The position numbers and the translations under genes are program-made. Shown here in pieces: positions 1 to 64,000 of a stretch of DNA of 64,000 bases. The DNA comes from Gemmatimonadaceae bacterium (GTDB lineage: Bacteria > Gemmatimonadota > Gemmatimonadetes > Gemmatimonadales > Gemmatimonadaceae): NCBI GenBank assembly GCA_025934775.1, contig JAICWO010000012.1, positions 62,001 to 126,000 of the forward strand, written 5' to 3'. The notes beneath the pieces are model-generated. The model searched no databases. It saw nothing but the letters and a program-made list of their open reading frames with translations, and was not told the DNA's origin. Numbering within the stretch: the first letter of the stretch is position 1; each line of letters begins with the position of its first letter.

Positions 1-1
1 C

Positions 2-103
2 TGGCTCCTCGGCGTGTTTGCGTTCCGCATCACGAAGGGAGTCATCCACCTCGTGTTGATCATCGCGATCATCGCGCTGATCGTGCATTTCGTGCGGGGG
101 TAG
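2..103 (+). CDS. C-terminal fragment of small lmo0937-family-like membrane protein
   Basis: Only the last 33 codons lie in the window; the gene starts to the left. The peptide begins WLLGVFAF, then has a polar turn and one strongly hydrophobic stretch (HLVLIIAIIALIVHFV) before the stop. The pattern WLLG...GxxIHxLLxIAIIxLI is that of the roughly 50-residue lmo0937-family membrane proteins, whose function is unknown. The family assignment rests on this short stretch only. Confidence 0.6.
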   Translation, partial: WLLGVFAFRITKGVIHLVLIIAIIALIVHFVRG

Positions 104-173
104 AGCAGGCGCCCCAGATGGCGAGGAGCTGGGCGAGCCCGTCGAGCCGCGCCGGCCAGAACGCCGCGCCCGC

Positions 174-1262
174 TCAGGGCGCCGCGAGGAACTTGCCAAT
201 CGTGGTATTCAAAAACGCCAAATCCTCCGCGCTCGCCCCCGCGCCCGCCGGGTGCCCCCACAACGACGGGATCGGCGCGAACTGGACGCGCGGAATGAAC
301 TGCTCCTCGTAGCGCGCGTCCGTGATCGGAAAGTACATGTCGGTCGCCGACGGCATGTACAGGAACGGCACCTTGATCGAGCGCAGCGCGGCTTCGATGT
401 CGCCGTTGAACCCGGGCGTCTTGCCGACGTCATGCTGCTCCCACGTCCGCGCCTGAAGAATCATGTCGTTCGCGTCGCCGCCGGGGATGAAGTTGTGCCG
501 GAAGCGATCGAGAAACTGATCGAGCGTCGTCCCGGGCGGCACCTGCGTCTTCCACAGCTCACGGTGCCACCACTCCTGCGAGTAGAGCCAACCGGCCCAC
601 ACCATCCCGAACGCCGACAGCCCGGCCGCCGGCTCCGCGGTGTAGTCGCCGTGATTGAAGGTCGGATCGGCTTCGAGCGCCGCGATCTGCCCTTCCAGGC
701 GCACGATCCCGTGATCGTACGTCTTTGCCGTGCCTGACGTCGCGACGATGCGATCGGCGAAGTCCGGGTAGCTCACCGCCCACTGAAACGCCTGCTGCGC
801 GCCCATCGAGAATCCGATGATCGCGCGCAGATGCCTGATCCCGAGATCCTGCATCAGCAGTCGATGCACGGCCTCGACGTTGTCGCGAATGGTCGTGACC
901 GGAAAGCGCGGACCATGATAGGGCTCCGGCGTGTTGCTGGGACTCGATGAATGTCCGTTGCCAAAGAGCTCCGTCGCGACGAGATAGAGCTTCGTCGTGT
1001 CGAGTGCGCGACCGGGGCCGATGAGCCACTCGTAGCCGTGGTGATTGGCCATGTAATGCGATGGTAACAGCACCGCGTTGTCGTGCGCGGCGTTGAGATG
1101 GCCGTACGTGCCGTAGACGATGTGGGCTTTGGGAAGGACGACGCCGCTCTCCGTCCGAAAATCGTCGATGACGAACTCGTGATGCTCCGCGTGATCGACA
1201 CGCTGGGCGCTGAGGGCGGACGCGCCAAAGACGACCGCGGCGACGGCGACGAGTGAACGCAT
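174..1262 (-). CDS. Secreted alpha/beta hydrolase, homoserine O-acetyltransferase-like
   Basis: A 362-residue protein with an N-terminal signal peptide (MRSLVAVAAVVFGASALSAQ) followed by an alpha/beta-hydrolase fold. The nucleophile elbow GFSMGAQ puts the catalytic serine near residue 152; the likely acid is in SATDMYFP and the histidine in LWGHPAG near the C-terminus. The early segment with HIVYGTYG and NAVLLPSHY resembles the MetX-type acyltransferase/hydrolase group. The signal peptide argues against a role in cytoplasmic methionine synthesis, so an extracytoplasmic esterase or acyltransferase is more likely. The reading frame extends 44 codons upstream, but that part has no signal sequence and runs into the neighbouring promoter, so the internal ATG was chosen. 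The substrate is unknown. Confidence 0.8.
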   Translation of the reverse strand: MRSLVAVAAVVFGASALSAQRVDHAEHHEFVIDDFRTESGVVLPKAHIVYGTYGHLNAAHDNAVLLPSHYMANHHGYEWLIGPGRALDTTKLYLVATELFGNGHSSSPSNTPEPYHGPRFPVTTIRDNVEAVHRLLMQDLGIRHLRAIIGFSMGAQQAFQWAVSYPDFADRIVATSGTAKTYDHGIVRLEGQIAALEADPTFNHGDYTAEPAAGLSAFGMVWAGWLYSQEWWHRELWKTQVPPGTTLDQFLDRFRHNFIPGGDANDMILQARTWEQHDVGKTPGFNGDIEAALRSIKVPFLYMPSATDMYFPITDARYEEQFIPRVQFAPIPSLWGHPAGAGASAEDLAFLNTTIGKFLAAP

Positions 1263-1429
1263 GGTGGCTTGAGGAAGGGTGAAGTGAAAGTGCCCGGCTC
1301 CGGCCGGGGGCGCTAGCCGGCCGCGGGTGATCTGCGGGTGATCCGCGGGAGCCGTGCTGGGAGCTCCCCTTGCCACCAGCCTCCCGGGGGCCATGATATA
1401 GCCAAACCGAAACTCCCCCCGGAGGCTGC

Positions 1430-2737
1430 ATGTCGCCCGACGTCCGCACGTCTACGCACGGCCCTCTCACGCCCGCGAACGCTTTCCTCAATAACGAAGA
1501 AACGCTCCGCAAGGCATTCGACGCCGAGTACGCGTCCTCGATCGAGAACGCGCGCGCGCAGCTCGGCGACGCGCAGGTGTTGGCGCCGCGCGTCGTCGAA
1601 ACGGCGTTCATCAACGTCTGGCAGCAGCGCGCAACGATCGCCACGCACGACCAGTTCAAGAAGGTGCTCCAGGACGAGGTGCACCACGGGGCCGCGCGCG
1701 CGTTGAGCCGCCGCGCCGCCGCGCAGCGCTTCAACAGCGGCGGCCGCGATGATCGCACCATGACCGGCACGCATCAGGCGTCCGGCGAAGCGACGGCCGA
1801 ACAGTCGTGGTCGCAGATCACCCGCACGATTCGCGGGGAAGGGCACACGGCCGACGCGCACAAGGAGGCGGCTACCACGTCGCGGCGCGAAGCGGTCGCG
1901 CACATGAAGGGCGTCGCGAAAGGACGCAGTTGGACCGTTCCGATTCTCATCGGCATCATCGCGCTCGCGTTGTCCATCGGCGGCGTGATCTACGTCGACC
2001 GCCTCGGCGAAGACGACGCGGTGTACGCGGCGGTGAGCAACCCGAACCTCCAGCCCATACAGACCAGTCCCGGGCAGCTCGGGAACACGAGCCTCGGCGA
2101 CGGCACGAAGACGCGCATCGGACCGGCGACGAAGCTGCTGATCGCCGATCACTTCGGGACGCAGATCCGCGCCCTCAAGGTCGAGGGGACGGCGCAGTTC
2201 GACGTCGCCAAGAACGAGAAGCTGCCGTTCCGCGTCGTCGCGTACCGCACGCACATCATCGCGACCGGCACCAGTTTCGCCGTGTCCACGTTCGGACCGG
2301 AGAGCACCGTCGCCGTAACGGTGAAGGAGGGGACCGTGCTCGTGAAAGACGGCAAGCAGTCGAGCACCGTCAACGCGAATCAAACCGTCATCGCCGACCA
2401 TTCCGGCATCCGCCCGGCGACCGCCGACGAGCAGGCGTCGTATTTCGGCTGGCTCGGCGGAACGGTCGGCGCCAAGGGCCGGCTGCGCGACGTCGTCGAC
2501 GCACTCGATCGATGGTTTGGTGCCGATGCAAAACTTCCGGATTTGAAACTCATCGATCGCCAGGCTTCATTCCAGACGTCGCTGGATTCCATGCAGACGG
2601 CCGTGGCGCAGATCGAGCAGAGCGCGAACGTCCACTACGTCAACGCCGGCGCCGAAAACGTGTTCGAGGACGCAGCGGGAGCCAAGGCGGCTGCCGCGCC
2701 CGCGGCCAGGAAGCCCGCGGGAAAGAAAAAGAAGTAG
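1430..2737 (+). CDS. Membrane-anchored FecR-domain protein with N-terminal sigma-70 region 2-like domain
   Basis: A 435-residue protein. Residues about 27-100 read like ECF sigma-factor region 2 (FDAEYASSIENARAQLGD, then VVETAFINVWQQR, FKKVL and a closing RR cluster), but no region 4 follows. A polar linker leads to one transmembrane helix at about 169-189. The periplasmic part has a FecR domain at about 215-320 (DGTKTRIGPATKL, VEGTAQFDVA, FRVVAYRTHIIATGTSFAV, VTVKEGTV) and a DUF4974-like tail, ending in a Lys-rich stretch. Classical FecR proteins carry an anti-sigma region at this position, so a degenerate sigma domain is unusual. An SD (GGAGG) lies 6 nt before the ATG. The role as a sigma mimic or trapped sigma factor is inference. 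Confidence 0.8.
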   Translation: MSPDVRTSTHGPLTPANAFLNNEETLRKAFDAEYASSIENARAQLGDAQVLAPRVVETAFINVWQQRATIATHDQFKKVLQDEVHHGAARALSRRAAAQRFNSGGRDDRTMTGTHQASGEATAEQSWSQITRTIRGEGHTADAHKEAATTSRREAVAHMKGVAKGRSWTVPILIGIIALALSIGGVIYVDRLGEDDAVYAAVSNPNLQPIQTSPGQLGNTSLGDGTKTRIGPATKLLIADHFGTQIRALKVEGTAQFDVAKNEKLPFRVVAYRTHIIATGTSFAVSTFGPESTVAVTVKEGTVLVKDGKQSSTVNANQTVIADHSGIRPATADEQASYFGWLGGTVGAKGRLRDVVDALDRWFGADAKLPDLKLIDRQASFQTSLDSMQTAVAQIEQSANVHYVNAGAENVFEDAAGAKAAAAPAARKPAGKKKK

Positions 2738-2764
2738 TATATCACATCCAGTATTGGAGATCTC

Positions 2765-3250
2765 ATGCGCCGTCTCGTTCCCACGCTGGTGATGTCCCTT
2801 GCGCTCGCCGTGCCGGCGGCCGCGCAGCAGAGCCACCCGGACTTCAGCGGCGACTGGACGCTCGACGCCGCCCATAGCGAGCTGCCGCCGATGGGCGCGC
2901 CGCCGTCGATGACGATGCACGTCGCCCAGACGGACAAGGCCCTCACGATGCAGCGCGCCGTCCAGTCGGAGCAGATGGGCAACTCGAACAACACCATGAC
3001 CTTCGCGCTCGATACCAGCACTTCCAAGAACAGCATGAGCTCGCAGGGCATGACGCTCGAGATGAACTCCAAGACCTCGTGGGCGAGCGACACCCTCGTC
3101 GTCACCACCACGGCCGACGCCGGCGGGCAGACGATCTCCCAGACGGACCGGTGGGCGTTCAGCCCGGACAAGAAGCTCCTCGTCATCGCCACGGAATTCA
3201 GCGTCGCCGGGCAGTCGGCATCGTACAAGCTGGCGTTCGCCAAGAAGTAG
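2765..3250 (+). CDS. Secreted hypothetical protein
   Basis: 161 residues with a clear signal peptide (MRRLVPTLVMSLALAVPAAAQQ). The mature part starts with the FSGDWTLDAAHSE pattern seen in many uncharacterised secreted proteins of Acidobacteria and Gemmatimonadota, followed by alternating beta-type sequence (MTMHVAQTDKALTMQR, DTLVVTTTAD, TDRWAFSPDKKLLVI). This suggests a small beta-barrel or lipocalin-like fold, but I do not recognise a function. The start has an SD (GGAG) 7 nt upstream. It follows the FecR-domain gene by 27 nt and is closed by a strong terminator. Confidence 0.75.
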   Translation: MRRLVPTLVMSLALAVPAAAQQSHPDFSGDWTLDAAHSELPPMGAPPSMTMHVAQTDKALTMQRAVQSEQMGNSNNTMTFALDTSTSKNSMSSQGMTLEMNSKTSWASDTLVVTTTADAGGQTISQTDRWAFSPDKKLLVIATEFSVAGQSASYKLAFAKK

Positions 3251-3277
3251 ACGCCGCACGCGCGTCGCCGAGCGCGG

Positions 3278-3321
3278 AAAGCTCGTACTGGCCATCACGG
3301 CGGTACGAGCTTTCTTTATTT
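3278..3321 (+). terminator. Rho-independent terminator after the secreted hypothetical gene
   Basis: A perfect 11-bp stem (AAAGCTCGTAC, 3278-3288, with GTACGAGCTTT, 3303-3313) encloses a 14-nt loop and is followed by a T-rich run to 3322. It ends just before the ATG of the next gene, so that gene probably has its own promoter or is reached by read-through. Confidence 0.85.
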
Positions 3322-3323
3322 TC

Positions 3324-4685
3324 ATGATCGTTCTCGTCCTCCTGGCGCAGCTTCAGGCCGCGCCGTCTACGGTGCGGCTCTCGCTTCCGCGGCCGCCCGG
3401 CGTGCACATCGTCGACGTCTCGCCGCCCGAAGCGCGCGGCAACGAGCCCGGCATCGCCGTGAATCGTCGCAATCCCGCGCAGATCGTCGGTGTGTATCAG
3501 GGACCCGCGCATGCGGTGTACTCGACCGACTCGGGCCGCACCTTCACGACCGCCGAAGGCACCGTGCCGCCCGACTGGAAGACCGCCGGCGACGTGAGCG
3601 TCGCGTTCGACGACAAGGGCAACGCGTATCTCTCCGACCTCGTCTTCGACAAGCTCGGCAGCGAGTCGTATTGGCGACACGGCGCCGGGCGCAACGGGAT
3701 CTACGTACGCCGTTCGCCCGACGGCGGCAAGACCTGGCAGAAGGATGCCGCCCCCGTTCGCGTCTGGTACAAGGGCGATGAGCCGGGCATGCAATTCGAG
3801 GATATGCCGCGCGTGTTCGCAGACGCCAATCCCCGGAGCCCGCACGCGGGCAACGTGTACATCGGCTGGATCGAGTGGCGGATCGACGAATCGGTCATGC
3901 TCTTCTCGCGCTCGACCGATCAGGGGAAGACGTGGTCGGCGCCGATGCGAATCAGCACGCAGGCCGGCTTGCCGCGCGACGACAACGGCGACGTCGTTGG
4001 CTTTCACGGCACGGTGGCCGCCGACGGAACGATCTACGCCGTCTGGAACTGGGGACTCAACATCGTTATGACCACGTCGCGCGACGGCGGAAAGACATTT
4101 ACCCCCTCGCGCGTGGTGCAGCAGGTTGGTCCGCCGTATTTCGGCGGGACCGGTGCGGTGCCCGGTCTCGGTCGCGTCTTTGGCTTCCCACAGGTCGGTG
4201 TGCACGGCAGGAACGTCTATCTCACATGGAGCGACTTCCGGAACGGCGACATCGACGTTTTCCTCGCCGCGTCGCGTGATGCGGGCCAATCGTGGTCGGC
4301 TCCGGTGCGCGTGACCACCGACTCGATTCACAGCGGCCGCGATCAGTTCTTCCAGTTTCTCGCCGTCGACCCGGTGAACGGCGACGTCTACGTGCAGTTC
4401 TACGATCGGCGCGACGATCCCGCGGATCGGCTCACCGCGTTGACGCTCGCGCGCTCCACGGACGGCGGCCGCACGTTCGCGAATTACGCCTGGTCCGAGG
4501 CGCCGTTCGAGGGGCGCAACGCGTTCCTCGGCGACTACACGTGGCTCACCGCGTACGACGGCCGCGTGTACGGCATCTGGGCCGAGACACGCCCGTTCGA
4601 GGAGGCGTCGGCGCCTGGCCGGCAAGGGCCGCCGAGAGCTGGGACGGTGGTGCGGATCGGTACGGCGGATTTTGGGAGGAAGTGA
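3324..4685 (+). CDS. Secreted sialidase/BNR-repeat beta-propeller protein
   Basis: 453 residues, starting with a short hydrophobic signal (MIVLVLLAQLQAA). At least six Asp-box motifs (S-x-D-x-G-x-T/S-F/W) are spread along the chain: STDSGRTF, SPDGGKTW, STDQGKTW, SRDGGKTF, SRDAGQSW and STDGGRTF. This is the signature of a six-bladed sialidase-type beta-propeller. Asp boxes are structural and do not prove sialidase activity; I do not see a full arginine triad with confidence. Glycosidase or binding propeller are both possible. The ATG follows the T-run of a terminator directly and no SD is visible. Confidence 0.8.
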   Translation: MIVLVLLAQLQAAPSTVRLSLPRPPGVHIVDVSPPEARGNEPGIAVNRRNPAQIVGVYQGPAHAVYSTDSGRTFTTAEGTVPPDWKTAGDVSVAFDDKGNAYLSDLVFDKLGSESYWRHGAGRNGIYVRRSPDGGKTWQKDAAPVRVWYKGDEPGMQFEDMPRVFADANPRSPHAGNVYIGWIEWRIDESVMLFSRSTDQGKTWSAPMRISTQAGLPRDDNGDVVGFHGTVAADGTIYAVWNWGLNIVMTTSRDGGKTFTPSRVVQQVGPPYFGGTGAVPGLGRVFGFPQVGVHGRNVYLTWSDFRNGDIDVFLAASRDAGQSWSAPVRVTTDSIHSGRDQFFQFLAVDPVNGDVYVQFYDRRDDPADRLTALTLARSTDGGRTFANYAWSEAPFEGRNAFLGDYTWLTAYDGRVYGIWAETRPFEEASAPGRQGPPRAGTVVRIGTADFGRK

Positions 4686-4686
4686 G

Positions 4687-5067
4687 CTATTCCTCGGCCA
4701 CCCGCCGCACGGCCTCGCGCACGGCGCTGTAGAGCGATTCCGCGTGGAACGGCTTCTTGATGAACGGCACGTCGGAGCGCGCAATCACGCTGCGCTCGAG
4801 CTCACTGACGTCGCCCGAGACGATCGCGACCGGTATGCGCGGATACTGATCACGAATCTGATATGAGAGATCGATCCCGGTCATGCCGGGCATCGTGACA
4901 TCGGTGAGGACGAAATCGATCGACGCACTGTCCGACGCGAGCCGCTTCAGCGCGTCGGCGCCGCTCGACGCTTGCTCGACGCGAAAGCCGCCCGCCTCGA
5001 GCATCCGCGCGATCGTCTGCCGAGTGCTGGTTTCGTCATCGACAACGAGTACCGTCATCCCTTCCAT
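4687..5067 (-). CDS. Single-domain response regulator (CheY-like receiver)
   Basis: 126 residues comprising one receiver domain and no output domain. The acidic pair (VVDDE, residues 10-11), the phosphoacceptor Asp at about 56 (FVLTDVTMPG) and the conserved Lys (FIKKPF) are all present. The chosen ATG has GGAG 7 nt upstream; the longer frame adds 32 residues unlike a receiver. No histidine kinase is adjacent, so its partner is unknown. It converges with the Asp-box gene (1 nt between the stops) and is divergent from the M28 peptidase gene. Confidence 0.85.
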   Translation of the reverse strand: MEGMTVLVVDDETSTRQTIARMLEAGGFRVEQASSGADALKRLASDSASIDFVLTDVTMPGMTGIDLSYQIRDQYPRIPVAIVSGDVSELERSVIARSDVPFIKKPFHAESLYSAVREAVRRVAEE

Positions 5068-5143
5068 GCCTGCGCTCCGGGTACGAGGTAACGCCCAGAT
5101 ACAATGATGCGCCGCCCGCGCTGGCGCGCGCAACGAGCACAGG

Positions 5144-5149
5144 TATAAT
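5144..5149 (+). promoter_or_regulatory. Putative -10 box of a leaderless promoter for the M28 peptidase gene
   Basis: A perfect TATAAT lies only 8 nt before the ATG at 5158, so transcription would start at or within a base or two of the start codon. No SD lies before the ATG, which fits a leaderless mRNA. The -35 region is poor. Confidence 0.5.
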
Positions 5150-5157
5150 CCCGCGAC

Positions 5158-7404
5158 ATGCAAAACCGGCTCATTGCGGCGTTGGCGCTCGTGGCGCTCT
5201 GCGCCGTTGCCGTGTATCGGACCGTGCGTCCGCCCAGCCCCGTCCCCGCCACGGCGCCCGACACGGTCTTTTCAGCCGAACGCGCGATGCGCCATGTGGA
5301 AGCGATCGCCGTACGTCCCCACCCGATGGGGAGCGTCGAGCATGGCCGCGTGCGCGATTACATCGTGGCGAGACTCGCCGCGCTCGGCCTCACGCCGCAG
5401 CTCCAGACGACCACCGCGATCGGGACACGATATCAGGAAGCCGGCCGCGTCCAGAACATTCTCGCCTGGATCCCGGGCGCCGCGGCCACGCGACACGCCG
5501 TGCTGCTCGTCGTCCATTACGACGGCGTCGAAGCCGGCCCCGCCGCGGCCGACGATGGCGCCGGTGTGGCCGCGCTGCTCGAGACGCTGCGCGCGCTGCG
5601 CGCCCGAAAGCAGCCGCTCGCGCACGACGTGATCGCGCTCTTCACCGACGGCGAAGAGGCCGGCCTCCTCGGCGCGGCGGCGTTCGTTCGCGAACATCCC
5701 TGGGCGAAGGACGTCGACGTCATCCTCAACTTCGAGGCGCGCGGCACGACCGGACGATCGTACATGTTCGAGACCGGGCCCGGAAACCTCGGCGCCGCGC
5801 GCCTGCTCCGCGCGGCGGGCGACGTCACTGCCGGCTCGATTTTCACGACGGTGTACCGCGCGCTGCCCAACGATACGGATCTATCCGAGCTCGCGGTGCT
5901 CGGGAAACCTGCACTGAATTTCGCGTTCGCCGACGGCGTCGAGCGCTACCACACGTCGCACGACGATTTAGAGTTCCTGAATCCCGGCAGCGTGCAGCAT
6001 CATGGCCAGCAGATGCTCGCGCTCGCGAAGCGCTTCGCCAACGATTCGCTGCCCCGGCCGCGAACGGGCGACGCCGTGTTCTTCGATCTGCCACTGGTGG
6101 GCCTCGTCGTGTATCCGGTGAGCTGGGCGGTGCCGCTCGTGGTTCTCGCCATCGTGCTCGCCATTCTCGCGGCGCGCCGCGTGGCGCGCGACGACCCGCG
6201 CTGGCTCGGCGGAACGCTGGTCGGGTTCGCGGCGGCGGCGATCGCGATCGTGATGGCCGGCGCCGTCACGGCGCTGATCGGCGCGTTGCTGGCGCTCGTG
6301 CACGCGCATCTCCCGTGGGGCGGTTGGCCCGAATGGAGCGGCTTATACGCCAGCGCCATGGCGCTCGTGGTGCTCGCGATCGTGTTGCTCGCGCGCGCGG
6401 GCGCCGCACGGTGGGCATCGCCGAACGCGTTTCAACTCGGCGTCACGGTCTTGTGGACGGCGATCGCCGTGGTGCTGAGCGTCGTCGCACCGGCGACGAC
6501 GTACCTGTTCATCTGGCCCGCGCTGTTCGCGCTCTGCGCACGCTCGTTCGACCGTCGCTGGCTCGACTGGCTCACCGCCGCTGCGGCGATTCTCCTCGGC
6601 GCCGGATTCGCGTTCGCGGCCGGCGCGATCATGCTCGGACTCGCGGGTGCCGGCGCGGCGGCGTTCGGTGTGCTCGCCGCCTTGATCGCGCTCTTGGTGC
6701 TTCCGCTGCTCGGAGCGATCTTCGGCGAGGTGAGGCTGTATGGCGCTCCGTATGTCGCGGCCGCGGCGGCCGTGCTCATTGTCGTCGGGCTGTTCACCGT
6801 CCGCTGGAGCGACGCTCATCCCGTACCGACCCAGCTCGTCTTCGCGGAGCGCACGGACTCCGTCGACGGCGGCTGGTTCGGGTCCATCGACAACTCGCTC
6901 TGGTCTCGCCGCGTGATCGGCCCGACTACAACCGCACCGTTGTGGACAGCGCGCATTGGCCGCCGTGGTGCGCCGCTCTCGGCGCGCAAAGTCGCGTACG
7001 TGCCGCTCGATGGACCCACCGCGACGTTCATTCGCGACACCGTCATTGCCGGTGCGCGCCGCATTGTCATTCGCGTACATGCTCCGCCGGGTACGACCGG
7101 TCTCATGATGGACGCCGGCGGCGCGCACATCATTCGCGCCGCGATCGACGATCGAATCGCCGACACCACGCGCTACCGCCGCAAGTCGACGCAATGGTTC
7201 ATGCAATACTGGGCGGTGCCGGACAGCGGCGCGGTGTTCTCGCTCGCGGTGCCGCCGGGCACCGGCCTGGATCTCGACCTCGCGGCGCGTCGTCCCGGTC
7301 TTCCGCGCGTGCAAGGCGTTTCGATTCCGCCCCGGCCGACCGACGTCGTGCCGATTCAGTCGGGCGACGCGACGATCACGTATCGCCGCTACCACTTTCC
7401 CTGA
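5158..7404 (+). CDS. M28-family metallopeptidase fused to a polytopic membrane domain
   Basis: 748 residues. An N-terminal signal anchor is followed by an M28 aminopeptidase-like domain at about 35-300 with candidate zinc ligands and catalytic residues: HYD (H120), DDGAG (D132/D133), GEE (E166/E167), NFEARG (E193) and a late His in YHTSHDD. From about 315 to 570 there are some eight hydrophobic segments, then a soluble C-terminal beta-rich domain of about 170 residues. The order peptidase, membrane domain, luminal domain matches the vacuolar membrane protease (Pff1-like) architecture. The peptidase would face the periplasm. Substrates are unknown. Confidence 0.85.
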   Translation: MQNRLIAALALVALCAVAVYRTVRPPSPVPATAPDTVFSAERAMRHVEAIAVRPHPMGSVEHGRVRDYIVARLAALGLTPQLQTTTAIGTRYQEAGRVQNILAWIPGAAATRHAVLLVVHYDGVEAGPAAADDGAGVAALLETLRALRARKQPLAHDVIALFTDGEEAGLLGAAAFVREHPWAKDVDVILNFEARGTTGRSYMFETGPGNLGAARLLRAAGDVTAGSIFTTVYRALPNDTDLSELAVLGKPALNFAFADGVERYHTSHDDLEFLNPGSVQHHGQQMLALAKRFANDSLPRPRTGDAVFFDLPLVGLVVYPVSWAVPLVVLAIVLAILAARRVARDDPRWLGGTLVGFAAAAIAIVMAGAVTALIGALLALVHAHLPWGGWPEWSGLYASAMALVVLAIVLLARAGAARWASPNAFQLGVTVLWTAIAVVLSVVAPATTYLFIWPALFALCARSFDRRWLDWLTAAAAILLGAGFAFAAGAIMLGLAGAGAAAFGVLAALIALLVLPLLGAIFGEVRLYGAPYVAAAAAVLIVVGLFTVRWSDAHPVPTQLVFAERTDSVDGGWFGSIDNSLWSRRVIGPTTTAPLWTARIGRRGAPLSARKVAYVPLDGPTATFIRDTVIAGARRIVIRVHAPPGTTGLMMDAGGAHIIRAAIDDRIADTTRYRRKSTQWFMQYWAVPDSGAVFSLAVPPGTGLDLDLAARRPGLPRVQGVSIPPRPTDVVPIQSGDATITYRRYHFP

Positions 7405-7473
7405 GCGCGCAAGCTGACCAATTCCTGACAGGATTCTGATGGCGGCGCTCCGGAGAATCGCGATCTTCCCGTC

Positions 7474-9825
7474 ATGTCACTGACGCTGTTTCTCTCGCTC
7501 GCCGCCGCACTCGCCGGTCCCGGCCGCCCTCAGGCGCCCATGCCGGCGAACACGTACGTGGGCCGCGAGAACCAACTGCACGTGCGCATCCCGCGGATCG
7601 ACGCGGCCGCGACGATCGATGGCGCGCTCGACGACGCCATCTGGCAGCGAGCCGCCGTGCTCACCGGCTTCTCGGAGTTCTCGCCGCAAGACGGCATTCC
7701 GGCGGCCGATTCGACGCGTGTGTACCTGTGGTATTCGCCGACGGCGCTCTATGTCGGCGTACACGCCTACGAGCCGCACGGCGCGGTGCACGCGACGCTC
7801 GCCGATCGCGACAAGATCGGCGCCGATGACAACGTGCAGCTCCTGCTCGGCACGTTCCACGATCAACGGCAGGCGTACGTGTTCGCCGTGAATCCGCTGG
7901 GCGTGCAGATGGACGGCACGATCGTCGAGCAGGGGCAGAACCTCACCGGTGGCTGGACGCCCACGCTCTCCGGCCGCGCGGCGCCGGATCTCAGCCAGGA
8001 TTTCGTCTTCACGTCCAAGGGCCGCCTCACGGCCGACGGCTACGAGGTCGAGCTCCGGATTCCATTCAAAAGTCTCAAATACCAATCTGCTGATGTTCAG
8101 GATTGGGATCTCAACGTCGTCCGCGAGGTGCAGCATTCCGGGTACGAGGACACGTGGGCGCCGGCGAAGCGCGCGAACGCGTCGTTTCTCGCGCAGGGCG
8201 GCACCCTCGACGGCCTGACGGGCTTCGACCGCGGGCTCGTGCTCGACCTCAATCCCGTCGTCACGCAGAAGATGACCGGTGCGCCGCGGCCGGGCGGCTG
8301 GACGTACGACCACGCGCGTCCACAGCTCGGGGGCAACGTGCGCTGGGGAATGACCAACAACCTCACGCTCACCGGCACCGCGCACCCCGACTTCGCCGAG
8401 GTGGAATCGGACGCCGGCCAGTTCGTGATCGATCCGCGGCAGGCGCTGTACTTCGCGGAGAAGCGCCCGTTCTTTCTCGACGGCCTCGAGCAGTTCAACG
8501 CGCCGAACAACCTCATCTACACGCGCCAGATCGTGAAGCCGGACGCGGCGCTCAAGCTCACCGGCAAGGTCGCGGGGACGAGCGTCGGCGTGCTCTCGGC
8601 GGCCGACGATCCGAGCCTCTCTCCCTCGGGGCACGACCGCGCCGTGTACAACATCGTTCGCGCCCAGCGCGACATCGGCGGCCAGTCGCGCATCGGCATG
8701 GCGTACACCGATCGCGTGCTCGGCGCCGATTACAATCGCGTCGCCGACGTCGACGGCCGCATCGTGTTCGACACGATCTACAGCGGGTCGTTTCAGGCGG
8801 CGGAAAGCTTCGATCGCACGACCGGCACGACGCGAGACGCGCCGCTCTGGCAGGGAATCTTCGCGCGGAATGGAAAGCGCTTCGGCATGCGCTACGCGAT
8901 CACCGGGATCAGCGACGACTTTCGCGCGGGCAGCGGTTTCATCTCGCGCGCGGGCGTCGTGCACGCCGCGTTCGATCACCGGGCCACGTGGTTCGCCGAC
9001 CGCGGCTCGGCGGTCGAGACGCTCACCGGCGACATCCTCTACGACGACACGTGGCAGTACTCGCACTTCGTGCGGCACGGCGACGCGCAGGACAAGAAGT
9101 TTCATCTCAGCGGCAGCACTGGGCTCCGCGGCGGCTGGAGCCTCGGCGCCGGCGTGTACTGGGAGACCTTCGGATTCGACAAGAATCTGTATTCGAGTTA
9201 TCGCATACTGTCCCCCGCCGGCGATACCCTGCCGTTCGTCGGCGTGGGCCGCATCCCAAACCGCGACTACGTCGCCACGCTCACGACGCCGCAGTGGCAC
9301 ACGTTCGACGCGAGCCTGCTGTACGTGGGCGGCCAGGACGAGAATTTCTTCGAGTGGGCGCAGGCGAACATCGACTACCTGTCGCTCACGATCAATGCGC
9401 GGCCCACGGATCGCATGCGCGTCGAAGGCGACATGAACTACGACGATTACTGGCGCCGCACCGATCACAGCCTCGTCGGCCGCAACATGATCCCGCGCGT
9501 GAAGGTCGAGTATCAGCTCACGCGCTCGATCTTCCTTCGCCTCGTCGGCGAGTACGACCTCAGCGAGCACGACGACCTGCGCGACGAAACACGCACGTTC
9601 GATCCGCTGATCATCGACGGCCAGCTCGCGACGGCGGTGAGAAGCCGCACGCTGCACGGCGATTACCTGTTCTCGTATCAACCGAATCCAGGCACCGTGC
9701 TGTTCTTCGGCTACGGCAGCGAGGCCGATGGGCCACCAGACGCGTCACAGCGCTTCGCCTGGCAACCCCTCCGCCGCGCGTCGGATTATTTCTTCGTGAA
9801 GTACAGCTATCTCTGGCGGATGTAG
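7474..9825 (+). CDS. DUF5916/carbohydrate-binding family 9-like outer-membrane protein
   Basis: 783 residues with a signal peptide. Residues about 35-230 form a CBM9-like sandwich (RIPRIDAAATIDGALDDAIW, SPTALYVGVHAYEP, DDNVQLLLGTF, YEVELRIPFKSLKY). The rest is the DUF5916 region, rich in alternating beta strands and ending in YFFVKYSYLWRM, an outer-membrane-barrel-like C-terminus. Typical features include HPDFAEVESDAGQF and EKRPFFLDG. Family members are common in Bacteroidota and Gemmatimonadota and are thought to be outer-membrane proteins of unknown substrate. It follows the peptidase gene by 69 nt. Confidence 0.85.
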   Translation: MSLTLFLSLAAALAGPGRPQAPMPANTYVGRENQLHVRIPRIDAAATIDGALDDAIWQRAAVLTGFSEFSPQDGIPAADSTRVYLWYSPTALYVGVHAYEPHGAVHATLADRDKIGADDNVQLLLGTFHDQRQAYVFAVNPLGVQMDGTIVEQGQNLTGGWTPTLSGRAAPDLSQDFVFTSKGRLTADGYEVELRIPFKSLKYQSADVQDWDLNVVREVQHSGYEDTWAPAKRANASFLAQGGTLDGLTGFDRGLVLDLNPVVTQKMTGAPRPGGWTYDHARPQLGGNVRWGMTNNLTLTGTAHPDFAEVESDAGQFVIDPRQALYFAEKRPFFLDGLEQFNAPNNLIYTRQIVKPDAALKLTGKVAGTSVGVLSAADDPSLSPSGHDRAVYNIVRAQRDIGGQSRIGMAYTDRVLGADYNRVADVDGRIVFDTIYSGSFQAAESFDRTTGTTRDAPLWQGIFARNGKRFGMRYAITGISDDFRAGSGFISRAGVVHAAFDHRATWFADRGSAVETLTGDILYDDTWQYSHFVRHGDAQDKKFHLSGSTGLRGGWSLGAGVYWETFGFDKNLYSSYRILSPAGDTLPFVGVGRIPNRDYVATLTTPQWHTFDASLLYVGGQDENFFEWAQANIDYLSLTINARPTDRMRVEGDMNYDDYWRRTDHSLVGRNMIPRVKVEYQLTRSIFLRLVGEYDLSEHDDLRDETRTFDPLIIDGQLATAVRSRTLHGDYLFSYQPNPGTVLFFGYGSEADGPPDASQRFAWQPLRRASDYFFVKYSYLWRM

Positions 9826-9855
9826 GCCTCCGAGCGCCGCGACCGAACTGCGTTG

Positions 9856-9943
9856 ACCGCGGAGAGCGCGGAGAAGTCCCCTGTCACACCGCTCCCGAGC
9901 GAGCGCTTGGAACGACGTGGCATTCCCGCCGCGTCTCCGCGGT
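9856..9943. repeat. Inverted repeat in intergenic region
   Basis: ACCGCGGAGA (9856-9865) is matched perfectly by TCTCCGCGGT (9934-9943), which is followed by six A residues. The left arm continues into a second GCGGAGA. The 68-nt spacing is long for a terminator; it looks like an interspersed repeat or two half-sites. Confidence 0.45.
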
Positions 9944-10001
9944 AAAAAATGGCGTCGCCGGTAGTACTGTCTCCGACGCCCGGAGCGCCACACTTTACCG
10001 C

Positions 10002-10958
10002 ATGCCCACCGCCAAACGCGCCAAGAAGAAGCGCGCCGCCGCGCCGGCTGCATCGCGCGGCCTCGATGCGCGCCGGCTCGCGAACGCCGCGCCGCCGATC
10101 TCCGTCGAAACCCTTGGCCGCACGATCGAGGACGATGGCGGCACCGTGCTCGCCACGTATCGCGATCCACTTGGCGGCCATTGGCAGATGCTCGCCGCGC
10201 TGCCGCTCGATCGCGTCGAGCCCACGCCCTTTCAGCGCGATCTCTCCGAGGCGCACGTCGGACGCGTCGCGAACGCGATCGACAAGCTCGATCGCTACCT
10301 CGATCCCGTGATCGCCGTGCCGGCCGGCGATGGACTCTACTGGTCGCCGAACGGCTACCATCGGCTCGGCGCGATGCGGGAGCTTGGCGCCAAGTCGATC
10401 GTCGCGATCGTCATCCCCGAGCCCGAAGTCGCGCATCACATCCTGCTGCTCAACACGGAAAAGGCGCACAATCTTCGCGAACGCGCGCTCGAAGTGGTCC
10501 GGCTCGCCGAGGCGCTCGCCGTGATCGACGAGCGGCCGGAGCGCGAGTTCGCGACCGAGTTCGAGGAAGCGGCGCTCGTGACGCTCGGCCTCTGCTACCA
10601 GCAGAACGGTCGATTCTCCGGCGGCGCGTATCATCCCGTACTCAAACGATGCGATAAGCTTCTCAATCGCTCGCTCCCCGACGCGCTGATGGAGCGGCGG
10701 CTTCGTGCGGATAAGCTCATCGAGTTGAACGAGCTCGTGAATCAGGCGGTCGCGTCGATGAAGGGCCGCGGCATGGAAAGCCCGTATCTCAAGGCGTTCG
10801 TCGTCGCGCGCATCAACCCGCTCCGCTTTCAGCGGAAACCGACCTCTGATTTCGACGAGACGATCGACAAGATGCTCGGCGCGGCGCGGCGCTTCGACGC
10901 GACGAAGATCCGCGCCGATCAGGTTGCGCGAACTGGCGGTACGCCAAGCGAGGAGTGA
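10002..10958 (+). CDS. ParB-like nuclease-domain protein (orphan)
   Basis: 318 residues. A Lys/Ala-rich N-terminal tail (MPTAKRAKKKRAAAPAA) precedes a ParB/Srx-type domain at about 65-160: PLDRVEPTPFQRD, a helix for neighbour contact, the NGYHRLGAMRELGA motif that takes the place of the GERRxxA box, and helical sequence after it. No ParA gene or parS cluster is next to it, so it is probably not the chromosomal segregation protein; a DNA-binding or CTP/ATP-binding regulator is possible. The long frame upstream overlaps the DUF5916 gene in another frame; the ATG here is the first one after it. Confidence 0.75.
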   Translation: MPTAKRAKKKRAAAPAASRGLDARRLANAAPPISVETLGRTIEDDGGTVLATYRDPLGGHWQMLAALPLDRVEPTPFQRDLSEAHVGRVANAIDKLDRYLDPVIAVPAGDGLYWSPNGYHRLGAMRELGAKSIVAIVIPEPEVAHHILLLNTEKAHNLRERALEVVRLAEALAVIDERPEREFATEFEEAALVTLGLCYQQNGRFSGGAYHPVLKRCDKLLNRSLPDALMERRLRADKLIELNELVNQAVASMKGRGMESPYLKAFVVARINPLRFQRKPTSDFDETIDKMLGAARRFDATKIRADQVARTGGTPSEE

Positions 10959-11383
10959 TCGCCGAGGAACCGCGCGCGCTCGTCGGGCGCCGGGACTCGG
11001 CACGCGTCGAGCCGCTTGAACCAGCGATATCGATGCCGGGCGAAGCTGTCGTACGCCCAGTCGCGCATCGCGCGCGGCACCGCGCGCAGCACCGCCGCGC
11101 TTCGCCACAGACCGCCGAGGTAGCGCGCGACCCCGAGCGCCGCCTCCGAGCGCGCACTGACCCGCTCACCGCCGCCCGGCGCCCGCTCCACGAGGATCAC
11201 CGAATCCACGCCAGCCAGCTCGGGGTGGCGCGCGATCACCTCGCGCGCGAACTCGCCCTGGAGTGCGGCGAACCGCATCGTGCCGCGATGATCGTGACGC
11301 AGCACGAACTGCACGGCGCGGTCGCAGAAACCACACAGGCCGTCATAGAGCAGCACGGGTCCGGCATCGAGAGGATCGGGCAT
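10919..11383 (-). CDS. DCC-family thiol-disulfide oxidoreductase-like protein (DUF393)
   Basis: 154 residues. The family signature DGLCGFCDRAVQF gives the D-x-x-C-x-x-C motif near the N-terminus, and the C-terminal half has the expected YRWFKRLDACRVPAPDERARF. DCC proteins are predicted thioredoxin-like redox proteins of unknown substrate. The ATG at 11383 puts the motif at the usual distance from the N-terminus; the frame extends 79 codons upstream but overlaps the toxin gene antisense-free region and has no matching sequence. The 3' end overlaps the convergent ParB-like gene by 40 nt. Confidence 0.85.
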   Translation of the reverse strand: MPDPLDAGPVLLYDGLCGFCDRAVQFVLRHDHRGTMRFAALQGEFAREVIARHPELAGVDSVILVERAPGGGERVSARSEAALGVARYLGGLWRSAAVLRAVPRAMRDWAYDSFARHRYRWFKRLDACRVPAPDERARFLGDHSSLGVPPVRAT

Positions 11384-11412
11384 CGGCTCGCCTCGCGAAA
11401 TATGCGCGCGGT

Positions 11413-11853
11413 CTAGGAGAGCGTGGCGAACCGGAACCCGCGAAGATGCCGCTGGATCGCCGTGAAGTCGCGCGCGTTGGCGGTCATGAGCGTGACGTCG
11501 TTCTCGCGGCACGATGCGGCCAACAACACATCGTTGACGAACGAGCGCGGCGCATCGGCGAGCGGGGTGCGTTCCTTCTGCGCGATCGCGGACAGCACGC
11601 GTCCGGCCTGCACGAAGCACTCGAACGACGGCACGAGCAGGCGCGCGCGCGATACATATGGCGCGAACAGCTCCTCCACCGCGTCCTCGTGGGCGCGCGT
11701 GAGCGCGCCGGCGCGAAGCTCGAGCGCCACGACCGCGCTCACGCGAATCCGGGTGCCTATGCGAAGCAGCAGCCGCTTCAGCTCCGGCAGCCGCTCGCGG
11801 GAGCGCAGCGCCGAGACGTAGACGTTCGTGTCCAGCGCGATGAGCTCAGCCAC
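11413..11853 (-). CDS. PIN-domain toxin (VapC-like)
   Basis: 146 residues of a PIN domain. The first acidic residue is in ALDTN (D8), then VALELRAG with a Glu, FVNDVLLAASC with an Asp, and TANARDF with the last acid; these four acidic positions hold Mg2+ in VapC ribonucleases. It is translated 9 nt after the stop of the antitoxin-like gene, the usual order for vapBC. It probably cleaves RNA when the antitoxin is degraded; the target is not visible. Confidence 0.85.
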   Translation of the reverse strand: MAELIALDTNVYVSALRSRERLPELKRLLLRIGTRIRVSAVVALELRAGALTRAHEDAVEELFAPYVSRARLLVPSFECFVQAGRVLSAIAQKERTPLADAPRSFVNDVLLAASCRENDVTLMTANARDFTAIQRHLRGFRFATLS

Positions 11854-11862
11854 GATCCGAGC

Positions 11863-12114
11863 TCACGGCTCGGCGACGCGGCGCGGCCTCACCGGCAGCT
11901 GCTCGAACGGATCGGACACACCGCCGAGGTCCGCCAGGCGATCGAGCGCGCGGAACACCTCTCCCTGGAAGATGACGAAGTCGAGCGCTTCGTCCACCGT
12001 CTCCGTGTCCGTGCGCGTGCCGAGGATGCGCTGCGCTCCGGCCAACTTCGCCGCATCCATGTCCATGTTCTTGCGGATGCGCTCGCGCGCGGAGTGGGTG
12101 GGCGTTCTGGCCAT
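11863..12114 (-). CDS. VapB-type antitoxin-like protein
   Basis: 83 residues. The core MDMDAAKLAGAQRILGTRTDTETVDEAL follows the short-antitoxin pattern of a strand followed by helices (..L..A..LLG..T.TE.VD.AL..), used by VapB-like proteins for DNA binding. The C-terminal Pro/Arg tail would be the toxin-binding part. The downstream PIN toxin confirms the pairing. A short palindrome lies in its promoter, which suggests autoregulation. Confidence 0.75.
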   Translation of the reverse strand: MARTPTHSARERIRKNMDMDAAKLAGAQRILGTRTDTETVDEALDFVIFQGEVFRALDRLADLGGVSDPFEQLPVRPRRVAEP

Positions 12115-12151
12115 GACTCGGATCTCTGAATGATTCGTTGAAACTGCCGCG

Positions 12152-12186
12152 GTACATAATTATAGCATGATTTCATGTACGGTCAA
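12152..12186 (-). promoter_or_regulatory. Promoter and palindromic operator of the toxin-antitoxin operon
   Basis: On the minus strand, TTGACC (12186-12181) and TATAAT (12164-12159) are 16 nt apart, a near-consensus housekeeping promoter. GTACAT (12152-12157) and ATGTAC (12175-12180) form a perfect 6-bp inverted repeat around the -10, with an inner imperfect ATGATTTCAT. Such sites are typical antitoxin operators; binding itself is inferred. Confidence 0.65.
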
Positions 12187-12244
12187 CAGCACTCGCTGCG
12201 CCGCGCGGCGAAACTCCGCGCCGCCGCGCGGAGTAGTAGGAGTC

Positions 12245-13156
12245 GTGCTCAAACCAATTGCACTCATTGCGGCGCTCGCGACGGTTTCTGCCGCCGCGCC
12301 GCGGCCGCGCGAGGCCGGACGTCCGGTCGTGCTGCTGCTGCACGGGCGCGGCATGCAGGGCCGTGACACCGCCACGCTGCGCGCACTCTGGCGCGATGCG
12401 CTGGATTCCGGCACCAAGTCGCTGACGCCGGCCGCGCTGATTCATGACGACGACGTGCGGCTCGTCTGGTACGCCGACGTGCTCGAGCCGCGCTCGGGCG
12501 CGGGCTGCGACTACGCTGCCGCGGACCCGCGTGCGAAACGCGACGCGGATGAGAACGACGGCCTCAAAGCGGTCGTTTCGCTCGTGGGCAACGTCCTCGA
12601 CGGAATCAGCTCGGCCGCATCGGACAGCGACTCGCGATCCGCGTTCGAATCGCTCGCGGCCGATGCGGCATTCCTCAGCGACGCCCGCAAGCGGTGCGCG
12701 ACCGAGGCCCGATTGGCCGACGCGATCGATCGCGCGCACACCGAGGGGAGGCCTGTGATTCTGGTCGCGCACAGCCTGGGTTCCATCGTCGCGTACGACT
12801 ACCTGTCCACCCGCCGCGACACCGGGCTCGTGCAGGCGCTGATCACCGTCGGCTCGCCGCTCGGATCGAGCGATCTGCGCCACCTGCTGATCGGCGGCGG
12901 CGATTCGGATACGGTGACGGCGCTCGTCGCGGCCAAGCAGTGGATCAATGTGCGCAATGACGGCGACCCGCTCGCGACCGATGTGCCGGTCGCGCGAGAC
13001 GTGATGGTGAAGCCGCCCGCCGGCGAGCCGGATCCGCACGAGCTCGTCGGGTACTTGCGCGAGCCCGAAACCGCCAGGCTGGTCGTTGGTGCGTGGTGCC
13101 GAGCATTCGTCGCGCAGGCGCCGGCGGACTGTTCCGCCATCTCGCGCCAGCAATAG
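12245..13156 (+). CDS. Secreted lipase-like alpha/beta hydrolase
   Basis: About 303 residues from a GTG start, giving a signal peptide (LKPIALIAALATVSAAA). The hydrolase core begins with PVVLLLHGRGMQGRD (oxyanion region). The nucleophile elbow is VAHSLGS, followed by IVAYDYLSTRR and LITVGSPLGSS, as in lipases and PGAP1-like esterases; the catalytic His may be in DPHELVGYL. An ATG at 12167 in the same frame would also be possible but lies inside the divergent toxin-antitoxin promoter and gives a charged N-terminus. The natural substrate is unknown. Confidence 0.7.
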   Translation: MLKPIALIAALATVSAAAPRPREAGRPVVLLLHGRGMQGRDTATLRALWRDALDSGTKSLTPAALIHDDDVRLVWYADVLEPRSGAGCDYAAADPRAKRDADENDGLKAVVSLVGNVLDGISSAASDSDSRSAFESLAADAAFLSDARKRCATEARLADAIDRAHTEGRPVILVAHSLGSIVAYDYLSTRRDTGLVQALITVGSPLGSSDLRHLLIGGGDSDTVTALVAAKQWINVRNDGDPLATDVPVARDVMVKPPAGEPDPHELVGYLREPETARLVVGAWCRAFVAQAPADCSAISRQQ

Positions 13157-13202
13157 CTCGCAGGCGCCCGCGTCTGGCGCGACGATTGCCCCTCGCGCGC
13201 GC

Positions 13203-13802
13203 ATGAAACGCGCATCGAGCTACCTCATGCTGGCGACTCTGCTCTCGCTGTCGCCTTGCATCGCCGTTCACGCGCAGGACCGCGTCGGCGCGGACTCCGC
13301 GACGCGGCTCACACGGTTCGGACGCGACATGGCCTATGGTGCGGCGGAAGGCCTCGGCTTCGCGCTCCTGGATCAGTGGAGCAACAGTCCGCCCGAGTGG
13401 GGCGGTGGGTGGAGCGGCTACGAGAAGCGCGCCGCGTCGAACGTCGGCGAGTTCGTGATCCAGGAAGGCGTGACCGAAGGGCTCGCGGCGGTCATGCACC
13501 GGCCGCTCGACTACACGCCGTGCGGGTGCTCGAACACGATGGCGCGGATCGGTTGGGCGCTCCACGGCGCCTACACGGACGAGCTGCCGAATGGAACGCG
13601 GCCGCTCGCCGTGCCGCGCATCGTCGGTGCGTACGTCGGCAGCTTCGCGCAGGCGGGCTGGCGGCCCTCGAACGGCAGCGACCGCACGCGCGTGGCGCTC
13701 GTCAACGGGACGACGTCGCTCGCGATCGGCGCCGTGATCAATCTCTATCATGAGTTCTCGCATTCGCCGCACGCGCGGCGGAGTGCGCGCCGCCGGCGCT
13801 AG
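13203..13802 (+). CDS. Secreted hypothetical protein
   Basis: 199 residues with a signal peptide (MKRASSYLMLATLLSLSPCIAVHAQ). The mature part has amphipathic, Gly-rich segments (DMAYGAAEGLGFALLDQW, RIVGAYVGSFAQAGW, VNGTTSLAIGAVINLYHEF) that could be membrane-associated helices or strands, and an Arg-rich C-terminus. I do not recognise a family. It follows the lipase-like gene by 46 nt on the same strand. Confidence 0.65.
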   Translation: MKRASSYLMLATLLSLSPCIAVHAQDRVGADSATRLTRFGRDMAYGAAEGLGFALLDQWSNSPPEWGGGWSGYEKRAASNVGEFVIQEGVTEGLAAVMHRPLDYTPCGCSNTMARIGWALHGAYTDELPNGTRPLAVPRIVGAYVGSFAQAGWRPSNGSDRTRVALVNGTTSLAIGAVINLYHEFSHSPHARRSARRRR

Positions 13803-13814
13803 CGCGAGCGGCCG

Positions 13815-14975
13815 CTACTGATACTGGATGTAGAGCGGCCGCGGTCTGATGGCGAGGACCTCGAGCGGCGAGAGCAGCGCGTCGCCCTTCTTCGTGTCGT
13901 TGTGGAAGAAGAGCTTGAACCCGGTGTACTGCACCGGCTCCGCTTCCTCGCACCGCGCGTACGTGTCGAACTTGAGCCAGGGCTGCCCCCAGCCATCCAT
14001 GTTGATCACGACCTGCACCCGCGGATCGAGGGTGATCGCGTCCGTGTGCTGGAGCATGTTGGTCGTGAACCGGTGCACGATGAGCACCTTCGGCGGCAGA
14101 TGGTATTTCGTGACGAGCTGCGCGAGTTGGTCGATCGCGTAGTTCACTTCCTTCGCGTCCATCGATCCGATCTTCGTGCCCGGCACGCGGCCTTCGCGGT
14201 TGTAGTGCATGTAGAACTCGGGGTCCATGCCCAGGTGAACGTCCGGCCGCTGGAGAAACGGCAGCAGGATCGGCAGCTCCTGCTCGATCGTGCTCTTGCC
14301 GGCTTGGATGTCGAGGATCGTGATGTACCCGCGCGCGTGAGCCATGCCGTAGATCTTCTCGATCAGGTCGGGGTCGGAGCGCTGGCGATACATGCTGTCC
14401 TTCCCCGGCGAGCCCTGCGCGACGGAGACGATGAGGTGCAGCGCGGGCTGCACGGGGTGCGTCGGGTCCGCCTTGCGCCACCATCCCACGACGGTGTCGA
14501 GCTTGGCGAGCATCTGATCGTACGGAATCTCCCCCAGGATTCCCATTTTTTTTGAAAGAGGATTCCCGTAAAACGCGACGATGCGCTTCGCCGGGAGGAT
14601 CGAGCCCGGGAGCGGCGCGGTTGTCGCCATCGGCCAACGCGGGTCCTTGAGTCCGGCGCGCACTTCCGCGACGAGCGAGATGCTGTCCGCCGTCGTGCGG
14701 CTCTTTGGCTGCGTTGCCTGCTGAATCCGGATCGCCGAATCCGGCCCGCCGAGATCGCCGCCCCACTGCGCGGGCGTCACGTGGTGCGCCGCGACGGACG
14801 CTTCGCGCGCCACGCGCACGGTGGTGATCGTGACGCGCGCGGGATCGACGTCGAAGCGTGCCGGTCGCGCCGAGTCCGGCTTCTTGGCGGCCGAGGAATC
14901 CGCGCGTGCCGCGCCCTTCGTGCACGAGGCAATCAGGCACAGCACGACGGTGGCAATGAGTCGGGCGATCGGCAT
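13815..14975 (-). CDS. Lipoprotein with possible TIM-barrel-like domain, function unknown
   Basis: 386 residues. The start MPIARLIATVVLCLIASC gives a lipobox (LIAS-C), so the protein is probably lipid-anchored. The body has barrel-like strand ends (KRIVAFYGNP, PALHLIVSVAQG, YITILDIQAG, DVHLGMDPEFYMHYNREG, KVLIVHRFTTNML, VQVVINMDGWG), reminiscent of glycosidase-like TIM barrels with acidic residues at strand ends. Which of these would be catalytic is not clear. It converges with the secreted hypothetical gene upstream (12 nt between stops). Confidence 0.7.
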   Translation of the reverse strand: MPIARLIATVVLCLIASCTKGAARADSSAAKKPDSARPARFDVDPARVTITTVRVAREASVAAHHVTPAQWGGDLGGPDSAIRIQQATQPKSRTTADSISLVAEVRAGLKDPRWPMATTAPLPGSILPAKRIVAFYGNPLSKKMGILGEIPYDQMLAKLDTVVGWWRKADPTHPVQPALHLIVSVAQGSPGKDSMYRQRSDPDLIEKIYGMAHARGYITILDIQAGKSTIEQELPILLPFLQRPDVHLGMDPEFYMHYNREGRVPGTKIGSMDAKEVNYAIDQLAQLVTKYHLPPKVLIVHRFTTNMLQHTDAITLDPRVQVVINMDGWGQPWLKFDTYARCEEAEPVQYTGFKLFFHNDTKKGDALLSPLEVLAIRPRPLYIQYQ

Positions 14976-15038
14976 CGGAGGGTGCTCAGTGCAATGCATG
15001 CACCCAAAGATGTGCGCCCGGGTCGCACCGCTGTAGGC

Positions 15039-16331
15039 TCAGCGGTGCGTGCGCTCGATCCAGCTCCCCGCTTCGTCGCGAGCGAACAGGTACACGATGC
15101 CTTTCGGTCCAAAGCCGATGACCTGCCGTCCGGCAGGCACCTGCACGCGATCCACGAGCTCGCCCTTGCGATCGATCACGTCGTAGATCGGGCCGCCGGC
15201 GACCGCGCCGGCGCTCTTCGCGCTCGTCCGTACCCAGAGGTTGTCGTCCAGGTCGGCCAGCACGTCGCTCGGCCCGCCGAACGCGGGGCGATAGTCGGGC
15301 AGCTCGCTCGCGCTGACCATGTTGATTGGCGGGAGCTGCACGCCCGCTCCGCTCCCGCGGCCGCCGCCGTCTCCGCTGCCCATCGTCATGATCTGGACGC
15401 GCATGCCGCCCCCGACTTCAGCGGCCGCTTTTCCGGTCGCGCCCTGGGCACTCACCGCCGCGGCGCGCGACTTCTCGAACACGGCCTTGGCCGAGTCCAG
15501 CACCGCGACCTTCTCATCGTCGCTGAGGCGCTGCCAATCGAACGGCATCTTGGGAGCGGAGGTCACGTGGCCGTCCGGCCCGACGAAATCGACGTGGTAG
15601 TCCTGTCCGCGGACGATCGCGATCGTGCCGTCGGACAGCACCGTCCAGCCGTCGACCACCTGCATCGGATTGATCTCCGGCGTGATCGACATGCGTCCTT
15701 CGCTCTGATTCATGATCATCTTGTTCTTCGCGATCTTGAAGAACGCCGCCGTATCGAGCTTGCGCGTCGCCATGTCCACGCGCACGAGCGGCGCGCTGTC
15801 CGGCGGATCGGGGAACTGCATCACGCCTTTGTCGTCGCGCCGCGGCATCATCATCCGCAGATTGTCGACCGACCGGTAGACGAGGCGTCCGGCGGCGTCG
15901 AACCCGGGCGTGCCAGCGAGATTCGAGCCGAGCGCCTGCGCGTCCTGCGAGCGCGGGACGGCGGCGACCCGCGTGATCTTGCCCGCCGGGTCGATCACGA
16001 ACATCGAGAGGTCGCGGGGGTCGATGAAGAGCGACGAATCGCCCCGATACGGAATGAGGCCGCCGGGTCCCGGTCCGTACGCGTTCGCGCCGCCGTCGAT
16101 CGAGTCGGCGACGATCGTCTCGGTCGCGAACGTCGGATCGAACTCGACGAGCTGCCGCTTCTGGATGTCGTTCACGAGCAGCCCGCCGGAGGGCAGTTGG
16201 CGCACCGCGGCGACGCGGCCAAGCACCGGCTTGGTCCGCGCCTCCGGCGTGTTGATCAGACGTACGGCCGGAGCGCGCTGCGCCCCCGCGGCGCCGGCGA
16301 CAGTGAGAAGCACGAATAAGTGTTTGATCAT
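15039..16331 (-). CDS. Secreted six-bladed beta-propeller-like protein
   Basis: 430 residues with a signal peptide (MIKHLFVLLTVAGAAGAQ). The repeated pattern of short strands (VAAVRQLPSGGLLVNDIQKRQ, LSMFVIDPAGKI, GWTVLSDGTIAIVRG, DVLADLDDNLWVRTS) is that of NHL/6-bladed propeller proteins. A Gly-rich insertion carries GGGMRVQIMTMG. The gene starts 5 nt after the stop of the large TonB-receptor gene, so the two are co-transcribed and probably act together at the outer membrane. Confidence 0.75.
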   Translation of the reverse strand: MIKHLFVLLTVAGAAGAQRAPAVRLINTPEARTKPVLGRVAAVRQLPSGGLLVNDIQKRQLVEFDPTFATETIVADSIDGGANAYGPGPGGLIPYRGDSSLFIDPRDLSMFVIDPAGKITRVAAVPRSQDAQALGSNLAGTPGFDAAGRLVYRSVDNLRMMMPRRDDKGVMQFPDPPDSAPLVRVDMATRKLDTAAFFKIAKNKMIMNQSEGRMSITPEINPMQVVDGWTVLSDGTIAIVRGQDYHVDFVGPDGHVTSAPKMPFDWQRLSDDEKVAVLDSAKAVFEKSRAAAVSAQGATGKAAAEVGGGMRVQIMTMGSGDGGGRGSGAGVQLPPINMVSASELPDYRPAFGGPSDVLADLDDNLWVRTSAKSAGAVAGGPIYDVIDRKGELVDRVQVPAGRQVIGFGPKGIVYLFARDEAGSWIERTHR

Positions 16332-16336
16332 AATAA

Positions 16337-19300
16337 TTACTCAGGAGAGCCGCTCTTCATGATCACCTGGACGCGGGCGCCGCCCCCGCCCATGTCCATC
16401 GAGACCGCCGATCCGCCGCCGGGCAGCATCACCATGCCGAGTCCGCCGCCCATCGACCCGGACCGAATCGAGGCGAGATACCGGTGGTCGAGCATCGGCG
16501 ACACGTAGCTCGGCAGCTTCCGCACCTGCTCGGGCGTCAACAGATGCGTAATGTCCGGCGCGATCCGCATCAAGGCGTCGACCGACGCCTCGCGTGCCGA
16601 GCGATAGCGATCGTACGCCACGTCCTCATTGTAGTCGTCCGGCAGCTGCGCGAGGAACTTCGCCACCGGCGACCAGATGGAGTCGAGCTTGATCGTGAAC
16701 CACCGGTTGAGCACCGCCACGCTGTCCGCCTGCTGCGACGTGAGCTGGAGCGTGTCCGCCTGGCGCAGGATCACCGCCATCGGGTTCGGCAGTCCGAACG
16801 AGCTGTACGCCTTGAGCATGACCTCGGGCGCCTTCTGGCCCGGCGTCCGCCGGCCCTGGTCCAGCATGCGCGTGAGCATCTGCCGCTCGAAGCTCGGACC
16901 CACGTCCACCCGCAGCAGCGCCGTCAACGTGACCGGCAACCGCGTCGCCGTCTGCGCCACCGACGTCGCGCCGAAGCGTTGATTGACCTCGTACTGGTAG
17001 CGCTGCGTCGCCGGGTCGAACCCGCGCACGAACAGCAGTTGACTCGAGGGCAGCGCCGGCTGCCCCCAGCCGTGCAGGTGATTCTCGCCGTGCATCACGA
17101 TGTCGGCGGCGCCGAGTGGATTAGAGATCTGGAATGAGAGATTCGCGCGCTGCGGCATGCGCACCTTGAGCGGATTGAACTGGAAGCTCATGTTCGCCGA
17201 CGTCATCCACGGACCCTGGCAGCTGTTGCGCGCCGCCAGCTGCCCGAGCTGCGAGCGCAGACAGTCGCGTGCCGAGCTCGAGCCGCTCGCGAGCAGCTCG
17301 CGCATTCCCGCGGCGAGCGCCGGGTCGTTCGTCTTGGACGGATCGAAGACGTAGGCGCGGTCGTTGGCGTAGCCGTCGCCGTTGATGTCGCTCGCCACCA
17401 TCGGCGTGTACGGATTGCCCGACCGGAACGAGCCGTTCCAGCCGATCCGCACCCAGTCGAACGCATTGTACGTGAACGAGTAGACGATCTGGTGGCGCGA
17501 ATCGAACGAGCCGCGGCTCCAGTCGACCGCCGTCGGATCGCCCGCGGTGCTCGTGAACCCGCGGTAGCGCTCGCGGTTGTTGCCGTAGACGTACCCCACG
17601 CGCCACATGAAGCTCGAGCTGAAGCTGGTCGGCGACAGACTCAACGAGAGCTGACGGGTCTCCGAGCGCATGTCCGACCGGAGCTCGCTCACGTGCGTGA
17701 AGTCCGGCGTGAGCCGCGCCTGCGACGCGGACACCGTGCCCGTCGACGGCACGATGCCCGACGCGCTCGCGTACACGGGGCGATTGCCCTCATCAGACAG
17801 CGCGAACCGCGCCGTCGGATCGAAGTTCAGGTCGAACGTGCTCGCCTGATTCATGTTGAGCGAGTACGTCATCTCGGCCGAGAGCGCGAACCGGCCGAGC
17901 GCGGTTCCCGCCCAGTTGAGGTTCGAGCGCAGCGCGCGCGGCGCGGCGTAGCCCGGATCGAACATCGCGACATTCGGCGCGGCGCTCGAGAAGGTCGTGC
18001 CGGTCGTCCCGTCGGCGCACGCGGTCGGAATCGCGCCCTGGTTCGCGAGGTACGCCGCCCAATCCGGCGTCGGCGCCGCCGCTCCAACGCACGTGAGCTG
18101 CTGCACGCCGCTCGGCAGTCCCGTGTTGTCGAGCGCCGAGCCAATCAACGCCGCGCTCGGCGTGCTCTGAAAGACGCCAATGCCGCCGCGAACGACGGCG
18201 CGCGGCCCGCGTACCGCACCCTCGAAGCCGCCGACCTGCTGCGCCGTCCCGTACGTCCACGAGAACCCCACGCGTGGACTCGCGTACACATTGTTGGGCG
18301 CGTGGTCGTTGCGAATCCCGAGCGTCTGTTCGACGTCGGGGTTGAGCACCGGTGCGATGTTGAAGCGATTTCCGTCGAGCCGCACGCCGTACTGGAGCTG
18401 GAAGTCCGACGTCGGCGTGTACGAGTCGCCGAGCGAGAGGCCGCCGATGTACTCGCTCTCACTGCGCCGGCGGGGCGAGAGCTCGCGCGTGAAGCTCGCC
18501 GGCGTGCCCGACTCGAGATCGGCGAGGGAGTTGAACGAGAACGTGCCGAGGCGGTTGGTCGTGAGATCCTGACCATAAGCATCGCGGCGCAGCTCGGAGG
18601 TGAGCTTGATCCGGTGCTTGTTGTTCTCGCTGAACCACGAGAGCTGGTTCGATCCCTGCGCGGTCTGCGTCGTGACGCTCGTGCCCATCGAGGGATTGCC
18701 GCCGAACGACAGCGGCTGCACGCCGGACGTGCCGTCGGCGAAGATCGAATTCACGAGGACGGAGCCGTTCGGCAGCTCGAGGTACGGGCTGCCGTAGCTC
18801 CGGTTCGCGCTCAGTCCGAGCGATGTCTCGCTCAGGATCCCGAATCCGAAATAACTCGTGTGGCGGCCGGAGACGCCGGCGTTCCAGCTCGTCCGGTCGC
18901 CGCTGTGCGACGGAAGCTCGGTCGTGGATCCGGTGACGGCGTCGGACGAGAGCAGGCTCGCGTTGTATGTGAGGTTGAACGCCTGCCCGGTAGTCGAGCC
19001 GGGCGGCGTGAAATCGAAGCTGCCGAGGAGGAGGGCCTGGTTGGTGGCGCGATCGTTCGGCACGCCGCCGGGACGCGTGGGCACGCCGGCCTGCGAGAGG
19101 ATCGACAGCAGCCGATTCACCGAATCCCGCGCGACACCGGCCGTCTGCAGTCCGAGCGCACTCGTGTTCAGCAAACTCTGAAGGTCGCTCTGCCGCCGCC
19201 CGATCTGATACGCCACGTTGAAGAACGCCTTGTTCGTCGAGATCGGGCCGGAGAAGAGTCCGCTGGCCGTGACGTTCGTGTACTGCTGGCCGAGGGAGCG

Positions 19301-20092
19301 CGCGGCCGGATCGGTCCACTGGAGCTGCGGCGCATCGAGGCTCGCGCTGCTCGTGCGAATGATGAAATTGGATGCGCGGCCGGTGCGCATTTGCAGCAGA
19401 CCGCCGCTGAAGTTTCCGCGTGAGACGTCGTACGGCGAGGTGACGAGCGACGTCGAGACGTTCGCGTCGCGCGGGATGTTCGAGCCGTTGAAGTTGAGGC
19501 CATTGAGCGTCGTCGCGTTCTGATCGGGCGAGAGCCCGAGCACCGAGAAGCCGTTCGGGCCGCCGTCGGCGCTCGGGATGAGCTGGACGCCGGGCAGCGA
19601 CGCCGCGAGGGCGGCGAGATCGCCGAGCTGGTCGACCGGGACCCCGCCCGAGTTGATCGGCCGCTCGCTGCCGCCGATGTCGGGGCGGAAGTCGTCGCGG
19701 CCGGGCTTCTGTCGCTGCGCGCGCACGGTCATCGCGTCGAGCTGTGCCGCCACGCGCTGCAGCCGCGCATCGCCGATGAGAATTTCCTGATCGGCCGTGC
19801 GTTTGATCTCGAAGCGCTTGGTCGCGAAGCCGATCGCGGCGACGCTGACGTAGTAGTCGCCTTCGTCGCTCGGGAAGGGAACGGTGTAGCGGCCCGCCTT
19901 GTCCGTGCGCGTGCTGCGCGTGATGTTGCCGCTCAGGGACGTGACGGTGATCGTCGCGCGCTCCACGGGCTGGCTATCCGGTCCGACGATGCGCCCGCGA
20001 ATGACGTCGGTCTGCGCGAACGCGCGGCGGGGAAGCACGAAGGCAGCCACGCACATGGCTGCCAACAGGAAAAGGATTCTTCGCGAGCTCAC
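16337..20092 (-). CDS. TonB-dependent receptor-like protein with carboxypeptidase regulatory domain and C-terminal LTxxQ-like extension
   Basis: 1251 residues. A signal peptide is followed by a carboxypeptidase D-like regulatory domain at about 28-115 (DVIRGRIVGPDSQPVERATI), a plug-like region (PGVQLIPSADGGPNGFSVLG, TTLNGLNFNGSNIP) and a long beta-barrel-like part. No TonB box is obvious. Unlike a normal receptor it does not end at the last barrel strand: after about residue 1080 there is a helical extension with LTSQQADSVAVL and LLTPEQVRKL, like the LTxxQ motifs of Spy/CpxP proteins, and then a Gly-rich tail with GGARVQVIMKSG. It lies downstream of rmuC on the same strand. Confidence 0.8.
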   Translation of the reverse strand: MSSRRILFLLAAMCVAAFVLPRRAFAQTDVIRGRIVGPDSQPVERATITVTSLSGNITRSTRTDKAGRYTVPFPSDEGDYYVSVAAIGFATKRFEIKRTADQEILIGDARLQRVAAQLDAMTVRAQRQKPGRDDFRPDIGGSERPINSGGVPVDQLGDLAALAASLPGVQLIPSADGGPNGFSVLGLSPDQNATTLNGLNFNGSNIPRDANVSTSLVTSPYDVSRGNFSGGLLQMRTGRASNFIIRTSSASLDAPQLQWTDPAARSLGQQYTNVTASGLFSGPISTNKAFFNVAYQIGRRQSDLQSLLNTSALGLQTAGVARDSVNRLLSILSQAGVPTRPGGVPNDRATNQALLLGSFDFTPPGSTTGQAFNLTYNASLLSSDAVTGSTTELPSHSGDRTSWNAGVSGRHTSYFGFGILSETSLGLSANRSYGSPYLELPNGSVLVNSIFADGTSGVQPLSFGGNPSMGTSVTTQTAQGSNQLSWFSENNKHRIKLTSELRRDAYGQDLTTNRLGTFSFNSLADLESGTPASFTRELSPRRRSESEYIGGLSLGDSYTPTSDFQLQYGVRLDGNRFNIAPVLNPDVEQTLGIRNDHAPNNVYASPRVGFSWTYGTAQQVGGFEGAVRGPRAVVRGGIGVFQSTPSAALIGSALDNTGLPSGVQQLTCVGAAAPTPDWAAYLANQGAIPTACADGTTGTTFSSAAPNVAMFDPGYAAPRALRSNLNWAGTALGRFALSAEMTYSLNMNQASTFDLNFDPTARFALSDEGNRPVYASASGIVPSTGTVSASQARLTPDFTHVSELRSDMRSETRQLSLSLSPTSFSSSFMWRVGYVYGNNRERYRGFTSTAGDPTAVDWSRGSFDSRHQIVYSFTYNAFDWVRIGWNGSFRSGNPYTPMVASDINGDGYANDRAYVFDPSKTNDPALAAGMRELLASGSSSARDCLRSQLGQLAARNSCQGPWMTSANMSFQFNPLKVRMPQRANLSFQISNPLGAADIVMHGENHLHGWGQPALPSSQLLFVRGFDPATQRYQYEVNQRFGATSVAQTATRLPVTLTALLRVDVGPSFERQMLTRMLDQGRRTPGQKAPEVMLKAYSSFGLPNPMAVILRQADTLQLTSQQADSVAVLNRWFTIKLDSIWSPVAKFLAQLPDDYNEDVAYDRYRSAREASVDALMRIAPDITHLLTPEQVRKLPSYVSPMLDHRYLASIRSGSMGGGLGMVMLPGGGSAVSMDMGGGGARVQVIMKSGSPE

Positions 20093-20137
20093 GGGGGGCC
20101 CAGGTGGGGGTGTGAGACGACTACGGGATTCGACCCG

Positions 20138-21298
20138 TCATTGTTGCACCGCGGGTTGGACCCGCGGCGCCGACAAAAGGTTTCCCGCGGGCTCGAGCCG
20201 CTCGGGCGCGTCCGGCTCCTCCACCGATCGCAGCTTCCGCTCGATGGCGCGCGTCCGCACCGCCGCCTGGTCGAGCGTATTAGTAGCATCTTGTAACTTA
20301 TTCTTGATGCGGTCCAGCACGTCGGCGTACCGGCGGAACTCCGTTTTTGCCTCGCCGAGCACCGTCCATACTTCGCTCGAGCGCTGCTCGATCGCGAGCG
20401 TCCGAAAGCCCATCTGGAGGCTGTTGAGCAGCGCGGCCAGCGTCGTCGGGCCGGCGACCATCACGCGATAGTCGCGCTGCACCGCGTCCATGAGCGCGGG
20501 CCGACGGATCACCTCCGCGAACAGGCCCTCGGTCGGCAGAAACATGAGCGCGAAGTCGGTGGTCATCGGCGGCGCCACGTATTTTTCGGCGATGTCGCGT
20601 GCGCATTGCTTCACGCGAATCTCCAGCGCCTTGCCCGCGGCTTCGACGGCGGCGGTGTCGCCCGCATCGGCCGCGTCCACGAGGCGCGAGTAGTCCTCCT
20701 GTGGAAACTTGGCGTCGATCGGCAGCCAGACCTGCGCGACGGAGTCGTCGCGGCCGGGCAATCGAATCGCGAACTCCACGCGCTCGGCCCCTTCGCCTTT
20801 GGTGCAGACGTTCTTCGCGTACTGCGCGGGCGTCAGCAGCTGGTCGAGCAGATTGCCGAGCTGCACTTCGCCCCAGGTGCCGCGGACCTTCACGTTCGTG
20901 AGCACTTTCTTGAGATCGCCCACGCCCGCGGCGAGCGTCTGCATCTCGCCCAATCCTTTGTGCACCTGCTCGAGCCGCTCGCTCACGATGCTGAAGCTCT
21001 CGCCGAGGCGGCGCTCGAGCGTCCCCTGCAACTGCTCGTCGACCGTGGTGCGGACGGCGGCCAACTGCACGCGCATCTCGTCGCGCAGTTGCTGCGACGA
21101 GAGCACGGCGTCGGCGCGCTGGCGTGCGAGCTCGTCGCGAAGCGCGCGCTCCGTGCGCTCCTGACCGCGTTCCGCCGCGTCGAGTCGCGCGAGCAGCGGG
21201 GTGAAGTCGATCGACGGCGATCGACGAAGCACGATGATCAGCAGTGCCGCGGTGAGCGCGATGAGCAGCGCGACGCCCGCGAGCAAGAGGGAAAGCAT
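20138..21298 (-). CDS. rmuC: RmuC-family DNA recombination protein
   Basis: 386 residues. A single N-terminal membrane helix (LLLAGVALLIALTAALLIIV) is followed by a long Arg/Glu-rich coiled coil (about 35-130) and the RmuC core: VKVRGTWGEVQLGNLLDQLL, PIDAKFPQEDYSRL, KYVAPPMTTDFALMFLPTEG and VMVAGPTTLAALLNSLQMGF. The family limits inversion-type recombination in E. coli and has a PD-(D/E)XK nuclease-like core. The two short GC-rich hairpins at its 3' end (20146-20165 and 20123-20138) may act as a weak terminator before the TonB-receptor gene. Confidence 0.92.
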   Translation of the reverse strand: MLSLLLAGVALLIALTAALLIIVLRRSPSIDFTPLLARLDAAERGQERTERALRDELARQRADAVLSSQQLRDEMRVQLAAVRTTVDEQLQGTLERRLGESFSIVSERLEQVHKGLGEMQTLAAGVGDLKKVLTNVKVRGTWGEVQLGNLLDQLLTPAQYAKNVCTKGEGAERVEFAIRLPGRDDSVAQVWLPIDAKFPQEDYSRLVDAADAGDTAAVEAAGKALEIRVKQCARDIAEKYVAPPMTTDFALMFLPTEGLFAEVIRRPALMDAVQRDYRVMVAGPTTLAALLNSLQMGFRTLAIEQRSSEVWTVLGEAKTEFRRYADVLDRIKNKLQDATNTLDQAAVRTRAIERKLRSVEEPDAPERLEPAGNLLSAPRVQPAVQQ

Positions 21299-21372
21299 GG
21301 CGAGAAGCTATGGTCCGGCGCGGCGGCTCGCCATCGAGCGCCGCACCGCTACGGCTTCAGTTACGGCTTCAT

Positions 21373-22779
<1,407 letters not shown>

Positions 22780-22791
22780 CGCGGGAGCCGA

Positions 22792-22825
22792 GCGCGACGG
22801 CGGGGCAAGCTGACCGCCGTCGCGC
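22792..22825 (+). terminator. GC-rich hairpin after the zinc-finger gene
   Basis: A perfect 12-bp stem (GCGCGACGGCGG with CCGCCGTCGCGC) encloses a 10-nt loop, starting 12 nt after the stop codon. No T-run follows, so termination may be weak or factor-dependent. Confidence 0.5.
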
Positions 22826-22994
22826 GAGTCGGTTCTCACGCGGGATACAGGTTTTGAGATTGGTGGATCCCATACGGTTGTCGTGCTGAGCAGCACCTAG
22901 CCGGCCGGAGGCGCTGCCGCCAACGTAGGGCGCGGTCGAGGCGTATGCCCTCGACTCACAGTGTGGTGTCATCCCACCCCCGCCGCCCAAGGCC

Positions 22995-25496
22995 GTGTCG
23001 ACACAGTCCACCCGCCGCACGCAGGCGTACACGCCGCCGCATTCCGATGCCGTGCTCGCGAGCTCCAGCATCGAACATCGATTCCTGCCGCTGCTCGTGC
23101 TGCTCTTCGTTGGCAGCGGTTGCGCGGCGCTCATCTACGAGATCGTCTGGCTCCAGCTTCTGAGTCTCATCATCGGCTCGTCGGCCGTCTCGATGGCGGT
23201 GTTGCTCGGGACGTTCATGGGCGGCATGTGCGCCGGCAGTCTGCTCCTATCCAAGTACATCTCGCGCGCCCGGCACCCGCTGCGCGTGTATGCCATGCTC
23301 GAAGGGCTGATCGCCGTTTTCGGGCTGCTCGTGCTCTGGGGATTGCCGTATGCGGGCGGCTTGTACTTCGCGATCGCGCTGCACGGCATGGCCGATCTCC
23401 TGCTGCGCGGCCTGTTCTGCGCGATCTGTCTGCTGCCGCCGACGATTCTCATGGGCGCGACGCTGCCCGCGATCGCGCGCTGGGTCGAGACGACGCCCGA
23501 AGGGGTCGCGTGGCTCGGCTTCTTTTACGGGGGCAACATCGCCGGCGCGGTGTTCGGCTGCCTGCTCGCCGGGTTCTATCTCCTGCGCGTGCACGACATG
23601 GCCGTCGCCACGTACGCCGCCGTCGCGATCGACGTGCTCGTTGCGATGGCGAGCTTCGCGCTCGCGCGCGTGACGCGCTACGATCCGCCGCCGGCGGAGA
23701 TGCGCGATGACGACGAGCCGAACGCGCCCCTCATTCCCGCGGGCACGTGGCCGGTGTACGCGGCCATCGCGCTCTCCGGCGCGACGGCGCTCGCGGCCGA
23801 AGCGGTATGGACGCGGATCCTCTCGCTCCTGCTCGGCGCGACGACATATACGTTCTCGCTCATTCTCGCCGCCTTCCTGGTTGGCCTGGGTGCCGGGAGC
23901 ACCGTCGGCTCGATGCTGGCGCGCACAACGCGGCATCCGCGTGTTGCGCTTGGCGTCTGTCAATTGCTGCTCACCGCGTGCATCGCGTGGGCGGCGCACG
24001 TGATGACCGTGCAGCTTCCGTACTGGCCGATTCGCCCGGATCTCTCCGTGTCGCCGACGTTCACGTTCGAGGTCGACCTGGTGCGCTGCCTGTGGACCGT
24101 GTTGCCGGCGGCGCTCCTCTGGGGGGGGAGCTTCCCGCTCGCACTGGCGGCGGTGGGGCGGGGTGAAGTGGACCCGGGGCGGCTCGTCGGGACCGTGTAC
24201 GCGGCGAACACGGTCGGCGGGATCGCGGGCGCGCTGCTCGGCAGCCTGTTGATCATCGCGTGGCTCGGCACGCAAGTGTCTCAGAGAATTCTCATCGTGG
24301 CCGCCGGGCTCAGCGCGGCGATCGTGCTCGCGCCGGTGATCTCGAGCGCAACCAAACGGTTGCATGTCACCGCCGCGAGCGCGGGATGGGCCGCCGTCGC
24401 GCTCGTGTCGGCGCTCGTCCTCGCGCGCACCGTGCCGCCGGTGCCGCCGCTGCTGGTGGGCTACGGCCGCTGGTTCGTGACTCGATTAGAAAACCAGAAT
24501 GACTTCATCTACATGGGCGAGGGGATGACCGCCTCGGTCGCCGTGTCGCAGCTTCCGAACGGCGTGTTGAACTACCACAACGCCGGCAAGGTGCAGGCGT
24601 CGAGCGAGCCCCAGGACATGCGCCTGCAGCGGATGCTCGGCCACCTCACCACGCTCCTGCCGGCGCATCCGTCGCGGGTGCTCGTCATCGGCTGCGGCGC
24701 GGGCGTCACCGCCGGCGCGGTGAGCGTGGAACCGCGGCTCGAGAGCGAGACGATCGCCGAGATCGAGCCGCTCGTGCCGAAGGTGGTGTCGAAGTATTTC
24801 GGCGCGCACAACTTCCACGTCGTGTCCAATCCCAAGGTGCACGTCGAGATCGACGACGCGCGTCATTTCATCCTCACCACGCACGAGAAGTTCGACGCGG
24901 TGACGTCGGATCCGCTCGACCCGTGGGTGAAGGGCGCGGCGACGCTGTACACGAAGGAATTCTTCGACGTCGTGAAACGGCATCTCAATGCCGGCGGCGT
25001 GGTGACGCTCTTCGTGCAGCTCTACGAGAGCAACACCGAGGCGGTCAAGAGCGAGGTCGCGACCTTCTTTCAGGCGTTCCCGAACGGTGCGATCTTCGGC
25101 AACACGAACAACGGCGGCGGCTACGATCTCGTGCTCGTCGGCCAGGCCGGCAACGCGCCGATGCAGATCGACGTCGACGACATTCAGCGCCGACTCCAGC
25201 GCCCCGAGTACGCGGTCGTCGCGCATTCGCTGCAGGAGATCGGGTTCGACAACGCCATTCAGCTCTTCGCCACGTTCGCCGGCACCGAGCCCATGCTTCG
25301 CCCGTGGCTCGCCGACGCGCAGATCAATCACGATCGCAACCTGCGGCTTCAGTTCCTCGCGGGACTCGGCCTCAATCAGTACGACCAGGCGGGGATTTAC
25401 AGCCAGATGCTCCAGTACCGGCGCTTTCCGGACGGGCTCTTTCGCGGCGAGCCGGGGACGATCGAGCAGATCAGGGCCGGGATGGGGGGCAATTGA
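22995..25496 (+). CDS. Membrane-fused spermidine synthase-like protein
   Basis: 833 residues from a GTG start. The N-terminal two thirds hold about 12-14 hydrophobic segments, beginning with LLVLLFVGSGCAALIYEIVW, the signature of fused spermidine synthases. The C-terminal third is a SpeE-like methyltransferase fold with the nucleotide-binding loop VLVIGCGAGVTAGAV, IAEIEPLVP and a gatekeeper-like region VTSDPLDPWVKGAATLYT. The usual D-x-x-D/E of true spermidine synthases is altered, so the aminopropyl transfer reaction is uncertain. Probably an inner-membrane protein using S-adenosyl donors. The 215-nt region upstream has no clear SD. Confidence 0.85.
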   Translation: MSTQSTRRTQAYTPPHSDAVLASSSIEHRFLPLLVLLFVGSGCAALIYEIVWLQLLSLIIGSSAVSMAVLLGTFMGGMCAGSLLLSKYISRARHPLRVYAMLEGLIAVFGLLVLWGLPYAGGLYFAIALHGMADLLLRGLFCAICLLPPTILMGATLPAIARWVETTPEGVAWLGFFYGGNIAGAVFGCLLAGFYLLRVHDMAVATYAAVAIDVLVAMASFALARVTRYDPPPAEMRDDDEPNAPLIPAGTWPVYAAIALSGATALAAEAVWTRILSLLLGATTYTFSLILAAFLVGLGAGSTVGSMLARTTRHPRVALGVCQLLLTACIAWAAHVMTVQLPYWPIRPDLSVSPTFTFEVDLVRCLWTVLPAALLWGGSFPLALAAVGRGEVDPGRLVGTVYAANTVGGIAGALLGSLLIIAWLGTQVSQRILIVAAGLSAAIVLAPVISSATKRLHVTAASAGWAAVALVSALVLARTVPPVPPLLVGYGRWFVTRLENQNDFIYMGEGMTASVAVSQLPNGVLNYHNAGKVQASSEPQDMRLQRMLGHLTTLLPAHPSRVLVIGCGAGVTAGAVSVEPRLESETIAEIEPLVPKVVSKYFGAHNFHVVSNPKVHVEIDDARHFILTTHEKFDAVTSDPLDPWVKGAATLYTKEFFDVVKRHLNAGGVVTLFVQLYESNTEAVKSEVATFFQAFPNGAIFGNTNNGGGYDLVLVGQAGNAPMQIDVDDIQRRLQRPEYAVVAHSLQEIGFDNAIQLFATFAGTEPMLRPWLADAQINHDRNLRLQFLAGLGLNQYDQAGIYSQMLQYRRFPDGLFRGEPGTIEQIRAGMGGN

Positions 25497-25546
25497 AGCG
25501 CTCGTGATGCGCGAACGGCCTCGGGCGGGCGGGGGACGTTCGGGGA

Positions 25547-25583
25547 GAGATCGCGAGGTCGCCGCCTGAGACCGGTTTCGAGA
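25547..25583 (+). repeat. Dispersed intergenic repeat, copy 1
   Basis: Matches 27509-27545 over 37 nt with three differences; the shared core includes GTCGCCGCCTGAGACC and TTTCGAGA. In this copy the right side runs into a small perfect hairpin (CGAGTCT-CC-AGACTCG, 25587-25602). It lies between the spermidine synthase-like and MFS genes. Confidence 0.6.
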
Positions 25584-25737
25584 TTGCGAGTCTCCAGACT
25601 CGAGTGGCGAGTCAGATTGTGAATGGTGCGTCTGCACAATCTCACTCGCGTCTGCCTTCCACGTCGCGATCCCTGTCCGCCCCACCAAAGCCGGCCCGAG
25701 CGGTTTGGGCGGGCGCCAGCCCGCCATAGTTTGCAGT

Positions 25738-26928
25738 GTGCCTGGGCAAATTCATCGCGGTTCCCCGGAATTCCGCCGCACGAATCTCGCGCTGTTTTCC
25801 GCGGGCTTCGCGACTTTTGCGTTGCTGTACTGCGTGCAGCCGCTCATGCCCGTGTTCGCCCGCGAGTTTCGCGTGAGCGCCGCGGCGAGCAGCTTGTCGC
25901 TCTCGCTGACCACCGGACTCCTCGCGCCGGCGATGATCGTGGCGGGCGCGCTGTCGGAGTCGCGCGGACGCAAGCCGATGATGGTCGCGTCGCTGTTCGC
26001 GTCGGCGCTGTTGACGCTCGTCTCGGCGTTCGTCACGCGATGGCCGGTCCTCCTCGTGATCCGCGCGCTCGCGGGCGTCGCGTTCGCGGGCCTGCCCGCG
26101 ATCTCCATGGCCTATCTCGCCGAGGAGGTGCACCCGACGTCGATCGGACTTGCGATGGGGCTCGCGATCGGCGGGAACGGCCTGGGCGGCATGACCGGAC
26201 GACTTCTGACAGCACTCATTACGGATCTCATATCATGGCGCGCCGCGGTCGGCTCGATCGGGGTGCTCGGGTTGATCGCGACGGCGATCTTCTGGCGCAC
26301 ACTGCCGGCGTCGCGGAATTTCCAACCCCGGCCGCTCCGCGTGCCGGCGTTGGCGCGGAGCTTCGCGCAGCAATTGCGGCGCGGCGAGCTGCTGATCCTG
26401 TTCGGGATCGGATTTCTGTTCATGGGCGGTTTCGTGACGAGCTACAACTACATCACGTACCACCTCCTCGCGGCGCCGTACCACCTGTCGCAGGCCAAGG
26501 TCGGACTCATTTTCGTCGTCTACCTCGTCGGCATCGCCGCGTCGGCGTGGATCGGATCGCTCGCCGACCGCGCGGGGCGCGGACGCATGATCGTCGCGAT
26601 GTTCGCGCTGATGCTCGGCGGCGTCGCGCTCACCACGCTGCGCCCCCTGTGGCTCGTCGTCGGCGGCGTCGCGGTGATCACATTCGGATTCTTTGGCGGC
26701 CACTCGGTCGCCAGCAGTTGGGTCGGACTGCGCGCGCGTGACGCGAAAGTGCAGGCTTCGGCGCTCTACCTCTTCTTCTATTACATGGGATCGAGCATCG
26801 CCGGATCGATAGGCGGCTTCTTCTGGGATTCCGGGCAGTGGCTCGGCGTCGCGGCGTTCGTCGCGTCGATGCTGCTTGCGGGCGTTGCGCTCTCCTCGAT
26901 CGGCGCGCGCCGCCTCTCCGCGGCATGA
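25738..26928 (+). CDS. MFS transporter (YnfM/AraJ-like)
   Basis: 396 residues from a GTG start (a TTG at 25705 is in frame but adds only 11 residues). Twelve predicted membrane helices begin at TNLALFSAGFATFALLYCVQ. The MFS loop 2-3 motif is GALSESRGRKPMM and its repeat in the second half is GSLADRAGRGRMI. PLMPVFAREFRVSAAASSLSLS is typical of the YnfM/AraJ-like exporters of sugars or drugs. The substrate is unknown. The stop overlaps the start of the YbaK gene (ATGA). Confidence 0.88.
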   Translation: MPGQIHRGSPEFRRTNLALFSAGFATFALLYCVQPLMPVFAREFRVSAAASSLSLSLTTGLLAPAMIVAGALSESRGRKPMMVASLFASALLTLVSAFVTRWPVLLVIRALAGVAFAGLPAISMAYLAEEVHPTSIGLAMGLAIGGNGLGGMTGRLLTALITDLISWRAAVGSIGVLGLIATAIFWRTLPASRNFQPRPLRVPALARSFAQQLRRGELLILFGIGFLFMGGFVTSYNYITYHLLAAPYHLSQAKVGLIFVVYLVGIAASAWIGSLADRAGRGRMIVAMFALMLGGVALTTLRPLWLVVGGVAVITFGFFGGHSVASSWVGLRARDAKVQASALYLFFYYMGSSIAGSIGGFFWDSGQWLGVAAFVASMLLAGVALSSIGARRLSAA

Positions 26929-27413
26929 TCGATATCTACGCCGTCCTGGCCGAGTTGGGCATCGCGTACGACCGGTACGACCACGCGCCGGTGATGACCT
27001 GCGCGGAAGCCGACGCCGCGGTTCCGGAGCATGCCGCCGTCCACACGAAGAATCTCTTTCTGCGCGACAAGCGTGGCCGCAGGCACCTGCTCGTCGTGAC
27101 GACGTGTGAGAAGTCGATCGATCTGAAGCGCCTCGCCGCCCGCGTGGACGCCGACAACCTGAGCTTCGCCTCGCCGGAGCGCATGTCGAAGTACCTCGGC
27201 GTCGCGCCTGGCTCCGTCACGGTACTCGGCCTGCTGAACGACACGGAGCACGCCGTGGAGCTGATCGTGGATGCCGACGTGTGGCAGTCCGCGACGTGGC
27301 GCGCGCATCCGCTCGTGAACACGGCGACGCTGGTGCTGCGGAAGACAGATGTCGACCGGTTTCTCGCCCGGACCGGGCATGCGGCGCGGGTGGTGGTGCT
27401 GGAGCCGGGTTGA
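26925..27413 (+). CDS. YbaK/EbsC-type aminoacyl-tRNA deacylase
   Basis: 162 residues of the YbaK/ProX editing fold: HAPVMTCAEADAAV, HTKNLFLRDKRGRRHLLVV (with the conserved Lys of the active site), LSFASPERMSKYLGVAPGSVTVLGLLN and VELIVDADVW. The ProXp-ala-like and YbaK groups clear mischarged alanyl- or cysteinyl-tRNA(Pro). The ATG overlaps the MFS stop codon by 1-4 nt (ATGA), so translation of the two is coupled. Which amino acid is cleared cannot be told from the sequence. Confidence 0.88.
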   Translation: MIDIYAVLAELGIAYDRYDHAPVMTCAEADAAVPEHAAVHTKNLFLRDKRGRRHLLVVTTCEKSIDLKRLAARVDADNLSFASPERMSKYLGVAPGSVTVLGLLNDTEHAVELIVDADVWQSATWRAHPLVNTATLVLRKTDVDRFLARTGHAARVVVLEPG

Positions 27414-27478
27414 GGGGGTGAGCAACGACTGCAGGTGCAACCTCCCTTATATGTCGCCTCTCGCTGCTCGTGTCTCGC

Positions 27479-27545
27479 TTCTCGAAACTGGTCTCGAGCA
27501 GCAGCGTCGAGATCCCGACGTCGCCGCCTGAGACCAGTTTCGAGA
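27479..27545. repeat. 16-bp inverted repeat containing dispersed repeat copy 2
   Basis: TCTCGAAACTGGTCTC (27479-27494) and GAGACCAGTTTCGAGA (27530-27545) form a perfect 16-bp inverted repeat with a 35-nt spacer. The right half plus spacer (27509-27545) is the second copy of the repeat at 25547-25583. It sits between two convergent genes and may help end transcription from both sides. Confidence 0.7.
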
Positions 27546-27573
27546 CACGAGCGACGGGACCCGAGATGCGAGA

Positions 27574-29637
27574 CTAGCGTCCGCCCTCATTCGTCGTCGT
27601 CACCACCCCATCCTTGTGCGACCACTTCTCGAACCAGCTTCGCAGGTACAGCTGCGTCCGCAGGAAGTTCGACGGCGTGCTCGAGGTGCCGTGGTATTCG
27701 TTGTTCATCCGGATCATCACCGTCGGCGTGCCGTGCTCCTTGAGCGCGCGGTAGAATTCCTCGATCTGCGGAATCGGCGTGCGCAGGTCGAGGACGCCCG
27801 TCATCAGCATCGTCGGCGTCTTCACGTTGCCGACGTACATGATGGGTGAGCGCTTCAGGTACTCGCTCGGGTCCTCCCAGAACGGTTTCTCGAAGTTCTG
27901 ATACCAGCTCGCGCCGTCCGTCTCGCCGACGAAGCTCATCCAGTCGATCACCGGGCACAGCGCGGCTGCCGCGGCGAAGCGATCGGTGTGGCCAACGGTC
28001 CACGACGTCAGCACGCCGCCGCCCGAGCAGCCGTACACGAACATGTTCTTCGGATCGACGTAGCCGCGCCCGACGACCGTGTCGACGCCGGCCATCAGAT
28101 CGTCGAAATCCTTCCCCGGGTACGCGTTCTTGATCTCGTTGGTGAACTTCTCGCCGTAGCCGGTACTGCCGCGCGGGTTGGTGTAGAGAATCACGTAGCC
28201 GTTCGCGGCGTGATCCTGACGAGCAAAGTTGAATGCGACATTGTACATCGACTGCGGCCCGCCGTGGATCTCGAGGATCAGGGGATACTTCTTCGCCGGA
28301 TTGAAGCCCGGCGGCTTCACGATCCAGCCCTGGATCTTGAGTCCGTCCTTCGACGTGTACCAGATCGGCTCCGTCTGCGCGAGTTCCTTGCCGGCGAGCA
28401 CGTCTCCGTTCACGTCCGTGAGCTGCGTGAAGGTCGATACCGTTCCGGTCTTCGGCAGCATCGCGGTCACGACGTCGTTCGGTTTGACCGGCGTCGTGCG
28501 AACGCCCACGATCAGCCCGTTCTTCCCGACGCTCGACACGGTCAGCACCTGCGCGCCGCTCGTCACCGGATGGAACTGTCCCGCGGCGCTCGAGAAGTAG
28601 AGGTTCTTGGAGCCGTCGCTCTCGACGTTGTAATACAGCCCGCTGTCGTCGTGCGCCCAGACCGGCGCGGTGATCGGGCGATCCAGAGTGCCCGACGCGA
28701 GGTGCGCGTTCGATCCATCGGCGTTCATCACGTACAACTTTGCGTCGGCCCACGCCGAGTGATCGACCGAATCGGCGTGCATGTACGCGATCAGCTTGCC
28801 GCCGGGTGAATAGAGCGGACCGCTGTTCGTGCCGGCGGTGTGCGTGAGCTGCCGGACGTCTCCGGTCTCCACGTTGGCCGCATAGATCTCGGAATGGCGG
28901 AACGCCTTCTCTGCGTCGGGCGTCCGCAGCGACGAGAATGCGATCCACTTGCTGTCGCCCGACCAGCTCGGCCCGGACGCGTTCCAGTCGCCGGTGGAGA
29001 CGTCGCGCGCGGTGCCGCCGTCGGCGGGTATGACGAAGATGTGCCGGTAGTAATCGTCGGTGAAGCCGATGCGGTCGGAGCGGTAGTTGAGCCGCGTCAC
29101 GATCTTGGGCGGCTCGATCCACTTGGCGCCCTTGGGCGGCGTCGGCATTGCGATGTGGAAAGTGTTATCGCGTACCGGCACGTTCATGTTGAACGCGATC
29201 GACTTGCCGTCGGGCGACCACGCGAGCCCGGACGGCGACTCCGTGAGATGCGAGATCTGGGTATTCGCGCCTTCGGCATCCATGTAGCGCACGAAGATCT
29301 GCGAGCCGCTCGGCTCGCCCTTCGCGATGTACGCGATGCGCGATCCGTCGGGCGACCACGCCGCATCGCTCCCCTGCACGAGCGAGCGCTGGTGCGTGCC
29401 GTCGGCGTTCATGATCCAGATCGACGATTCCCAGCGATCGTTCATCTTGTCGATCCAGCGCCGCGTGAACAGGATCTGCGCACCGTCCGGCGAGAGCTGC
29501 GGGTTCTGGACGTCTTCCCAATCGAGGTACTGCTCGAGAGCGATGTGATTCGAGGCGCGCGACTGCGCCAGAGTCGCCGGTGCGTACACGACGAAGGCGC
29601 ACGTCAGCGCCGCGCCGGCAATGCGAAGAGACCGCAT
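27574..29637 (-). CDS. S9-family prolyl oligopeptidase-like peptidase, secreted
   Basis: 687 residues with a signal peptide (MRSLRIAGAALTCAFVVYAPATLAQ). The N-terminal beta-propeller has WD40-like PD repeats (PQLSPDGAQILF, AAWSPDGSRIAY, LAWSPDGKSIAF, PLYSPGGKLIAY). The catalytic domain has LEIHGGPQSMY, ILYTNPRGSTGYG, the nucleophile in YGCSGGGVLTSW, the Asp in VLDLRTPIPQ and the His in NNEYHGTSS. It is an acylaminoacyl-/dipeptidyl-peptidase-like enzyme in the periplasm. The ATG at 29637 has GGAGG 6 nt upstream. It is divergent from the next gene. Confidence 0.92.
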   Translation of the reverse strand: MRSLRIAGAALTCAFVVYAPATLAQSRASNHIALEQYLDWEDVQNPQLSPDGAQILFTRRWIDKMNDRWESSIWIMNADGTHQRSLVQGSDAAWSPDGSRIAYIAKGEPSGSQIFVRYMDAEGANTQISHLTESPSGLAWSPDGKSIAFNMNVPVRDNTFHIAMPTPPKGAKWIEPPKIVTRLNYRSDRIGFTDDYYRHIFVIPADGGTARDVSTGDWNASGPSWSGDSKWIAFSSLRTPDAEKAFRHSEIYAANVETGDVRQLTHTAGTNSGPLYSPGGKLIAYMHADSVDHSAWADAKLYVMNADGSNAHLASGTLDRPITAPVWAHDDSGLYYNVESDGSKNLYFSSAAGQFHPVTSGAQVLTVSSVGKNGLIVGVRTTPVKPNDVVTAMLPKTGTVSTFTQLTDVNGDVLAGKELAQTEPIWYTSKDGLKIQGWIVKPPGFNPAKKYPLILEIHGGPQSMYNVAFNFARQDHAANGYVILYTNPRGSTGYGEKFTNEIKNAYPGKDFDDLMAGVDTVVGRGYVDPKNMFVYGCSGGGVLTSWTVGHTDRFAAAAALCPVIDWMSFVGETDGASWYQNFEKPFWEDPSEYLKRSPIMYVGNVKTPTMLMTGVLDLRTPIPQIEEFYRALKEHGTPTVMIRMNNEYHGTSSTPSNFLRTQLYLRSWFEKWSHKDGVVTTTNEGGR

Positions 29638-29809
29638 GAGACCTCCAAGAGGCGGGAGTGACGGTCCTATAGTGGAGAACGCGAGCGTCGACTGCAACCA
29701 GGTCCGCGCGAGGGGTGCGATCGAGAGCTTTCATCGATTCCTAATCCAGGCGGAATGTCTCGCGCCCGCGTGCCGCGCTAAGGTCCATCGGTCACCTTCG
29801 GAGCTCCAG

Positions 29810-31543
29810 ATGCGGCGTGCCACCGCGCTGCTTGCGATCGCCCTCGCCTTCGTTCCGCCGCTTGCCGCGCAGCAGGTTCGCGGGGTCGTGCTCGACAGCG
29901 CCGCCGGCGGCGCGCTGCCTGGCGCGGTCGTCATGGCGCTCGACTCGAGCGGCGTCACGCGCGGGCGAACGATTTCCGGCGGCGACGGCCGCTTCGCGCT
30001 CACCCCGACGATGCCCGCTGTTCGACTGCGCGTCATCCGGATCGGCTATTCGCCCGCCGAGATGCGGCTGTCGGCCGCTGCGCCGAGCACATCGCTGCGA
30101 ATCGTGATGCACCGCCTTCCGGCGGCGCTGAGCGCGATGCGCGTCACCGGGCGCGAGCTCTGTCCGGGCTCCGCCGAACGAGGCGCGGCGTTCGAGCTGT
30201 GGGAGCAAGCGCGCGCCGGATTGCTCGCCGCCGTCGTCACCCGCGAGGCGAATCCCGCCGACGCGACGATGCTCATGTTCAATCGAACGCTCTCGCCCGA
30301 TGACGAGCTCGTGCGCGAGATGCACGTCGAGTCACAGTCGGGCCGCACGACGCGGCCATTCATTTCGCCGGAGCCGGCGGCCGCGTTCGCGGTGCACGGC
30401 TACATGCGAGAGGCCGAGGACCGCTCGCGCGAGTTCGCCGCCCCCGACGCGGACGTCCTGCTCGATCAATCATTCGCGACGGTGCACTGTTTTCACCTGC
30501 AACCGGCTGACGCGGCGCACCCGGGCCAGATCGGTCTCGCGTTCACGCCCGTGGCGACGCACGACACGCTCGTCGACGTCTCCGGCGTGATCTGGATGGA
30601 TGGCACGCGGGCGGCGCTGCGCTCGCTCGACTTCCGATACACGAGCCTCGAGCCCGCCGCGCGCGCCGCGAACGCGGGCGGTGTGATCGATTTCCGTTCG
30701 ATGCCGAACGGTGTCTCGTTCATCGACCGCTGGATCATGCATCTCCCCGCGCTCACCGAGGAGCAGAGCCGGCAGCGCACGGTGCGTGATCCGGCCCAGT
30801 TTCATGCGCGGCGCGCGACGGACTACCGTGCGCACGTTTCCGCGATCGTCGAGACGGGCGGGCAAGTGCTCACGGCGAAGTGGGATGACGGCGTGTCGTG
30901 GCGGGCGAATCCGACCGGCATCGCGGGTCGGGTGACGAGCGATGGCCGGCCGGCGAGCGGCGCGGTGGTCGCGCTCGAGGGCGCGAACGTTCGCGCGACG
31001 GCGAATGCCAAGGGCGAGTTCACGTTCGATCGTCTGGTACCCGGCACGTATGCACTCGTCGCGACTGATACGAGCTTGATCAATTACGTCGACGAGCGGC
31101 GGGCTGAGCGAACGATCCGCGTGCGTGCGGACACCCTCACGCCGATCGTTATCGATCTGCCGCGCTTCGCCGCGATGCTCGATCGCGTGTGTCACAAGAG
31201 CGAGATGCCGAAGGAATCGGCTATCTTGCTCGGCCAGATCGTGAACGATCGCGGCGAACCCGATCCCACGGTGCACCTGACGGCGACCTGGCAGGCGAAC
31301 TACAACAACGGCGGTCCGCTCGAGCTCGATCGTGATGTTCGCGTGAATGGCGCCTCGCAGCAGACCGACGCCGACGACCAGGGCCGGTTCAGCATCTGCG
31401 GCGTCGTGACCCAACGCCCGATCCATCTCCGCGCCAGCCGCGGCCGCGCGTACTCCGACACCACCATCCAGGTCCTGCCGGACAGCGTCTTCAAGACGAT
31501 CCGCTGGTATCCCCGCATCCCCGCCGGCCCGCCTGATCGCTGA
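29810..31543 (+). CDS. Secreted carboxypeptidase-regulatory-domain protein
   Basis: 577 residues with a signal peptide (MRRATALLAIALAFVPPLAAQ). An N-terminal CarboxypepD_reg-like domain (VRGVVLDSAAGGALPGAVVM, GRFALTPTMPAVRLRVI) is followed by a DUF-like middle part, then a second regulatory domain near residue 380 (GIAGRVTSDGRPASGAVVAL, GEFTFDRLVPGTYALVATD) and another beta-sandwich at the C-terminus. There is no beta-barrel and no plug, so it is not itself a receptor. The ATG has GGAG 8 nt upstream. Confidence 0.75.
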   Translation: MRRATALLAIALAFVPPLAAQQVRGVVLDSAAGGALPGAVVMALDSSGVTRGRTISGGDGRFALTPTMPAVRLRVIRIGYSPAEMRLSAAAPSTSLRIVMHRLPAALSAMRVTGRELCPGSAERGAAFELWEQARAGLLAAVVTREANPADATMLMFNRTLSPDDELVREMHVESQSGRTTRPFISPEPAAAFAVHGYMREAEDRSREFAAPDADVLLDQSFATVHCFHLQPADAAHPGQIGLAFTPVATHDTLVDVSGVIWMDGTRAALRSLDFRYTSLEPAARAANAGGVIDFRSMPNGVSFIDRWIMHLPALTEEQSRQRTVRDPAQFHARRATDYRAHVSAIVETGGQVLTAKWDDGVSWRANPTGIAGRVTSDGRPASGAVVALEGANVRATANAKGEFTFDRLVPGTYALVATDTSLINYVDERRAERTIRVRADTLTPIVIDLPRFAAMLDRVCHKSEMPKESAILLGQIVNDRGEPDPTVHLTATWQANYNNGGPLELDRDVRVNGASQQTDADDQGRFSICGVVTQRPIHLRASRGRAYSDTTIQVLPDSVFKTIRWYPRIPAGPPDR

Positions 31544-31565
31544 GCGGTGCATCCGCAAGCTCGAA

Positions 31566-31603
31566 AAAGTCGCCGCCGGGACAAACGTCCCGGCGGCGAT
31601 TTT
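31566..31603. terminator. Bidirectional Rho-independent terminator between convergent genes
   Basis: A perfect 12-bp stem (CGCCGCCGGGAC/GTCCCGGCGGCG, 31571-31582 and 31587-31598) with AAAC loop, preceded by a run of A and followed by a run of T, serves both converging genes. Confidence 0.92.
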
Positions 31604-31622
31604 CAGTTATTGAATGAGCGAA

Positions 31623-32447
31623 TCAGAAACCCGACGGCGGGTAGTGATCGACCGCGAACACGACCGACGCCTTGGTCGAGCTGCTCGCCTTGCTCCCCGC
31701 CACCGACGGCGGAAAGACGAACGCCGTGAACGCACTGCCGGCGATCGTGCTGCCGCCCACCGCCGTGAGGTCGTCGTGCTGGTCCGCCGGCGCGCCCACG
31801 GGCGCGGTCGCATCGATCATCGCCGGCAGCGCCGACGATCCCGACGTGAGCACCCGCACCGCGAGCGGCCCGGGCGTCATGGTCGACCACTTCGTCGCGG
31901 TGAACTGCGTCACGCCGCCCGCGAACGGCGACGACGGAAGCGCAGACGTTCCGCCCGTGGCCGAGCCGTAGACATCCACCGGCGACCCCATGCCGGCGTT
32001 GATCACGCGCACGGCGATGCTGCTGCCGGGATCCGGCACGTCGTCCTGGTAGATGTACAGCTTCGCCGCTTTGTTCCGCAGCGTCCCCGCCGCCATGATC
32101 GTGTAGTGCGCGCCCGACGTGAACGTGTACGTCGTGTCGAACAGCACCACCTGCGTCTGGTTGATGTCCGTGCTCGTTTGGAAGACGCGCAGGTGCCGCG
32201 CGCCCGCTCCCAATTGCTGGTAGCCGGCGCCGGGGAAGACGCCCCGATACTGCAGGCCGAACGTCGTCGGGGAGTTCTCGACTTGATCGACAAAGCGCCA
32301 GTCCATGCCGCCCGTGTCGGAGACGGCGTGCACGAAGCGCACGGCCGCCGTGGGCACCTTGTCCGGGTACGTTGCCTCGCCCTTGGGATCGCACGCCGCG
32401 ACGGCCACGAGGACCGCGAGCAGCGCGCTCAATCGCAATGCTTTCAT
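31623..32447 (-). CDS. DUF4397-domain lipoprotein
   Basis: 274 residues. The start MKALRLSALLAVLVAVAACD gives a lipobox with Cys near residue 19. Two tandem DUF4397-like beta domains follow: AAVRFVHAVSDTGGMDWRFV, LQYRGVFPGAGYQQLGAG, HYTIMAAGTLRNK and IAVRVINAGMGSPVDVYG. The family is extracellular or surface-attached and of unknown function. An SD (GGAGG) lies 11 nt before the ATG. It is the last gene of the SusC/SusD operon and probably helps at the cell surface. Confidence 0.8.
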   Translation of the reverse strand: MKALRLSALLAVLVAVAACDPKGEATYPDKVPTAAVRFVHAVSDTGGMDWRFVDQVENSPTTFGLQYRGVFPGAGYQQLGAGARHLRVFQTSTDINQTQVVLFDTTYTFTSGAHYTIMAAGTLRNKAAKLYIYQDDVPDPGSSIAVRVINAGMGSPVDVYGSATGGTSALPSSPFAGGVTQFTATKWSTMTPGPLAVRVLTSGSSALPAMIDATAPVGAPADQHDDLTAVGGSTIAGSAFTAFVFPPSVAGSKASSSTKASVVFAVDHYPPSGF

Positions 32448-32485
32448 CTGGATGGATCCTCCAAGAATCATGATCGCGTTCGAGA

Positions 32486-32980
32486 TCAGAAGTGCAGCGG
32501 GATGCGAATCGTGAGCGGAATGCGCGTCGACTGCGGCGGCTTGGTCGAATCCGAGGAAGCCTCCGGTTCGGTGCCACCGGCGGACAACCCGCCGGCTGCG
32601 AGCGCGGCGACGCCGACGATCGCGCCGACCAACGCCGCCGTCCGCCACACGGCCAGGTGGCGCGTGCGCACCGTGCCGACCAGGCCGCGGTTGATGTACG
32701 ACTTCTCGCCCGTCCACAACGCGTCTGACCCGCTGATCTGCGATACGCGAAAGACGTTGATGATGTAGTTGCTGTCCTGGACACCGACGAGCGTGCCGTC
32801 GATTGTCGCGATGCCCGGCCCGAACCGATTGGCGAGGCTCACGCGCCCCTGGTCGGTGATGGCCAGAGACACGCGCTCACCCGCCGGCGGCATCGTCGCC
32901 ACCGGGACGTAGTCGTAGCATGCTTGCACGGCGGCGAGCGCCATGCAGCCAACGCTGAATCGTGCGGCGCGATGCATCAT
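32486..32980 (-). CDS. Small lipoprotein-like hypothetical in SusC/D operon
   Basis: 164 residues. The N-terminus MMHRAARFSVGCMALAAVQACYDY suggests a lipoprotein signal (VQAC). The middle has a small beta-domain (VSLAITDQGRVSLANRFGPG, ATIDGTLVGVQDSNYIINV) and one hydrophobic helix near residue 112-130 (AALVGAIVGVAALAAGG). The start codon overlaps the SusD stop by 1 nt, so the two are translationally coupled. I do not recognise a family. Confidence 0.65.
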   Translation of the reverse strand: MMHRAARFSVGCMALAAVQACYDYVPVATMPPAGERVSLAITDQGRVSLANRFGPGIATIDGTLVGVQDSNYIINVFRVSQISGSDALWTGEKSYINRGLVGTVRTRHLAVWRTAALVGAIVGVAALAAGGLSAGGTEPEASSDSTKPPQSTRIPLTIRIPLHF

Positions 32981-34614
32981 CAGAATCCGTAGGTTCCTTT
33001 GGCCGCCGCGCTGCCCGAGCTCGCGCCCAGGCTGTACGACGGAAGTTGGCGCGCCTGCATCTCCTCATAGGGCACCGGATACTCGTACGCCGTGCCCTCC
33101 GGGAGATCGCCCCAGCCGCGGCCGTCGATCCACCAGCGGCCGAAGCTCGTCATCGCCGTCTCGATGCGCTTCTCGTACTTCATCGCTTCCATGATGTTGC
33201 CGCACGACACCGTCCCCGCGGGCGACGGCACCAGCGGCACGCAGGCATTGCCGCCCGGCACCGGCTGCGTGGCGCTCGTGATCGCACCGCTCAGCGCCGG
33301 CAGGCCGTTCGGCACGCGCGTGAGATCGATCTTCGCCGCGGCGTTCGCGAAGTCGCCTTTGCGGATGTAGCCCTCCGCCGCGAGGAGATCGTTCTCAGCC
33401 TTCGCGAACTCGGGGTACGGACCCTGGCTCGAGTTGATGCGGATGTACTTGAGGCGGAAGAAGTCGTAGTACGACACGCCCCATCCATCGCCCGGCACTT
33501 CGGCGAGCGTGCGGTTCGTGATGTACGGCTTCGAGTCGAATCCCGCGGGCGGCGTCGACGCTTTCTGCTGCGCCGCGCGCGTCTCGCCGCTCGGCCACCG
33601 TTTGTCCGGCGTTTTCACGAGGAAGTAGCCGTTGCGGCTCGACATCGGCGACGCGATGAACGACGCGTACGCGCCCGAGGTATCCGCCATGCCGAAGTAG
33701 AGCATCGACATCTCGCTCCAACCGGGATCGACGTGCGCCTGGCTCGAGTTGAATCCGATGTTCCATCCGGTGTTGCCGCCGACGTTCACGAGCAGGTCCT
33801 TCTGAATCCCCGCGTCGGCATCGGCGATCACGGCGTTCCAATCGACCGCCGCGCGTTGCGCCGGCGTGCGCGCCACGCCCGCGCGGAAGCGCGCGCGATA
33901 CGAGCGCGCGAGCCGCACGAAGTCGGACGCGCTCAGCGCGTTGCCGCCGAGCCACAGGTCGGGGATCGGGAATCCTCCGCTCGCGCTCGCGGCCGGACTG
34001 CTGGCGATGTTCACCGCGCTGTCCAGGTACGAGATCGCCACCTTCATGACGTCGGCCGCCGCGCTGAGCCCCGGGATCGAATCACTCGGCATGCCGGGCG
34101 AGACGATCGCCGCCGAATCGTAGATCATCGCCAGCCAGCCGAGATCGCAGCCCGCCACGAAGTAGCCGAACGACTTCGCGCGAAGGTCCTGCGCCGGCGA
34201 GCCGAGCGTGTTGCCGCCTTTGGTCAGTTTCGCCAACGCGTCGATCGCGTTCACCATGAGCCGTGAGCCGCGCGAGAGTCCGCTGAACTCGGTGAAGATG
34301 CTCGGCGCTCCATTGCTGTTCGGGATCGGCAGGCGAGGAATCGCCACCCGGATCCCCATGTTGAAGTTGTTGAGGCTCGAGTAGCTCTCGAGCGCCAGCA
34401 CCTCGACTTCCGGCATCAAGGCGCCGTTGTTGGTCAGCGCATTGTGCACCGTTTGATACCCGGAGCCGATCGTCGCTTCGATCGACGCGGGCACGGAGAA
34501 CACGCGTCCCACGTCGGGGTTGCTGAGGTTCTCGACCCCCAGATCGGTGTTGCAGGCGGCTACGCCCGCGAAGGCCAGCAACGCCGATGCGAGCTTGATT
34601 GTCGCTTTCATCAT
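32980..34614 (-). CDS. RagB/SusD-family nutrient-uptake outer-membrane lipoprotein
   Basis: About 544 residues. The start MMKATIKLASALLAFAGVAAC gives a lipoprotein signal with Cys. The SusD pattern is seen in ENLSNPDVGRVFSVPASIEATI, repeated TPR-like helices (VARLARSYRARFRAGVA-like segment at about 240-260), AENDLLAAEGYIRKGDFANAAAKIDLTR and the late RRIETAM-like segment EAMKYEKRIETAM. SusD proteins cap the SusC channel and bind oligomeric nutrients. An ATG three codons upstream (34623) is also possible. It lies 24 nt after the SusC stop codon. Confidence 0.9.
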   Translation of the reverse strand: MMKATIKLASALLAFAGVAACNTDLGVENLSNPDVGRVFSVPASIEATIGSGYQTVHNALTNNGALMPEVEVLALESYSSLNNFNMGIRVAIPRLPIPNSNGAPSIFTEFSGLSRGSRLMVNAIDALAKLTKGGNTLGSPAQDLRAKSFGYFVAGCDLGWLAMIYDSAAIVSPGMPSDSIPGLSAAADVMKVAISYLDSAVNIASSPAASASGGFPIPDLWLGGNALSASDFVRLARSYRARFRAGVARTPAQRAAVDWNAVIADADAGIQKDLLVNVGGNTGWNIGFNSSQAHVDPGWSEMSMLYFGMADTSGAYASFIASPMSSRNGYFLVKTPDKRWPSGETRAAQQKASTPPAGFDSKPYITNRTLAEVPGDGWGVSYYDFFRLKYIRINSSQGPYPEFAKAENDLLAAEGYIRKGDFANAAAKIDLTRVPNGLPALSGAITSATQPVPGGNACVPLVPSPAGTVSCGNIMEAMKYEKRIETAMTSFGRWWIDGRGWGDLPEGTAYEYPVPYEEMQARQLPSYSLGASSGSAAAKGTYGF

Positions 34615-34638
34615 GATCCTCATATCGGGTTGCGGTGA

Positions 34639-37600
34639 TTAGAACTTGGACGACAGCGTGAGCGTGAAGCGGCGGGTCGACGGATAGGGATACGACTGCA
34701 CGCCGACGAGCGCGGCCGATCCGGCATCGCCGCCGTTGTCGCCGATGTCCGGATCCCAGCCCGTGTACTTCGTCCACGTGTACAGGTTCTGGCCGATGAC
34801 CGTCACGGTCCAATCGCCGGAGATCCGCGGCAGCCGTCCGACGTTGTAGCTCGCCGAGAGCTCGCGGAGCTTGGTGAAGCTCGCGTTCTCGAAGGTGATG
34901 CTGTTCGGGCCGAGCACGTCGTACTCGCCGCCGACGCCCTTCGAGTGGTCCGGCGCCGGAGCGCGCCAGTAGTAGCCGATCGGCTTGGCGTCGGCCACCG
35001 ACTTGCCCGCCTGGTCTTCCTCCTGCGTCATGAAATCCCCGAGCGACCAGTGGCGGTCTTCGTTGAACAGACCGTTGCCGTACGACCGGTCGAACATGAT
35101 ATACATATTGAACTTCTTATAACTGAAGTTCTGGGCGAGGCTGGCCTTCCAGAGCGGCAGCCCGTTCCCGAGCGGCTCCAGCTTCGGGTTCGCCGACGAA
35201 TCGCGGATCACCTGGAGCATGCCCCAGTTCACCGTCGGCTGGCCCCACGGGTTGTTGACCCGCCCGCCCGCCTTGACGCAGTTGATCGCGCCGACGATGC
35301 TGCTCGTCGCCACGCCGTTGATGACGCAGCCGCCGCGCGAGGCCTGCCACAGGTTCTTGGTGATGCCGTCCTTGTACGTGTTGCCGGCGCCCACCCAGAC
35401 GATGTAGCCCTGGTCGTTCGACTGCCACTCCTTGCCCGGGCCGCACTGCGCGGCGAAATCTGACGGCAGCTGCGAGCACTTCGTGACGAACTGCTTGCCG
35501 TAGATCGTGCCGTACCGTTCGCCCACCGCGTAGCGCACGCGCGCGTTGTCGACGTTGTCGAAGAAGTCGGGCACGTCCATCTGCGTGATCACCGACCGGT
35601 TCTGATCCATGTTGATGCGCGCCGTCCACACGAGGCTGCGCCGCGTCAGGACGGGGATGTTGAGCGACGCTTCCCAGTTCCGGCCCTCGAGCGTGCCCGC
35701 GTTGAGCCACTGCGACGAGAAGCCCGACGACACCGAGGGCGGCACCTGGAGGATCTGGTCGCTCGTGATGTCGCGCGCGTACGTGACCGAGACGCCGTAC
35801 TTGTGAAAGAGCTCGCCGTCCACGCCATACTCGGTCTCGAGCGTGTTCTCGGGGCGCAGGTTCTTGTTGCCCAGCGTCGTCGCGCTGATCGAGCCGCCGG
35901 CGCCGATGCTGAACGCCTCGTACTGCGCGCTGAACCGCGGACGGCCGCCGGCGGTGCCGACCGCCGCATGGAGCTTCAGCTCATTGAGCTGGTTGCCGAG
36001 CTTGAACCACGGTTCCTCCGAGACGATCCAAGCGCCCGACGCACGGTAGTAGCTGTGCCAGCGCTGCGCCGCGCCGAACAGCGAGCTGCCGTCGTTGCGC
36101 AGCGCGCCGTCGAAGATGTAGCGGTCCTTGTATTGGAGATTCAGGCCGCCCGACACGCCCATCGCCTTGACGGTCGTTTCGGAGTAGTTCCCCGAAAGCG
36201 ACGCCGTGGCGTTGGTGAGCGTGAGGAGTCCGGGCACGGCGAGCGCGTCGCCGTCGCCGCCGTTGTTCTGCGCTTGCTGATCTTCGTACGTGTACGCGAG
36301 CTGGAGCCGCGACGCGAGATCGCTCGTGAAGTCGTGCGTCGCCGTCCCGGCCACGCGCACGTTGTACGACGCGTTGTACGCCGCGCCCGTCGAGATCGTG
36401 CCTTGCTGACTCGGGTTGCCCTCGTCCGTCGTGCGGTAGCCTTTATCCCACTGGCTGATCAAGCTCGATCGGCGATTGTCGATGCTCGTCGTCGCGTCGA
36501 AGTTGAGCCAGTTGGTCATCTTATAGGTGTTGGTCATCGAGCCAAGGAACCGATCGGCGCGATTGACCTGATAGTGCCACAGGTTGTCGTACAGCGGGTT
36601 GTAGTTCTGGCCCGTTTCCGCCGTCGGATCCGGACGGATGAACAGACGGCCTTTGCTGTCCGTCGCGAGCAAGTCCGTATTCGGGTGCTGGCGCGTGAGA
36701 CCGAACCACTGGTTCGCGTCCGGTCCCTGGTTCGACCGCTGGAAGTACGTCTGCACTTCCGTCGACCACCGATCGCCAAATTGCTGGTCGACGTTCACGC
36801 GCGCCGACTGGCGCGTGTACCCCGAGAGGAACTTCACGGCGCCGTCATTCACGAGATTGTTGAATGACGCGAAGTAGCCCGTGTTCGTGCTGCGCCCGGT
36901 CAAGTCCACGGTCGTGCTGTAGTACGGATTCGTCGTCGCGGCCTGGTCGATGGGGTTGTAGACGACCGGCCACGTGTTCGCCATGAAGATGCCTTTCAGC
37001 TCGGCGAAGCTCGGCGTGTTCGCGATGCCGTAGTCGCGCTCGAATTGATACGGCGTCAGCGAGTTCAGGCCGCCCTGGTCGTTGATGCGATAGGCCTCGG
37101 CGGCCATGTCCACCGTGCGCGAGCACGACGGCAGCCCCGATTGCTTGATGCAGAAGCGCGTGCCCGTCTCGTCCATCATGAGCATGTGATTCTGCGCAAA
37201 CTCATATGTCCCGTTCACCTGGCTGAACCCGGTCTCCTGGCGTCCGTCGATGTGAAGCCCGGGACTCGCGTTCTTGCCGCTCTTCGTCGTGATCGAGATG
37301 ATGCCGTCACCGGCGCGCGAACCGTACAACGCCGACGCCGCGGCGCCCTTCACGACCTCGATGCTCTCGATGTCTTCCGGGTTGATGTCGCTGGTGTTGC
37401 CGTTGAGGATGATGCCGTCGACCAGAATGAGCGGACCCTGACTGCGGCCGGTCGCGTTGATCGAGTGCGGCCCGCGCAGGATGATGTCTGGGGCGGCGCC
37501 GGGCCGGCCGCTCGTGGACGTGACCTGGGCGCCGGGCACCTTGCCCGCGAGCTCCTGCAACGGATTCGTCGTCGGCACCTGCAGATCCTGCTCGGCGTTC

Positions 37601-38025
37601 AGCGCCGCGACCGTGAATGTGGTCTTCGCCTGTTCGGTACCCGCGGTCATGCCCGTGACCACGACCTCCTCGAGGCGATTGATGTCGCGCTTCAGCTCGA
37701 AATCGAACGTCTGCGCGCCGGCCCGGAGCGTCACTGGCCGTTGCTGTGCCAGATGTCCGATCCCGCGAGCCCGAAGGACCACGGTCTGGCCGCGGACCCG
37801 CTCGGCGGGGATCACGATCGTGTACCGGCCCTGGGCGTTCGCGGCGACTGAGATGTTCATCTCCGTGATGAAGACGTTCGCGTTCTCGAGTGGCTGGCCC
37901 GACTCGGACGTGATGCGTCCACTGAGGGTCGCTGCTTGAGCGTGCGCCGATGGCGCGCGAAGCAGGGTGAGGGCAACCACTGCCAATGCGAATGGGAGCC
38001 ATCGTGACGGGCGAAAGCGCTTCAT
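34639..38025 (-). CDS. SusC/RagA-family TonB-linked outer-membrane protein
   Basis: 1128 residues. A signal peptide (MKRFRPSRWLPFALAVVALT...) precedes a carboxypeptidase D-like domain at about 30-110 (ATLSGRITSESGQPLENANVFI), a TonB-box-like stretch (NRLEEVVVTGMT) and a plug at about 130-230 (LQELAGKVPGAQV, DIILRGPHSINATG, PLILVDGIILNGN, DIESIEVVKGAAASALYGSRAGDGIISITTK). The barrel ends in RRFTLTLSSKF with the terminal Phe. The ATG at 38025 has GAGG 8 nt before it; the one at 38031 touches the SD. It imports nutrients with SusD; the substrate is unknown. Confidence 0.93.
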   Translation of the reverse strand: MKRFRPSRWLPFALAVVALTLLRAPSAHAQAATLSGRITSESGQPLENANVFITEMNISVAANAQGRYTIVIPAERVRGQTVVLRARGIGHLAQQRPVTLRAGAQTFDFELKRDINRLEEVVVTGMTAGTEQAKTTFTVAALNAEQDLQVPTTNPLQELAGKVPGAQVTSTSGRPGAAPDIILRGPHSINATGRSQGPLILVDGIILNGNTSDINPEDIESIEVVKGAAASALYGSRAGDGIISITTKSGKNASPGLHIDGRQETGFSQVNGTYEFAQNHMLMMDETGTRFCIKQSGLPSCSRTVDMAAEAYRINDQGGLNSLTPYQFERDYGIANTPSFAELKGIFMANTWPVVYNPIDQAATTNPYYSTTVDLTGRSTNTGYFASFNNLVNDGAVKFLSGYTRQSARVNVDQQFGDRWSTEVQTYFQRSNQGPDANQWFGLTRQHPNTDLLATDSKGRLFIRPDPTAETGQNYNPLYDNLWHYQVNRADRFLGSMTNTYKMTNWLNFDATTSIDNRRSSLISQWDKGYRTTDEGNPSQQGTISTGAAYNASYNVRVAGTATHDFTSDLASRLQLAYTYEDQQAQNNGGDGDALAVPGLLTLTNATASLSGNYSETTVKAMGVSGGLNLQYKDRYIFDGALRNDGSSLFGAAQRWHSYYRASGAWIVSEEPWFKLGNQLNELKLHAAVGTAGGRPRFSAQYEAFSIGAGGSISATTLGNKNLRPENTLETEYGVDGELFHKYGVSVTYARDITSDQILQVPPSVSSGFSSQWLNAGTLEGRNWEASLNIPVLTRRSLVWTARINMDQNRSVITQMDVPDFFDNVDNARVRYAVGERYGTIYGKQFVTKCSQLPSDFAAQCGPGKEWQSNDQGYIVWVGAGNTYKDGITKNLWQASRGGCVINGVATSSIVGAINCVKAGGRVNNPWGQPTVNWGMLQVIRDSSANPKLEPLGNGLPLWKASLAQNFSYKKFNMYIMFDRSYGNGLFNEDRHWSLGDFMTQEEDQAGKSVADAKPIGYYWRAPAPDHSKGVGGEYDVLGPNSITFENASFTKLRELSASYNVGRLPRISGDWTVTVIGQNLYTWTKYTGWDPDIGDNGGDAGSAALVGVQSYPYPSTRRFTLTLSSKF

Positions 38026-38343
38026 GTTCACCTCGGATGGTGGGTGGACCCGCCTGGTGTCATGCTGCTGGATCTGTGACGAACAGGCTGTTTACAGCCA
38101 CGAACACTACGATGATGCAGGTTGGTAATTGAGTGCGCAAGTTGCTTGTATACAACGGAGTAACCAACATCGATGGATACTCGGACTCGCGTGATGAAGC
38201 GGCGTGACCAGGATCTACAAAGAATCCTTATCGTCCGTGTACGGCGACCGCGCACTCGCTCGACGCATGGGCAACCGCAGAAAAGCGGCGCATCGGAGGT
38301 TGACCGATGCGCCGCTCGTTGGGAGCCAGATCAGGCGACGTGG
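38026..38343. other. Intergenic region: SusC promoter and terminator of the lipoprotein gene
   Basis: 318 nt with no convincing gene. It holds an inverted repeat (GTTGGT 38121-38126, ACCAAC 38164-38169) around a perfect palindrome (TTGTATACAA, 38146-38155), both upstream of the SusC gene on the minus strand and candidates for a regulator site. The terminator of the lipoprotein gene occupies 38281-38316. Confidence 0.5.
38281..38316 (-). terminator. Rho-independent terminator of the lipoprotein gene
   Basis: A perfect 13-bp stem (AGCGGCGCATCGG, 38284-38296, with CCGATGCGCCGCT, 38304-38316) with a 7-nt loop; on the minus strand it is followed by four T. Confidence 0.85.
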
Positions 38344-38793
38344 CTACTGGATTTTGGGACGAAGCACCGACGATGTCGCGCCGCCGTGATTCACGAACGT
38401 CGATCCCGGCCGCGAGAGTGCGCCGCTCGCGGAGTGCGATGAGTCGGTTCCGGGAAGAGCTCCCGGGGTCACGGCGTTCGTGTCCGTCATCGCTCCCGCA
38501 CCGATTCTCGGCGGAGTCACCGACGGGATGCTGATCGTGGTGCCGAGCGTCGGCAGATAGAGCGGAGTCGCCATCACTGCGCTCGATTCGGGCGGTACCG
38601 TTGCAGTGCCGCCAGCCTTGCTCGTGGTCTCGCCCGCGCGCGGAGCAGCGCTGTCCGGCAACTGCACGTCGCCGCCCGCGCTGCCACTCCCGCCCTGGCC
38701 CGCGGTTCCGGCCGATGTTCGATCACATCCGCTAACGCCACAGAGGCACGCAATCGCAAGTGCCGCGCTCGCTGCCGTCGAATGTATCCGCAT
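38344..38793 (-). CDS. Hypothetical lipoprotein, Ser/Thr/Pro-rich
   Basis: 149 residues. The N-terminus MRIHSTAASAALAIACLCGVSGC gives a lipobox (VSGC). The mature chain is low-complexity and probably disordered, rich in Gly, Ser, Thr and Pro (TAGQGGSGSAGG, TSKAGGTATVPPESSAV, GALPGTDSSHSASG). No domain is recognised. An SD (GGAGG) lies 7 nt upstream of the ATG and a strong terminator follows the gene. Confidence 0.65.
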   Translation of the reverse strand: MRIHSTAASAALAIACLCGVSGCDRTSAGTAGQGGSGSAGGDVQLPDSAAPRAGETTSKAGGTATVPPESSAVMATPLYLPTLGTTISIPSVTPPRIGAGAMTDTNAVTPGALPGTDSSHSASGALSRPGSTFVNHGGATSSVLRPKIQ

Positions 38794-38898
38794 GGTGCAT
38801 CCTCCAACGCCTTCGCCCATGAAGGGCAAGGGGTGAGCCGTCGGTGAGGCTCACGGCTTGCGAGGTTCACGATTGAATCTGAGCGGAGCAGACTGCAC

Positions 38899-39177
38899 AT
38901 GACCGATCGTCACAAACCGCACAATGGCCGCGACGCCGACGGGCGGTTTCGGGTCCGGCAAGCCGATGTCGAAGACGTGCTCGAGGACCCCGTGGGGCCG
39001 GAGATCGTCCGCGACGACGTGCGCCTCGGCGGCGCGATTGCCGACACCGGGCCGCACGCGGGCGACAGCGGACACCACATCGGCGACCTGATCGAGGAGA
39101 ACCGAATGGACGTCGGACGAACGACCGGACGGCTTCGCGAGCAGGGACGAACTCGCGGCAGGGGAAAGCGCCGCTGA
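38899..39177 (+). CDS. Small hydrophilic hypothetical protein
   Basis: 92 residues, very polar and charged (DRHKPHNGRDADGRFR, VEDVLEDPVGPEIVRDDVRLG, ending in RLREQGRTRGRGKRR). It looks disordered and perhaps nucleic-acid binding through its basic C-terminus. A GGAG lies 11 nt before the ATG. There is no family assignment, and I regard it as a likely but unproven gene. Confidence 0.5.
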   Translation: MTDRHKPHNGRDADGRFRVRQADVEDVLEDPVGPEIVRDDVRLGGAIADTGPHAGDSGHHIGDLIEENRMDVGRTTGRLREQGRTRGRGKRR

Positions 39178-39323
39178 TCGATTGATCCCGCAGAACTCGC
39201 GGCATCACGGGCCGGTGAGCGTGCACAGCTATGTGCAAATGCTCATCGGCCCGCGCCGGTTTGCGGAACTCCGCCGAACCGCGGGTGATTTGTGGAGTGT
39301 CGTTCCGTCAGATATTTTGGCTG

Positions 39324-40046
39324 ATGCTCATGAGGCAGGACCCGCTCATCGGCGGACGCTTGCTCGAGTCCGCCGCCATCCCGACGCGCCGCCGCTGGCC
39401 GCTGGCGATCAGCACCGTGCTGCACGGTGCGCTGATCTCGGGGGCCATCGTCGCCACGCTCGTACCCAAGATGCAACGCCGCGACGACGTGCCAATGGTG
39501 GAGCTGGCGGTCTACCACGCGCCTCCCGTCGCAAATGTGCCGAGCGCAGCCGCGCGTCCGACGCAGCCGAAGGGATTCCAGGTGCTGGTCGCGCCGCCGG
39601 AGGTGCCGAGCACGATCACGGCGGCGGCGCTCCCGGCCACGAACCTTCGCGCTGAGGATTTTTCGGGGCGCGGAGTGCTCGGCGGAATCGCGGCGGGTGT
39701 GGTGGCGAGTGAAGTCGCGAGCAGCGGCCTCGGAACCGGTGAGGCAGTCGATGCCAGTGTCGCCGATCAGCAGCCGTATCTGCTGCCGGGGCAGATCGGG
39801 CCGGCGTACCCGGACGAGCTGCGCGATGATGCGCCCGATGGCCTCGTGGTCGCGCGCTTCATCATCGACACGCTTGGCAAGGCGGAGGAGCCGTCGTTTC
39901 GCATCGTGGCGGCGAGCAACCCCTTGTTCGCGCGGTCGGTGCGCACGGCGCTCGAGCGGCTTCGCTACGCGCCGGCGCGGTTCAGCGGGCGGCGCATCCG
40001 CGTGCGCGTGGAGCAGCGGTTCGAGTTCCATCTGGCGGGGGAATGA
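39324..40046 (+). CDS. Energy-transducer TonB-like protein
   Basis: About 240 residues. A membrane helix near residues 25-50 (WPLAISTVLHGALISGAIVATLVP) is followed by a Pro/Ala-rich periplasmic linker and a C-terminal TonB domain (PAYPDELRDDAPDGLVVARFIIDTLGKAEEPSFRIV, FARSVRTALERLRYAPARFSG). It links the proton gradient of the inner membrane to TonB-dependent receptors. ExbB/ExbD are not adjacent. Two close ATG codons (39324, 39330) are possible. It stands directly before the plug-only lipoprotein gene. Confidence 0.85.
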   Translation: MLMRQDPLIGGRLLESAAIPTRRRWPLAISTVLHGALISGAIVATLVPKMQRRDDVPMVELAVYHAPPVANVPSAAARPTQPKGFQVLVAPPEVPSTITAAALPATNLRAEDFSGRGVLGGIAAGVVASEVASSGLGTGEAVDASVADQQPYLLPGQIGPAYPDELRDDAPDGLVVARFIIDTLGKAEEPSFRIVAASNPLFARSVRTALERLRYAPARFSGRRIRVRVEQRFEFHLAGE

Positions 40047-40097
40047 GTCATCGCACAGTTTTCGGCGATACCCCATTCTCACTTGCCGGAGTTCACG

Positions 40098-40589
40098 ATG
40101 TTGAAATTCATTCCATCTAATGCCAGGCGGCGGATGTATGGCCGCGTGCTCGCGGCAGCGCTCGGAACGGCGGCCCTCTCTGCGTGCGCCACATCGGGCG
40201 CGAGCGGCACGAGCGGCACCGCCAGCGCGGCTCCTTCGCGCGGCTCGCGGTACCTGATCACCGAGCAGGATCTGGCGAACTCGAAGGCCGACAACCTGTA
40301 CGACGCGATTCAAAAGCTCCGGCCCGAGTTTCTGCGCGGCGATCAGAATGGCATCGTGGGCCAGACCGATCCCACGGGCACGCCGAGCGGCGGGAGCATC
40401 AGCCTGCAGCACGACGCGGTCGTTCCGGTCTCGGTCTACCGCAACAACGTGCGGCTGGATGGCGTCGACGATCTCAAGCACATGCTGCCGAGCGAGGTGA
40501 AGGAAGTCCGCTTCCTCAAATCGACGGACGCGCAGATTCGGCTCGGGACGGACAACGCCGCGGGCGCGATTCTGGTCACGACGAAGTGA
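40098..40589 (+). CDS. Lipoprotein with stand-alone TonB-receptor plug-like domain
   Basis: 163 residues. The N-terminus has a lipoprotein signal with Cys at residue 30 (AALGTAALSAC). The mature part resembles only the plug of a TonB receptor: ITEQDLANSKADNLYDAI, KLRPEFLRGD, VPVSVYRNNVRLDGVDDLKH and EVKEVRFLKSTDAQIRLG ending in AGAILVTTK. There is no barrel. It lies 51 nt after the TonB-like gene and probably belongs to the same transcript. It may be a periplasmic or outer-membrane partner of a receptor; its job is unknown. Confidence 0.75.
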   Translation: MLKFIPSNARRRMYGRVLAAALGTAALSACATSGASGTSGTASAAPSRGSRYLITEQDLANSKADNLYDAIQKLRPEFLRGDQNGIVGQTDPTGTPSGGSISLQHDAVVPVSVYRNNVRLDGVDDLKHMLPSEVKEVRFLKSTDAQIRLGTDNAAGAILVTTK

Positions 40590-40660
40590 TGCAACGGGAA
40601 CCGGCGTCGTCAGTCGGGGATTCAGCCTTCGTACCCTGACTCGATAACCGGAGACTTTCC

Positions 40661-41050
40661 ATGCATGGTCGGTTTTACCTAACAGCTTTCTCGGCGGCGG
40701 TGCTTGCCGCCGCGTGCGGTGGTAGTGGCGGGAGCGACATCACCACTGGCCCGACGGGCGGTACGACCGGCGGCACCACGGGCGGCACGACGGGCGCCAC
40801 CGCGACCAGCTCGGTCGGCGTGAGCGACGACAAGTTCTCGCCAGGGGCGATCCAGGTGTCGCCCGGCGCGACGGTCACCTGGACCTGGGCGAGCGGCTCG
40901 TCGATTCACAACGTGACGTTCACCGACGGCTCGAGCTCGGGCGACAAAGGTGCGGGTGACACATACCAGAGGACCTTCCCAACGGCCGGTACGTTCACTT
41001 ACCAGTGTACGATCCATGCTGGGATGAACGGCTCGGTGCTCGTCAAGTAA
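40661..41050 (+). CDS. Cupredoxin (blue-copper-like) lipoprotein
   Basis: 129 residues. The signal ends at a lipobox (LAAAC, Cys 19). A linker of TGG repeats (about residues 29-46) leads to a cupredoxin fold with all four type-1 copper ligands visible: His 83 (SIHNVTF), Cys 116, His 119 and Met 122 (YQCTIHAGMNG). It should carry electrons at the cell surface; no redox partner is adjacent. A terminator follows 22 nt after the stop. Confidence 0.88.
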   Translation: MHGRFYLTAFSAAVLAAACGGSGGSDITTGPTGGTTGGTTGGTTGATATSSVGVSDDKFSPGAIQVSPGATVTWTWASGSSIHNVTFTDGSSSGDKGAGDTYQRTFPTAGTFTYQCTIHAGMNGSVLVK

Positions 41051-41072
41051 GTCGGCAAATCTCCGCCGATCG

Positions 41073-41112
41073 CGCGCCCGTGCTGGTTCCAGCACGGGCG
41101 CGTGTCTTTTTT
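41073..41112 (+). terminator. Rho-independent terminator after the cupredoxin gene
   Basis: A perfect 14-bp stem (CGCGCCCGTGCTGG, 41073-41086, with CCAGCACGGGCGCG, 41089-41102), tight loop, then TGTC and six T. Confidence 0.9.
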
Positions 41113-41132
41113 GCAGGGAGCGGAGAATCAGA

Positions 41133-41696
41133 ATGAAACTGGCCTATCTCGTACTGGTGAGCGCGATCTCGAGCGGCGCATGGACGGCCGCGAGCGCGCA
41201 GCGTGGAATGCCCGGCATGACGGGGATGAACGGCATGCGCGGCGAGCGCTCGATCAACTTCAAGCGCGGTGCAGGCGTCGACATTCCGACCGTCGTGCAA
41301 CCGATCAATCTGCTGATCGAGCACCGGCAGGAGCTCGCGCTCACCGATTCGCAATTCATGCACGTGATCCGCATCAAGCGCGCGCTCGATTCGCTGAACG
41401 CGCCGCTCATGCGAAAGCTCGACTCGGTGCAGCGCCTCTTCCGCGGCGGCGGACCGCTGTTCGGCGACCCGAGCCCCGAGCGGCGCGACTCGCTCGCGCA
41501 GGCGCGCGGACTCGTCGTCGAAACGATCAGCGACATTCACGACAACATCGATCCGGCGCGCGTTCAAGCGTTCGCACTGCTCTCGTACACGCAGCGATCG
41601 GTCGCCGACCGGATCGTGGCGGACGAGGAGCACCGGATCGAGGACGAAGAGCAGAAGAAGAACGCGAGCGACGGGCGAGGGTCGAAGCACCCGTAG
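41133..41696 (+). CDS. Secreted helical protein with LTxxQ-like features
   Basis: 187 residues with a signal peptide (MKLAYLVLVSAISSGAWTAASAQ) and a Met/Gly-rich stretch (GMPGMTGMNGM). The rest is mainly helical (LLIEHRQELALTDSQFMHVIRIKRALDSL, RRDSLAQARGLVVETI) and includes ELALTDSQ, which resembles the LTxxQ motif of Spy/CpxP periplasmic chaperones. It ends in a charged stretch. An SD (GGAG) lies 8 nt before the ATG. It precedes the two-component system by 52 nt on the same strand. A chaperone or stress-sensing role is inference. Confidence 0.65.
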   Translation: MKLAYLVLVSAISSGAWTAASAQRGMPGMTGMNGMRGERSINFKRGAGVDIPTVVQPINLLIEHRQELALTDSQFMHVIRIKRALDSLNAPLMRKLDSVQRLFRGGGPLFGDPSPERRDSLAQARGLVVETISDIHDNIDPARVQAFALLSYTQRSVADRIVADEEHRIEDEEQKKNASDGRGSKHP

Positions 41697-41748
41697 TGCG
41701 CCGGGCCGCGCGCTGGACATTCGGAGTCGCGCGCGCAGACTTCAACCG

Positions 41749-42444
41749 ATGTCAGACGACGTCGTGCTCGTGGTCGATGACGAGCCGCAGATTCGGCGGC
41801 TCGTGCGGAACGTGCTCGCCGCCGAGCACGTGCGGGTGATCGAAGCGGCAAACGGGCGCGACGCGATCGATCAAGCCGCCGCCGAGCGGCCGGCGCTCAT
41901 CGTGCTCGACCTCGGCTTGCCCGACGTACAGGGCGCCGACGTGTGCCGCGAGGTGCGCGGTTGGTCTTCGGCGCCGATCATCGTGCTCTCGGCGCGGCAC
42001 TCCGATCAGGAGAAGGTCGCGCTGCTCGATGCCGGCGCCGACGATTACATGACGAAGCCCTTCAGCTCGAGCGAGCTGCAAGCACGCGTGCGCGCGCAAC
42101 TGCGCCGCGCGAGACTCGCGCCGGCCGCGGGACCACGGCCGGTGATCGAGATCGACGGGCTCGAGATCGATCCCGTCAAGCCGTCGCTCAAACGCGGCGG
42201 CGTGGCCGTGCATCTCACCAAGACGGAGTGGGAGCTGCTGCGGACGCTCCTCAAGCACGCCGGCCGTACGCTGACGCACCAGCAGCTCTTTCGCGCGGTC
42301 TGGGGAAACTCGTCCGGCGACATGCAGCAGTACCTGCGCGTGCACGTGCGTTCGCTGCGCCGAAAGATCGAATCCGATCCGGTGCGGCCGAAGCTCATCG
42401 TCACCGAGCCTGGTGTCGGCTACCGGTTCGAGAACGAACCATGA
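41749..42444 (+). CDS. kdpE: OmpR/KdpE-family response regulator
   Basis: 231 residues. The receiver domain has VVDDEPQIRRLVRNVL (acidic pair), the phosphoacceptor in LIVLDLGLPDVQG and the Lys in YMTKPFSS. The winged-helix output domain has TKTEWELLRTLLKHAGRTLTHQQLFRAVWG and RVHVRSLRRKIESD. It is of the KdpE type, which controls potassium-related genes. Its stop overlaps the ATG of the sensor kinase gene (ATGA). The closest likely target is the KimA-like transporter gene downstream. Confidence 0.85.
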   Translation: MSDDVVLVVDDEPQIRRLVRNVLAAEHVRVIEAANGRDAIDQAAAERPALIVLDLGLPDVQGADVCREVRGWSSAPIIVLSARHSDQEKVALLDAGADDYMTKPFSSSELQARVRAQLRRARLAPAAGPRPVIEIDGLEIDPVKPSLKRGGVAVHLTKTEWELLRTLLKHAGRTLTHQQLFRAVWGNSSGDMQQYLRVHVRSLRRKIESDPVRPKLIVTEPGVGYRFENEP

Positions 42445-43943
42445 CGCGATCCGTCGCGCCGCACGCGCGACCCCTGGTGCGTCGCCGCGAGTGGATCGTG
42501 TGGTTCGCGATTCTTGCGGCCGCGACCGGCGGCATGCTCGCCTTCCGGACGCAGTTGAACGAAGCGCACGTCGCGCTGCTCTATCTGCTCGTCGTGCAGG
42601 GTGGCAGCGCGCGCGGGGGGCGGCCGCTCGGATTCGCGCTCGCGGCGACGGCGTTTCTTGCGTTCGACCTGTTCTTCCTGCCGCCGTTCAACACGCTCGT
42701 CATTCAGGATCCGTTCAACTGGCTCGTGCTGCTCGCGTTTCTCGTGACGAGTGTCGTGTCGGCACAGCTCCTGTATCGCGCGCAATCAGAGGCGGAAGAG
42801 GCGCGCGAGCGCGCGGTCGAGATCGACCGCTTGGCGGCCCTCGGCGCGGAGACGCTCAACGCGGCGCGCGCCGAACAGGCGCTGACGGCGATCGTCGCGG
42901 TGATTCGGAGCTCGCTCGCGCTGGACGATTGCGCGGTGTACATGACCGACGCGTCGAGCAACGACATGCGACTCGCGACCGAATCGGGTGTCGGCGCCGA
43001 GTCGGTCGCGATTCCCGACCGGTTCCTCGAATGGGACGAGCGAGGCGGCGCGGACGCGTTCTTTCGGCCGCTGCAAGTTCGGGGTACGACGGTGGGCGTG
43101 CTTCGAATCTCCCGGGGCGGTGGACTCGCGCTCACGCCGGCGCAGGTGCGCGTGCTCGACGCGCTCGCGTACTACGCGGCGCTCGGCGTCGAGCGCGTGC
43201 AACTCGTCGCCGAGGCGGAGCGGGCCGCCGCGCTTCAGGAAGCACACCGCGCGAAGGACGCGGTGATCGCGTCCGTGTCGCACGATCTTCGTACGCCGCT
43301 CACGACGATCAAAGGATTGGCGCACGAGATCGCCAAGAGCGGCGACGACCGGGCCGAGGTGATCGAAGAGGAGGCCGATCGCCTGAACACGTTCGTGGCG
43401 CAGATGCTCGATCTGTCGCGCATCGCGACGGGCGGCGCGGCCGCCGATGTGCAGGCCAATGAAGCTGAGGATCTGCTGGGCGCGGCGGCGCAGCAGGTCG
43501 CGGGCCGGCTTGGCGAGCACGAGCTGCGCATCGACGTGAACGGCGGCGATGCGCTGTTGTTCGGGCGGTTCGATTTCGCGCAGATGCTTCGAGCGCTCGT
43601 GAACCTGCTGGAGAACGCGGCGAAGTACTCGCCGGCATCGGCGCCGATCGATCTTGCCGCGTATCGCGACGGTGCGTGGCTGGTGTTCGAGGTCGCGGAC
43701 CGGGGGCCGGGCGTGCCGGAGTCGGAGCGGGGGCGGATCTTCGAGCCCTTCTACCGGCGCGGAGATCGTGCGCCGGATGTGGGCGGGGTCGGGTTGGGAC
43801 TAGCCATCGCGCGCGGAATCGTCAATGCGCAGGGCGGGGATCTCACGGTGAGCATCCGTTCCGGCGGAGGGAGCGTCTTCAGAATATGCGTACCAGCGAT
43901 TGCTGTTGACGATTTGATAAACGAACGCGGGGCCACCGCCTAA
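42441..43943 (+). CDS. KdpD-like sensor histidine kinase lacking the N-terminal KdpD/UspA domains
   Basis: 500 residues. It begins with four transmembrane helices of the DUF4118 (KdpD membrane) type at about 18-112 (FDLFFLPPFNTLVIQDP), then a GAF-like domain at about 130-260, a HisKA domain with the phospho-His at about 281 (SVSHDLRTPLTTI) and an HATPase domain (LVNLLENAAKYSP, DRGPGVPESE, GVGLGLAIARGIV). Full KdpD has a long cytoplasmic KdpD/UspA region before the membrane part, which is missing here. ATGA overlap with the regulator gene. The stop overlaps that of the convergent neighbour. Confidence 0.88.
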   Translation: MTRSVAPHARPLVRRREWIVWFAILAAATGGMLAFRTQLNEAHVALLYLLVVQGGSARGGRPLGFALAATAFLAFDLFFLPPFNTLVIQDPFNWLVLLAFLVTSVVSAQLLYRAQSEAEEARERAVEIDRLAALGAETLNAARAEQALTAIVAVIRSSLALDDCAVYMTDASSNDMRLATESGVGAESVAIPDRFLEWDERGGADAFFRPLQVRGTTVGVLRISRGGGLALTPAQVRVLDALAYYAALGVERVQLVAEAERAAALQEAHRAKDAVIASVSHDLRTPLTTIKGLAHEIAKSGDDRAEVIEEEADRLNTFVAQMLDLSRIATGGAAADVQANEAEDLLGAAAQQVAGRLGEHELRIDVNGGDALLFGRFDFAQMLRALVNLLENAAKYSPASAPIDLAAYRDGAWLVFEVADRGPGVPESERGRIFEPFYRRGDRAPDVGGVGLGLAIARGIVNAQGGDLTVSIRSGGGSVFRICVPAIAVDDLINERGATA

Positions 43944-44356
43944 GCAGCGGGCGCGCGCTCGAAGTCGGTCGTGAGCGCCGCGATCTCACCCGTGTCGAGG
44001 TGTTCCGCGACGAGAATCGCCCGGGCGGCTCGTTCTGCCGCCGAGCGCGCGGCCGCAAAGCGCCGGCGATCGCGGGGCGGTGGGCGCGAGGGCGCGCCAG
44101 GCTCGTGCAGCGCGAGAAAGGCGGCGGTGTCGATGGTATCGCTGAGGAGCCACGCGGCGAACCCGAGCCGCTGGTCCGCGATGACCGCGTCGACGAGCAG
44201 CGCCGAGGCCGCGCACGCATCGCGCTCCGGTCCGTGCGTCGCGGCACGGTGTCCGATCTCGATCCACTCGGCATAGGGCATCTCCGCGAGCGTCCCCACG
44301 AAGCGCACCGCGCACGCGAGCGATCTCTCTGCTGATTCGGAGCGATCATCCGGCAT
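43940..44356 (-). CDS. Hypothetical protein
   Basis: 138 residues, Ala/Arg-rich and mostly helical (ERSLACAVRFVGTLAEMPYAEWIEI, DACAASALLVDAVIADQRLG, RSAAERAARAILVAEHLD). No domain is recognised and no SD is visible; the frame extends to 44494, so the start is uncertain. Its stop overlaps the stop of the kinase gene. It is divergent from the potassium transporter gene. Confidence 0.55.
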   Translation of the reverse strand: MPDDRSESAERSLACAVRFVGTLAEMPYAEWIEIGHRAATHGPERDACAASALLVDAVIADQRLGFAAWLLSDTIDTAAFLALHEPGAPSRPPPRDRRRFAAARSAAERAARAILVAEHLDTGEIAALTTDFERAPAA

Positions 44357-44531
44357 GAGCGTCAACGTATGCCGCGCCGCGTAAAGATCGCGACAACGCT
44401 CGACGTCCCCGGATAAAAAAACCGAACATTGCGACGCGAGAGTGCGCGCCTTTACGCGAACCCCCGCTTTCTTCATGCGTTCTTTACGCCGCATTCGCTA
44501 ACTCTCACGCCGGTGTTTCGCACCCCGGCAA

Positions 44532-46454
44532 ATGCCCACCCCGCTGATACGACTCAAACGCGTCCTGTTCGGACGGCCGCTTCCCTCCGACCGGCTCGAT
44601 CATGAGCGGCTGAACAAGAAGACGGCACTGGCGGTACTCTCGTCCGACGCCATCTCGTCGGTCGCGTACGCGACGGATCAGATTCTCCTCGTGCTCGTCG
44701 TGCTCGGCGGCGCGGCGCTTTCGTACGTGCTTCCGATTTCGGCGGTCATCGTCGGCTTGCTCGTGCTGGTCGCATTGTCGTATCGGCAGACCGTCTTCGC
44801 GTATCCCAACGGCGGAGGCTCGTACACCGTCGCGAAGGACAATCTTGGGCAGATTCCTGGCCTGATTGCCGCGGCCTCACTTCTCACGGATTACATCCTC
44901 ACGGTCTCCGTCTCGGTCTCCGGCGGGGTTGCGCAGATCGCCTCGGCGTACCCCGAGCTCAAACCGCACACCGTCGTCGTGTGCGTGATCGTCATCTTCG
45001 TGCTCACGACGGTCAATCTGCGCGGCGTGCGCGAGTCGGGCGTCGCGTTCAGCGTGCCGACGTACGTGTTCATCGCGATGATGCTCGCGCTGATCACGAC
45101 GGGCTTGTGGCACGTGTTCACCGGTACCATCTCGGCACCGAGCGCCGCGCCGACGGCGCCTGCACCGCTCTCCGCGCCGGCCGGCGCAGCGTTGATTTTT
45201 CTCATATTGCGGGCGTTCGCCGAAGGGTGCGTCGCCATGACCGGGACCGAGGCGATCTCGAACGGCGTCGGCGCATTCAAAGCGCCGAGCTCGCGCAATG
45301 CCGCGACCACGCTCGGATGGATGGCCGCGATTCTGGCGACGTTCTTTCTGAGCACGAGCTTTCTCGCGCATCGATACGGCGTGATGCCGACGGCGATCGA
45401 TCCGGTGACGTCGCAGTTAGGCCGCCGCATCTTCGGGGGCGGCGCGCTCTACTACGTGCTGCAGTACGCGACCTTCGCGCTCCTCGTGCTCGCTGCCAAC
45501 ACGGCGTTCGCGGATTTTCCGCGGTTGTCGAGCATCCTGGCGCGTGATGGGTTCATGCCGCGGCAGTTTGCCGCGCGCGGCGATCGCTTGGCGTTCTCGA
45601 ACGGGATCATCGCGCTCGCCGGGTTGGCGATGGTGCTCGTCTGGGTCTTCCACGGTGACACCAGCGCGCTGATCCCCCTGTACGCGATCGGCGTCTTCGT
45701 GTGCTTCACCCTGTCGCAGGCGGGTATGGTGATGCACTGGCTGCGATGCCGTGAGGCGGGATGGCGGCGGCGTGCGCTGTTGAACGGCGTTGGCGCGCTC
45801 GCAACCGCGCTCGTGTCGATCGTTCAGGTGGCCACGAAGTTCACCCATGGCGCGTGGATCGTCGTGCTGATCATTCCGATGATCATCTATCTCCTCCTGC
45901 GCATTCACCGTCACTACGAACATTTTTCGAACGAGGTGGCCTACACGGGCCAGTCGCCACTCATGTTTCTGCACCACACGGTCATCGTACCCGTGAACGG
46001 CATCACGAAGCCCACGGCGGGCGCGCTGGTCTACGCGACCACGATCTCGGAGGACGTGCGCGCCGTCTACGTCGAGGTCGAGCCGACCGCGACGGCCGAG
46101 TTGCGACGCACGTGGCAGGAATGGGACATTGGGGTGGAGCTCATCGTCGTCCCGTCGCCCTACCGCTCGGTGCTGCGGCCGCTGTCCGATTTCGTGAACG
46201 CCATCATCGCGCGGGACGATGCGGATCTCGTCACGATCGTGGTGCCGGAAATCGTGCCCCGAACCTGGTGGGGCCACCTGCTGCACAACAAGACGGCGCT
46301 GTTCATTCGGACGGCGTTTCTCTTCCGGCCCAACGTGGTCGTGACGGCCATTCCGTACCACATCGGCCGCTCGCCGCGCCTCCGCGACCTCATGATGCAC
46401 GACGAGCTTCTCGACTCCACGGTCGAGCGGGAGGCGGTGAAGCAGGCCTCGTGA
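44532..46454 (+). CDS. APC-superfamily permease, KimA-like potassium transporter
   Basis: 640 residues. About 12 membrane helices start at LNKKTALAVLSSDAISSVAYATDQILL, whose SSDAISSVAYA is typical for KimA/YdaO proteins, followed by YPNGGGSYTVAKDNLG and GTEAISNGVGAF. The last about 170 residues are a cytoplasmic domain with Rossmann-like strands (VIVPVNGITKPTAGALVYATT, VTIVVPEIVPRTWWGHLLHNKTA). Bacillus KimA is a high-affinity K+ importer controlled by c-di-AMP; whether this protein is too is not shown. The neighbouring KdpDE-like pair supports potassium transport. No ydaO riboswitch is evident in the 175 nt upstream. Confidence 0.75.
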   Translation: MPTPLIRLKRVLFGRPLPSDRLDHERLNKKTALAVLSSDAISSVAYATDQILLVLVVLGGAALSYVLPISAVIVGLLVLVALSYRQTVFAYPNGGGSYTVAKDNLGQIPGLIAAASLLTDYILTVSVSVSGGVAQIASAYPELKPHTVVVCVIVIFVLTTVNLRGVRESGVAFSVPTYVFIAMMLALITTGLWHVFTGTISAPSAAPTAPAPLSAPAGAALIFLILRAFAEGCVAMTGTEAISNGVGAFKAPSSRNAATTLGWMAAILATFFLSTSFLAHRYGVMPTAIDPVTSQLGRRIFGGGALYYVLQYATFALLVLAANTAFADFPRLSSILARDGFMPRQFAARGDRLAFSNGIIALAGLAMVLVWVFHGDTSALIPLYAIGVFVCFTLSQAGMVMHWLRCREAGWRRRALLNGVGALATALVSIVQVATKFTHGAWIVVLIIPMIIYLLLRIHRHYEHFSNEVAYTGQSPLMFLHHTVIVPVNGITKPTAGALVYATTISEDVRAVYVEVEPTATAELRRTWQEWDIGVELIVVPSPYRSVLRPLSDFVNAIIARDDADLVTIVVPEIVPRTWWGHLLHNKTALFIRTAFLFRPNVVVTAIPYHIGRSPRLRDLMMHDELLDSTVEREAVKQAS

Positions 46455-46532
46455 CGGCTTCCGGGGCTTGCCTGGCTACGTCCCGGCGCTCAGACTCCAA
46501 GCAAGGGCAATTCCGTCACGGAGATGCGCGTC

Positions 46533-48524
46533 ATGAAGGCTCGCAGCAGTCGTACCGGAGGTACCGAAGGCCCGGGTGCGTACGCCCGCCTCACGCAGCC
46601 CCTCGTTCGCGACAATGGCGTCCTTCGTCCGGCGTCCTGGGACGAAGCACTCGATCGCGCCGCGGAGGGATTTCGTCGCAATTTGTCCAAAAATGGACGG
46701 ACCGCGACCGGAATCTTCAGCTGCTCGAAGTCGACCAACGAGGTCAACTTTCTCGCGGCGAAGTTCGCGCGGCAGGTCTTCGGGAACAACAACGTCGATA
46801 GCTGTAATCGAACCTGACACGCTCCCTCCGTCGTCGGTCTGACGACCATCTTGGGAGCGGGCGGCTCGACCAGCTCGTACGAGGAAGCGGAGCACACCGA
46901 CTTCGTCTTCCTGTGGGGATCGAACGCGCGCGAGGCGCATCCGATCTGGTTCCATCATTTGCTCAAGGGAATCCAGAACGGCGCCACGCTCTACGTCGTC
47001 GATCCCCGTCGGACGACATCCGCCCAGTGGGCCGACGTCTGGCTCGGCCTGAACGTGGGGAGCGACATCGCGCTCGCCAACGCGATGGCGCGCGAGATCA
47101 TACACGCCGGACTGGCACACGAACGCTTCATTGAACGTGCGACGGAGAACTTCGATGCGTACCGCACGGCGGTCGAGCCGTACACGCTCGAGTTCGCGGA
47201 GGCGGCGACGGGCGTGCCGGCCGCGGTGATCCAGGACGCGGCGCGCCGCTACGCCACCGCCGATCGCGCGATGATCTGTTGGACGCTCGGCATCACCGAG
47301 CATCACAACGCGGTCGACAATGTTTTCGCGCTCGTCAATCTCGCGCTGCTCACGGGTCACGTCGGGCGCTACGGCTGCGGGTGCAACCCGCTCCGGGGCC
47401 AGAACAACGTGCAGGGCGGCGGCGACATGGGCGCGCTGCCGAACAAGCTTCCCGGATTCCAGGACGTCACCAACCCGGAGCATCGCGCCAAGTACGAGAA
47501 GGCGTGGGGGCGAGACATCATCCCGCACGACGGCTGGAATCTGACCGAGATGATGGACGCGATGGGCCGCGGCGAGCTGACGGCGCTCTACGTCATCGGC
47601 GAGAATCCGGCGCAGTCCGACGCCGACGCCACGCACGTCGCGCACCTGCTCGAGACGCTCGATCATCTCGTCGTCCAGGAAATTTTCCTCACCAAGACGG
47701 CGCAGCTCGCGGACGTGGTGCTCCCCGCCGCCGCGACCTGGGCCGAGGGCGAAGGCACCGTCACGAACAGCGAGCGGCGAGTGCAGCGGGTGCGGAAAGC
47801 GGTCGAGCCGCCCGCGGGCGCGGCGGACGAGATCTGGATCATGGCGGAGCTCGCGAAGCGCCTCGGCTACGACTGGGGCCATCCCACCGCGGAAGACGCA
47901 TGGAACGAGCTCCGCTCGTTGGCGCCCGGGCTCCAGGGCATGTCCTACGCTCGACTGGAGGCGCTCGGCGGAATTCAGTGGCCGTGCCCCGACGAGAATC
48001 ATCCCGGCACGAAGTTCCTGCACGCGCGGCTCTGGGACGAGGATCCGGCGAAGCGCGGCAAGCTCGCGAAGTTCTCGGTGGTGCACCATGAAGGTCCCGT
48101 CGAGCAGCCCGACGAGGCGTATCCGTTCGTGCTCACGACGGGACGGAGATTAGAGAGTTATAATACCGGTGTGCAGAGCGGCGGCTACGCGTCACCCCTC
48201 CATCGTGGCGAGACGGTAGACATGTCGCCGGAAGACGCGGCGCGGCTTGGCGTCGCGGCGGGCGAGCGGGTGCGCGTGACGTCGCGGCGCGGGAGCATCG
48301 AGGCGCCGGTGTACGTCGATCCGGGACTCCGCGCGGGCGTGGTGTTCATGACCTTGCACTTCCCGGATCAAGTCGCGACGAACCTGTTGACGATCAACGC
48401 GTCCGATCCCCTCTCGGGGACAGCCGAGTTCAAGGCGTGCGCGGTGCGCGTGGAGCCGGTGCGGCCGGTGCCGTCGATGCGCGCGTACCGCGCCGAACCG
48501 CTCGCTGCCGCGGGAGACGACTGA
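46533..48524 (+). CDS. fdhF: Formate dehydrogenase catalytic (molybdopterin) subunit with in-frame TGA = selenocysteine
   Basis: About 663 residues, read through an in-frame TGA at 46815-46817 (residue 95). The motif around it, DSCNRT-Sec-HAPSVV, is exactly the Sec site of FdhF-type formate dehydrogenases, in which Sec is a ligand of molybdenum or tungsten. Downstream are NNVQGGGDMGALPNKLPG, ENPAQSDADATH, VVLPAATWAEGEGT-like segment near 47725 and a C-terminal cofactor-binding domain (YPFVLTTGRRLESYNTG, SPEDAARLGVAAGERVRV). The protein lacks the N-terminal [4Fe-4S] module, which is encoded downstream at 50690-51706. The second ATG (46533) is preferred because GGAG stands 9 nt before it. The stop overlaps the next ATG (TGATG). 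Confidence 0.92.
46820..46859 (+). promoter_or_regulatory. Bacterial SECIS element
   Basis: Two nt after the TGA codon, CGCTCCC (46820-46826) pairs with GGGAGCG (46853-46859). Within it GTCGTC (46830-46835) pairs with GACGAC (46841-46846) around the apical loop GGTCT. The loop begins 18 nt after the TGA and has the GGUCU sequence that SelB recognises in E. coli fdhF. The hairpin overlaps coding sequence, as bacterial SECIS elements do. Confidence 0.9.
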
Positions 48525-50479
48525 TGGATCTGCATCTGCGGCACGCCGCCCCGACCGATGAAGAGCGTGCCGCGGTCGACGCGCTGCTCGGCGCGCCGAG
48601 CTCCGCGTGGGACGGCGGCGCGCGCGGAAATCCGCTGGACGGGCACGTCTCGTACGTCGGCGGCCGCACCACGCGCGAAAACCGCCACATGCTGCTGTCG
48701 GCGCTCCGTGCGCTTCAGGCGCGAGTTGGCTGGGTCAGCGAAACGGGAATCGAGTACGTGTGCGCACGGCTCGGCGTGCCGCCGGCCGACGCGTGGGGCG
48801 TCGCGACGTTCTACGCGCTCCTCTCCACGACGCCGCGCGCGCCGCGCGTGCTGCACGTGTGCGACGACATCGCATGCCGCTGCAAGGGCGCCGCGGAGCT
48901 GATCGAGCAGATCGAGCGCACGCTCGGGCCGGCGCATGCGCACGCGCCGAACGGCGAGCACGTGTCGGTCGATCCGAATGGGACGGTGTGGATGCGGTCA
49001 CCGTGTTTAGGAATGTGTGATCACGCGCCGGCGGCGTTCGTGCAGCAGGCGGGGGTCGAGGCGGTGGAGTCGCTGGTGGCGGAGATGACGGTGGAGAAGG
49101 CGCGGGGTCTGGCAAGCGGCGCTGTCATTCCGAACGAGCAACGCGAGTCGAGGAATGTGGGCTCGTTGCGGACCGTTGCCTCCACGAGCCCGGATTCCTC
49201 GACTGCGCTCGGAATGACGACACAGATCCCGCAGCGCGGTCAGCCATCCCTGCGCCTGCTGCGCCGCGTCGGCGTGGTCGATCCGGAGAGCATCGCGGCA
49301 TACGGCGCCTCTGGCGGGTTCGATGCACTTCGGCGCGCGATCGAGATCGGCGCGGAACGCGTCATCGATGAAGTCATCGCGTCCAAGCTCATGGGCCGCG
49401 GCGGTGCGGCGTTCCCCACCGGGAAGAAATGGGAAGCGGTCGCGAAGCAGGTCGCGCGGCCTCACTACCTCATCTGCAACGCGGACGAGTCGGAGCCTGG
49501 CACGTTCAAGGATCGCGTGCTGCTCGACGGCGATCCGTTCGCGATCGTCGAGGCGATGACCATCGCCGGATTCGCTACCGCGTGCGAGCGCGGGTTCGTC
49601 TACATTCGCGGGGAGTATCCACTCGGCGCCGCGCGGATGCAGCATGCGATCGATCAATCGCGCGCGCAGGGATTTCTCGGTCAGGACATTCTAGGCACAG
49701 GGATCACGTTCGAGATCGAAATTCGCCGAGGCGCCGGCGCGTACATCTGCGGTGAAGAGACGGCGATCTTCAATTCGATCGAGGGCTATCGCGGCGAACC
49801 GCGCAACAAGCCGCCGTTTCCGGCGCAGGCGGGCCTCTTTGGACTGCCGACGGTCGTCAACAACGTCGAGACGCTCGCGAACATTCCGCTCATCGTGCTC
49901 GAAGGCGGTGCGCCGTACGCATCGATCGGGACCGCGCTGTCGACGGGACCGAAGCTTTTTTGCGTGAGCGGGAATGTCACGAAGCCGGGCGTCTACGAGG
50001 TGCCGTTTGGCGCCACGCTGCGGGAGATGCTCGAGATGGCGGGCGGTGTCGCCCATGGCCGCGCGCTGCAGGCGATACTGTTGGGCGGCGCCGCCGGCGT
50101 CTTTGTCGGGCCGAACGAGCTCGACATTCCGCTGACGTTCGAAGGCGCGCGCGCCGCGAACGCGACGCTCGGCTCGGGCGTGATCGTCGCATTCGACGAT
50201 ACGGTGGACATGACGCAGATTCTCCTTCGCATCGCGTCGTTCTTCCGCGATGAATCGTGCGGGCAGTGCGTGCCGTGCCGCGTCGGGACCGTGCGTCAGG
50301 AAGAAGCGTTGCATCGGATCGCGCTGCGGAAGCCGATCGGCGGGGTGGCGCGGGAGATCGCGCTGCTCGACGAGGTTGGACTTGCGATGAAGGATGCGTC
50401 GATCTGCGGACTCGGTCAGACTGCGTACGCGGCGATCGAGTCGGCGATTCACAGGGTTGGTGTATTGAATTCGAAGTGA
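48524..50479 (+). CDS. NuoE-NuoF fusion: NADH-reacting diaphorase subunit of formate dehydrogenase
   Basis: 651 residues. Residues about 50-195 are a NuoE-type thioredoxin-like [2Fe-2S] domain with Cys 113, 118, 161 and 165. Residues about 240-651 are NuoF-like: GRGGAAFPTGKKW (NADH), NADESEPGTFKDR, GAYICGEETAIFNSIEG (FMN), then a SLBB-like part and a [4Fe-4S] site (SCGQCVPCRVGT and SICGLG). It passes electrons between formate and NAD+. Residues about 200-233 come from a palindromic repeat (49123-49222) read in frame as linker. The ATG overlaps the stop of the catalytic gene. Confidence 0.9.
   Translation: MDLHLRHAAPTDEERAAVDALLGAPSSAWDGGARGNPLDGHVSYVGGRTTRENRHMLLSALRALQARVGWVSETGIEYVCARLGVPPADAWGVATFYALLSTTPRAPRVLHVCDDIACRCKGAAELIEQIERTLGPAHAHAPNGEHVSVDPNGTVWMRSPCLGMCDHAPAAFVQQAGVEAVESLVAEMTVEKARGLASGAVIPNEQRESRNVGSLRTVASTSPDSSTALGMTTQIPQRGQPSLRLLRRVGVVDPESIAAYGASGGFDALRRAIEIGAERVIDEVIASKLMGRGGAAFPTGKKWEAVAKQVARPHYLICNADESEPGTFKDRVLLDGDPFAIVEAMTIAGFATACERGFVYIRGEYPLGAARMQHAIDQSRAQGFLGQDILGTGITFEIEIRRGAGAYICGEETAIFNSIEGYRGEPRNKPPFPAQAGLFGLPTVVNNVETLANIPLIVLEGGAPYASIGTALSTGPKLFCVSGNVTKPGVYEVPFGATLREMLEMAGGVAHGRALQAILLGGAAGVFVGPNELDIPLTFEGARAANATLGSGVIVAFDDTVDMTQILLRIASFFRDESCGQCVPCRVGTVRQEEALHRIALRKPIGGVAREIALLDEVGLAMKDASICGLGQTAYAAIESAIHRVGVLNSK
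49123..49222. repeat. Palindromic interspersed repeat inside the NuoE-NuoF coding sequence
   Basis: The left arm (49123-49156) includes TGTCATTCCGAACGAG and GAGTCGAGGAAT. The right arm (49194-49222) is its imperfect reverse complement, with ATTCCTCGACTGCG and CTCGGAATGAC. This is the sequence type of the palindromic repeats common between genes in many GC-rich bacteria; in other frames it reads as RHSERSRG-like and FRAQSRNP-like peptides. Here it lies within the linker and keeps the frame open. Confidence 0.85.
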
Positions 50480-50482
50480 CGA

Positions 50483-50656
50483 GCGCCGGGGTACGGTTGG
50501 ATTGCATTTGGGACGCGGACTTGGGCGAATGAGGTGAACGAGGCGCGAAGAAGATCAGGGCGGCTGGTCGAGCCGACATTCACATGTTGGTCGGCGCCTC
50601 GTTCGGAGGTGTCCGCATAGTTCGCGTTTCGATCACAATCCAACCCACCTCGGCAC
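50483..50656. repeat. Long imperfect palindrome between the two formate dehydrogenase genes
   Basis: Outer arms GGTTGGATTG (50495-50504) and CAATCCAACC (50636-50645) are perfect, and flanking bases extend the match on both sides. Inner arms GAACGAGGCGC (50536-50546) and GCGCCTCGTTC (50594-50604) are perfect too; both arms have 31 nt between the two blocks, with ACGCGGACT/ACGCGAACT matching inside. A small hairpin GCCGAC...GTCGGC lies at the centre. It fills most of the 210-nt gap. A MITE-like element or structured RNA are both possible. Confidence 0.7.
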
Positions 50657-50689
50657 CTTGATCCAGGACCTGCACGCGGAGTCGCACCG

Positions 50690-51706
50690 TTGACCGCCGT
50701 TCACACCGGACCACTCGTTCAACTTCAACGTCCGACGATCGCGACCGATCGGTCGCGCCGCACGGCCGCGCGCACGGTGACGCTCACGATCGATGCGCAA
50801 TCCGTGACCGTGCCCGAGGGCACGACGGTCCTGGCCGCCTGCCGTGAGATCGGTGTGGAGATACCGACGCTCTGCTTCCTCGACACGCTGCATCCCGTGA
50901 ACGCGTGCCGGATCTGTGTGGTGGAGGTCGAGGGTGCGCGCGTGCTCGTGCCGTCGTGCTCGCGCGCGGCGGAAGAGGGGATGGTGGTGCACACCGATTC
51001 GCCGCGCGTGAAGCACAGCCGCAAGCTCGTGCTCGAGCTCCTCGCGTCGTCCGTCGATCTGTCGACCACGCCGCAGGTGGCGGAATGGATCGAAGCGTAC
51101 GACGCCAAACCGCAGCGCTTCGGACCACCCGCGCCGCCCGCGCCGGCGGGTACGCGCGAAGCGGCCGCACCGGGGCATCACGACGAGCCGGACGTTCGGT
51201 ACGCCGCGACGGTTGCGCAGCCGAGTACAATCGACAACGAGCTCTACGTCCGCGACTACGCCAAGTGCATTCTGTGCTACAAGTGCGTCGAAGCGTGCGG
51301 ACCGGATCATCAGAACACGTTCGCGATCGCCGTCGCGGGGCGCGGGTTCGACGCGCACATCTCGACCGAGTTCGCGGTGCCGCTTCCCGAATCGGCGTGC
51401 GTGTATTGCGGCAATTGCATCGCCGTCTGCCCGACCGGGGCGCTCATGGCGAAGACGGAGTTCGACATGCGCGCCGACGGCACGTGGCGCGACGCGCACG
51501 CGACGACGGATACGATCTGTCCATACTGCGGCGTGGGCTGCACGCTCACGCTGCACGTGATCGACGGCGAGATCGTGAAGGCCACATCGCCGCTCGAGAA
51601 TCCGATCACGCAGGGCAACCTGTGCATCAAAGGCCGATTCGGATGGCGCTTCGTCCAGAATCGTTCTGCCGCCGCCGAGGATGTGCGTGGGAACGGCGCG
51701 CACTGA
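50690..51706 (+). CDS. Formate dehydrogenase N-terminal iron-sulfur module as a separate subunit
   Basis: 338 residues from a TTG start with GGAG about 9 nt upstream. It has a [2Fe-2S] ferredoxin domain (Cys 62, 73, 76, 90), two [4Fe-4S] clusters (Cys 193/196/199/203 and 237/240/243/247) and a molybdoenzyme-type [4Fe-4S] motif (Cys 277, 280, 284, 312; DTICPYCGVGCTLT, GNLCIKGRFGWRF). In ordinary FdhA/FdsA proteins this leads straight into the molybdopterin domain; here the protein ends 26 residues after the last Cys. The partner domain is encoded at 46533-48524. It carries electrons from the Mo/W site to the NuoEF protein. Confidence 0.88.
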   Translation: MTAVHTGPLVQLQRPTIATDRSRRTAARTVTLTIDAQSVTVPEGTTVLAACREIGVEIPTLCFLDTLHPVNACRICVVEVEGARVLVPSCSRAAEEGMVVHTDSPRVKHSRKLVLELLASSVDLSTTPQVAEWIEAYDAKPQRFGPPAPPAPAGTREAAAPGHHDEPDVRYAATVAQPSTIDNELYVRDYAKCILCYKCVEACGPDHQNTFAIAVAGRGFDAHISTEFAVPLPESACVYCGNCIAVCPTGALMAKTEFDMRADGTWRDAHATTDTICPYCGVGCTLTLHVIDGEIVKATSPLENPITQGNLCIKGRFGWRFVQNRSAAAEDVRGNGAH

Positions 51707-52523
51707 GCTGCGGTTCGTCGGGCCCGTGTTCGGCCAGGTCTCCTCGACCATACCGATCGTGCGTGTCGCGGAAGACACGATCGACGCCGCGTCCGCGACG
51801 GTAGCCGAGGAGGCGCCGATCGCGTTCGTCTACAACGGGCGATCGCACGTGGTGACCATGGCCACGCCGTCGGACCTCGAGGATCTCGCGGTGGGCTTCA
51901 GCCTCACCGAGTGCATCGTCGAATCCGGGGCCGAGATCGAGCGCATCGACGTCGTGCACGCGAGCCACGGCGTCGAGCTCCAGATGCACGTGCCGGTCGC
52001 GCGCGGCGAAGCGCTCAAGGACCGCGCGCGCGGCATGCCGATGCGCACGAGCTGCGGGTTGTGCGGCATCGAGAGCATCGGCGGCTTGTTCCACGCCCCC
52101 GGCCCGCTGCCGCATACCCTCGACGTCACGCCCGACGCGCTCTTCCTGGCGGCGCACGAGCTCGGCGCATTACAGAAATTGAATAATGAAACTAGCACAG
52201 TGCATGCCGCCGCCTGGGCGACGCGATCCGGCCGGGTCGAGCTCGTGCGCGAGGACGTCGGGCGGCACAACGCGCTCGACAAGCTGCTCGGCGCGCTCGC
52301 CCGCGCCGGGACACCGGCCAACACCGGGTTCGTCGTCGTGACGAGCCGGGCGAGCTACGAGATGGTCCAGAAGTGCGCGGTGCGCGGCGTCGAGCTGCTC
52401 GCCGCGATCTCGCGCCCCACCGGGCTGGCGATCCGCCTCGCCAGTGCGTCGGGCGTGACGCTGGTTGGATTGCTTCGCGGACGCACCGCGAACGTGTACG
52501 CCGAACCGAACCGACTCACCTGA
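51681..52523 (+). CDS. fdhD: FdhD, formate dehydrogenase sulfurtransferase
   Basis: 280 residues. FdhD brings sulfur from a cysteine desulfurase to the molybdenum cofactor of formate dehydrogenases. The conserved C-x-x-C is at 125-128 (RTSCGLCGIESI); LEDLAVGFSLTECIV, VREDVGRHNALDKLLG and TSRASYEMVQKCAVRGV are typical family segments. The start overlaps the iron-sulfur gene by 26 nt, so the genes are coupled; a GTG at 51687 is an alternative. The location in the formate operon agrees with its function. Confidence 0.93.
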   Translation: MCVGTARTELRFVGPVFGQVSSTIPIVRVAEDTIDAASATVAEEAPIAFVYNGRSHVVTMATPSDLEDLAVGFSLTECIVESGAEIERIDVVHASHGVELQMHVPVARGEALKDRARGMPMRTSCGLCGIESIGGLFHAPGPLPHTLDVTPDALFLAAHELGALQKLNNETSTVHAAAWATRSGRVELVREDVGRHNALDKLLGALARAGTPANTGFVVVTSRASYEMVQKCAVRGVELLAAISRPTGLAIRLASASGVTLVGLLRGRTANVYAEPNRLT

Positions 52524-52572
52524 GCCGCCGCGCGTCTGACGCGCGCTGACATTGGACAACGAGGATCTCGCC

Positions 52573-54255
52573 GTGAGCACAATGGCCGTTCCGTCGGATA
52601 TCGAAATCGCCCAACGGGTGAAGATGCGCCCCATCGAAGACGTGGCCGCCGAGCTCGGGCTCGGTCGCGACGACCTCGATTTCTACGGCAAGTACAAGGC
52701 GAAGATCCCCCTCGAGATCGCGCAGCAGCCCACGCGCGGGCGCCTCGTGGTCGTCACGGCGACGAATCCCACGCCGGCCGGCGAGGGGAAGAGCACCGTC
52801 TCGGTCGGACTCGCGCAGGCGCTCCGGCGCATGGGGCAGAAGGTCGCACTCTGCATTCGCGAGCCGAGCCTCGGGCCGGTGTTCGGCATGAAGGGCGGCG
52901 CGGCGGGCGGCGGCTACGCGCAGGTGGTGCCGATGGAAGACATCAACCTGCACTTCACCGGCGACTTCCACGCGATCTCCACGGCGCACGCGCTCCTGAG
53001 CGCGCTGCTCGACAACCATCTGCAACAGGGCAACGCGCTCGGCATCGATCCGCGCCGCATCACCTGGCCGCGCACGATCGACATGAACGATCGCGCGCTG
53101 CGCAACGTGATCATCGGTCTGGGCGGTATGGGCGACGGCATTCCGCGCGAAGAACGGTTCGTGATCATTCCGGCGAGCGAGGTGATGGCGATCGTCGCGT
53201 TGGCGACGAGCCCGCAGGATCTCGAGGAGCGGCTGGCGCGCATCATCATCGGCTCGACGGCGGGGAGCGCGCGGCGGCCCGTCACCGCGGGCGAGCTGCG
53301 CGCGACCGGCGCGATGGCGCTCCTGCTCAAGGACGCGATCCGGCCGAACCTGGTGCAGACACTGGAAGGCGGGCCGGCGTTCGTCCACGCCGGTCCGTTC
53401 GGCAACATCGCGCACGGCTGCAACAGCATTCTCGCCACGAAGTCGGCGCTGGCGCTCGCGGACCTCGTCGTCACGGAGGCCGGGTTCGGCTCCGACCTGG
53501 GCGTTGAAAAGTTCTTTGATATCAAATGTCGTATGGGCGGGCTCAACCCGGAGGCCGCGGTCATCGTCGCCACCGTACGCTCGCTCAAGATGCACGGCGG
53601 CCACGACAAGAAGGATCTCGGCACCGAGGATCTCGCGGCGCTGGAGCGCGGCCTCCCGAACCTCGAGAAGCACATCGAGAACGTGCGCCACTTCGGCGTG
53701 CCCGCGGTGGTGGCGCTCAACCGCCGCACGAGCGACACGGAAGCCGAGCTCCAGATGGTGATGGACTGCGCCGATCGCCTCGGGCTCCCGGTCGCGCTCA
53801 CCGAAGTGTGGGAGAAGGGCGGCGCCGGCGGCGAAGCGCTCGGCGCGGAAGTGCTCCGGCTCCTCGACAGCAAGGCGGCGGAGTTCCGGCCGCTCTATCC
53901 GACCAACCTGCCGATTCGAGAGAAGATCGACATCATCGTTCGGCAGATCTACGGCGGCGAGGGCGCGGACTACTCGCCCACCGCCGCGCGCGCGATCGAC
54001 TACCTCGAGTCGATCGGTCTAGGCGGAACGCCGATCTGCATGGCGAAGACCCAGTATTCGCTCACCGACGATCCCTCGAAGCTCGGCCGGCCGCGCGGGT
54101 TCAGAATCTCGGTGAACGAGGTGCGTCCGTCGGCCGGCGCGGGGTTCGTCGTCGCGCAGTGTGGCGACATCATGACGATGCCCGGCCTGCCGAAGGAGCC
54201 GGCGGCGGAGCGGATGGCGCGGCTGCCGAGCGGGGAGATTGTGGGGCTGTTCTAG
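52573..54255 (+). CDS. fhs: Formate-tetrahydrofolate ligase
   Basis: 560 residues. It joins formate to tetrahydrofolate with ATP, giving 10-formyl-THF. The P-loop is in TPAGEGKSTVSVGLAQAL; other family segments are PSLGPVFGMKGGAAGGGYAQV, INLHFTGDFHAI, RALRNVIIGLGG, EGGPAFVHAGPFGNIAHGC and TEAGFGSDLGVEKFFDIKCR. The GTG at 52573 is preferred because GAGGA stands 7-8 nt upstream; TTG 52552 and ATG 52582 are alternatives. It is the last gene of the formate module, so formate made or used by the dehydrogenase can enter folate metabolism. It is 49 nt after fdhD. Confidence 0.95.
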   Translation: MSTMAVPSDIEIAQRVKMRPIEDVAAELGLGRDDLDFYGKYKAKIPLEIAQQPTRGRLVVVTATNPTPAGEGKSTVSVGLAQALRRMGQKVALCIREPSLGPVFGMKGGAAGGGYAQVVPMEDINLHFTGDFHAISTAHALLSALLDNHLQQGNALGIDPRRITWPRTIDMNDRALRNVIIGLGGMGDGIPREERFVIIPASEVMAIVALATSPQDLEERLARIIIGSTAGSARRPVTAGELRATGAMALLLKDAIRPNLVQTLEGGPAFVHAGPFGNIAHGCNSILATKSALALADLVVTEAGFGSDLGVEKFFDIKCRMGGLNPEAAVIVATVRSLKMHGGHDKKDLGTEDLAALERGLPNLEKHIENVRHFGVPAVVALNRRTSDTEAELQMVMDCADRLGLPVALTEVWEKGGAGGEALGAEVLRLLDSKAAEFRPLYPTNLPIREKIDIIVRQIYGGEGADYSPTAARAIDYLESIGLGGTPICMAKTQYSLTDDPSKLGRPRGFRISVNEVRPSAGAGFVVAQCGDIMTMPGLPKEPAAERMARLPSGEIVGLF

Positions 54256-54349
54256 CGGCCAGCGCCTCCGCGTTCATGCTCGTGCCCGGCAGCCGGGGCG
54301 CGTGAACACAACCAATCGGAGCGATCCGGTGTCAAATCACTGGTCGAGA

Positions 54350-54383
54350 CCGGCGACGGCGGAGAACGATCCGCCGCCGCCGG
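54350..54383 (+). terminator. Hairpin terminator after the formate operon
   Basis: CCGGCGACGGCGGA (54350-54363) pairs with TCCGCCGCCGCCGG (54370-54383), 13 of 14 positions, with a 6-nt loop. Only a weak T-rich stretch follows. Confidence 0.6.
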
Positions 54384-54411
54384 CCTTCATCATTTCGTAA
54401 CAATTTTCGTA

Positions 54412-54440
54412 TTGCTGTTCGCATACCCAACTACTAGGGT
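54412..54440 (+). promoter_or_regulatory. Putative promoter of the efflux operon
   Basis: TTGCTG (54412-54417) and TAGGGT (54435-54440) are 17 nt apart, in an AT-richer stretch after the terminator and about 50 nt before the first gene. The -10 matches the consensus only partly. Confidence 0.4.
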
Positions 54441-54490
54441 AGTGCGAAGTCGTCGCGCAGTTCGCTCCCCACCCGCTCGAGGATGTTGCG

Positions 54491-55861
54491 ATGCAATACC
54501 TGCGGAAGCGCTGGCTCGTCATGGTGCTGACGGCCGTCGTCGTCGTTGGCCTGGCCGCCTGGTACAAGTGGCCGACCACGGCATCGGCAGCGGAAGCAGG
54601 GCTCACCGCGGCGGTGAAGCAGGGCGAGTTCGACGTGCTCGTCACGACCACGGGCGAGCTGCGCGCGAAAAAGTCGGTGACGATCAACGGTCCGACGCAG
54701 GCGCAGGCGGTCAACGTCTACCAGACCAAGATCGCGACGCTCGTGCCGGAAGGCACCGTCGTGAAGGAAGGCGACGTCATCGCGGAGCTCGACCGCGCGC
54801 CCGCGGCGACCAAGATGTCCGACGTCTCGCTGAATCTCCAAAAAGCACAAGCGGACTTCACGACCGCGCAGCTCGACTCGGCGCTGAATCTCGCGCAGGC
54901 GCGCGAGGACGTGCGCACGGCCGAATACGGTCTCGAGGAAAAGAAGATCGCGAAGGAGCAGGCGACCTACGAGGCGCCGAGCATCAAGCGGCAGGCGGAG
55001 ATCGACTACGAGAAGGCGCAGCGCGCGCTCGACCAGGCCAAGCGCAATCTCGACACGAAAACCAAGCAGGCGGTCGCGAAGATGTCGTCAGTCGGCGCGG
55101 ATCTTGGCCGACAGCAGAATCAGCTCAAGAACATTCAGGACGTGATGAGCCAGTTCACCATCAAGGCGCCGGCGCCCGGCATGGTGATCTACGTGCGGGA
55201 GTGGAACGGAAAGAAGCGCGGCGTCGGCTCGCAGTGGAGCGCATGGGACCCGGCGGTCGCCACGCTGCCCGATCTCTCGCACATGGAGTCCGACACGTAC
55301 GTGAACGAAGTCGACGTGCGGAAGCTCTCCGTCGGCCAGAAGGTGCAGCTCTCGCTCGACGCCGATCCCACCAAGAAGCTCAGCGGGAAGGTCACCGAGG
55401 TCGCGAACGTCGGCGAGCAGCGGCCGAACCAGGATTCAAAGGTCTTTGAAGTGAAGATCGACGTCGACCAGGCCGACACGACGTTGCGACCGGGCATGAC
55501 GACGTCCAACGCGATCGTCACGGCGTCCCTGCCCAACGCGCTCTCCGTGCCAATCGAAGCCGTCACGAGCGAGGGCGGACGATCCTTCGTGTTCAAGAAG
55601 GACGGCCGCTCGGTGGTGAAGCAGCAGGTCGAGACCGGCATGATGAACGACAACGAGATCGCCATTCGCAAAGGGCTCGCGGCGGACGATCACGTGCTGC
55701 TCTCGCCGCCGACCGACCGCTCGGAGATCAAGACGTCGCTGTTGCCCGGCGTGAGCGCCGCACCGCCGGCATCGACCGGAGCCGACACGCAGAAGGGCGT
55801 GTCACTGCCGGCGAAGTCCGCGGCGCCCAGCGCGCCGACCGCGTCCGCCAAGAAGCGCTGA
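54491..55861 (+). CDS. HlyD/MacA-like membrane-fusion protein
   Basis: 456 residues. An N-terminal membrane anchor (WLVMVLTAVVVVGLAAW) is followed by a lipoyl/barrel-sandwich part (GELRAKKSVTINGP, LVPEGTVVKEGDVIAELD), a long helical hairpin at about 115-210, and beta-barrel domains (SDTYVNEVDVRKLSVGQKVQLSLDA, LRPGMTTSNAIVT). A Ser/Ala/Pro-rich tail ends the protein. It bridges an inner-membrane transporter and an outer-membrane channel. GAGG lies 8 nt before the ATG. The following permease gene begins 2 nt after its stop codon. Confidence 0.9.
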   Translation: MQYLRKRWLVMVLTAVVVVGLAAWYKWPTTASAAEAGLTAAVKQGEFDVLVTTTGELRAKKSVTINGPTQAQAVNVYQTKIATLVPEGTVVKEGDVIAELDRAPAATKMSDVSLNLQKAQADFTTAQLDSALNLAQAREDVRTAEYGLEEKKIAKEQATYEAPSIKRQAEIDYEKAQRALDQAKRNLDTKTKQAVAKMSSVGADLGRQQNQLKNIQDVMSQFTIKAPAPGMVIYVREWNGKKRGVGSQWSAWDPAVATLPDLSHMESDTYVNEVDVRKLSVGQKVQLSLDADPTKKLSGKVTEVANVGEQRPNQDSKVFEVKIDVDQADTTLRPGMTTSNAIVTASLPNALSVPIEAVTSEGGRSFVFKKDGRSVVKQQVETGMMNDNEIAIRKGLAADDHVLLSPPTDRSEIKTSLLPGVSAAPPASTGADTQKGVSLPAKSAAPSAPTASAKKR

Positions 55862-55863
55862 TC

Positions 55864-57279
55864 GTGGCCACGATCGCGATCGAGCCGGACGCTCCGCGTC
55901 CGTCCACGTCGCGTCTGCGGACGCTGGCCGCGCACGTCGCGTTCAGCGGCCGCACGGCGGCGGAGGCCGTGGGCCACAACAAGCTTCGCGCCGGGCTCAC
56001 GTCGCTCGGCATCCTCTTCGGCGTCGCCTCGGTGATCGCGATGCTCGCGATCGGCAATGGCGCGGAGCAGGAGATCCTCGAGCAGATGCGGCTGCTCGGC
56101 GCGAACAACATCGTCGTCACGCCGATCGTCGAGCAGAAAGAGGGCAAGGTCGACAAGGATGATTCGAAGAAGGACACCAAGAAGTTCACGCCGGGGCTCA
56201 CGTATCTCGACGCGCAGTCGATCGCGCGCGAAGTCCCCGACGTCGGCGCGACGAGCGGCGAGGTGGTGCTGAACAGCGTCATCACACGCGAAGGGCATCA
56301 CCGGTCCGGCAAGCTCGTCGGCGTCGACTCGCCGTATTTCAGAATGATGAATCTGCACACGGCGGAAGGCGGCGAGTTCGTGCCGCAGCACTTCAGCGCG
56401 GCCGAGCCGGTGGCGATCATCGGGCAGGGGGTGCGCAGCCGATTCTTCACGACGGAGGATCCGATCGGCCACCAGCTCAAGGTGGGAAACGAGTGGGTCA
56501 CCGTGATCGGCGTCCTCGAGGATCGCAAAGTCTCGCAGGAGACGGCGCAGCAGCTCGGCATTCGCGACGTGAACATGGACGTCTACATCCCGCTGCCGAC
56601 CATGCTGGTGCGCTTTCGCAATCGCGCCGAGGTGACGCAGCAGGACGTCGAAGCCGCGTCGCGCGCGTTCAACGTGACGAGCAGCGATTCGACGGAGAGC
56701 GAGGACCAGCTCGCGGAGAAGAAGAACTACAATCAGCTCGATCAGATCACCGTGCAGGTGGACAAGTCGAGCGCGGTGACGTCGGTGGCCGACGTGATGC
56801 GCCGGATGCTCACGCGGCGGCACAACGACGTCGTCGATTTCGAGATCTCGGTCCCCGAGCTCCTGCTCAAGCAGCAGCAGCGCACGAAGACGATCTTCAA
56901 CATCGTCCTGGGCGCGATCGCGTCGATCTCCCTCGTCGTCGGCGGGATCGGGATCATGAACATCATGCTCGCGTCGATCCTCGAGCGGATCAAGGAGATC
57001 GGCGTGCGGCGCGCGGTCGGCGCGACGCAGCGCGACGTGCTCGCGCAGTTTCTCACCGAAGCGGTGATGATCAGCCTCGCCGGCGGGATCGCCGGCATCA
57101 TCGTCGGGATGATCCTCGCCTCGGCGATCGACCATCTGGCCAAGATCCACACGATCGTCTCGCTCGCGTCGGTGGTCGTCGCCTTCGGGGTGTCGGTGGC
57201 CGTCGGGCTCGTGTTCGGGATCATGCCGGCCTCGCGCGCGGCGAAGCAGGATCCGATCGTCTGTCTCCGATATGAGTGA
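55864..57279 (+). CDS. MacB/FtsX-type ABC transporter permease
   Basis: 471 residues from a GTG start. The MacB-PCD architecture has an N-terminal helix (HNKLRAGLTSLGILFGVASVIAMLAIG), a periplasmic domain with a Lys/Asp-rich insert (KEGKVDKDDSKKDTKK) and three C-terminal helices with SISLVVGGIGIMNIMLASILERIKEIGVRRAVGA, the classical FtsX motif. The ATPase domain or a separate ATPase gene, normally part of this system, is absent from the operon. It exports or mechanically transmits to the fusion protein and TolC; substrate unknown. Confidence 0.9.
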   Translation: MATIAIEPDAPRPSTSRLRTLAAHVAFSGRTAAEAVGHNKLRAGLTSLGILFGVASVIAMLAIGNGAEQEILEQMRLLGANNIVVTPIVEQKEGKVDKDDSKKDTKKFTPGLTYLDAQSIAREVPDVGATSGEVVLNSVITREGHHRSGKLVGVDSPYFRMMNLHTAEGGEFVPQHFSAAEPVAIIGQGVRSRFFTTEDPIGHQLKVGNEWVTVIGVLEDRKVSQETAQQLGIRDVNMDVYIPLPTMLVRFRNRAEVTQQDVEAASRAFNVTSSDSTESEDQLAEKKNYNQLDQITVQVDKSSAVTSVADVMRRMLTRRHNDVVDFEISVPELLLKQQQRTKTIFNIVLGAIASISLVVGGIGIMNIMLASILERIKEIGVRRAVGATQRDVLAQFLTEAVMISLAGGIAGIIVGMILASAIDHLAKIHTIVSLASVVVAFGVSVAVGLVFGIMPASRAAKQDPIVCLRYE

Positions 57280-58746
57280 ATGAGTATGCTAAAAGCATCA
57301 ATTCTGGCGTCCGCGGGGCTGGCGATCGCGGCCGCCGCCGGCGCGCAGCGGACGCTCACGCTCCAGGACGCGATCGCGATGGCGCAGCGCCAGGGGCCGC
57401 AGGCGCAGGTCGCGCGCAGCGTACGCGACGCCGCACGCTCGAGCAACGACGCGTTCAACGCGGGGCTGCTGCCGCAGGTGCTGCTCACCGGCGACGCGGC
57501 GAACCTCAATCACGGGATCAACCCGATCACGCTCCCCGACGGCTCGACGCAGTTCATCGGCCAGGCGCAGAATCAGTCGACGATCGGCCTCACGGTGGCG
57601 CAGAAGATTCCGCTCACCGGCGGCCAGCTCTCGATCGGCTCGGAGGTGAGCCGGATCGATCTCTTCGGCGATCAGAACTCGAAGTACTATCAGACAACGC
57701 CCGTCGTCGTCTCGCTCCAGCAGGATCTCTTCAAGCCGCGCACGCTCGTCTGGAACGAGAAGCTCCAGTCGCTGAGCGCGACGGTCGCGGAGCGCGCGTA
57801 CCTCGAGGCACGCGAGGACGTGGCCGGCCAGATCGCGGGCAGCTTCTTCGACCTCTACGCGGCGCAGATGACGCTGGCGAACGCCGAGGCGAACGTCGCG
57901 GTCAACGACACGCTGTACACGCTCAACAAGGGGCGCTACGAGGTCGGCAAGATCGGCGAGAACGATCTGCTCAAGAGCGAGCTCGCCTTGCTGCGCGCGC
58001 GCGCCTCGGTGGAGGACGCACGGCTCCAGCGCGACCGCTCGGAGGCCGCGCTCCGGCGCCAGCTCGTGTTTCCGACGAGCGAGACGTTCACCATCGTGAC
58101 GCCGGATGCCATCCCGACCGTCGACGCCGATCCGGATACCGCCGTGCGCGAGGCGCTCAAGAACGCGAGCGTGATCGAGCAGAATGAATTGGACGAGACG
58201 CAGGCCCGGCGCGGCATCACGACGGCGACGCTCAACAACCGGTTCAACGCGACGCTGTTCGCGAGCGCTGGGTTCAACCAAACGTCGACGGTGTTCGGAC
58301 GCGCCTATCAGAGTCCGCTCGGCAAGCAGCAGCTCCAGCTCGGGCTCAACATGCCGATGATCCAGTGGGGCGCCGGCCGGGCGCAGGTCGAAGCCGCGAA
58401 AGCGAGCGAGCAGGCGGTGCAGGCGAACAACAAGACGCGCCGCGACCAACTCGCCGAGGACGCGCGCTTCTCGGTGCTCCAGTTGCAGCAGGCGCAGCGC
58501 AACCTCGTGCTCTCGGCCAAGGGCGACACGGTCGCCGCGAAGCAGTTCGAGGTCGCGCGCAATCGCTACACGATCGGCAAGATCAGCAATACGGATCTGT
58601 ACAACGCGCAGAACGACAAGGACGCGGCGGTCCTCTCGTACGTCCAAGCGCTGCGGAGCTACTGGACGGCGTACTACCATCTGCGGCGAGTGACGTTGTA
58701 CGATTTTGTGAAGAAGCAGGAGCTGGCGGACGTGAGAGATCGGTAG
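57280..58746 (+). CDS. TolC-family outer-membrane efflux protein
   Basis: 488 residues. A signal peptide (LKASILASAGLAIAAAAGAQ) is followed by two repeats of the OEP fold: LTLQDAIAMAQRQGPQAQVA and QVLLTGDAANLN, then AREDVAGQIAGSFFDLYAAQ, RYEVGKIGENDLLKSELALLRARAS, and in the second half RDQLAEDARFSVLQLQQAQRNLVL and RYTIGKISNTDLYNAQND. It forms the outer-membrane duct of the efflux system. It starts directly after the permease stop codon (TGA ATG). A GC-rich hairpin follows the gene. Confidence 0.92.
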   Translation: MSMLKASILASAGLAIAAAAGAQRTLTLQDAIAMAQRQGPQAQVARSVRDAARSSNDAFNAGLLPQVLLTGDAANLNHGINPITLPDGSTQFIGQAQNQSTIGLTVAQKIPLTGGQLSIGSEVSRIDLFGDQNSKYYQTTPVVVSLQQDLFKPRTLVWNEKLQSLSATVAERAYLEAREDVAGQIAGSFFDLYAAQMTLANAEANVAVNDTLYTLNKGRYEVGKIGENDLLKSELALLRARASVEDARLQRDRSEAALRRQLVFPTSETFTIVTPDAIPTVDADPDTAVREALKNASVIEQNELDETQARRGITTATLNNRFNATLFASAGFNQTSTVFGRAYQSPLGKQQLQLGLNMPMIQWGAGRAQVEAAKASEQAVQANNKTRRDQLAEDARFSVLQLQQAQRNLVLSAKGDTVAAKQFEVARNRYTIGKISNTDLYNAQNDKDAAVLSYVQALRSYWTAYYHLRRVTLYDFVKKQELADVRDR

Positions 58747-58755
58747 CGCAGAAAC

Positions 58756-58783
58756 GGCGCGGCCACGCGCGCCGGTCGCTTTT
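58756..58783 (+). terminator. Possible terminator after the efflux operon
   Basis: GGCGCG (58756-58761) pairs with CGCGCC (58768-58773), then GGTCGCTTTT. The stem is short and the T-run has four bases. Confidence 0.4.
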
Positions 58784-58943
58784 GTCGCGGGTACCGGGTT
58801 ACGCGTGGTGAGTTGCCGGGTTGCATCGCCTCGCAGCAGACTCCACGACCCTGAACCAGCAACACACCACCCGCAACAAGAGCGGCCGGTGGGAGTGACA
58901 GTCTGCCGCTGGGGCGCTGCCCTCCGCCCCGCATGTATCTTTC

Positions 58944-59891
58944 ATGATGCTCGACGCTGACCCTCTCTCCGGCCGCGCGATTCGCGCCGTGCAGCGCGTG
59001 ATCCAGCCGCATGTGCGCCGCACACCGTCGGTGAGCGTGCGGGCGACCGAGTTCGGGATGCCGGGAATCACCATCTCGTTCAAGCTCGAGCTGATGCAGT
59101 GCTCCGGCTCGTTCAAGGCGCGCGGCGCGTTTGCCAATTTGCTCATGCGGCCCGTGCCCCCTGCCGGCGTGGTCGCGGCGTCGGGCGGCAATCATGGCGC
59201 GGCCGTGGCGTACGCCGCGATGACGCTCGGCCTCAAGGCCAAGATCTTCGTGCCCACGGTCTCGTCGCCGGCCAAGGTCGCGCGGCTACGCGAATACGGT
59301 GCGCGGGTGGAGATCGTCGGCGATCGGTACGCGGACGCGCTCGCCGCGAGCGAGCAGTGGGCCGCGAGCTCCGGCGCGATGCCGGTGCATGCGTACGACC
59401 AGCTCGAGACGCTGCTCGGGCAGGGCACGCTCGCCATGGAAGTCGAGGAGCAGTGTCCTGAGCTCGACACGCTGCTCGTCGCCGTCGGCGGCGGTGGGTT
59501 GATCGGCGGTGTCGCGGCGTGGTATCGCGATCGGGTCGACGTCATCGCCGTCGAGCCGTCCGCCGCGCCGACGTTGCATCGCGCATTGGAGGCGGGGCGG
59601 CCGGTCGACACCGAGGCGGGCGGAATCGCCGCCGATTCGCTCGCGCCAAAGCGCGTGGGTTCGCTGATGTTTCCGCTCGCGCAGCAGTTCGTGAGGCAGT
59701 CGGTGCTCGTGAGCGACGATGCGATCACGGAAGCGCAGCGCGTGCTGTGGAATCAGCTCAGAGTCGCCGCGGAGCCGGGCGGCGCGGCGGCATTCGCCGC
59801 GCTGCTCGAAGGCGCATACGTCGCCCGATCGGGGGAGCGGGTGGGAGTGATCGTGTGCGGGGGGAATACCGGGGCGGTGAGCTTTTCGTAA
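58944..59891 (+). CDS. Threonine/serine dehydratase-like PLP enzyme
   Basis: 315 residues of the fold-type II PLP family. The PLP lysine is in CSGSFKARGAFANL, the substrate loop is AASGGNHGAAVAYAA, and the phosphate-binding Gly loop is AVGGGGLIGGVA. The last part (AEPGGAAAFAALL, VIVCGGNTGAVSF) matches threonine dehydratase and serine/threonine racemase relatives. There is no regulatory ACT domain, so it is a short, probably catabolic or racemase-type form; which is not shown. No SD is visible before the ATG. Confidence 0.85.
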   Translation: MMLDADPLSGRAIRAVQRVIQPHVRRTPSVSVRATEFGMPGITISFKLELMQCSGSFKARGAFANLLMRPVPPAGVVAASGGNHGAAVAYAAMTLGLKAKIFVPTVSSPAKVARLREYGARVEIVGDRYADALAASEQWAASSGAMPVHAYDQLETLLGQGTLAMEVEEQCPELDTLLVAVGGGGLIGGVAAWYRDRVDVIAVEPSAAPTLHRALEAGRPVDTEAGGIAADSLAPKRVGSLMFPLAQQFVRQSVLVSDDAITEAQRVLWNQLRVAAEPGGAAAFAALLEGAYVARSGERVGVIVCGGNTGAVSFS

Positions 59892-59899
59892 CGGCGCGT

Positions 59900-59940
59900 A
59901 ACGGCGAGCTGCTCGGTGCGGTCGCTGCCGTTTTGCGTTT
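59900..59940 (+). terminator. Possible terminator after the dehydratase gene
   Basis: AACGGCGAGC (59900-59909) pairs with GCTGCCGTT (59924-59932), with one bulge, then T-rich sequence. It begins 9 nt after the stop codon. Confidence 0.45.
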
Positions 59941-60063
59941 TCAGTACTCCGTGATCCGCCAGTGCGTCCAGGCTACCGAGCATTGCCTCGGACCAACGGA
60001 GGACGGAAAACAGTCAACACACAACGACAGCGACCGGCGCACGCAGCGCCCGCGCCGTCAGCA

Positions 60064-60516
60064 CTACGCACCGAATTGCTTGAGATGGTGATCCAGATGC
60101 TTCGCCATCAGTCTGCTCCACTCCACTCCCGTCATCTGCCCGAACGCGGGTGAGATTCCCCAGTCAGCGCTCTGCATGCTCTTGGCGGTGAGCTGGTCGA
60201 TCATGCGCAGGCAGCGTGCGCGCTCGGAGTCGAAATCGAAGCGCTGGGTGCCTGCGTTGATACTCGGCGAGGTGGGGGCGCCTTTGGGCCATGGCATGTT
60301 GAACACCATGAACTTGATGATTCCCCGTGGCAGTGGCGCGGGCGTGAATGGCTCTGGCTGGCCGATCGAGAGCGCCTGGTCCATTGCCTGGTTGCAATGC
60401 CAGAGCATCTGATCGACGGACATCTTGCCCCAGCGGCGCGCGGCATCGGGCCGGAGCGTGCTGACGCGCGTGCGGATCGCTCTGGTAACGGCGGGATCGT
60501 GAAGGAGAGTGGGCAC
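60064..60516 (-). CDS. DUF1569/DinB-like protein
   Basis: 150 residues, a helical protein of the DUF1569 branch of the DinB superfamily: WGKMSVDQMLWHCNQAMDQAL with a His in the first helix pair, PRGIIKFMVFNMPWPKGAPT and a C-terminal MTGVEWSRLMAKHLDHHLKQFG. The three His residues (one in the middle and a HLDHH cluster at the end) fit a metal-binding site. The family has unknown function, some relatives being thiol-transferases. It is divergent from the aromatic operon; its promoter region lies at 60517-60640. Confidence 0.8.
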   Translation of the reverse strand: MPTLLHDPAVTRAIRTRVSTLRPDAARRWGKMSVDQMLWHCNQAMDQALSIGQPEPFTPAPLPRGIIKFMVFNMPWPKGAPTSPSINAGTQRFDFDSERARCLRMIDQLTAKSMQSADWGISPAFGQMTGVEWSRLMAKHLDHHLKQFGA

Positions 60517-60605
60517 GGGGCGAGCCTCGGTGGCGGGGCACCAAGATTCGCCTTCGCCGCCGCCGCGTCAACAGCGCACCTCTCACGTTGGTTCGCACGG
60601 CGTTC

Positions 60606-60633
60606 TTGACAAGCTTCGGTACGGCCCTTAGCC
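60606..60633 (+). promoter_or_regulatory. Putative promoter of the aromatic operon leader
   Basis: A perfect TTGACA (60606-60611) is followed 16 nt later by TTAGCC (60628-60633), a weak -10. Transcription would start at about 60640, next to the leader ATG at 60642, so the leader would be translated from an almost leaderless RNA. Confidence 0.45.
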
Positions 60634-60641
60634 TCTCTCGC

Positions 60642-60722
60642 ATGAGCCGCACGATCGCCTACGCCTATTATTACTACTTTGCGACCCCGACCCCGGGCCG
60701 TAGCTGGAGGCGTACGCGGTAG
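60642..60722 (+). CDS. Tyrosine/phenylalanine-rich leader peptide of the aroF-tyrA operon
   Basis: 26 codons. The peptide has YAYYYYF at residues 7-13: five Tyr and one Phe in seven codons, in a stretch written with both TAT and TAC. It then continues with [13 protein letters not shown] and a TAG stop. Such control codons are the mark of ribosome-mediated attenuation. The stop lies 28 nt before the terminator at 60751, and the following genes make tyrosine and phenylalanine precursors. If charged tRNA-Tyr is scarce, a stalled ribosome would allow read-through. Confidence 0.85.
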
Positions 60723-60750
60723 TTCGACGGTAAGATCCGCGCCTTTCGCA

Positions 60751-60782
60751 AGCGACCCGGGACTCCCGCGGGTCGCTTTTTT
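60751..60782 (+). terminator. Attenuator terminator upstream of DAHP synthase
   Basis: AGCGACCCG (60751-60759) pairs perfectly with CGGGTCGCT (60769-60777), followed by six T. It stands 41 nt before the DAHP synthase ATG. A CCCGGG in the leader (60692-60697) could pair with CCCGGG in the terminator stem (60756-60761) and act as antiterminator; this pairing is inferred. Confidence 0.85.
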
Positions 60783-60822
60783 GTTTTCCTCATCGTCCTC
60801 ATTCCGCCTTCGGGCCGCCCCC

Positions 60823-61878
60823 ATGATCATCGTCACCCGCCCCAACGTCACCGACGCCGAAATCGATCACATTCGCGAACGCATCGAGGCCGCCGGGATG
60901 CGCACCCACCTGTCGCGCGGCGAGCGACGCACGATCATCGGCTGCATCGGCGACGAGTCGCTGCTCCAGGAGGTGCCGCTCCGCTCGCTGCCGGGCGTGG
61001 AATCCGTCACGCCGGTCCTCAAGCCGTACAAGCTCGCCTCGCGCGAATTCGTCGCCGATCGCACGGTCGTGCGCGTCGGGGGCCGCGCCGAAGCGTCGTT
61101 CGGCGGCCCGTCCGTCACCGTGATCGCCGGACCGTGCTCGGTCGAGAATCGCGAGATGATCCTCGAGACCGCCTGTCTGGTGCGCGACGCCGGCGCGACG
61201 ATGCTCCGCGGCGGCGCGTTCAAGCCGCGCACGTCGCCGTACGCGTTTCAGGGCATGGGCGCCGAGGGTTTGCGCCTCCTCGCGGAAGTGCGCGGCGCGA
61301 CCGGACTGCCCGTCGTCACCGAAGTGATGGACACGCGACAGGTCGACCTCGTCGCCGAGCACGCCGACATGCTCCAGGTGGGCGCGCGCAACATGCAGAA
61401 CTTCCCGCTGCTCGCCGAGCTTGGCCGCGTGCGCCGGCCGATTCTCCTCAAGCGCGGCCTCTCGGCAACCATCAAAGAACTCTTAATGGCCGCCGAATAC
61501 ATCATGGCGAACGGGAATCACGAGGTCGTGCTCTGCGAGCGCGGCATTCGCACGTACGAGACGGCCACGCGCAACACGCTCGACATCGCGGCGATTCCGG
61601 TGCTCAAGCGCGAGACGCACCTGCCCGTGATCGTCGATCCGAGCCACGCGGGCGGCGACGCCGCGCTCGTCGCTCCGCTCGCGTTCGCGGCGATCGCGGC
61701 CGGCGCGGATGGGCTGATCATCGAAGTGCATCCCGATCCCGAATGCGCGCTGTCGGACGGCGATCAATCGCTGGCGCCGGAAGCGTTCGCCGATCTCATG
61801 TCGCGGCTCGAGGCGTTCGCCGCCGCGGCCGGCCGGACGATCTCCAGCGCCCACGACGCGAGCCGGGCGGTCGCGTGA
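60823..61878 (+). CDS. aroF: 3-deoxy-7-phosphoheptulonate synthase (DAHP synthase), type I beta
   Basis: 351 residues. The first enzyme of the shikimate pathway joins phosphoenolpyruvate and erythrose 4-phosphate. An N-terminal ferredoxin-like regulatory domain (about 1-75, [21 protein letters not shown]) marks the Thermotoga-like I-beta form, which is often inhibited by Tyr or Phe. The barrel has [56 protein letters not shown]-like segment, [18 protein letters not shown] and [11 protein letters not shown]. Its stop overlaps the start of the chorismate mutase gene. Confidence 0.93.
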
Positions 61879-62171
61879 GCGACGACGGCACGCCGCACGA
61901 CGCGGCCGAGGAGCTCGCCCGCTGTCGAGCGGAGATCGAGCGCGTCGACAACGAGATCGTGCGCCTGCTCGCGCACCGGGTCGCGCTCGGCAAGCGCACG
62001 GGCGAGCTCAAACGAACCGCCGGCATGCCGATTCTCGATCCGACGCGCGAGGCGGCGGTGATCCGCCGCGTCGCGAACGTCGCACGGGACGCGGGACTGC
62101 CGCCGGAGCTGGTCCGCGAAGTCTTCTGGCAGATCGTGGGGATGTCGCGGCGCGTGCAGGAGACCGAATGA
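61875..62171 (+). CDS. Chorismate mutase (AroQ-type)
   Basis: 98 residues from a GTG start overlapping the DAHP synthase stop (GTGA). The helical AroQ fold has [33 protein letters not shown] and a final [17 protein letters not shown]; the Arg, Lys and Glu positions that bind chorismate are recognisable (R and K of the first helix). It turns chorismate into prephenate. The stop overlaps the start of the dehydrogenase gene (ATGA), so all three are translated together. Confidence 0.9.
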
Positions 62172-63001
62172 CGGAGGGCGACTTTGTCGCGATCCTCGGG
62201 CTCGGGTTGATCGGCGGCTCGCTGGCACGCGATCTCGCCGCACGCGGCGCGCGGGTGGCAGCGTACGATCTCGACCGCGGCGCCGTGCGGCAGGCGATCG
62301 ACGAGGGCGTCGTGCACGAGGCGCTCGATGCGGACCTCGGCGGACTCCGTGAGGCGTCCGTCGTCGTGCTCGCGACGCCGGTCGACGCGGCGCTCGAGCT
62401 CCTGGGGCGCGTCGCGCCGCTCGTCAATACCAGTACGCTCATTACAGATGTGGGAAGCACGAAGGCGCGTATCGTCGAGCGCGCGTCGCGGCTGGGGCTC
62501 GACGGCCGCTTCGTCGGCGCGCACCCGCTGGCCGGCGACCACCGCTCCGGGTGGGGCGCGGCGCGCGCCGGGCTCCTGTGCGGCGCGCGCGTCTACGTCT
62601 GTCCGGCTGACCGAGCCGACCCGGCGCTCGTGGACCGCGCGACGCGGTTCTGGGCCCGATTCGGCGCTGAGCCGGTGCTGATGCGTGCCGAGGTGCACGA
62701 CGAGACGCTCGCGTATACGAGCCACCTGCCGCAGCTCCTGTCGACCGCGCTCGCGCTGGCGCTCGCCGGGCGCGGCGTGAAGCGCGGGGACCTTGGGTCC
62801 GGCGGACGCGACGTGACCCGGCTCGCCGGAAGCTCGCCGGAGATGTGGGCGCCCGTGGCGCGCGAGAATCGCGAGGCCCTGCACCACGCGCTGCTCGCGG
62901 TCGAGCGCGAGCTGGGCGCGCTCCGTAGCGCGCTCGACGGCTCGGATGCCGAAGCGCTGCGCGAACGCCTCGGGGCCGCTCGGGTTTGGTTCGAGGTGTG
63001 A
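62168..63001 (+). CDS. tyrA: Prephenate dehydrogenase
   Basis: 277 residues. It converts prephenate to 4-hydroxyphenylpyruvate with NAD(P)+. The Rossmann motif GLGLIGGSLARDL is at the N-terminus; STLITDVGSTKARIVE, RFVGAHPLAGDHRSGWGAARAGLL, the catalytic His in GAHPLAG and YTSHLPQLLSTALALAL are typical TyrA segments, and the last part has FRDVTRLAGSSPEMW-like sequence near 62800. It is the third gene of the aromatic operon (ATGA overlap). Confidence 0.93.
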   Translation: MTEGDFVAILGLGLIGGSLARDLAARGARVAAYDLDRGAVRQAIDEGVVHEALDADLGGLREASVVVLATPVDAALELLGRVAPLVNTSTLITDVGSTKARIVERASRLGLDGRFVGAHPLAGDHRSGWGAARAGLLCGARVYVCPADRADPALVDRATRFWARFGAEPVLMRAEVHDETLAYTSHLPQLLSTALALALAGRGVKRGDLGSGGRDVTRLAGSSPEMWAPVARENREALHHALLAVERELGALRSALDGSDAEALRERLGAARVWFEV

Positions 63002-63085
63002 CACGCGGGCCGGTGCGCGATAACGTTGTGGTCAGGCGCCGATGCCCAACCGCAACCGCTTCGTACTCCAGCACCGGGAGGCCAG

Positions 63086-63853
63086 ATGTTCGCTGCTCAC
63101 GGACGATTCGTTTGGCACGATCTCGTCACGTCGGATGTCGCCGCCGCACAATCGTTCTACACGACGATCACGCCGTGGACGACGCAGCTCTGGGAAGCCG
63201 GCGACGTCGACTATCCGATGTGGCTGAATGGCGAGCAGCCGATTGGCGGGCTGGTGCCGCTGTCGAGTGATTCCGGCGGACGGCCGCACTGGCTGACGTA
63301 CGTCTGCGTGTACGACGTGGACGCCTGCGCGCGGCAGGCCGAGAAGCTCGGCGGCACGATCCGGACGCGCCCGCGCGAGGTGAAGGACGTCGGCTGCTAC
63401 GCCGTGCTCGCCGACCCGATGGGCGCGGTGTTCGGACTGTTCGAGCCCGATCAACAGCCGCCGGGCCACGACGACCAGCCGCCGATCGGCGATTTTTCGT
63501 GGCACGAGTTGATCACCACCGATCACGGAAAGGCATTCGCGTTCTATAATGAGATCTTCAAGTGGGAGACGCTCCGCGAGCACGACATGGGCGCGATGGG
63601 CACGTATCGCATCTATGGCCGGAACGGCCGCGAGCTCGGCGGCATGATGAATCGATCCGAAGGCATGCCGCAGCCGAACTGGCTGCCCTACATCCGCGTC
63701 GCGAACGTCGACGCGCGGACGGAAGACGCGAAGCGCGGCGGAGCAACGGTGCTGGTCGGTCCGATGGAGGTGCCGGACGGCGATCGCATCGTGCAGTGCA
63801 CCGATCCGCAGGGCGCTACATTCGCGCTCCACACACACAAGGCTGGGCAATGA
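63086..63853 (+). CDS. Glyoxalase/VOC-family protein with two domains
   Basis: 255 residues, two tandem VOC half-repeats: FAAHGRFVWHDLVTSDVAAAQSFYTTI in the first and GDFSWHELITTDHGKAFAFYNEIFKWE in the second, each with the His of the metal site; ends TFALHTHKAGQ. The family includes CFP-30B-like and glyoxalase-like proteins; the substrate is unknown. A good SD (GGGAGG) lies 5 nt before the ATG. It is 84 nt after tyrA and its stop overlaps the next start (ATGA). Confidence 0.85.
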   Translation: MFAAHGRFVWHDLVTSDVAAAQSFYTTITPWTTQLWEAGDVDYPMWLNGEQPIGGLVPLSSDSGGRPHWLTYVCVYDVDACARQAEKLGGTIRTRPREVKDVGCYAVLADPMGAVFGLFEPDQQPPGHDDQPPIGDFSWHELITTDHGKAFAFYNEIFKWETLREHDMGAMGTYRIYGRNGRELGGMMNRSEGMPQPNWLPYIRVANVDARTEDAKRGGATVLVGPMEVPDGDRIVQCTDPQGATFALHTHKAGQ

Positions 63854-64000
63854 AGACACGCGTCGTCGTCGCGGTGGCGTGCGCCGCGGTGCTGGCCGTT
63901 CCCGCGATCGGGTTCGCGTGGGGCGAGGCGGGACATCGTCTCATCGGTGAGGCGGCCGCGCTCACGCTGCCGCAGGCGATGCCCGCCTTCGTCCGCGCGG
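63850..64000 (+). CDS. S1/P1 nuclease-like protein, N-terminal fragment
   Basis: The first 50 codons only; the gene continues to the right. A signal peptide (KTRVVVAVACAAVLAVPAIGFA) is followed by WGEAGHRLIGEAA, which matches the N-terminus of mature S1/P1 nucleases (W-G-x-x-G-H-x-x-I/L-...-A), where the Trp and His hold zinc. The protein would be a periplasmic zinc nuclease. The start overlaps the VOC gene stop codon (ATGA). Confidence 0.7.
   Translation, partial: MKTRVVVAVACAAVLAVPAIGFAWGEAGHRLIGEAAALTLPQAMPAFVRA

Follow-up and report, generated by a model that had tools for sequence, protein, structure and literature searches.

What does a protein do that carries part of an ECF sigma factor and a FecR-type anti-sigma membrane protein in one chain? 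The gene that raises this question lies in a window of 64,000 nucleotides (positions 62,001 to 126,000 of contig JAICWO010000012.1 from a Gemmatimonadaceae bacterium), which is the whole stretch of DNA analyzed here. The first-pass annotation, made from the sequence alone, had offered two readings of it: an ECF gene and its fecR partner had fused and the sigma part had decayed, or a membrane-bound sigma mimic controls RNA polymerase or another sigma factor. According to our analysis the inner end of the fusion is probably a decoy or a lock in gene control and not a working sigma factor, and control of another sigma/anti-sigma pair is the reading we prefer.

The domain anatomy of the protein, sigma2 followed by a transmembrane helix, FecR and FecR_C (Table 1), is well supported. 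In the single ORF, FecR was recognized as Pfam PF04773 (residues 210-303, E 8e-11), and the periplasmic pair of FecR and FecR_C/STN-like domains after one transmembrane helix is arranged as in FecR-type anti-sigma factors. A divergent alpha/beta hydrolase gene (Pfam Abhydrolase_1) occupies positions 177-1394 on the minus strand; translation of this gene probably begins at the ATG near 1262 and yields a signal peptide, in which case the two genes would share a short promoter region. A weak promoter-like match, TTGCCA-16-CATGAT, is present 5' of the fusion ORF at 1370-1397 on the plus strand (0.1 expected per shuffle). Just 3' of the fusion, positions 2765-3250 of the plus strand encode a protein of 161 aa that begins like a signal peptide and has no match in Pfam; two further genomes of the genus have related proteins behind their fusion genes.

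Table 1. Features of the fusion gene and its product (positions are those of the window, residues those of the encoded protein)
Feature	Position	Strand	Basis
Likely ribosome-binding site GGAGG, 4 bases 5' of the ATG at 1430	1421..1425	+	Read in sequence
Whole fusion ORF, 435 aa plus stop	1430..2737	+	ORF list; full-length homologues in 76 genomes
Sigma2-like domain (best conserved region), residues 22-101	1493..1732	+	Profile, conservation, structure model
Site equivalent to the beta'-clamp contacts 'DAED..Q[ED]' of ECFs (residues 51-58), reading LAPRVVET in the fusion, with substitutions of the acidic residues and Gln	1580..1603	+	ECF alignment
Variable linker, residues 102-122	1733..1795	+	Low conservation, low pLDDT
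Helix (residues 123-135) that matches helix 4 of the anti-sigma domain in FecR proteins	1796..1834	+	hhalign collinear with FecR proteins; AF2 helix 123-134, pLDDT block mean 92-94
Juxtamembrane helix, residues 141-164, family motif sRHxAAxHi	1850..1921	+	AF2 model and family alignment
Single transmembrane helix, about residues 167-190	1928..1999	+	Hydrophobic stretch; AF2 helix 169-202
Periplasmic FecR domain, residues 204-330 (Pfam 210-303)	2039..2419	+	Pfam, Foldseek
Periplasmic FecR_C / STN-like domain, residues 331-415	2420..2674	+	PF16344 in 25/30 homologues; Foldseek 4m0h, PupR 6ovk

The first-pass annotation had seen a resemblance to ECF region 2 in the N-terminal 100 or so residues and had named structure or profile comparison among the ways to check it. 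Taken by itself, the single sequence provides weak evidence (NCBIfam TIGR02985, residues 31-109, E 0.009). The same NCBIfam model matches 26 of 30 homologues (best 2e-7), and Pfam Sigma70_r2 matches six of the 30. Profile-profile comparison with ECF sigma factors gave a probability of 96-97% and E-values of 1e-9 to 7e-12 over about residues 1-101, as opposed to a probability of 2% when the N-terminal profile was compared with FecR proteins. The N-terminal 166 residues were modelled by AlphaFold2 with a pLDDT of 94-97 at residues 21-100. Aligned by VIA-align with region 2 of E. coli sigmaE, this model reached a Z of 10.2 (rmsd 2.4 A, 83 residues); the first 16 rows were all sigma factors and the best unrelated row had a Z of 6.0, but helical bundles can score high Z from a shared arrangement alone and it is therefore the agreement with the sequence profiles that carries the sigma2 claim. 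Foldseek with the full model was dominated by FecR, so that the N-terminal model was needed; since the E-values obtained with the latter were weak (best 0.14), the structural part of the claim is based jointly on the VIA-align ranking and the sequence profiles. By profile and predicted structure, the sigma2 fold of the N-terminus is thus confirmed, and the outcome that the first-pass annotation would have taken as a refutation, a predicted structure lacking this fold, did not arise. Chance resemblance to sigma2 was ruled out by profile, structure and family evidence.

The same annotation had reported that region 4 is absent and that a transmembrane helix and a FecR domain follow, and both statements were borne out. 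Pfam gave no match to sigma4, and the gap of about 65 residues between sigma2 and the transmembrane helix is filled by one linker and two helices. This middle region was also considered as a degenerate sigma4 and rejected, as it gave no match to the ECF profile. A complete sigma factor (sigma2 plus sigma4) in one chain, as in IutY-type hybrids, was not found in the fusion, nor did Pfam detect in it the receiver domain and sigma4-like part of PhyR-type mimics.

The fusion is widespread within one family. A 30-member profile found full-length matches in 76 of 395 genomes of the phylum, belonging to 22 genera (a manual count from the match table), plus two that are split across contigs. All of these, the two split ones included, fall within Gemmatimonadaceae; elsewhere in the phylum the profile matches only the TM-FecR part of ordinary FecR proteins. 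A scan of genome contigs with the single protein as query gave no match. In a second collection, searched with a narrower alignment, the relatives with a name belong to Gemmatimonadaceae, among them Roseisolibacter sp. H3M3-2. Genuine ECF sigma genes from other phyla were picked up by the N-terminal part in this search as well, and in Spirosoma the matching loci consist of an ECF gene with a separate fecR gene behind it, an arrangement that should be what the unfused state looks like. In a tree of the TM-FecR-C part, the fusions form one clade (100/99) apart from ordinary FecR proteins and the fusion, as judged from these sequences, would therefore most simply have arisen once. Five proteins from five genomes of one genus contain neither sigma2 nor the helix-4 motif described below and consist of a short N-terminal stretch, the transmembrane helix, FecR and the C-terminal domain. 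They nest inside the fusion clade and represent one secondary loss, so that the periplasmic part can persist without the mimic. Among the fusions, sigma2 is the most conserved domain, with a mean pairwise identity of 0.42 compared to 0.37 for FecR and 0.39 for the C-terminal domain. Seven pairs of relatives, a part of them near saturation at silent sites, gave dN/dS values of 0.09-0.25 for this domain.

In ECF sigma factors, the contact of the acidic DAED motif with the beta' clamp is reported to be essential for holoenzyme formation (PMC8103513). We aligned 46 fusions with 36 ECFs plus RpoE and FecI from E. coli (38 in all). Position 54 (RpoE D48) is D or E in 38/38 ECFs, whereas it is R or K in 43/46 fusions and acidic in none of the 46. 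Gln-57 (RpoE Q51) is retained in three of the 46 fusions, six clamp positions together carry a net charge of -3.2 in the ECFs versus +0.3 in the fusions, and W/Y-79 and N-86 of regions 2.3/2.4 are changed as well. Given the loss of the clamp-binding charges, sequence conservation identifies the domain as a pseudo-sigma2 rather than a sigma factor. A membrane-bound sigma mimic, the second of the two original readings, is in its general form what fits best; its variant in which RNA polymerase is controlled is unlikely because the acidic and Gln residues of the clamp motif have been lost family-wide.

Ordinary FecR proteins of the phylum mostly possess an N-terminal anti-sigma stretch, followed by a DvDxAW helix before the transmembrane helix. 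The fusions retain a DvDxAW-type motif at residues 123-135, collinear with the transmembrane helix and FecR in hhalign comparisons, and W127 is kept in 43 of 46 of them. On its own, the mid-region yields an E-value of 0.008 and a probability of 5% against FecR proteins, the motif being short and convincing only within the collinear TM-FecR alignment. Regulators of the FecR / PupR / BDI_1681 type share the transmembrane helix, the FecR domain, the STN-like C-terminal domain and probably the helix-4 motif with the fusion. Where ordinary FecRs of the phylum have anti-sigma helices 1-3, however, the fusion has sigma2; these helices were not found by the N-terminal profile comparison with FecR proteins mentioned above. 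Class I anti-sigma factors bind sigma4 through helices 1-3 and regions 2.1/2.2 of sigma2, the clamp-binding face, through helix 4 (PMC7406223). In the fusion, sigma4 is accordingly absent along with the helices expected to hold it, and sigma2 is present along with its presumed holding helix. FecR-type anti-sigmas (AS243) misalign with other class I groups (PMC7406223). Ten helix-4-contact positions, taken from solved ECF complexes (PMC7406223), exceed the remaining sigma2 positions in conservation among the fusions (p 0.011), an excess not seen among ECFs (p 0.37); when fusions and ECFs are compared directly, the difference reaches no more than p 0.056. Directly before the transmembrane helix lies the juxtamembrane motif sRHxAAxHi (window 1880-1912, residues 151-161), with H153 present in 38/46 and H158 in 45/46 fusions. 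A similar His motif in this place persists in the relatives without sigma2 and is not evident in ordinary FecRs of the phylum.

We tentatively put forward, rating its chances a little below even, that the membrane-anchored pseudo-sigma2, docked on its own anti-sigma helix, is a sensor-controlled sigma mimic directed toward anti-sigma factors. A FecI-type ECF sigma gene and the fecR gene belonging to it would have been joined in a forerunner of the Gemmatimonadaceae, giving rise to a single-pass inner-membrane regulator. At rest, helix 4 would dock in cis on sigma2. A pseudo-sigma2 locked in this manner needs a putative release step in order to function as a decoy: a periplasmic signal may be sensed by FecR/FecR_C, upon which sigma2 is exposed or released, probably through proteolysis within the membrane, as in the case of IutY and FecR. 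IutY becomes active upon cleavage by Prc and RseP (PMC5411451; PMC8999054). By attaching to helix 4 in one or several further anti-sigma factors, the freed sigma2 could liberate the sigma factors that these hold, so that the overall process would resemble a PhyR-like partner switch driven from the membrane. In PhyR, which acts in the general stress response of Alphaproteobacteria, the sigma fold is kept, the contacts to RNA polymerase and promoter are degenerate and the anti-sigma factor is titrated (PMC8103513). The sigma-like fold with degenerate polymerase contacts is common to both proteins; however, PhyR mimics a whole ECF factor and is a response regulator switched by phosphorylation, whereas the fusion comprises only sigma2, is membrane-bound and carries a FecR sensor. 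The preferential conservation of the helix-4 contact positions supports the mimic; the lack of a conserved neighbour that might encode a binding partner (40 loci compared), the shortness of the helix-4 motif and the sigma2-less relatives, in which the periplasmic part is retained alone, count against it. Somewhat more doubtful is the full proposal, according to which Gemmatimonadaceae widely possess a membrane-anchored sigma2 mimic that is under the control of a periplasmic sensor of the FecR type and titrates other anti-sigma factors.

The main rival to this proposal is a purely cis-acting scaffold, in which the pseudo-sigma2 permanently holds its own helix 4 and the juxtamembrane helix and the output is a different one (e.g. 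via the His-rich motif), with no contact to sigma or anti-sigma factors in trans. The preferential conservation of the helix-4 contact surface agrees with such a scaffold, as does the survival of the His motif even where sigma2 is gone. Furthermore, three fusions of one genus have lost W127 (V/M/V) together with P53 and Glu-57, and the sigma2-less relatives are also devoid of the helix-4 motif, both as expected of a cis pair. The three W127-less proteins form one clade and thus stand for one coupled event, so that the coupled losses amount to two evolutionary events only. The output, moreover, is hypothetical, and the scaffold explains less well why the whole of sigma2 is the best conserved part. 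We therefore consider it unlikely, albeit the strongest of the alternatives.

The remaining explanations fare much worse. One of them is that the protein tethers RNA polymerase to the membrane or inhibits it there, with sigma2 occupying the beta' clamp in competition with sigma factors. The fold, shared with the principal domain by which sigma factors bind the core enzyme, speaks for such a role, but the family-wide charge reversal in the acidic clamp motif renders it improbable. Slightly less credible still is a hybrid of the IutY type, from which proteolysis frees a transcriptionally active sigma fragment. IutY from Pseudomonas putida (an ECF243 hybrid serving aerobactin cell-surface signalling) likewise unites a sigma part, one transmembrane helix and a FecR-type periplasmic part in one chain and in the same order. 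It possesses, however, an active sigma domain and the cognate TonB receptor IutA, while the fusion lacks sigma4, has R/K in place of the clamp contacts and replacements of the W/Y and N of regions 2.3/2.4, and is not accompanied by a conserved neighbour such as a TonB receptor. In fact, no neighbour is kept across genera in 40 extended loci, and an ECF gene or STN-TonB receptor neither adjoins the fusion gene in the window nor is conserved beside it in these 40 loci. Several ordinary FecRs of the phylum, in contrast, are located close upstream of an STN-bearing ORF, some of them immediately before it. Dependence on an STN TonB transducer was likewise considered and discarded, as several fusion-bearing genomes gave no STN match at E 1e-3, a domain so short that it can be missed. 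The host genome of 4.9 Mb contains 39 Sigma70_r2 matches and only two FecR matches.

Just as little probability attaches to a split sigma factor in the manner of SigO-RsoA, for which the fusion would provide sigma2 and a separate protein sigma4. A sigma2-only subunit has a precedent in RsoA from Bacillus subtilis (PMC8103513), which is without sigma4 like the fusion but works with SigO in transcription; the clamp contacts of the fusion are lost. Moreover, none of nine sigma4-type matches without a Sigma70_r2 mate in this one genome, judged by reading, was a convincing sigma4-only partner: four are response regulators carrying an HTH of the LuxR/NarL type, another two are LuxR-type proteins of other kinds and three are apparently complete divergent sigma factors. 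Least probable of all is a decaying remnant of an ECF-fecR fusion, as originally suggested. The fusion event and the loss of sigma4 are real and one lineage has even shed sigma2 entirely, but decay is refuted for the family as a whole by 76 genomes from 22 genera, a single origin and a sigma2 that is the best conserved domain and under purifying selection.

Searches of the open-access literature (Sigma70_r2 with FecR; Gemmatimonas with FecR) revealed no description of a sigma2-FecR architecture. The actinobacterial groups ECF48/52/53 and ECF36 resemble the fusion in that a sigma factor is joined to transmembrane regulatory parts; they are reported, however, to be ECF sigma factors whose extensions are of the ZAS-like or DUF2275 type instead of FecR. 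Sigma/anti-sigma fusions in the membrane have so far been regarded as sigma factors, and the mimic known to date, PhyR, is a response regulator that is driven by phosphorylation. If the preferred reading, control of another sigma/anti-sigma pair, is correct, a conserved sigma2-only fusion with charge-changed polymerase contacts would be a case in which a piece of a sigma factor is used as a regulatory docking module, and sigma-factor mimicry would be driven from the envelope instead of by phosphorylation. About 79% of the ECF sigma factors in the phylum are reportedly associated with class I anti-sigmas (PMC7406223), and the fusion would add a further layer of control there.
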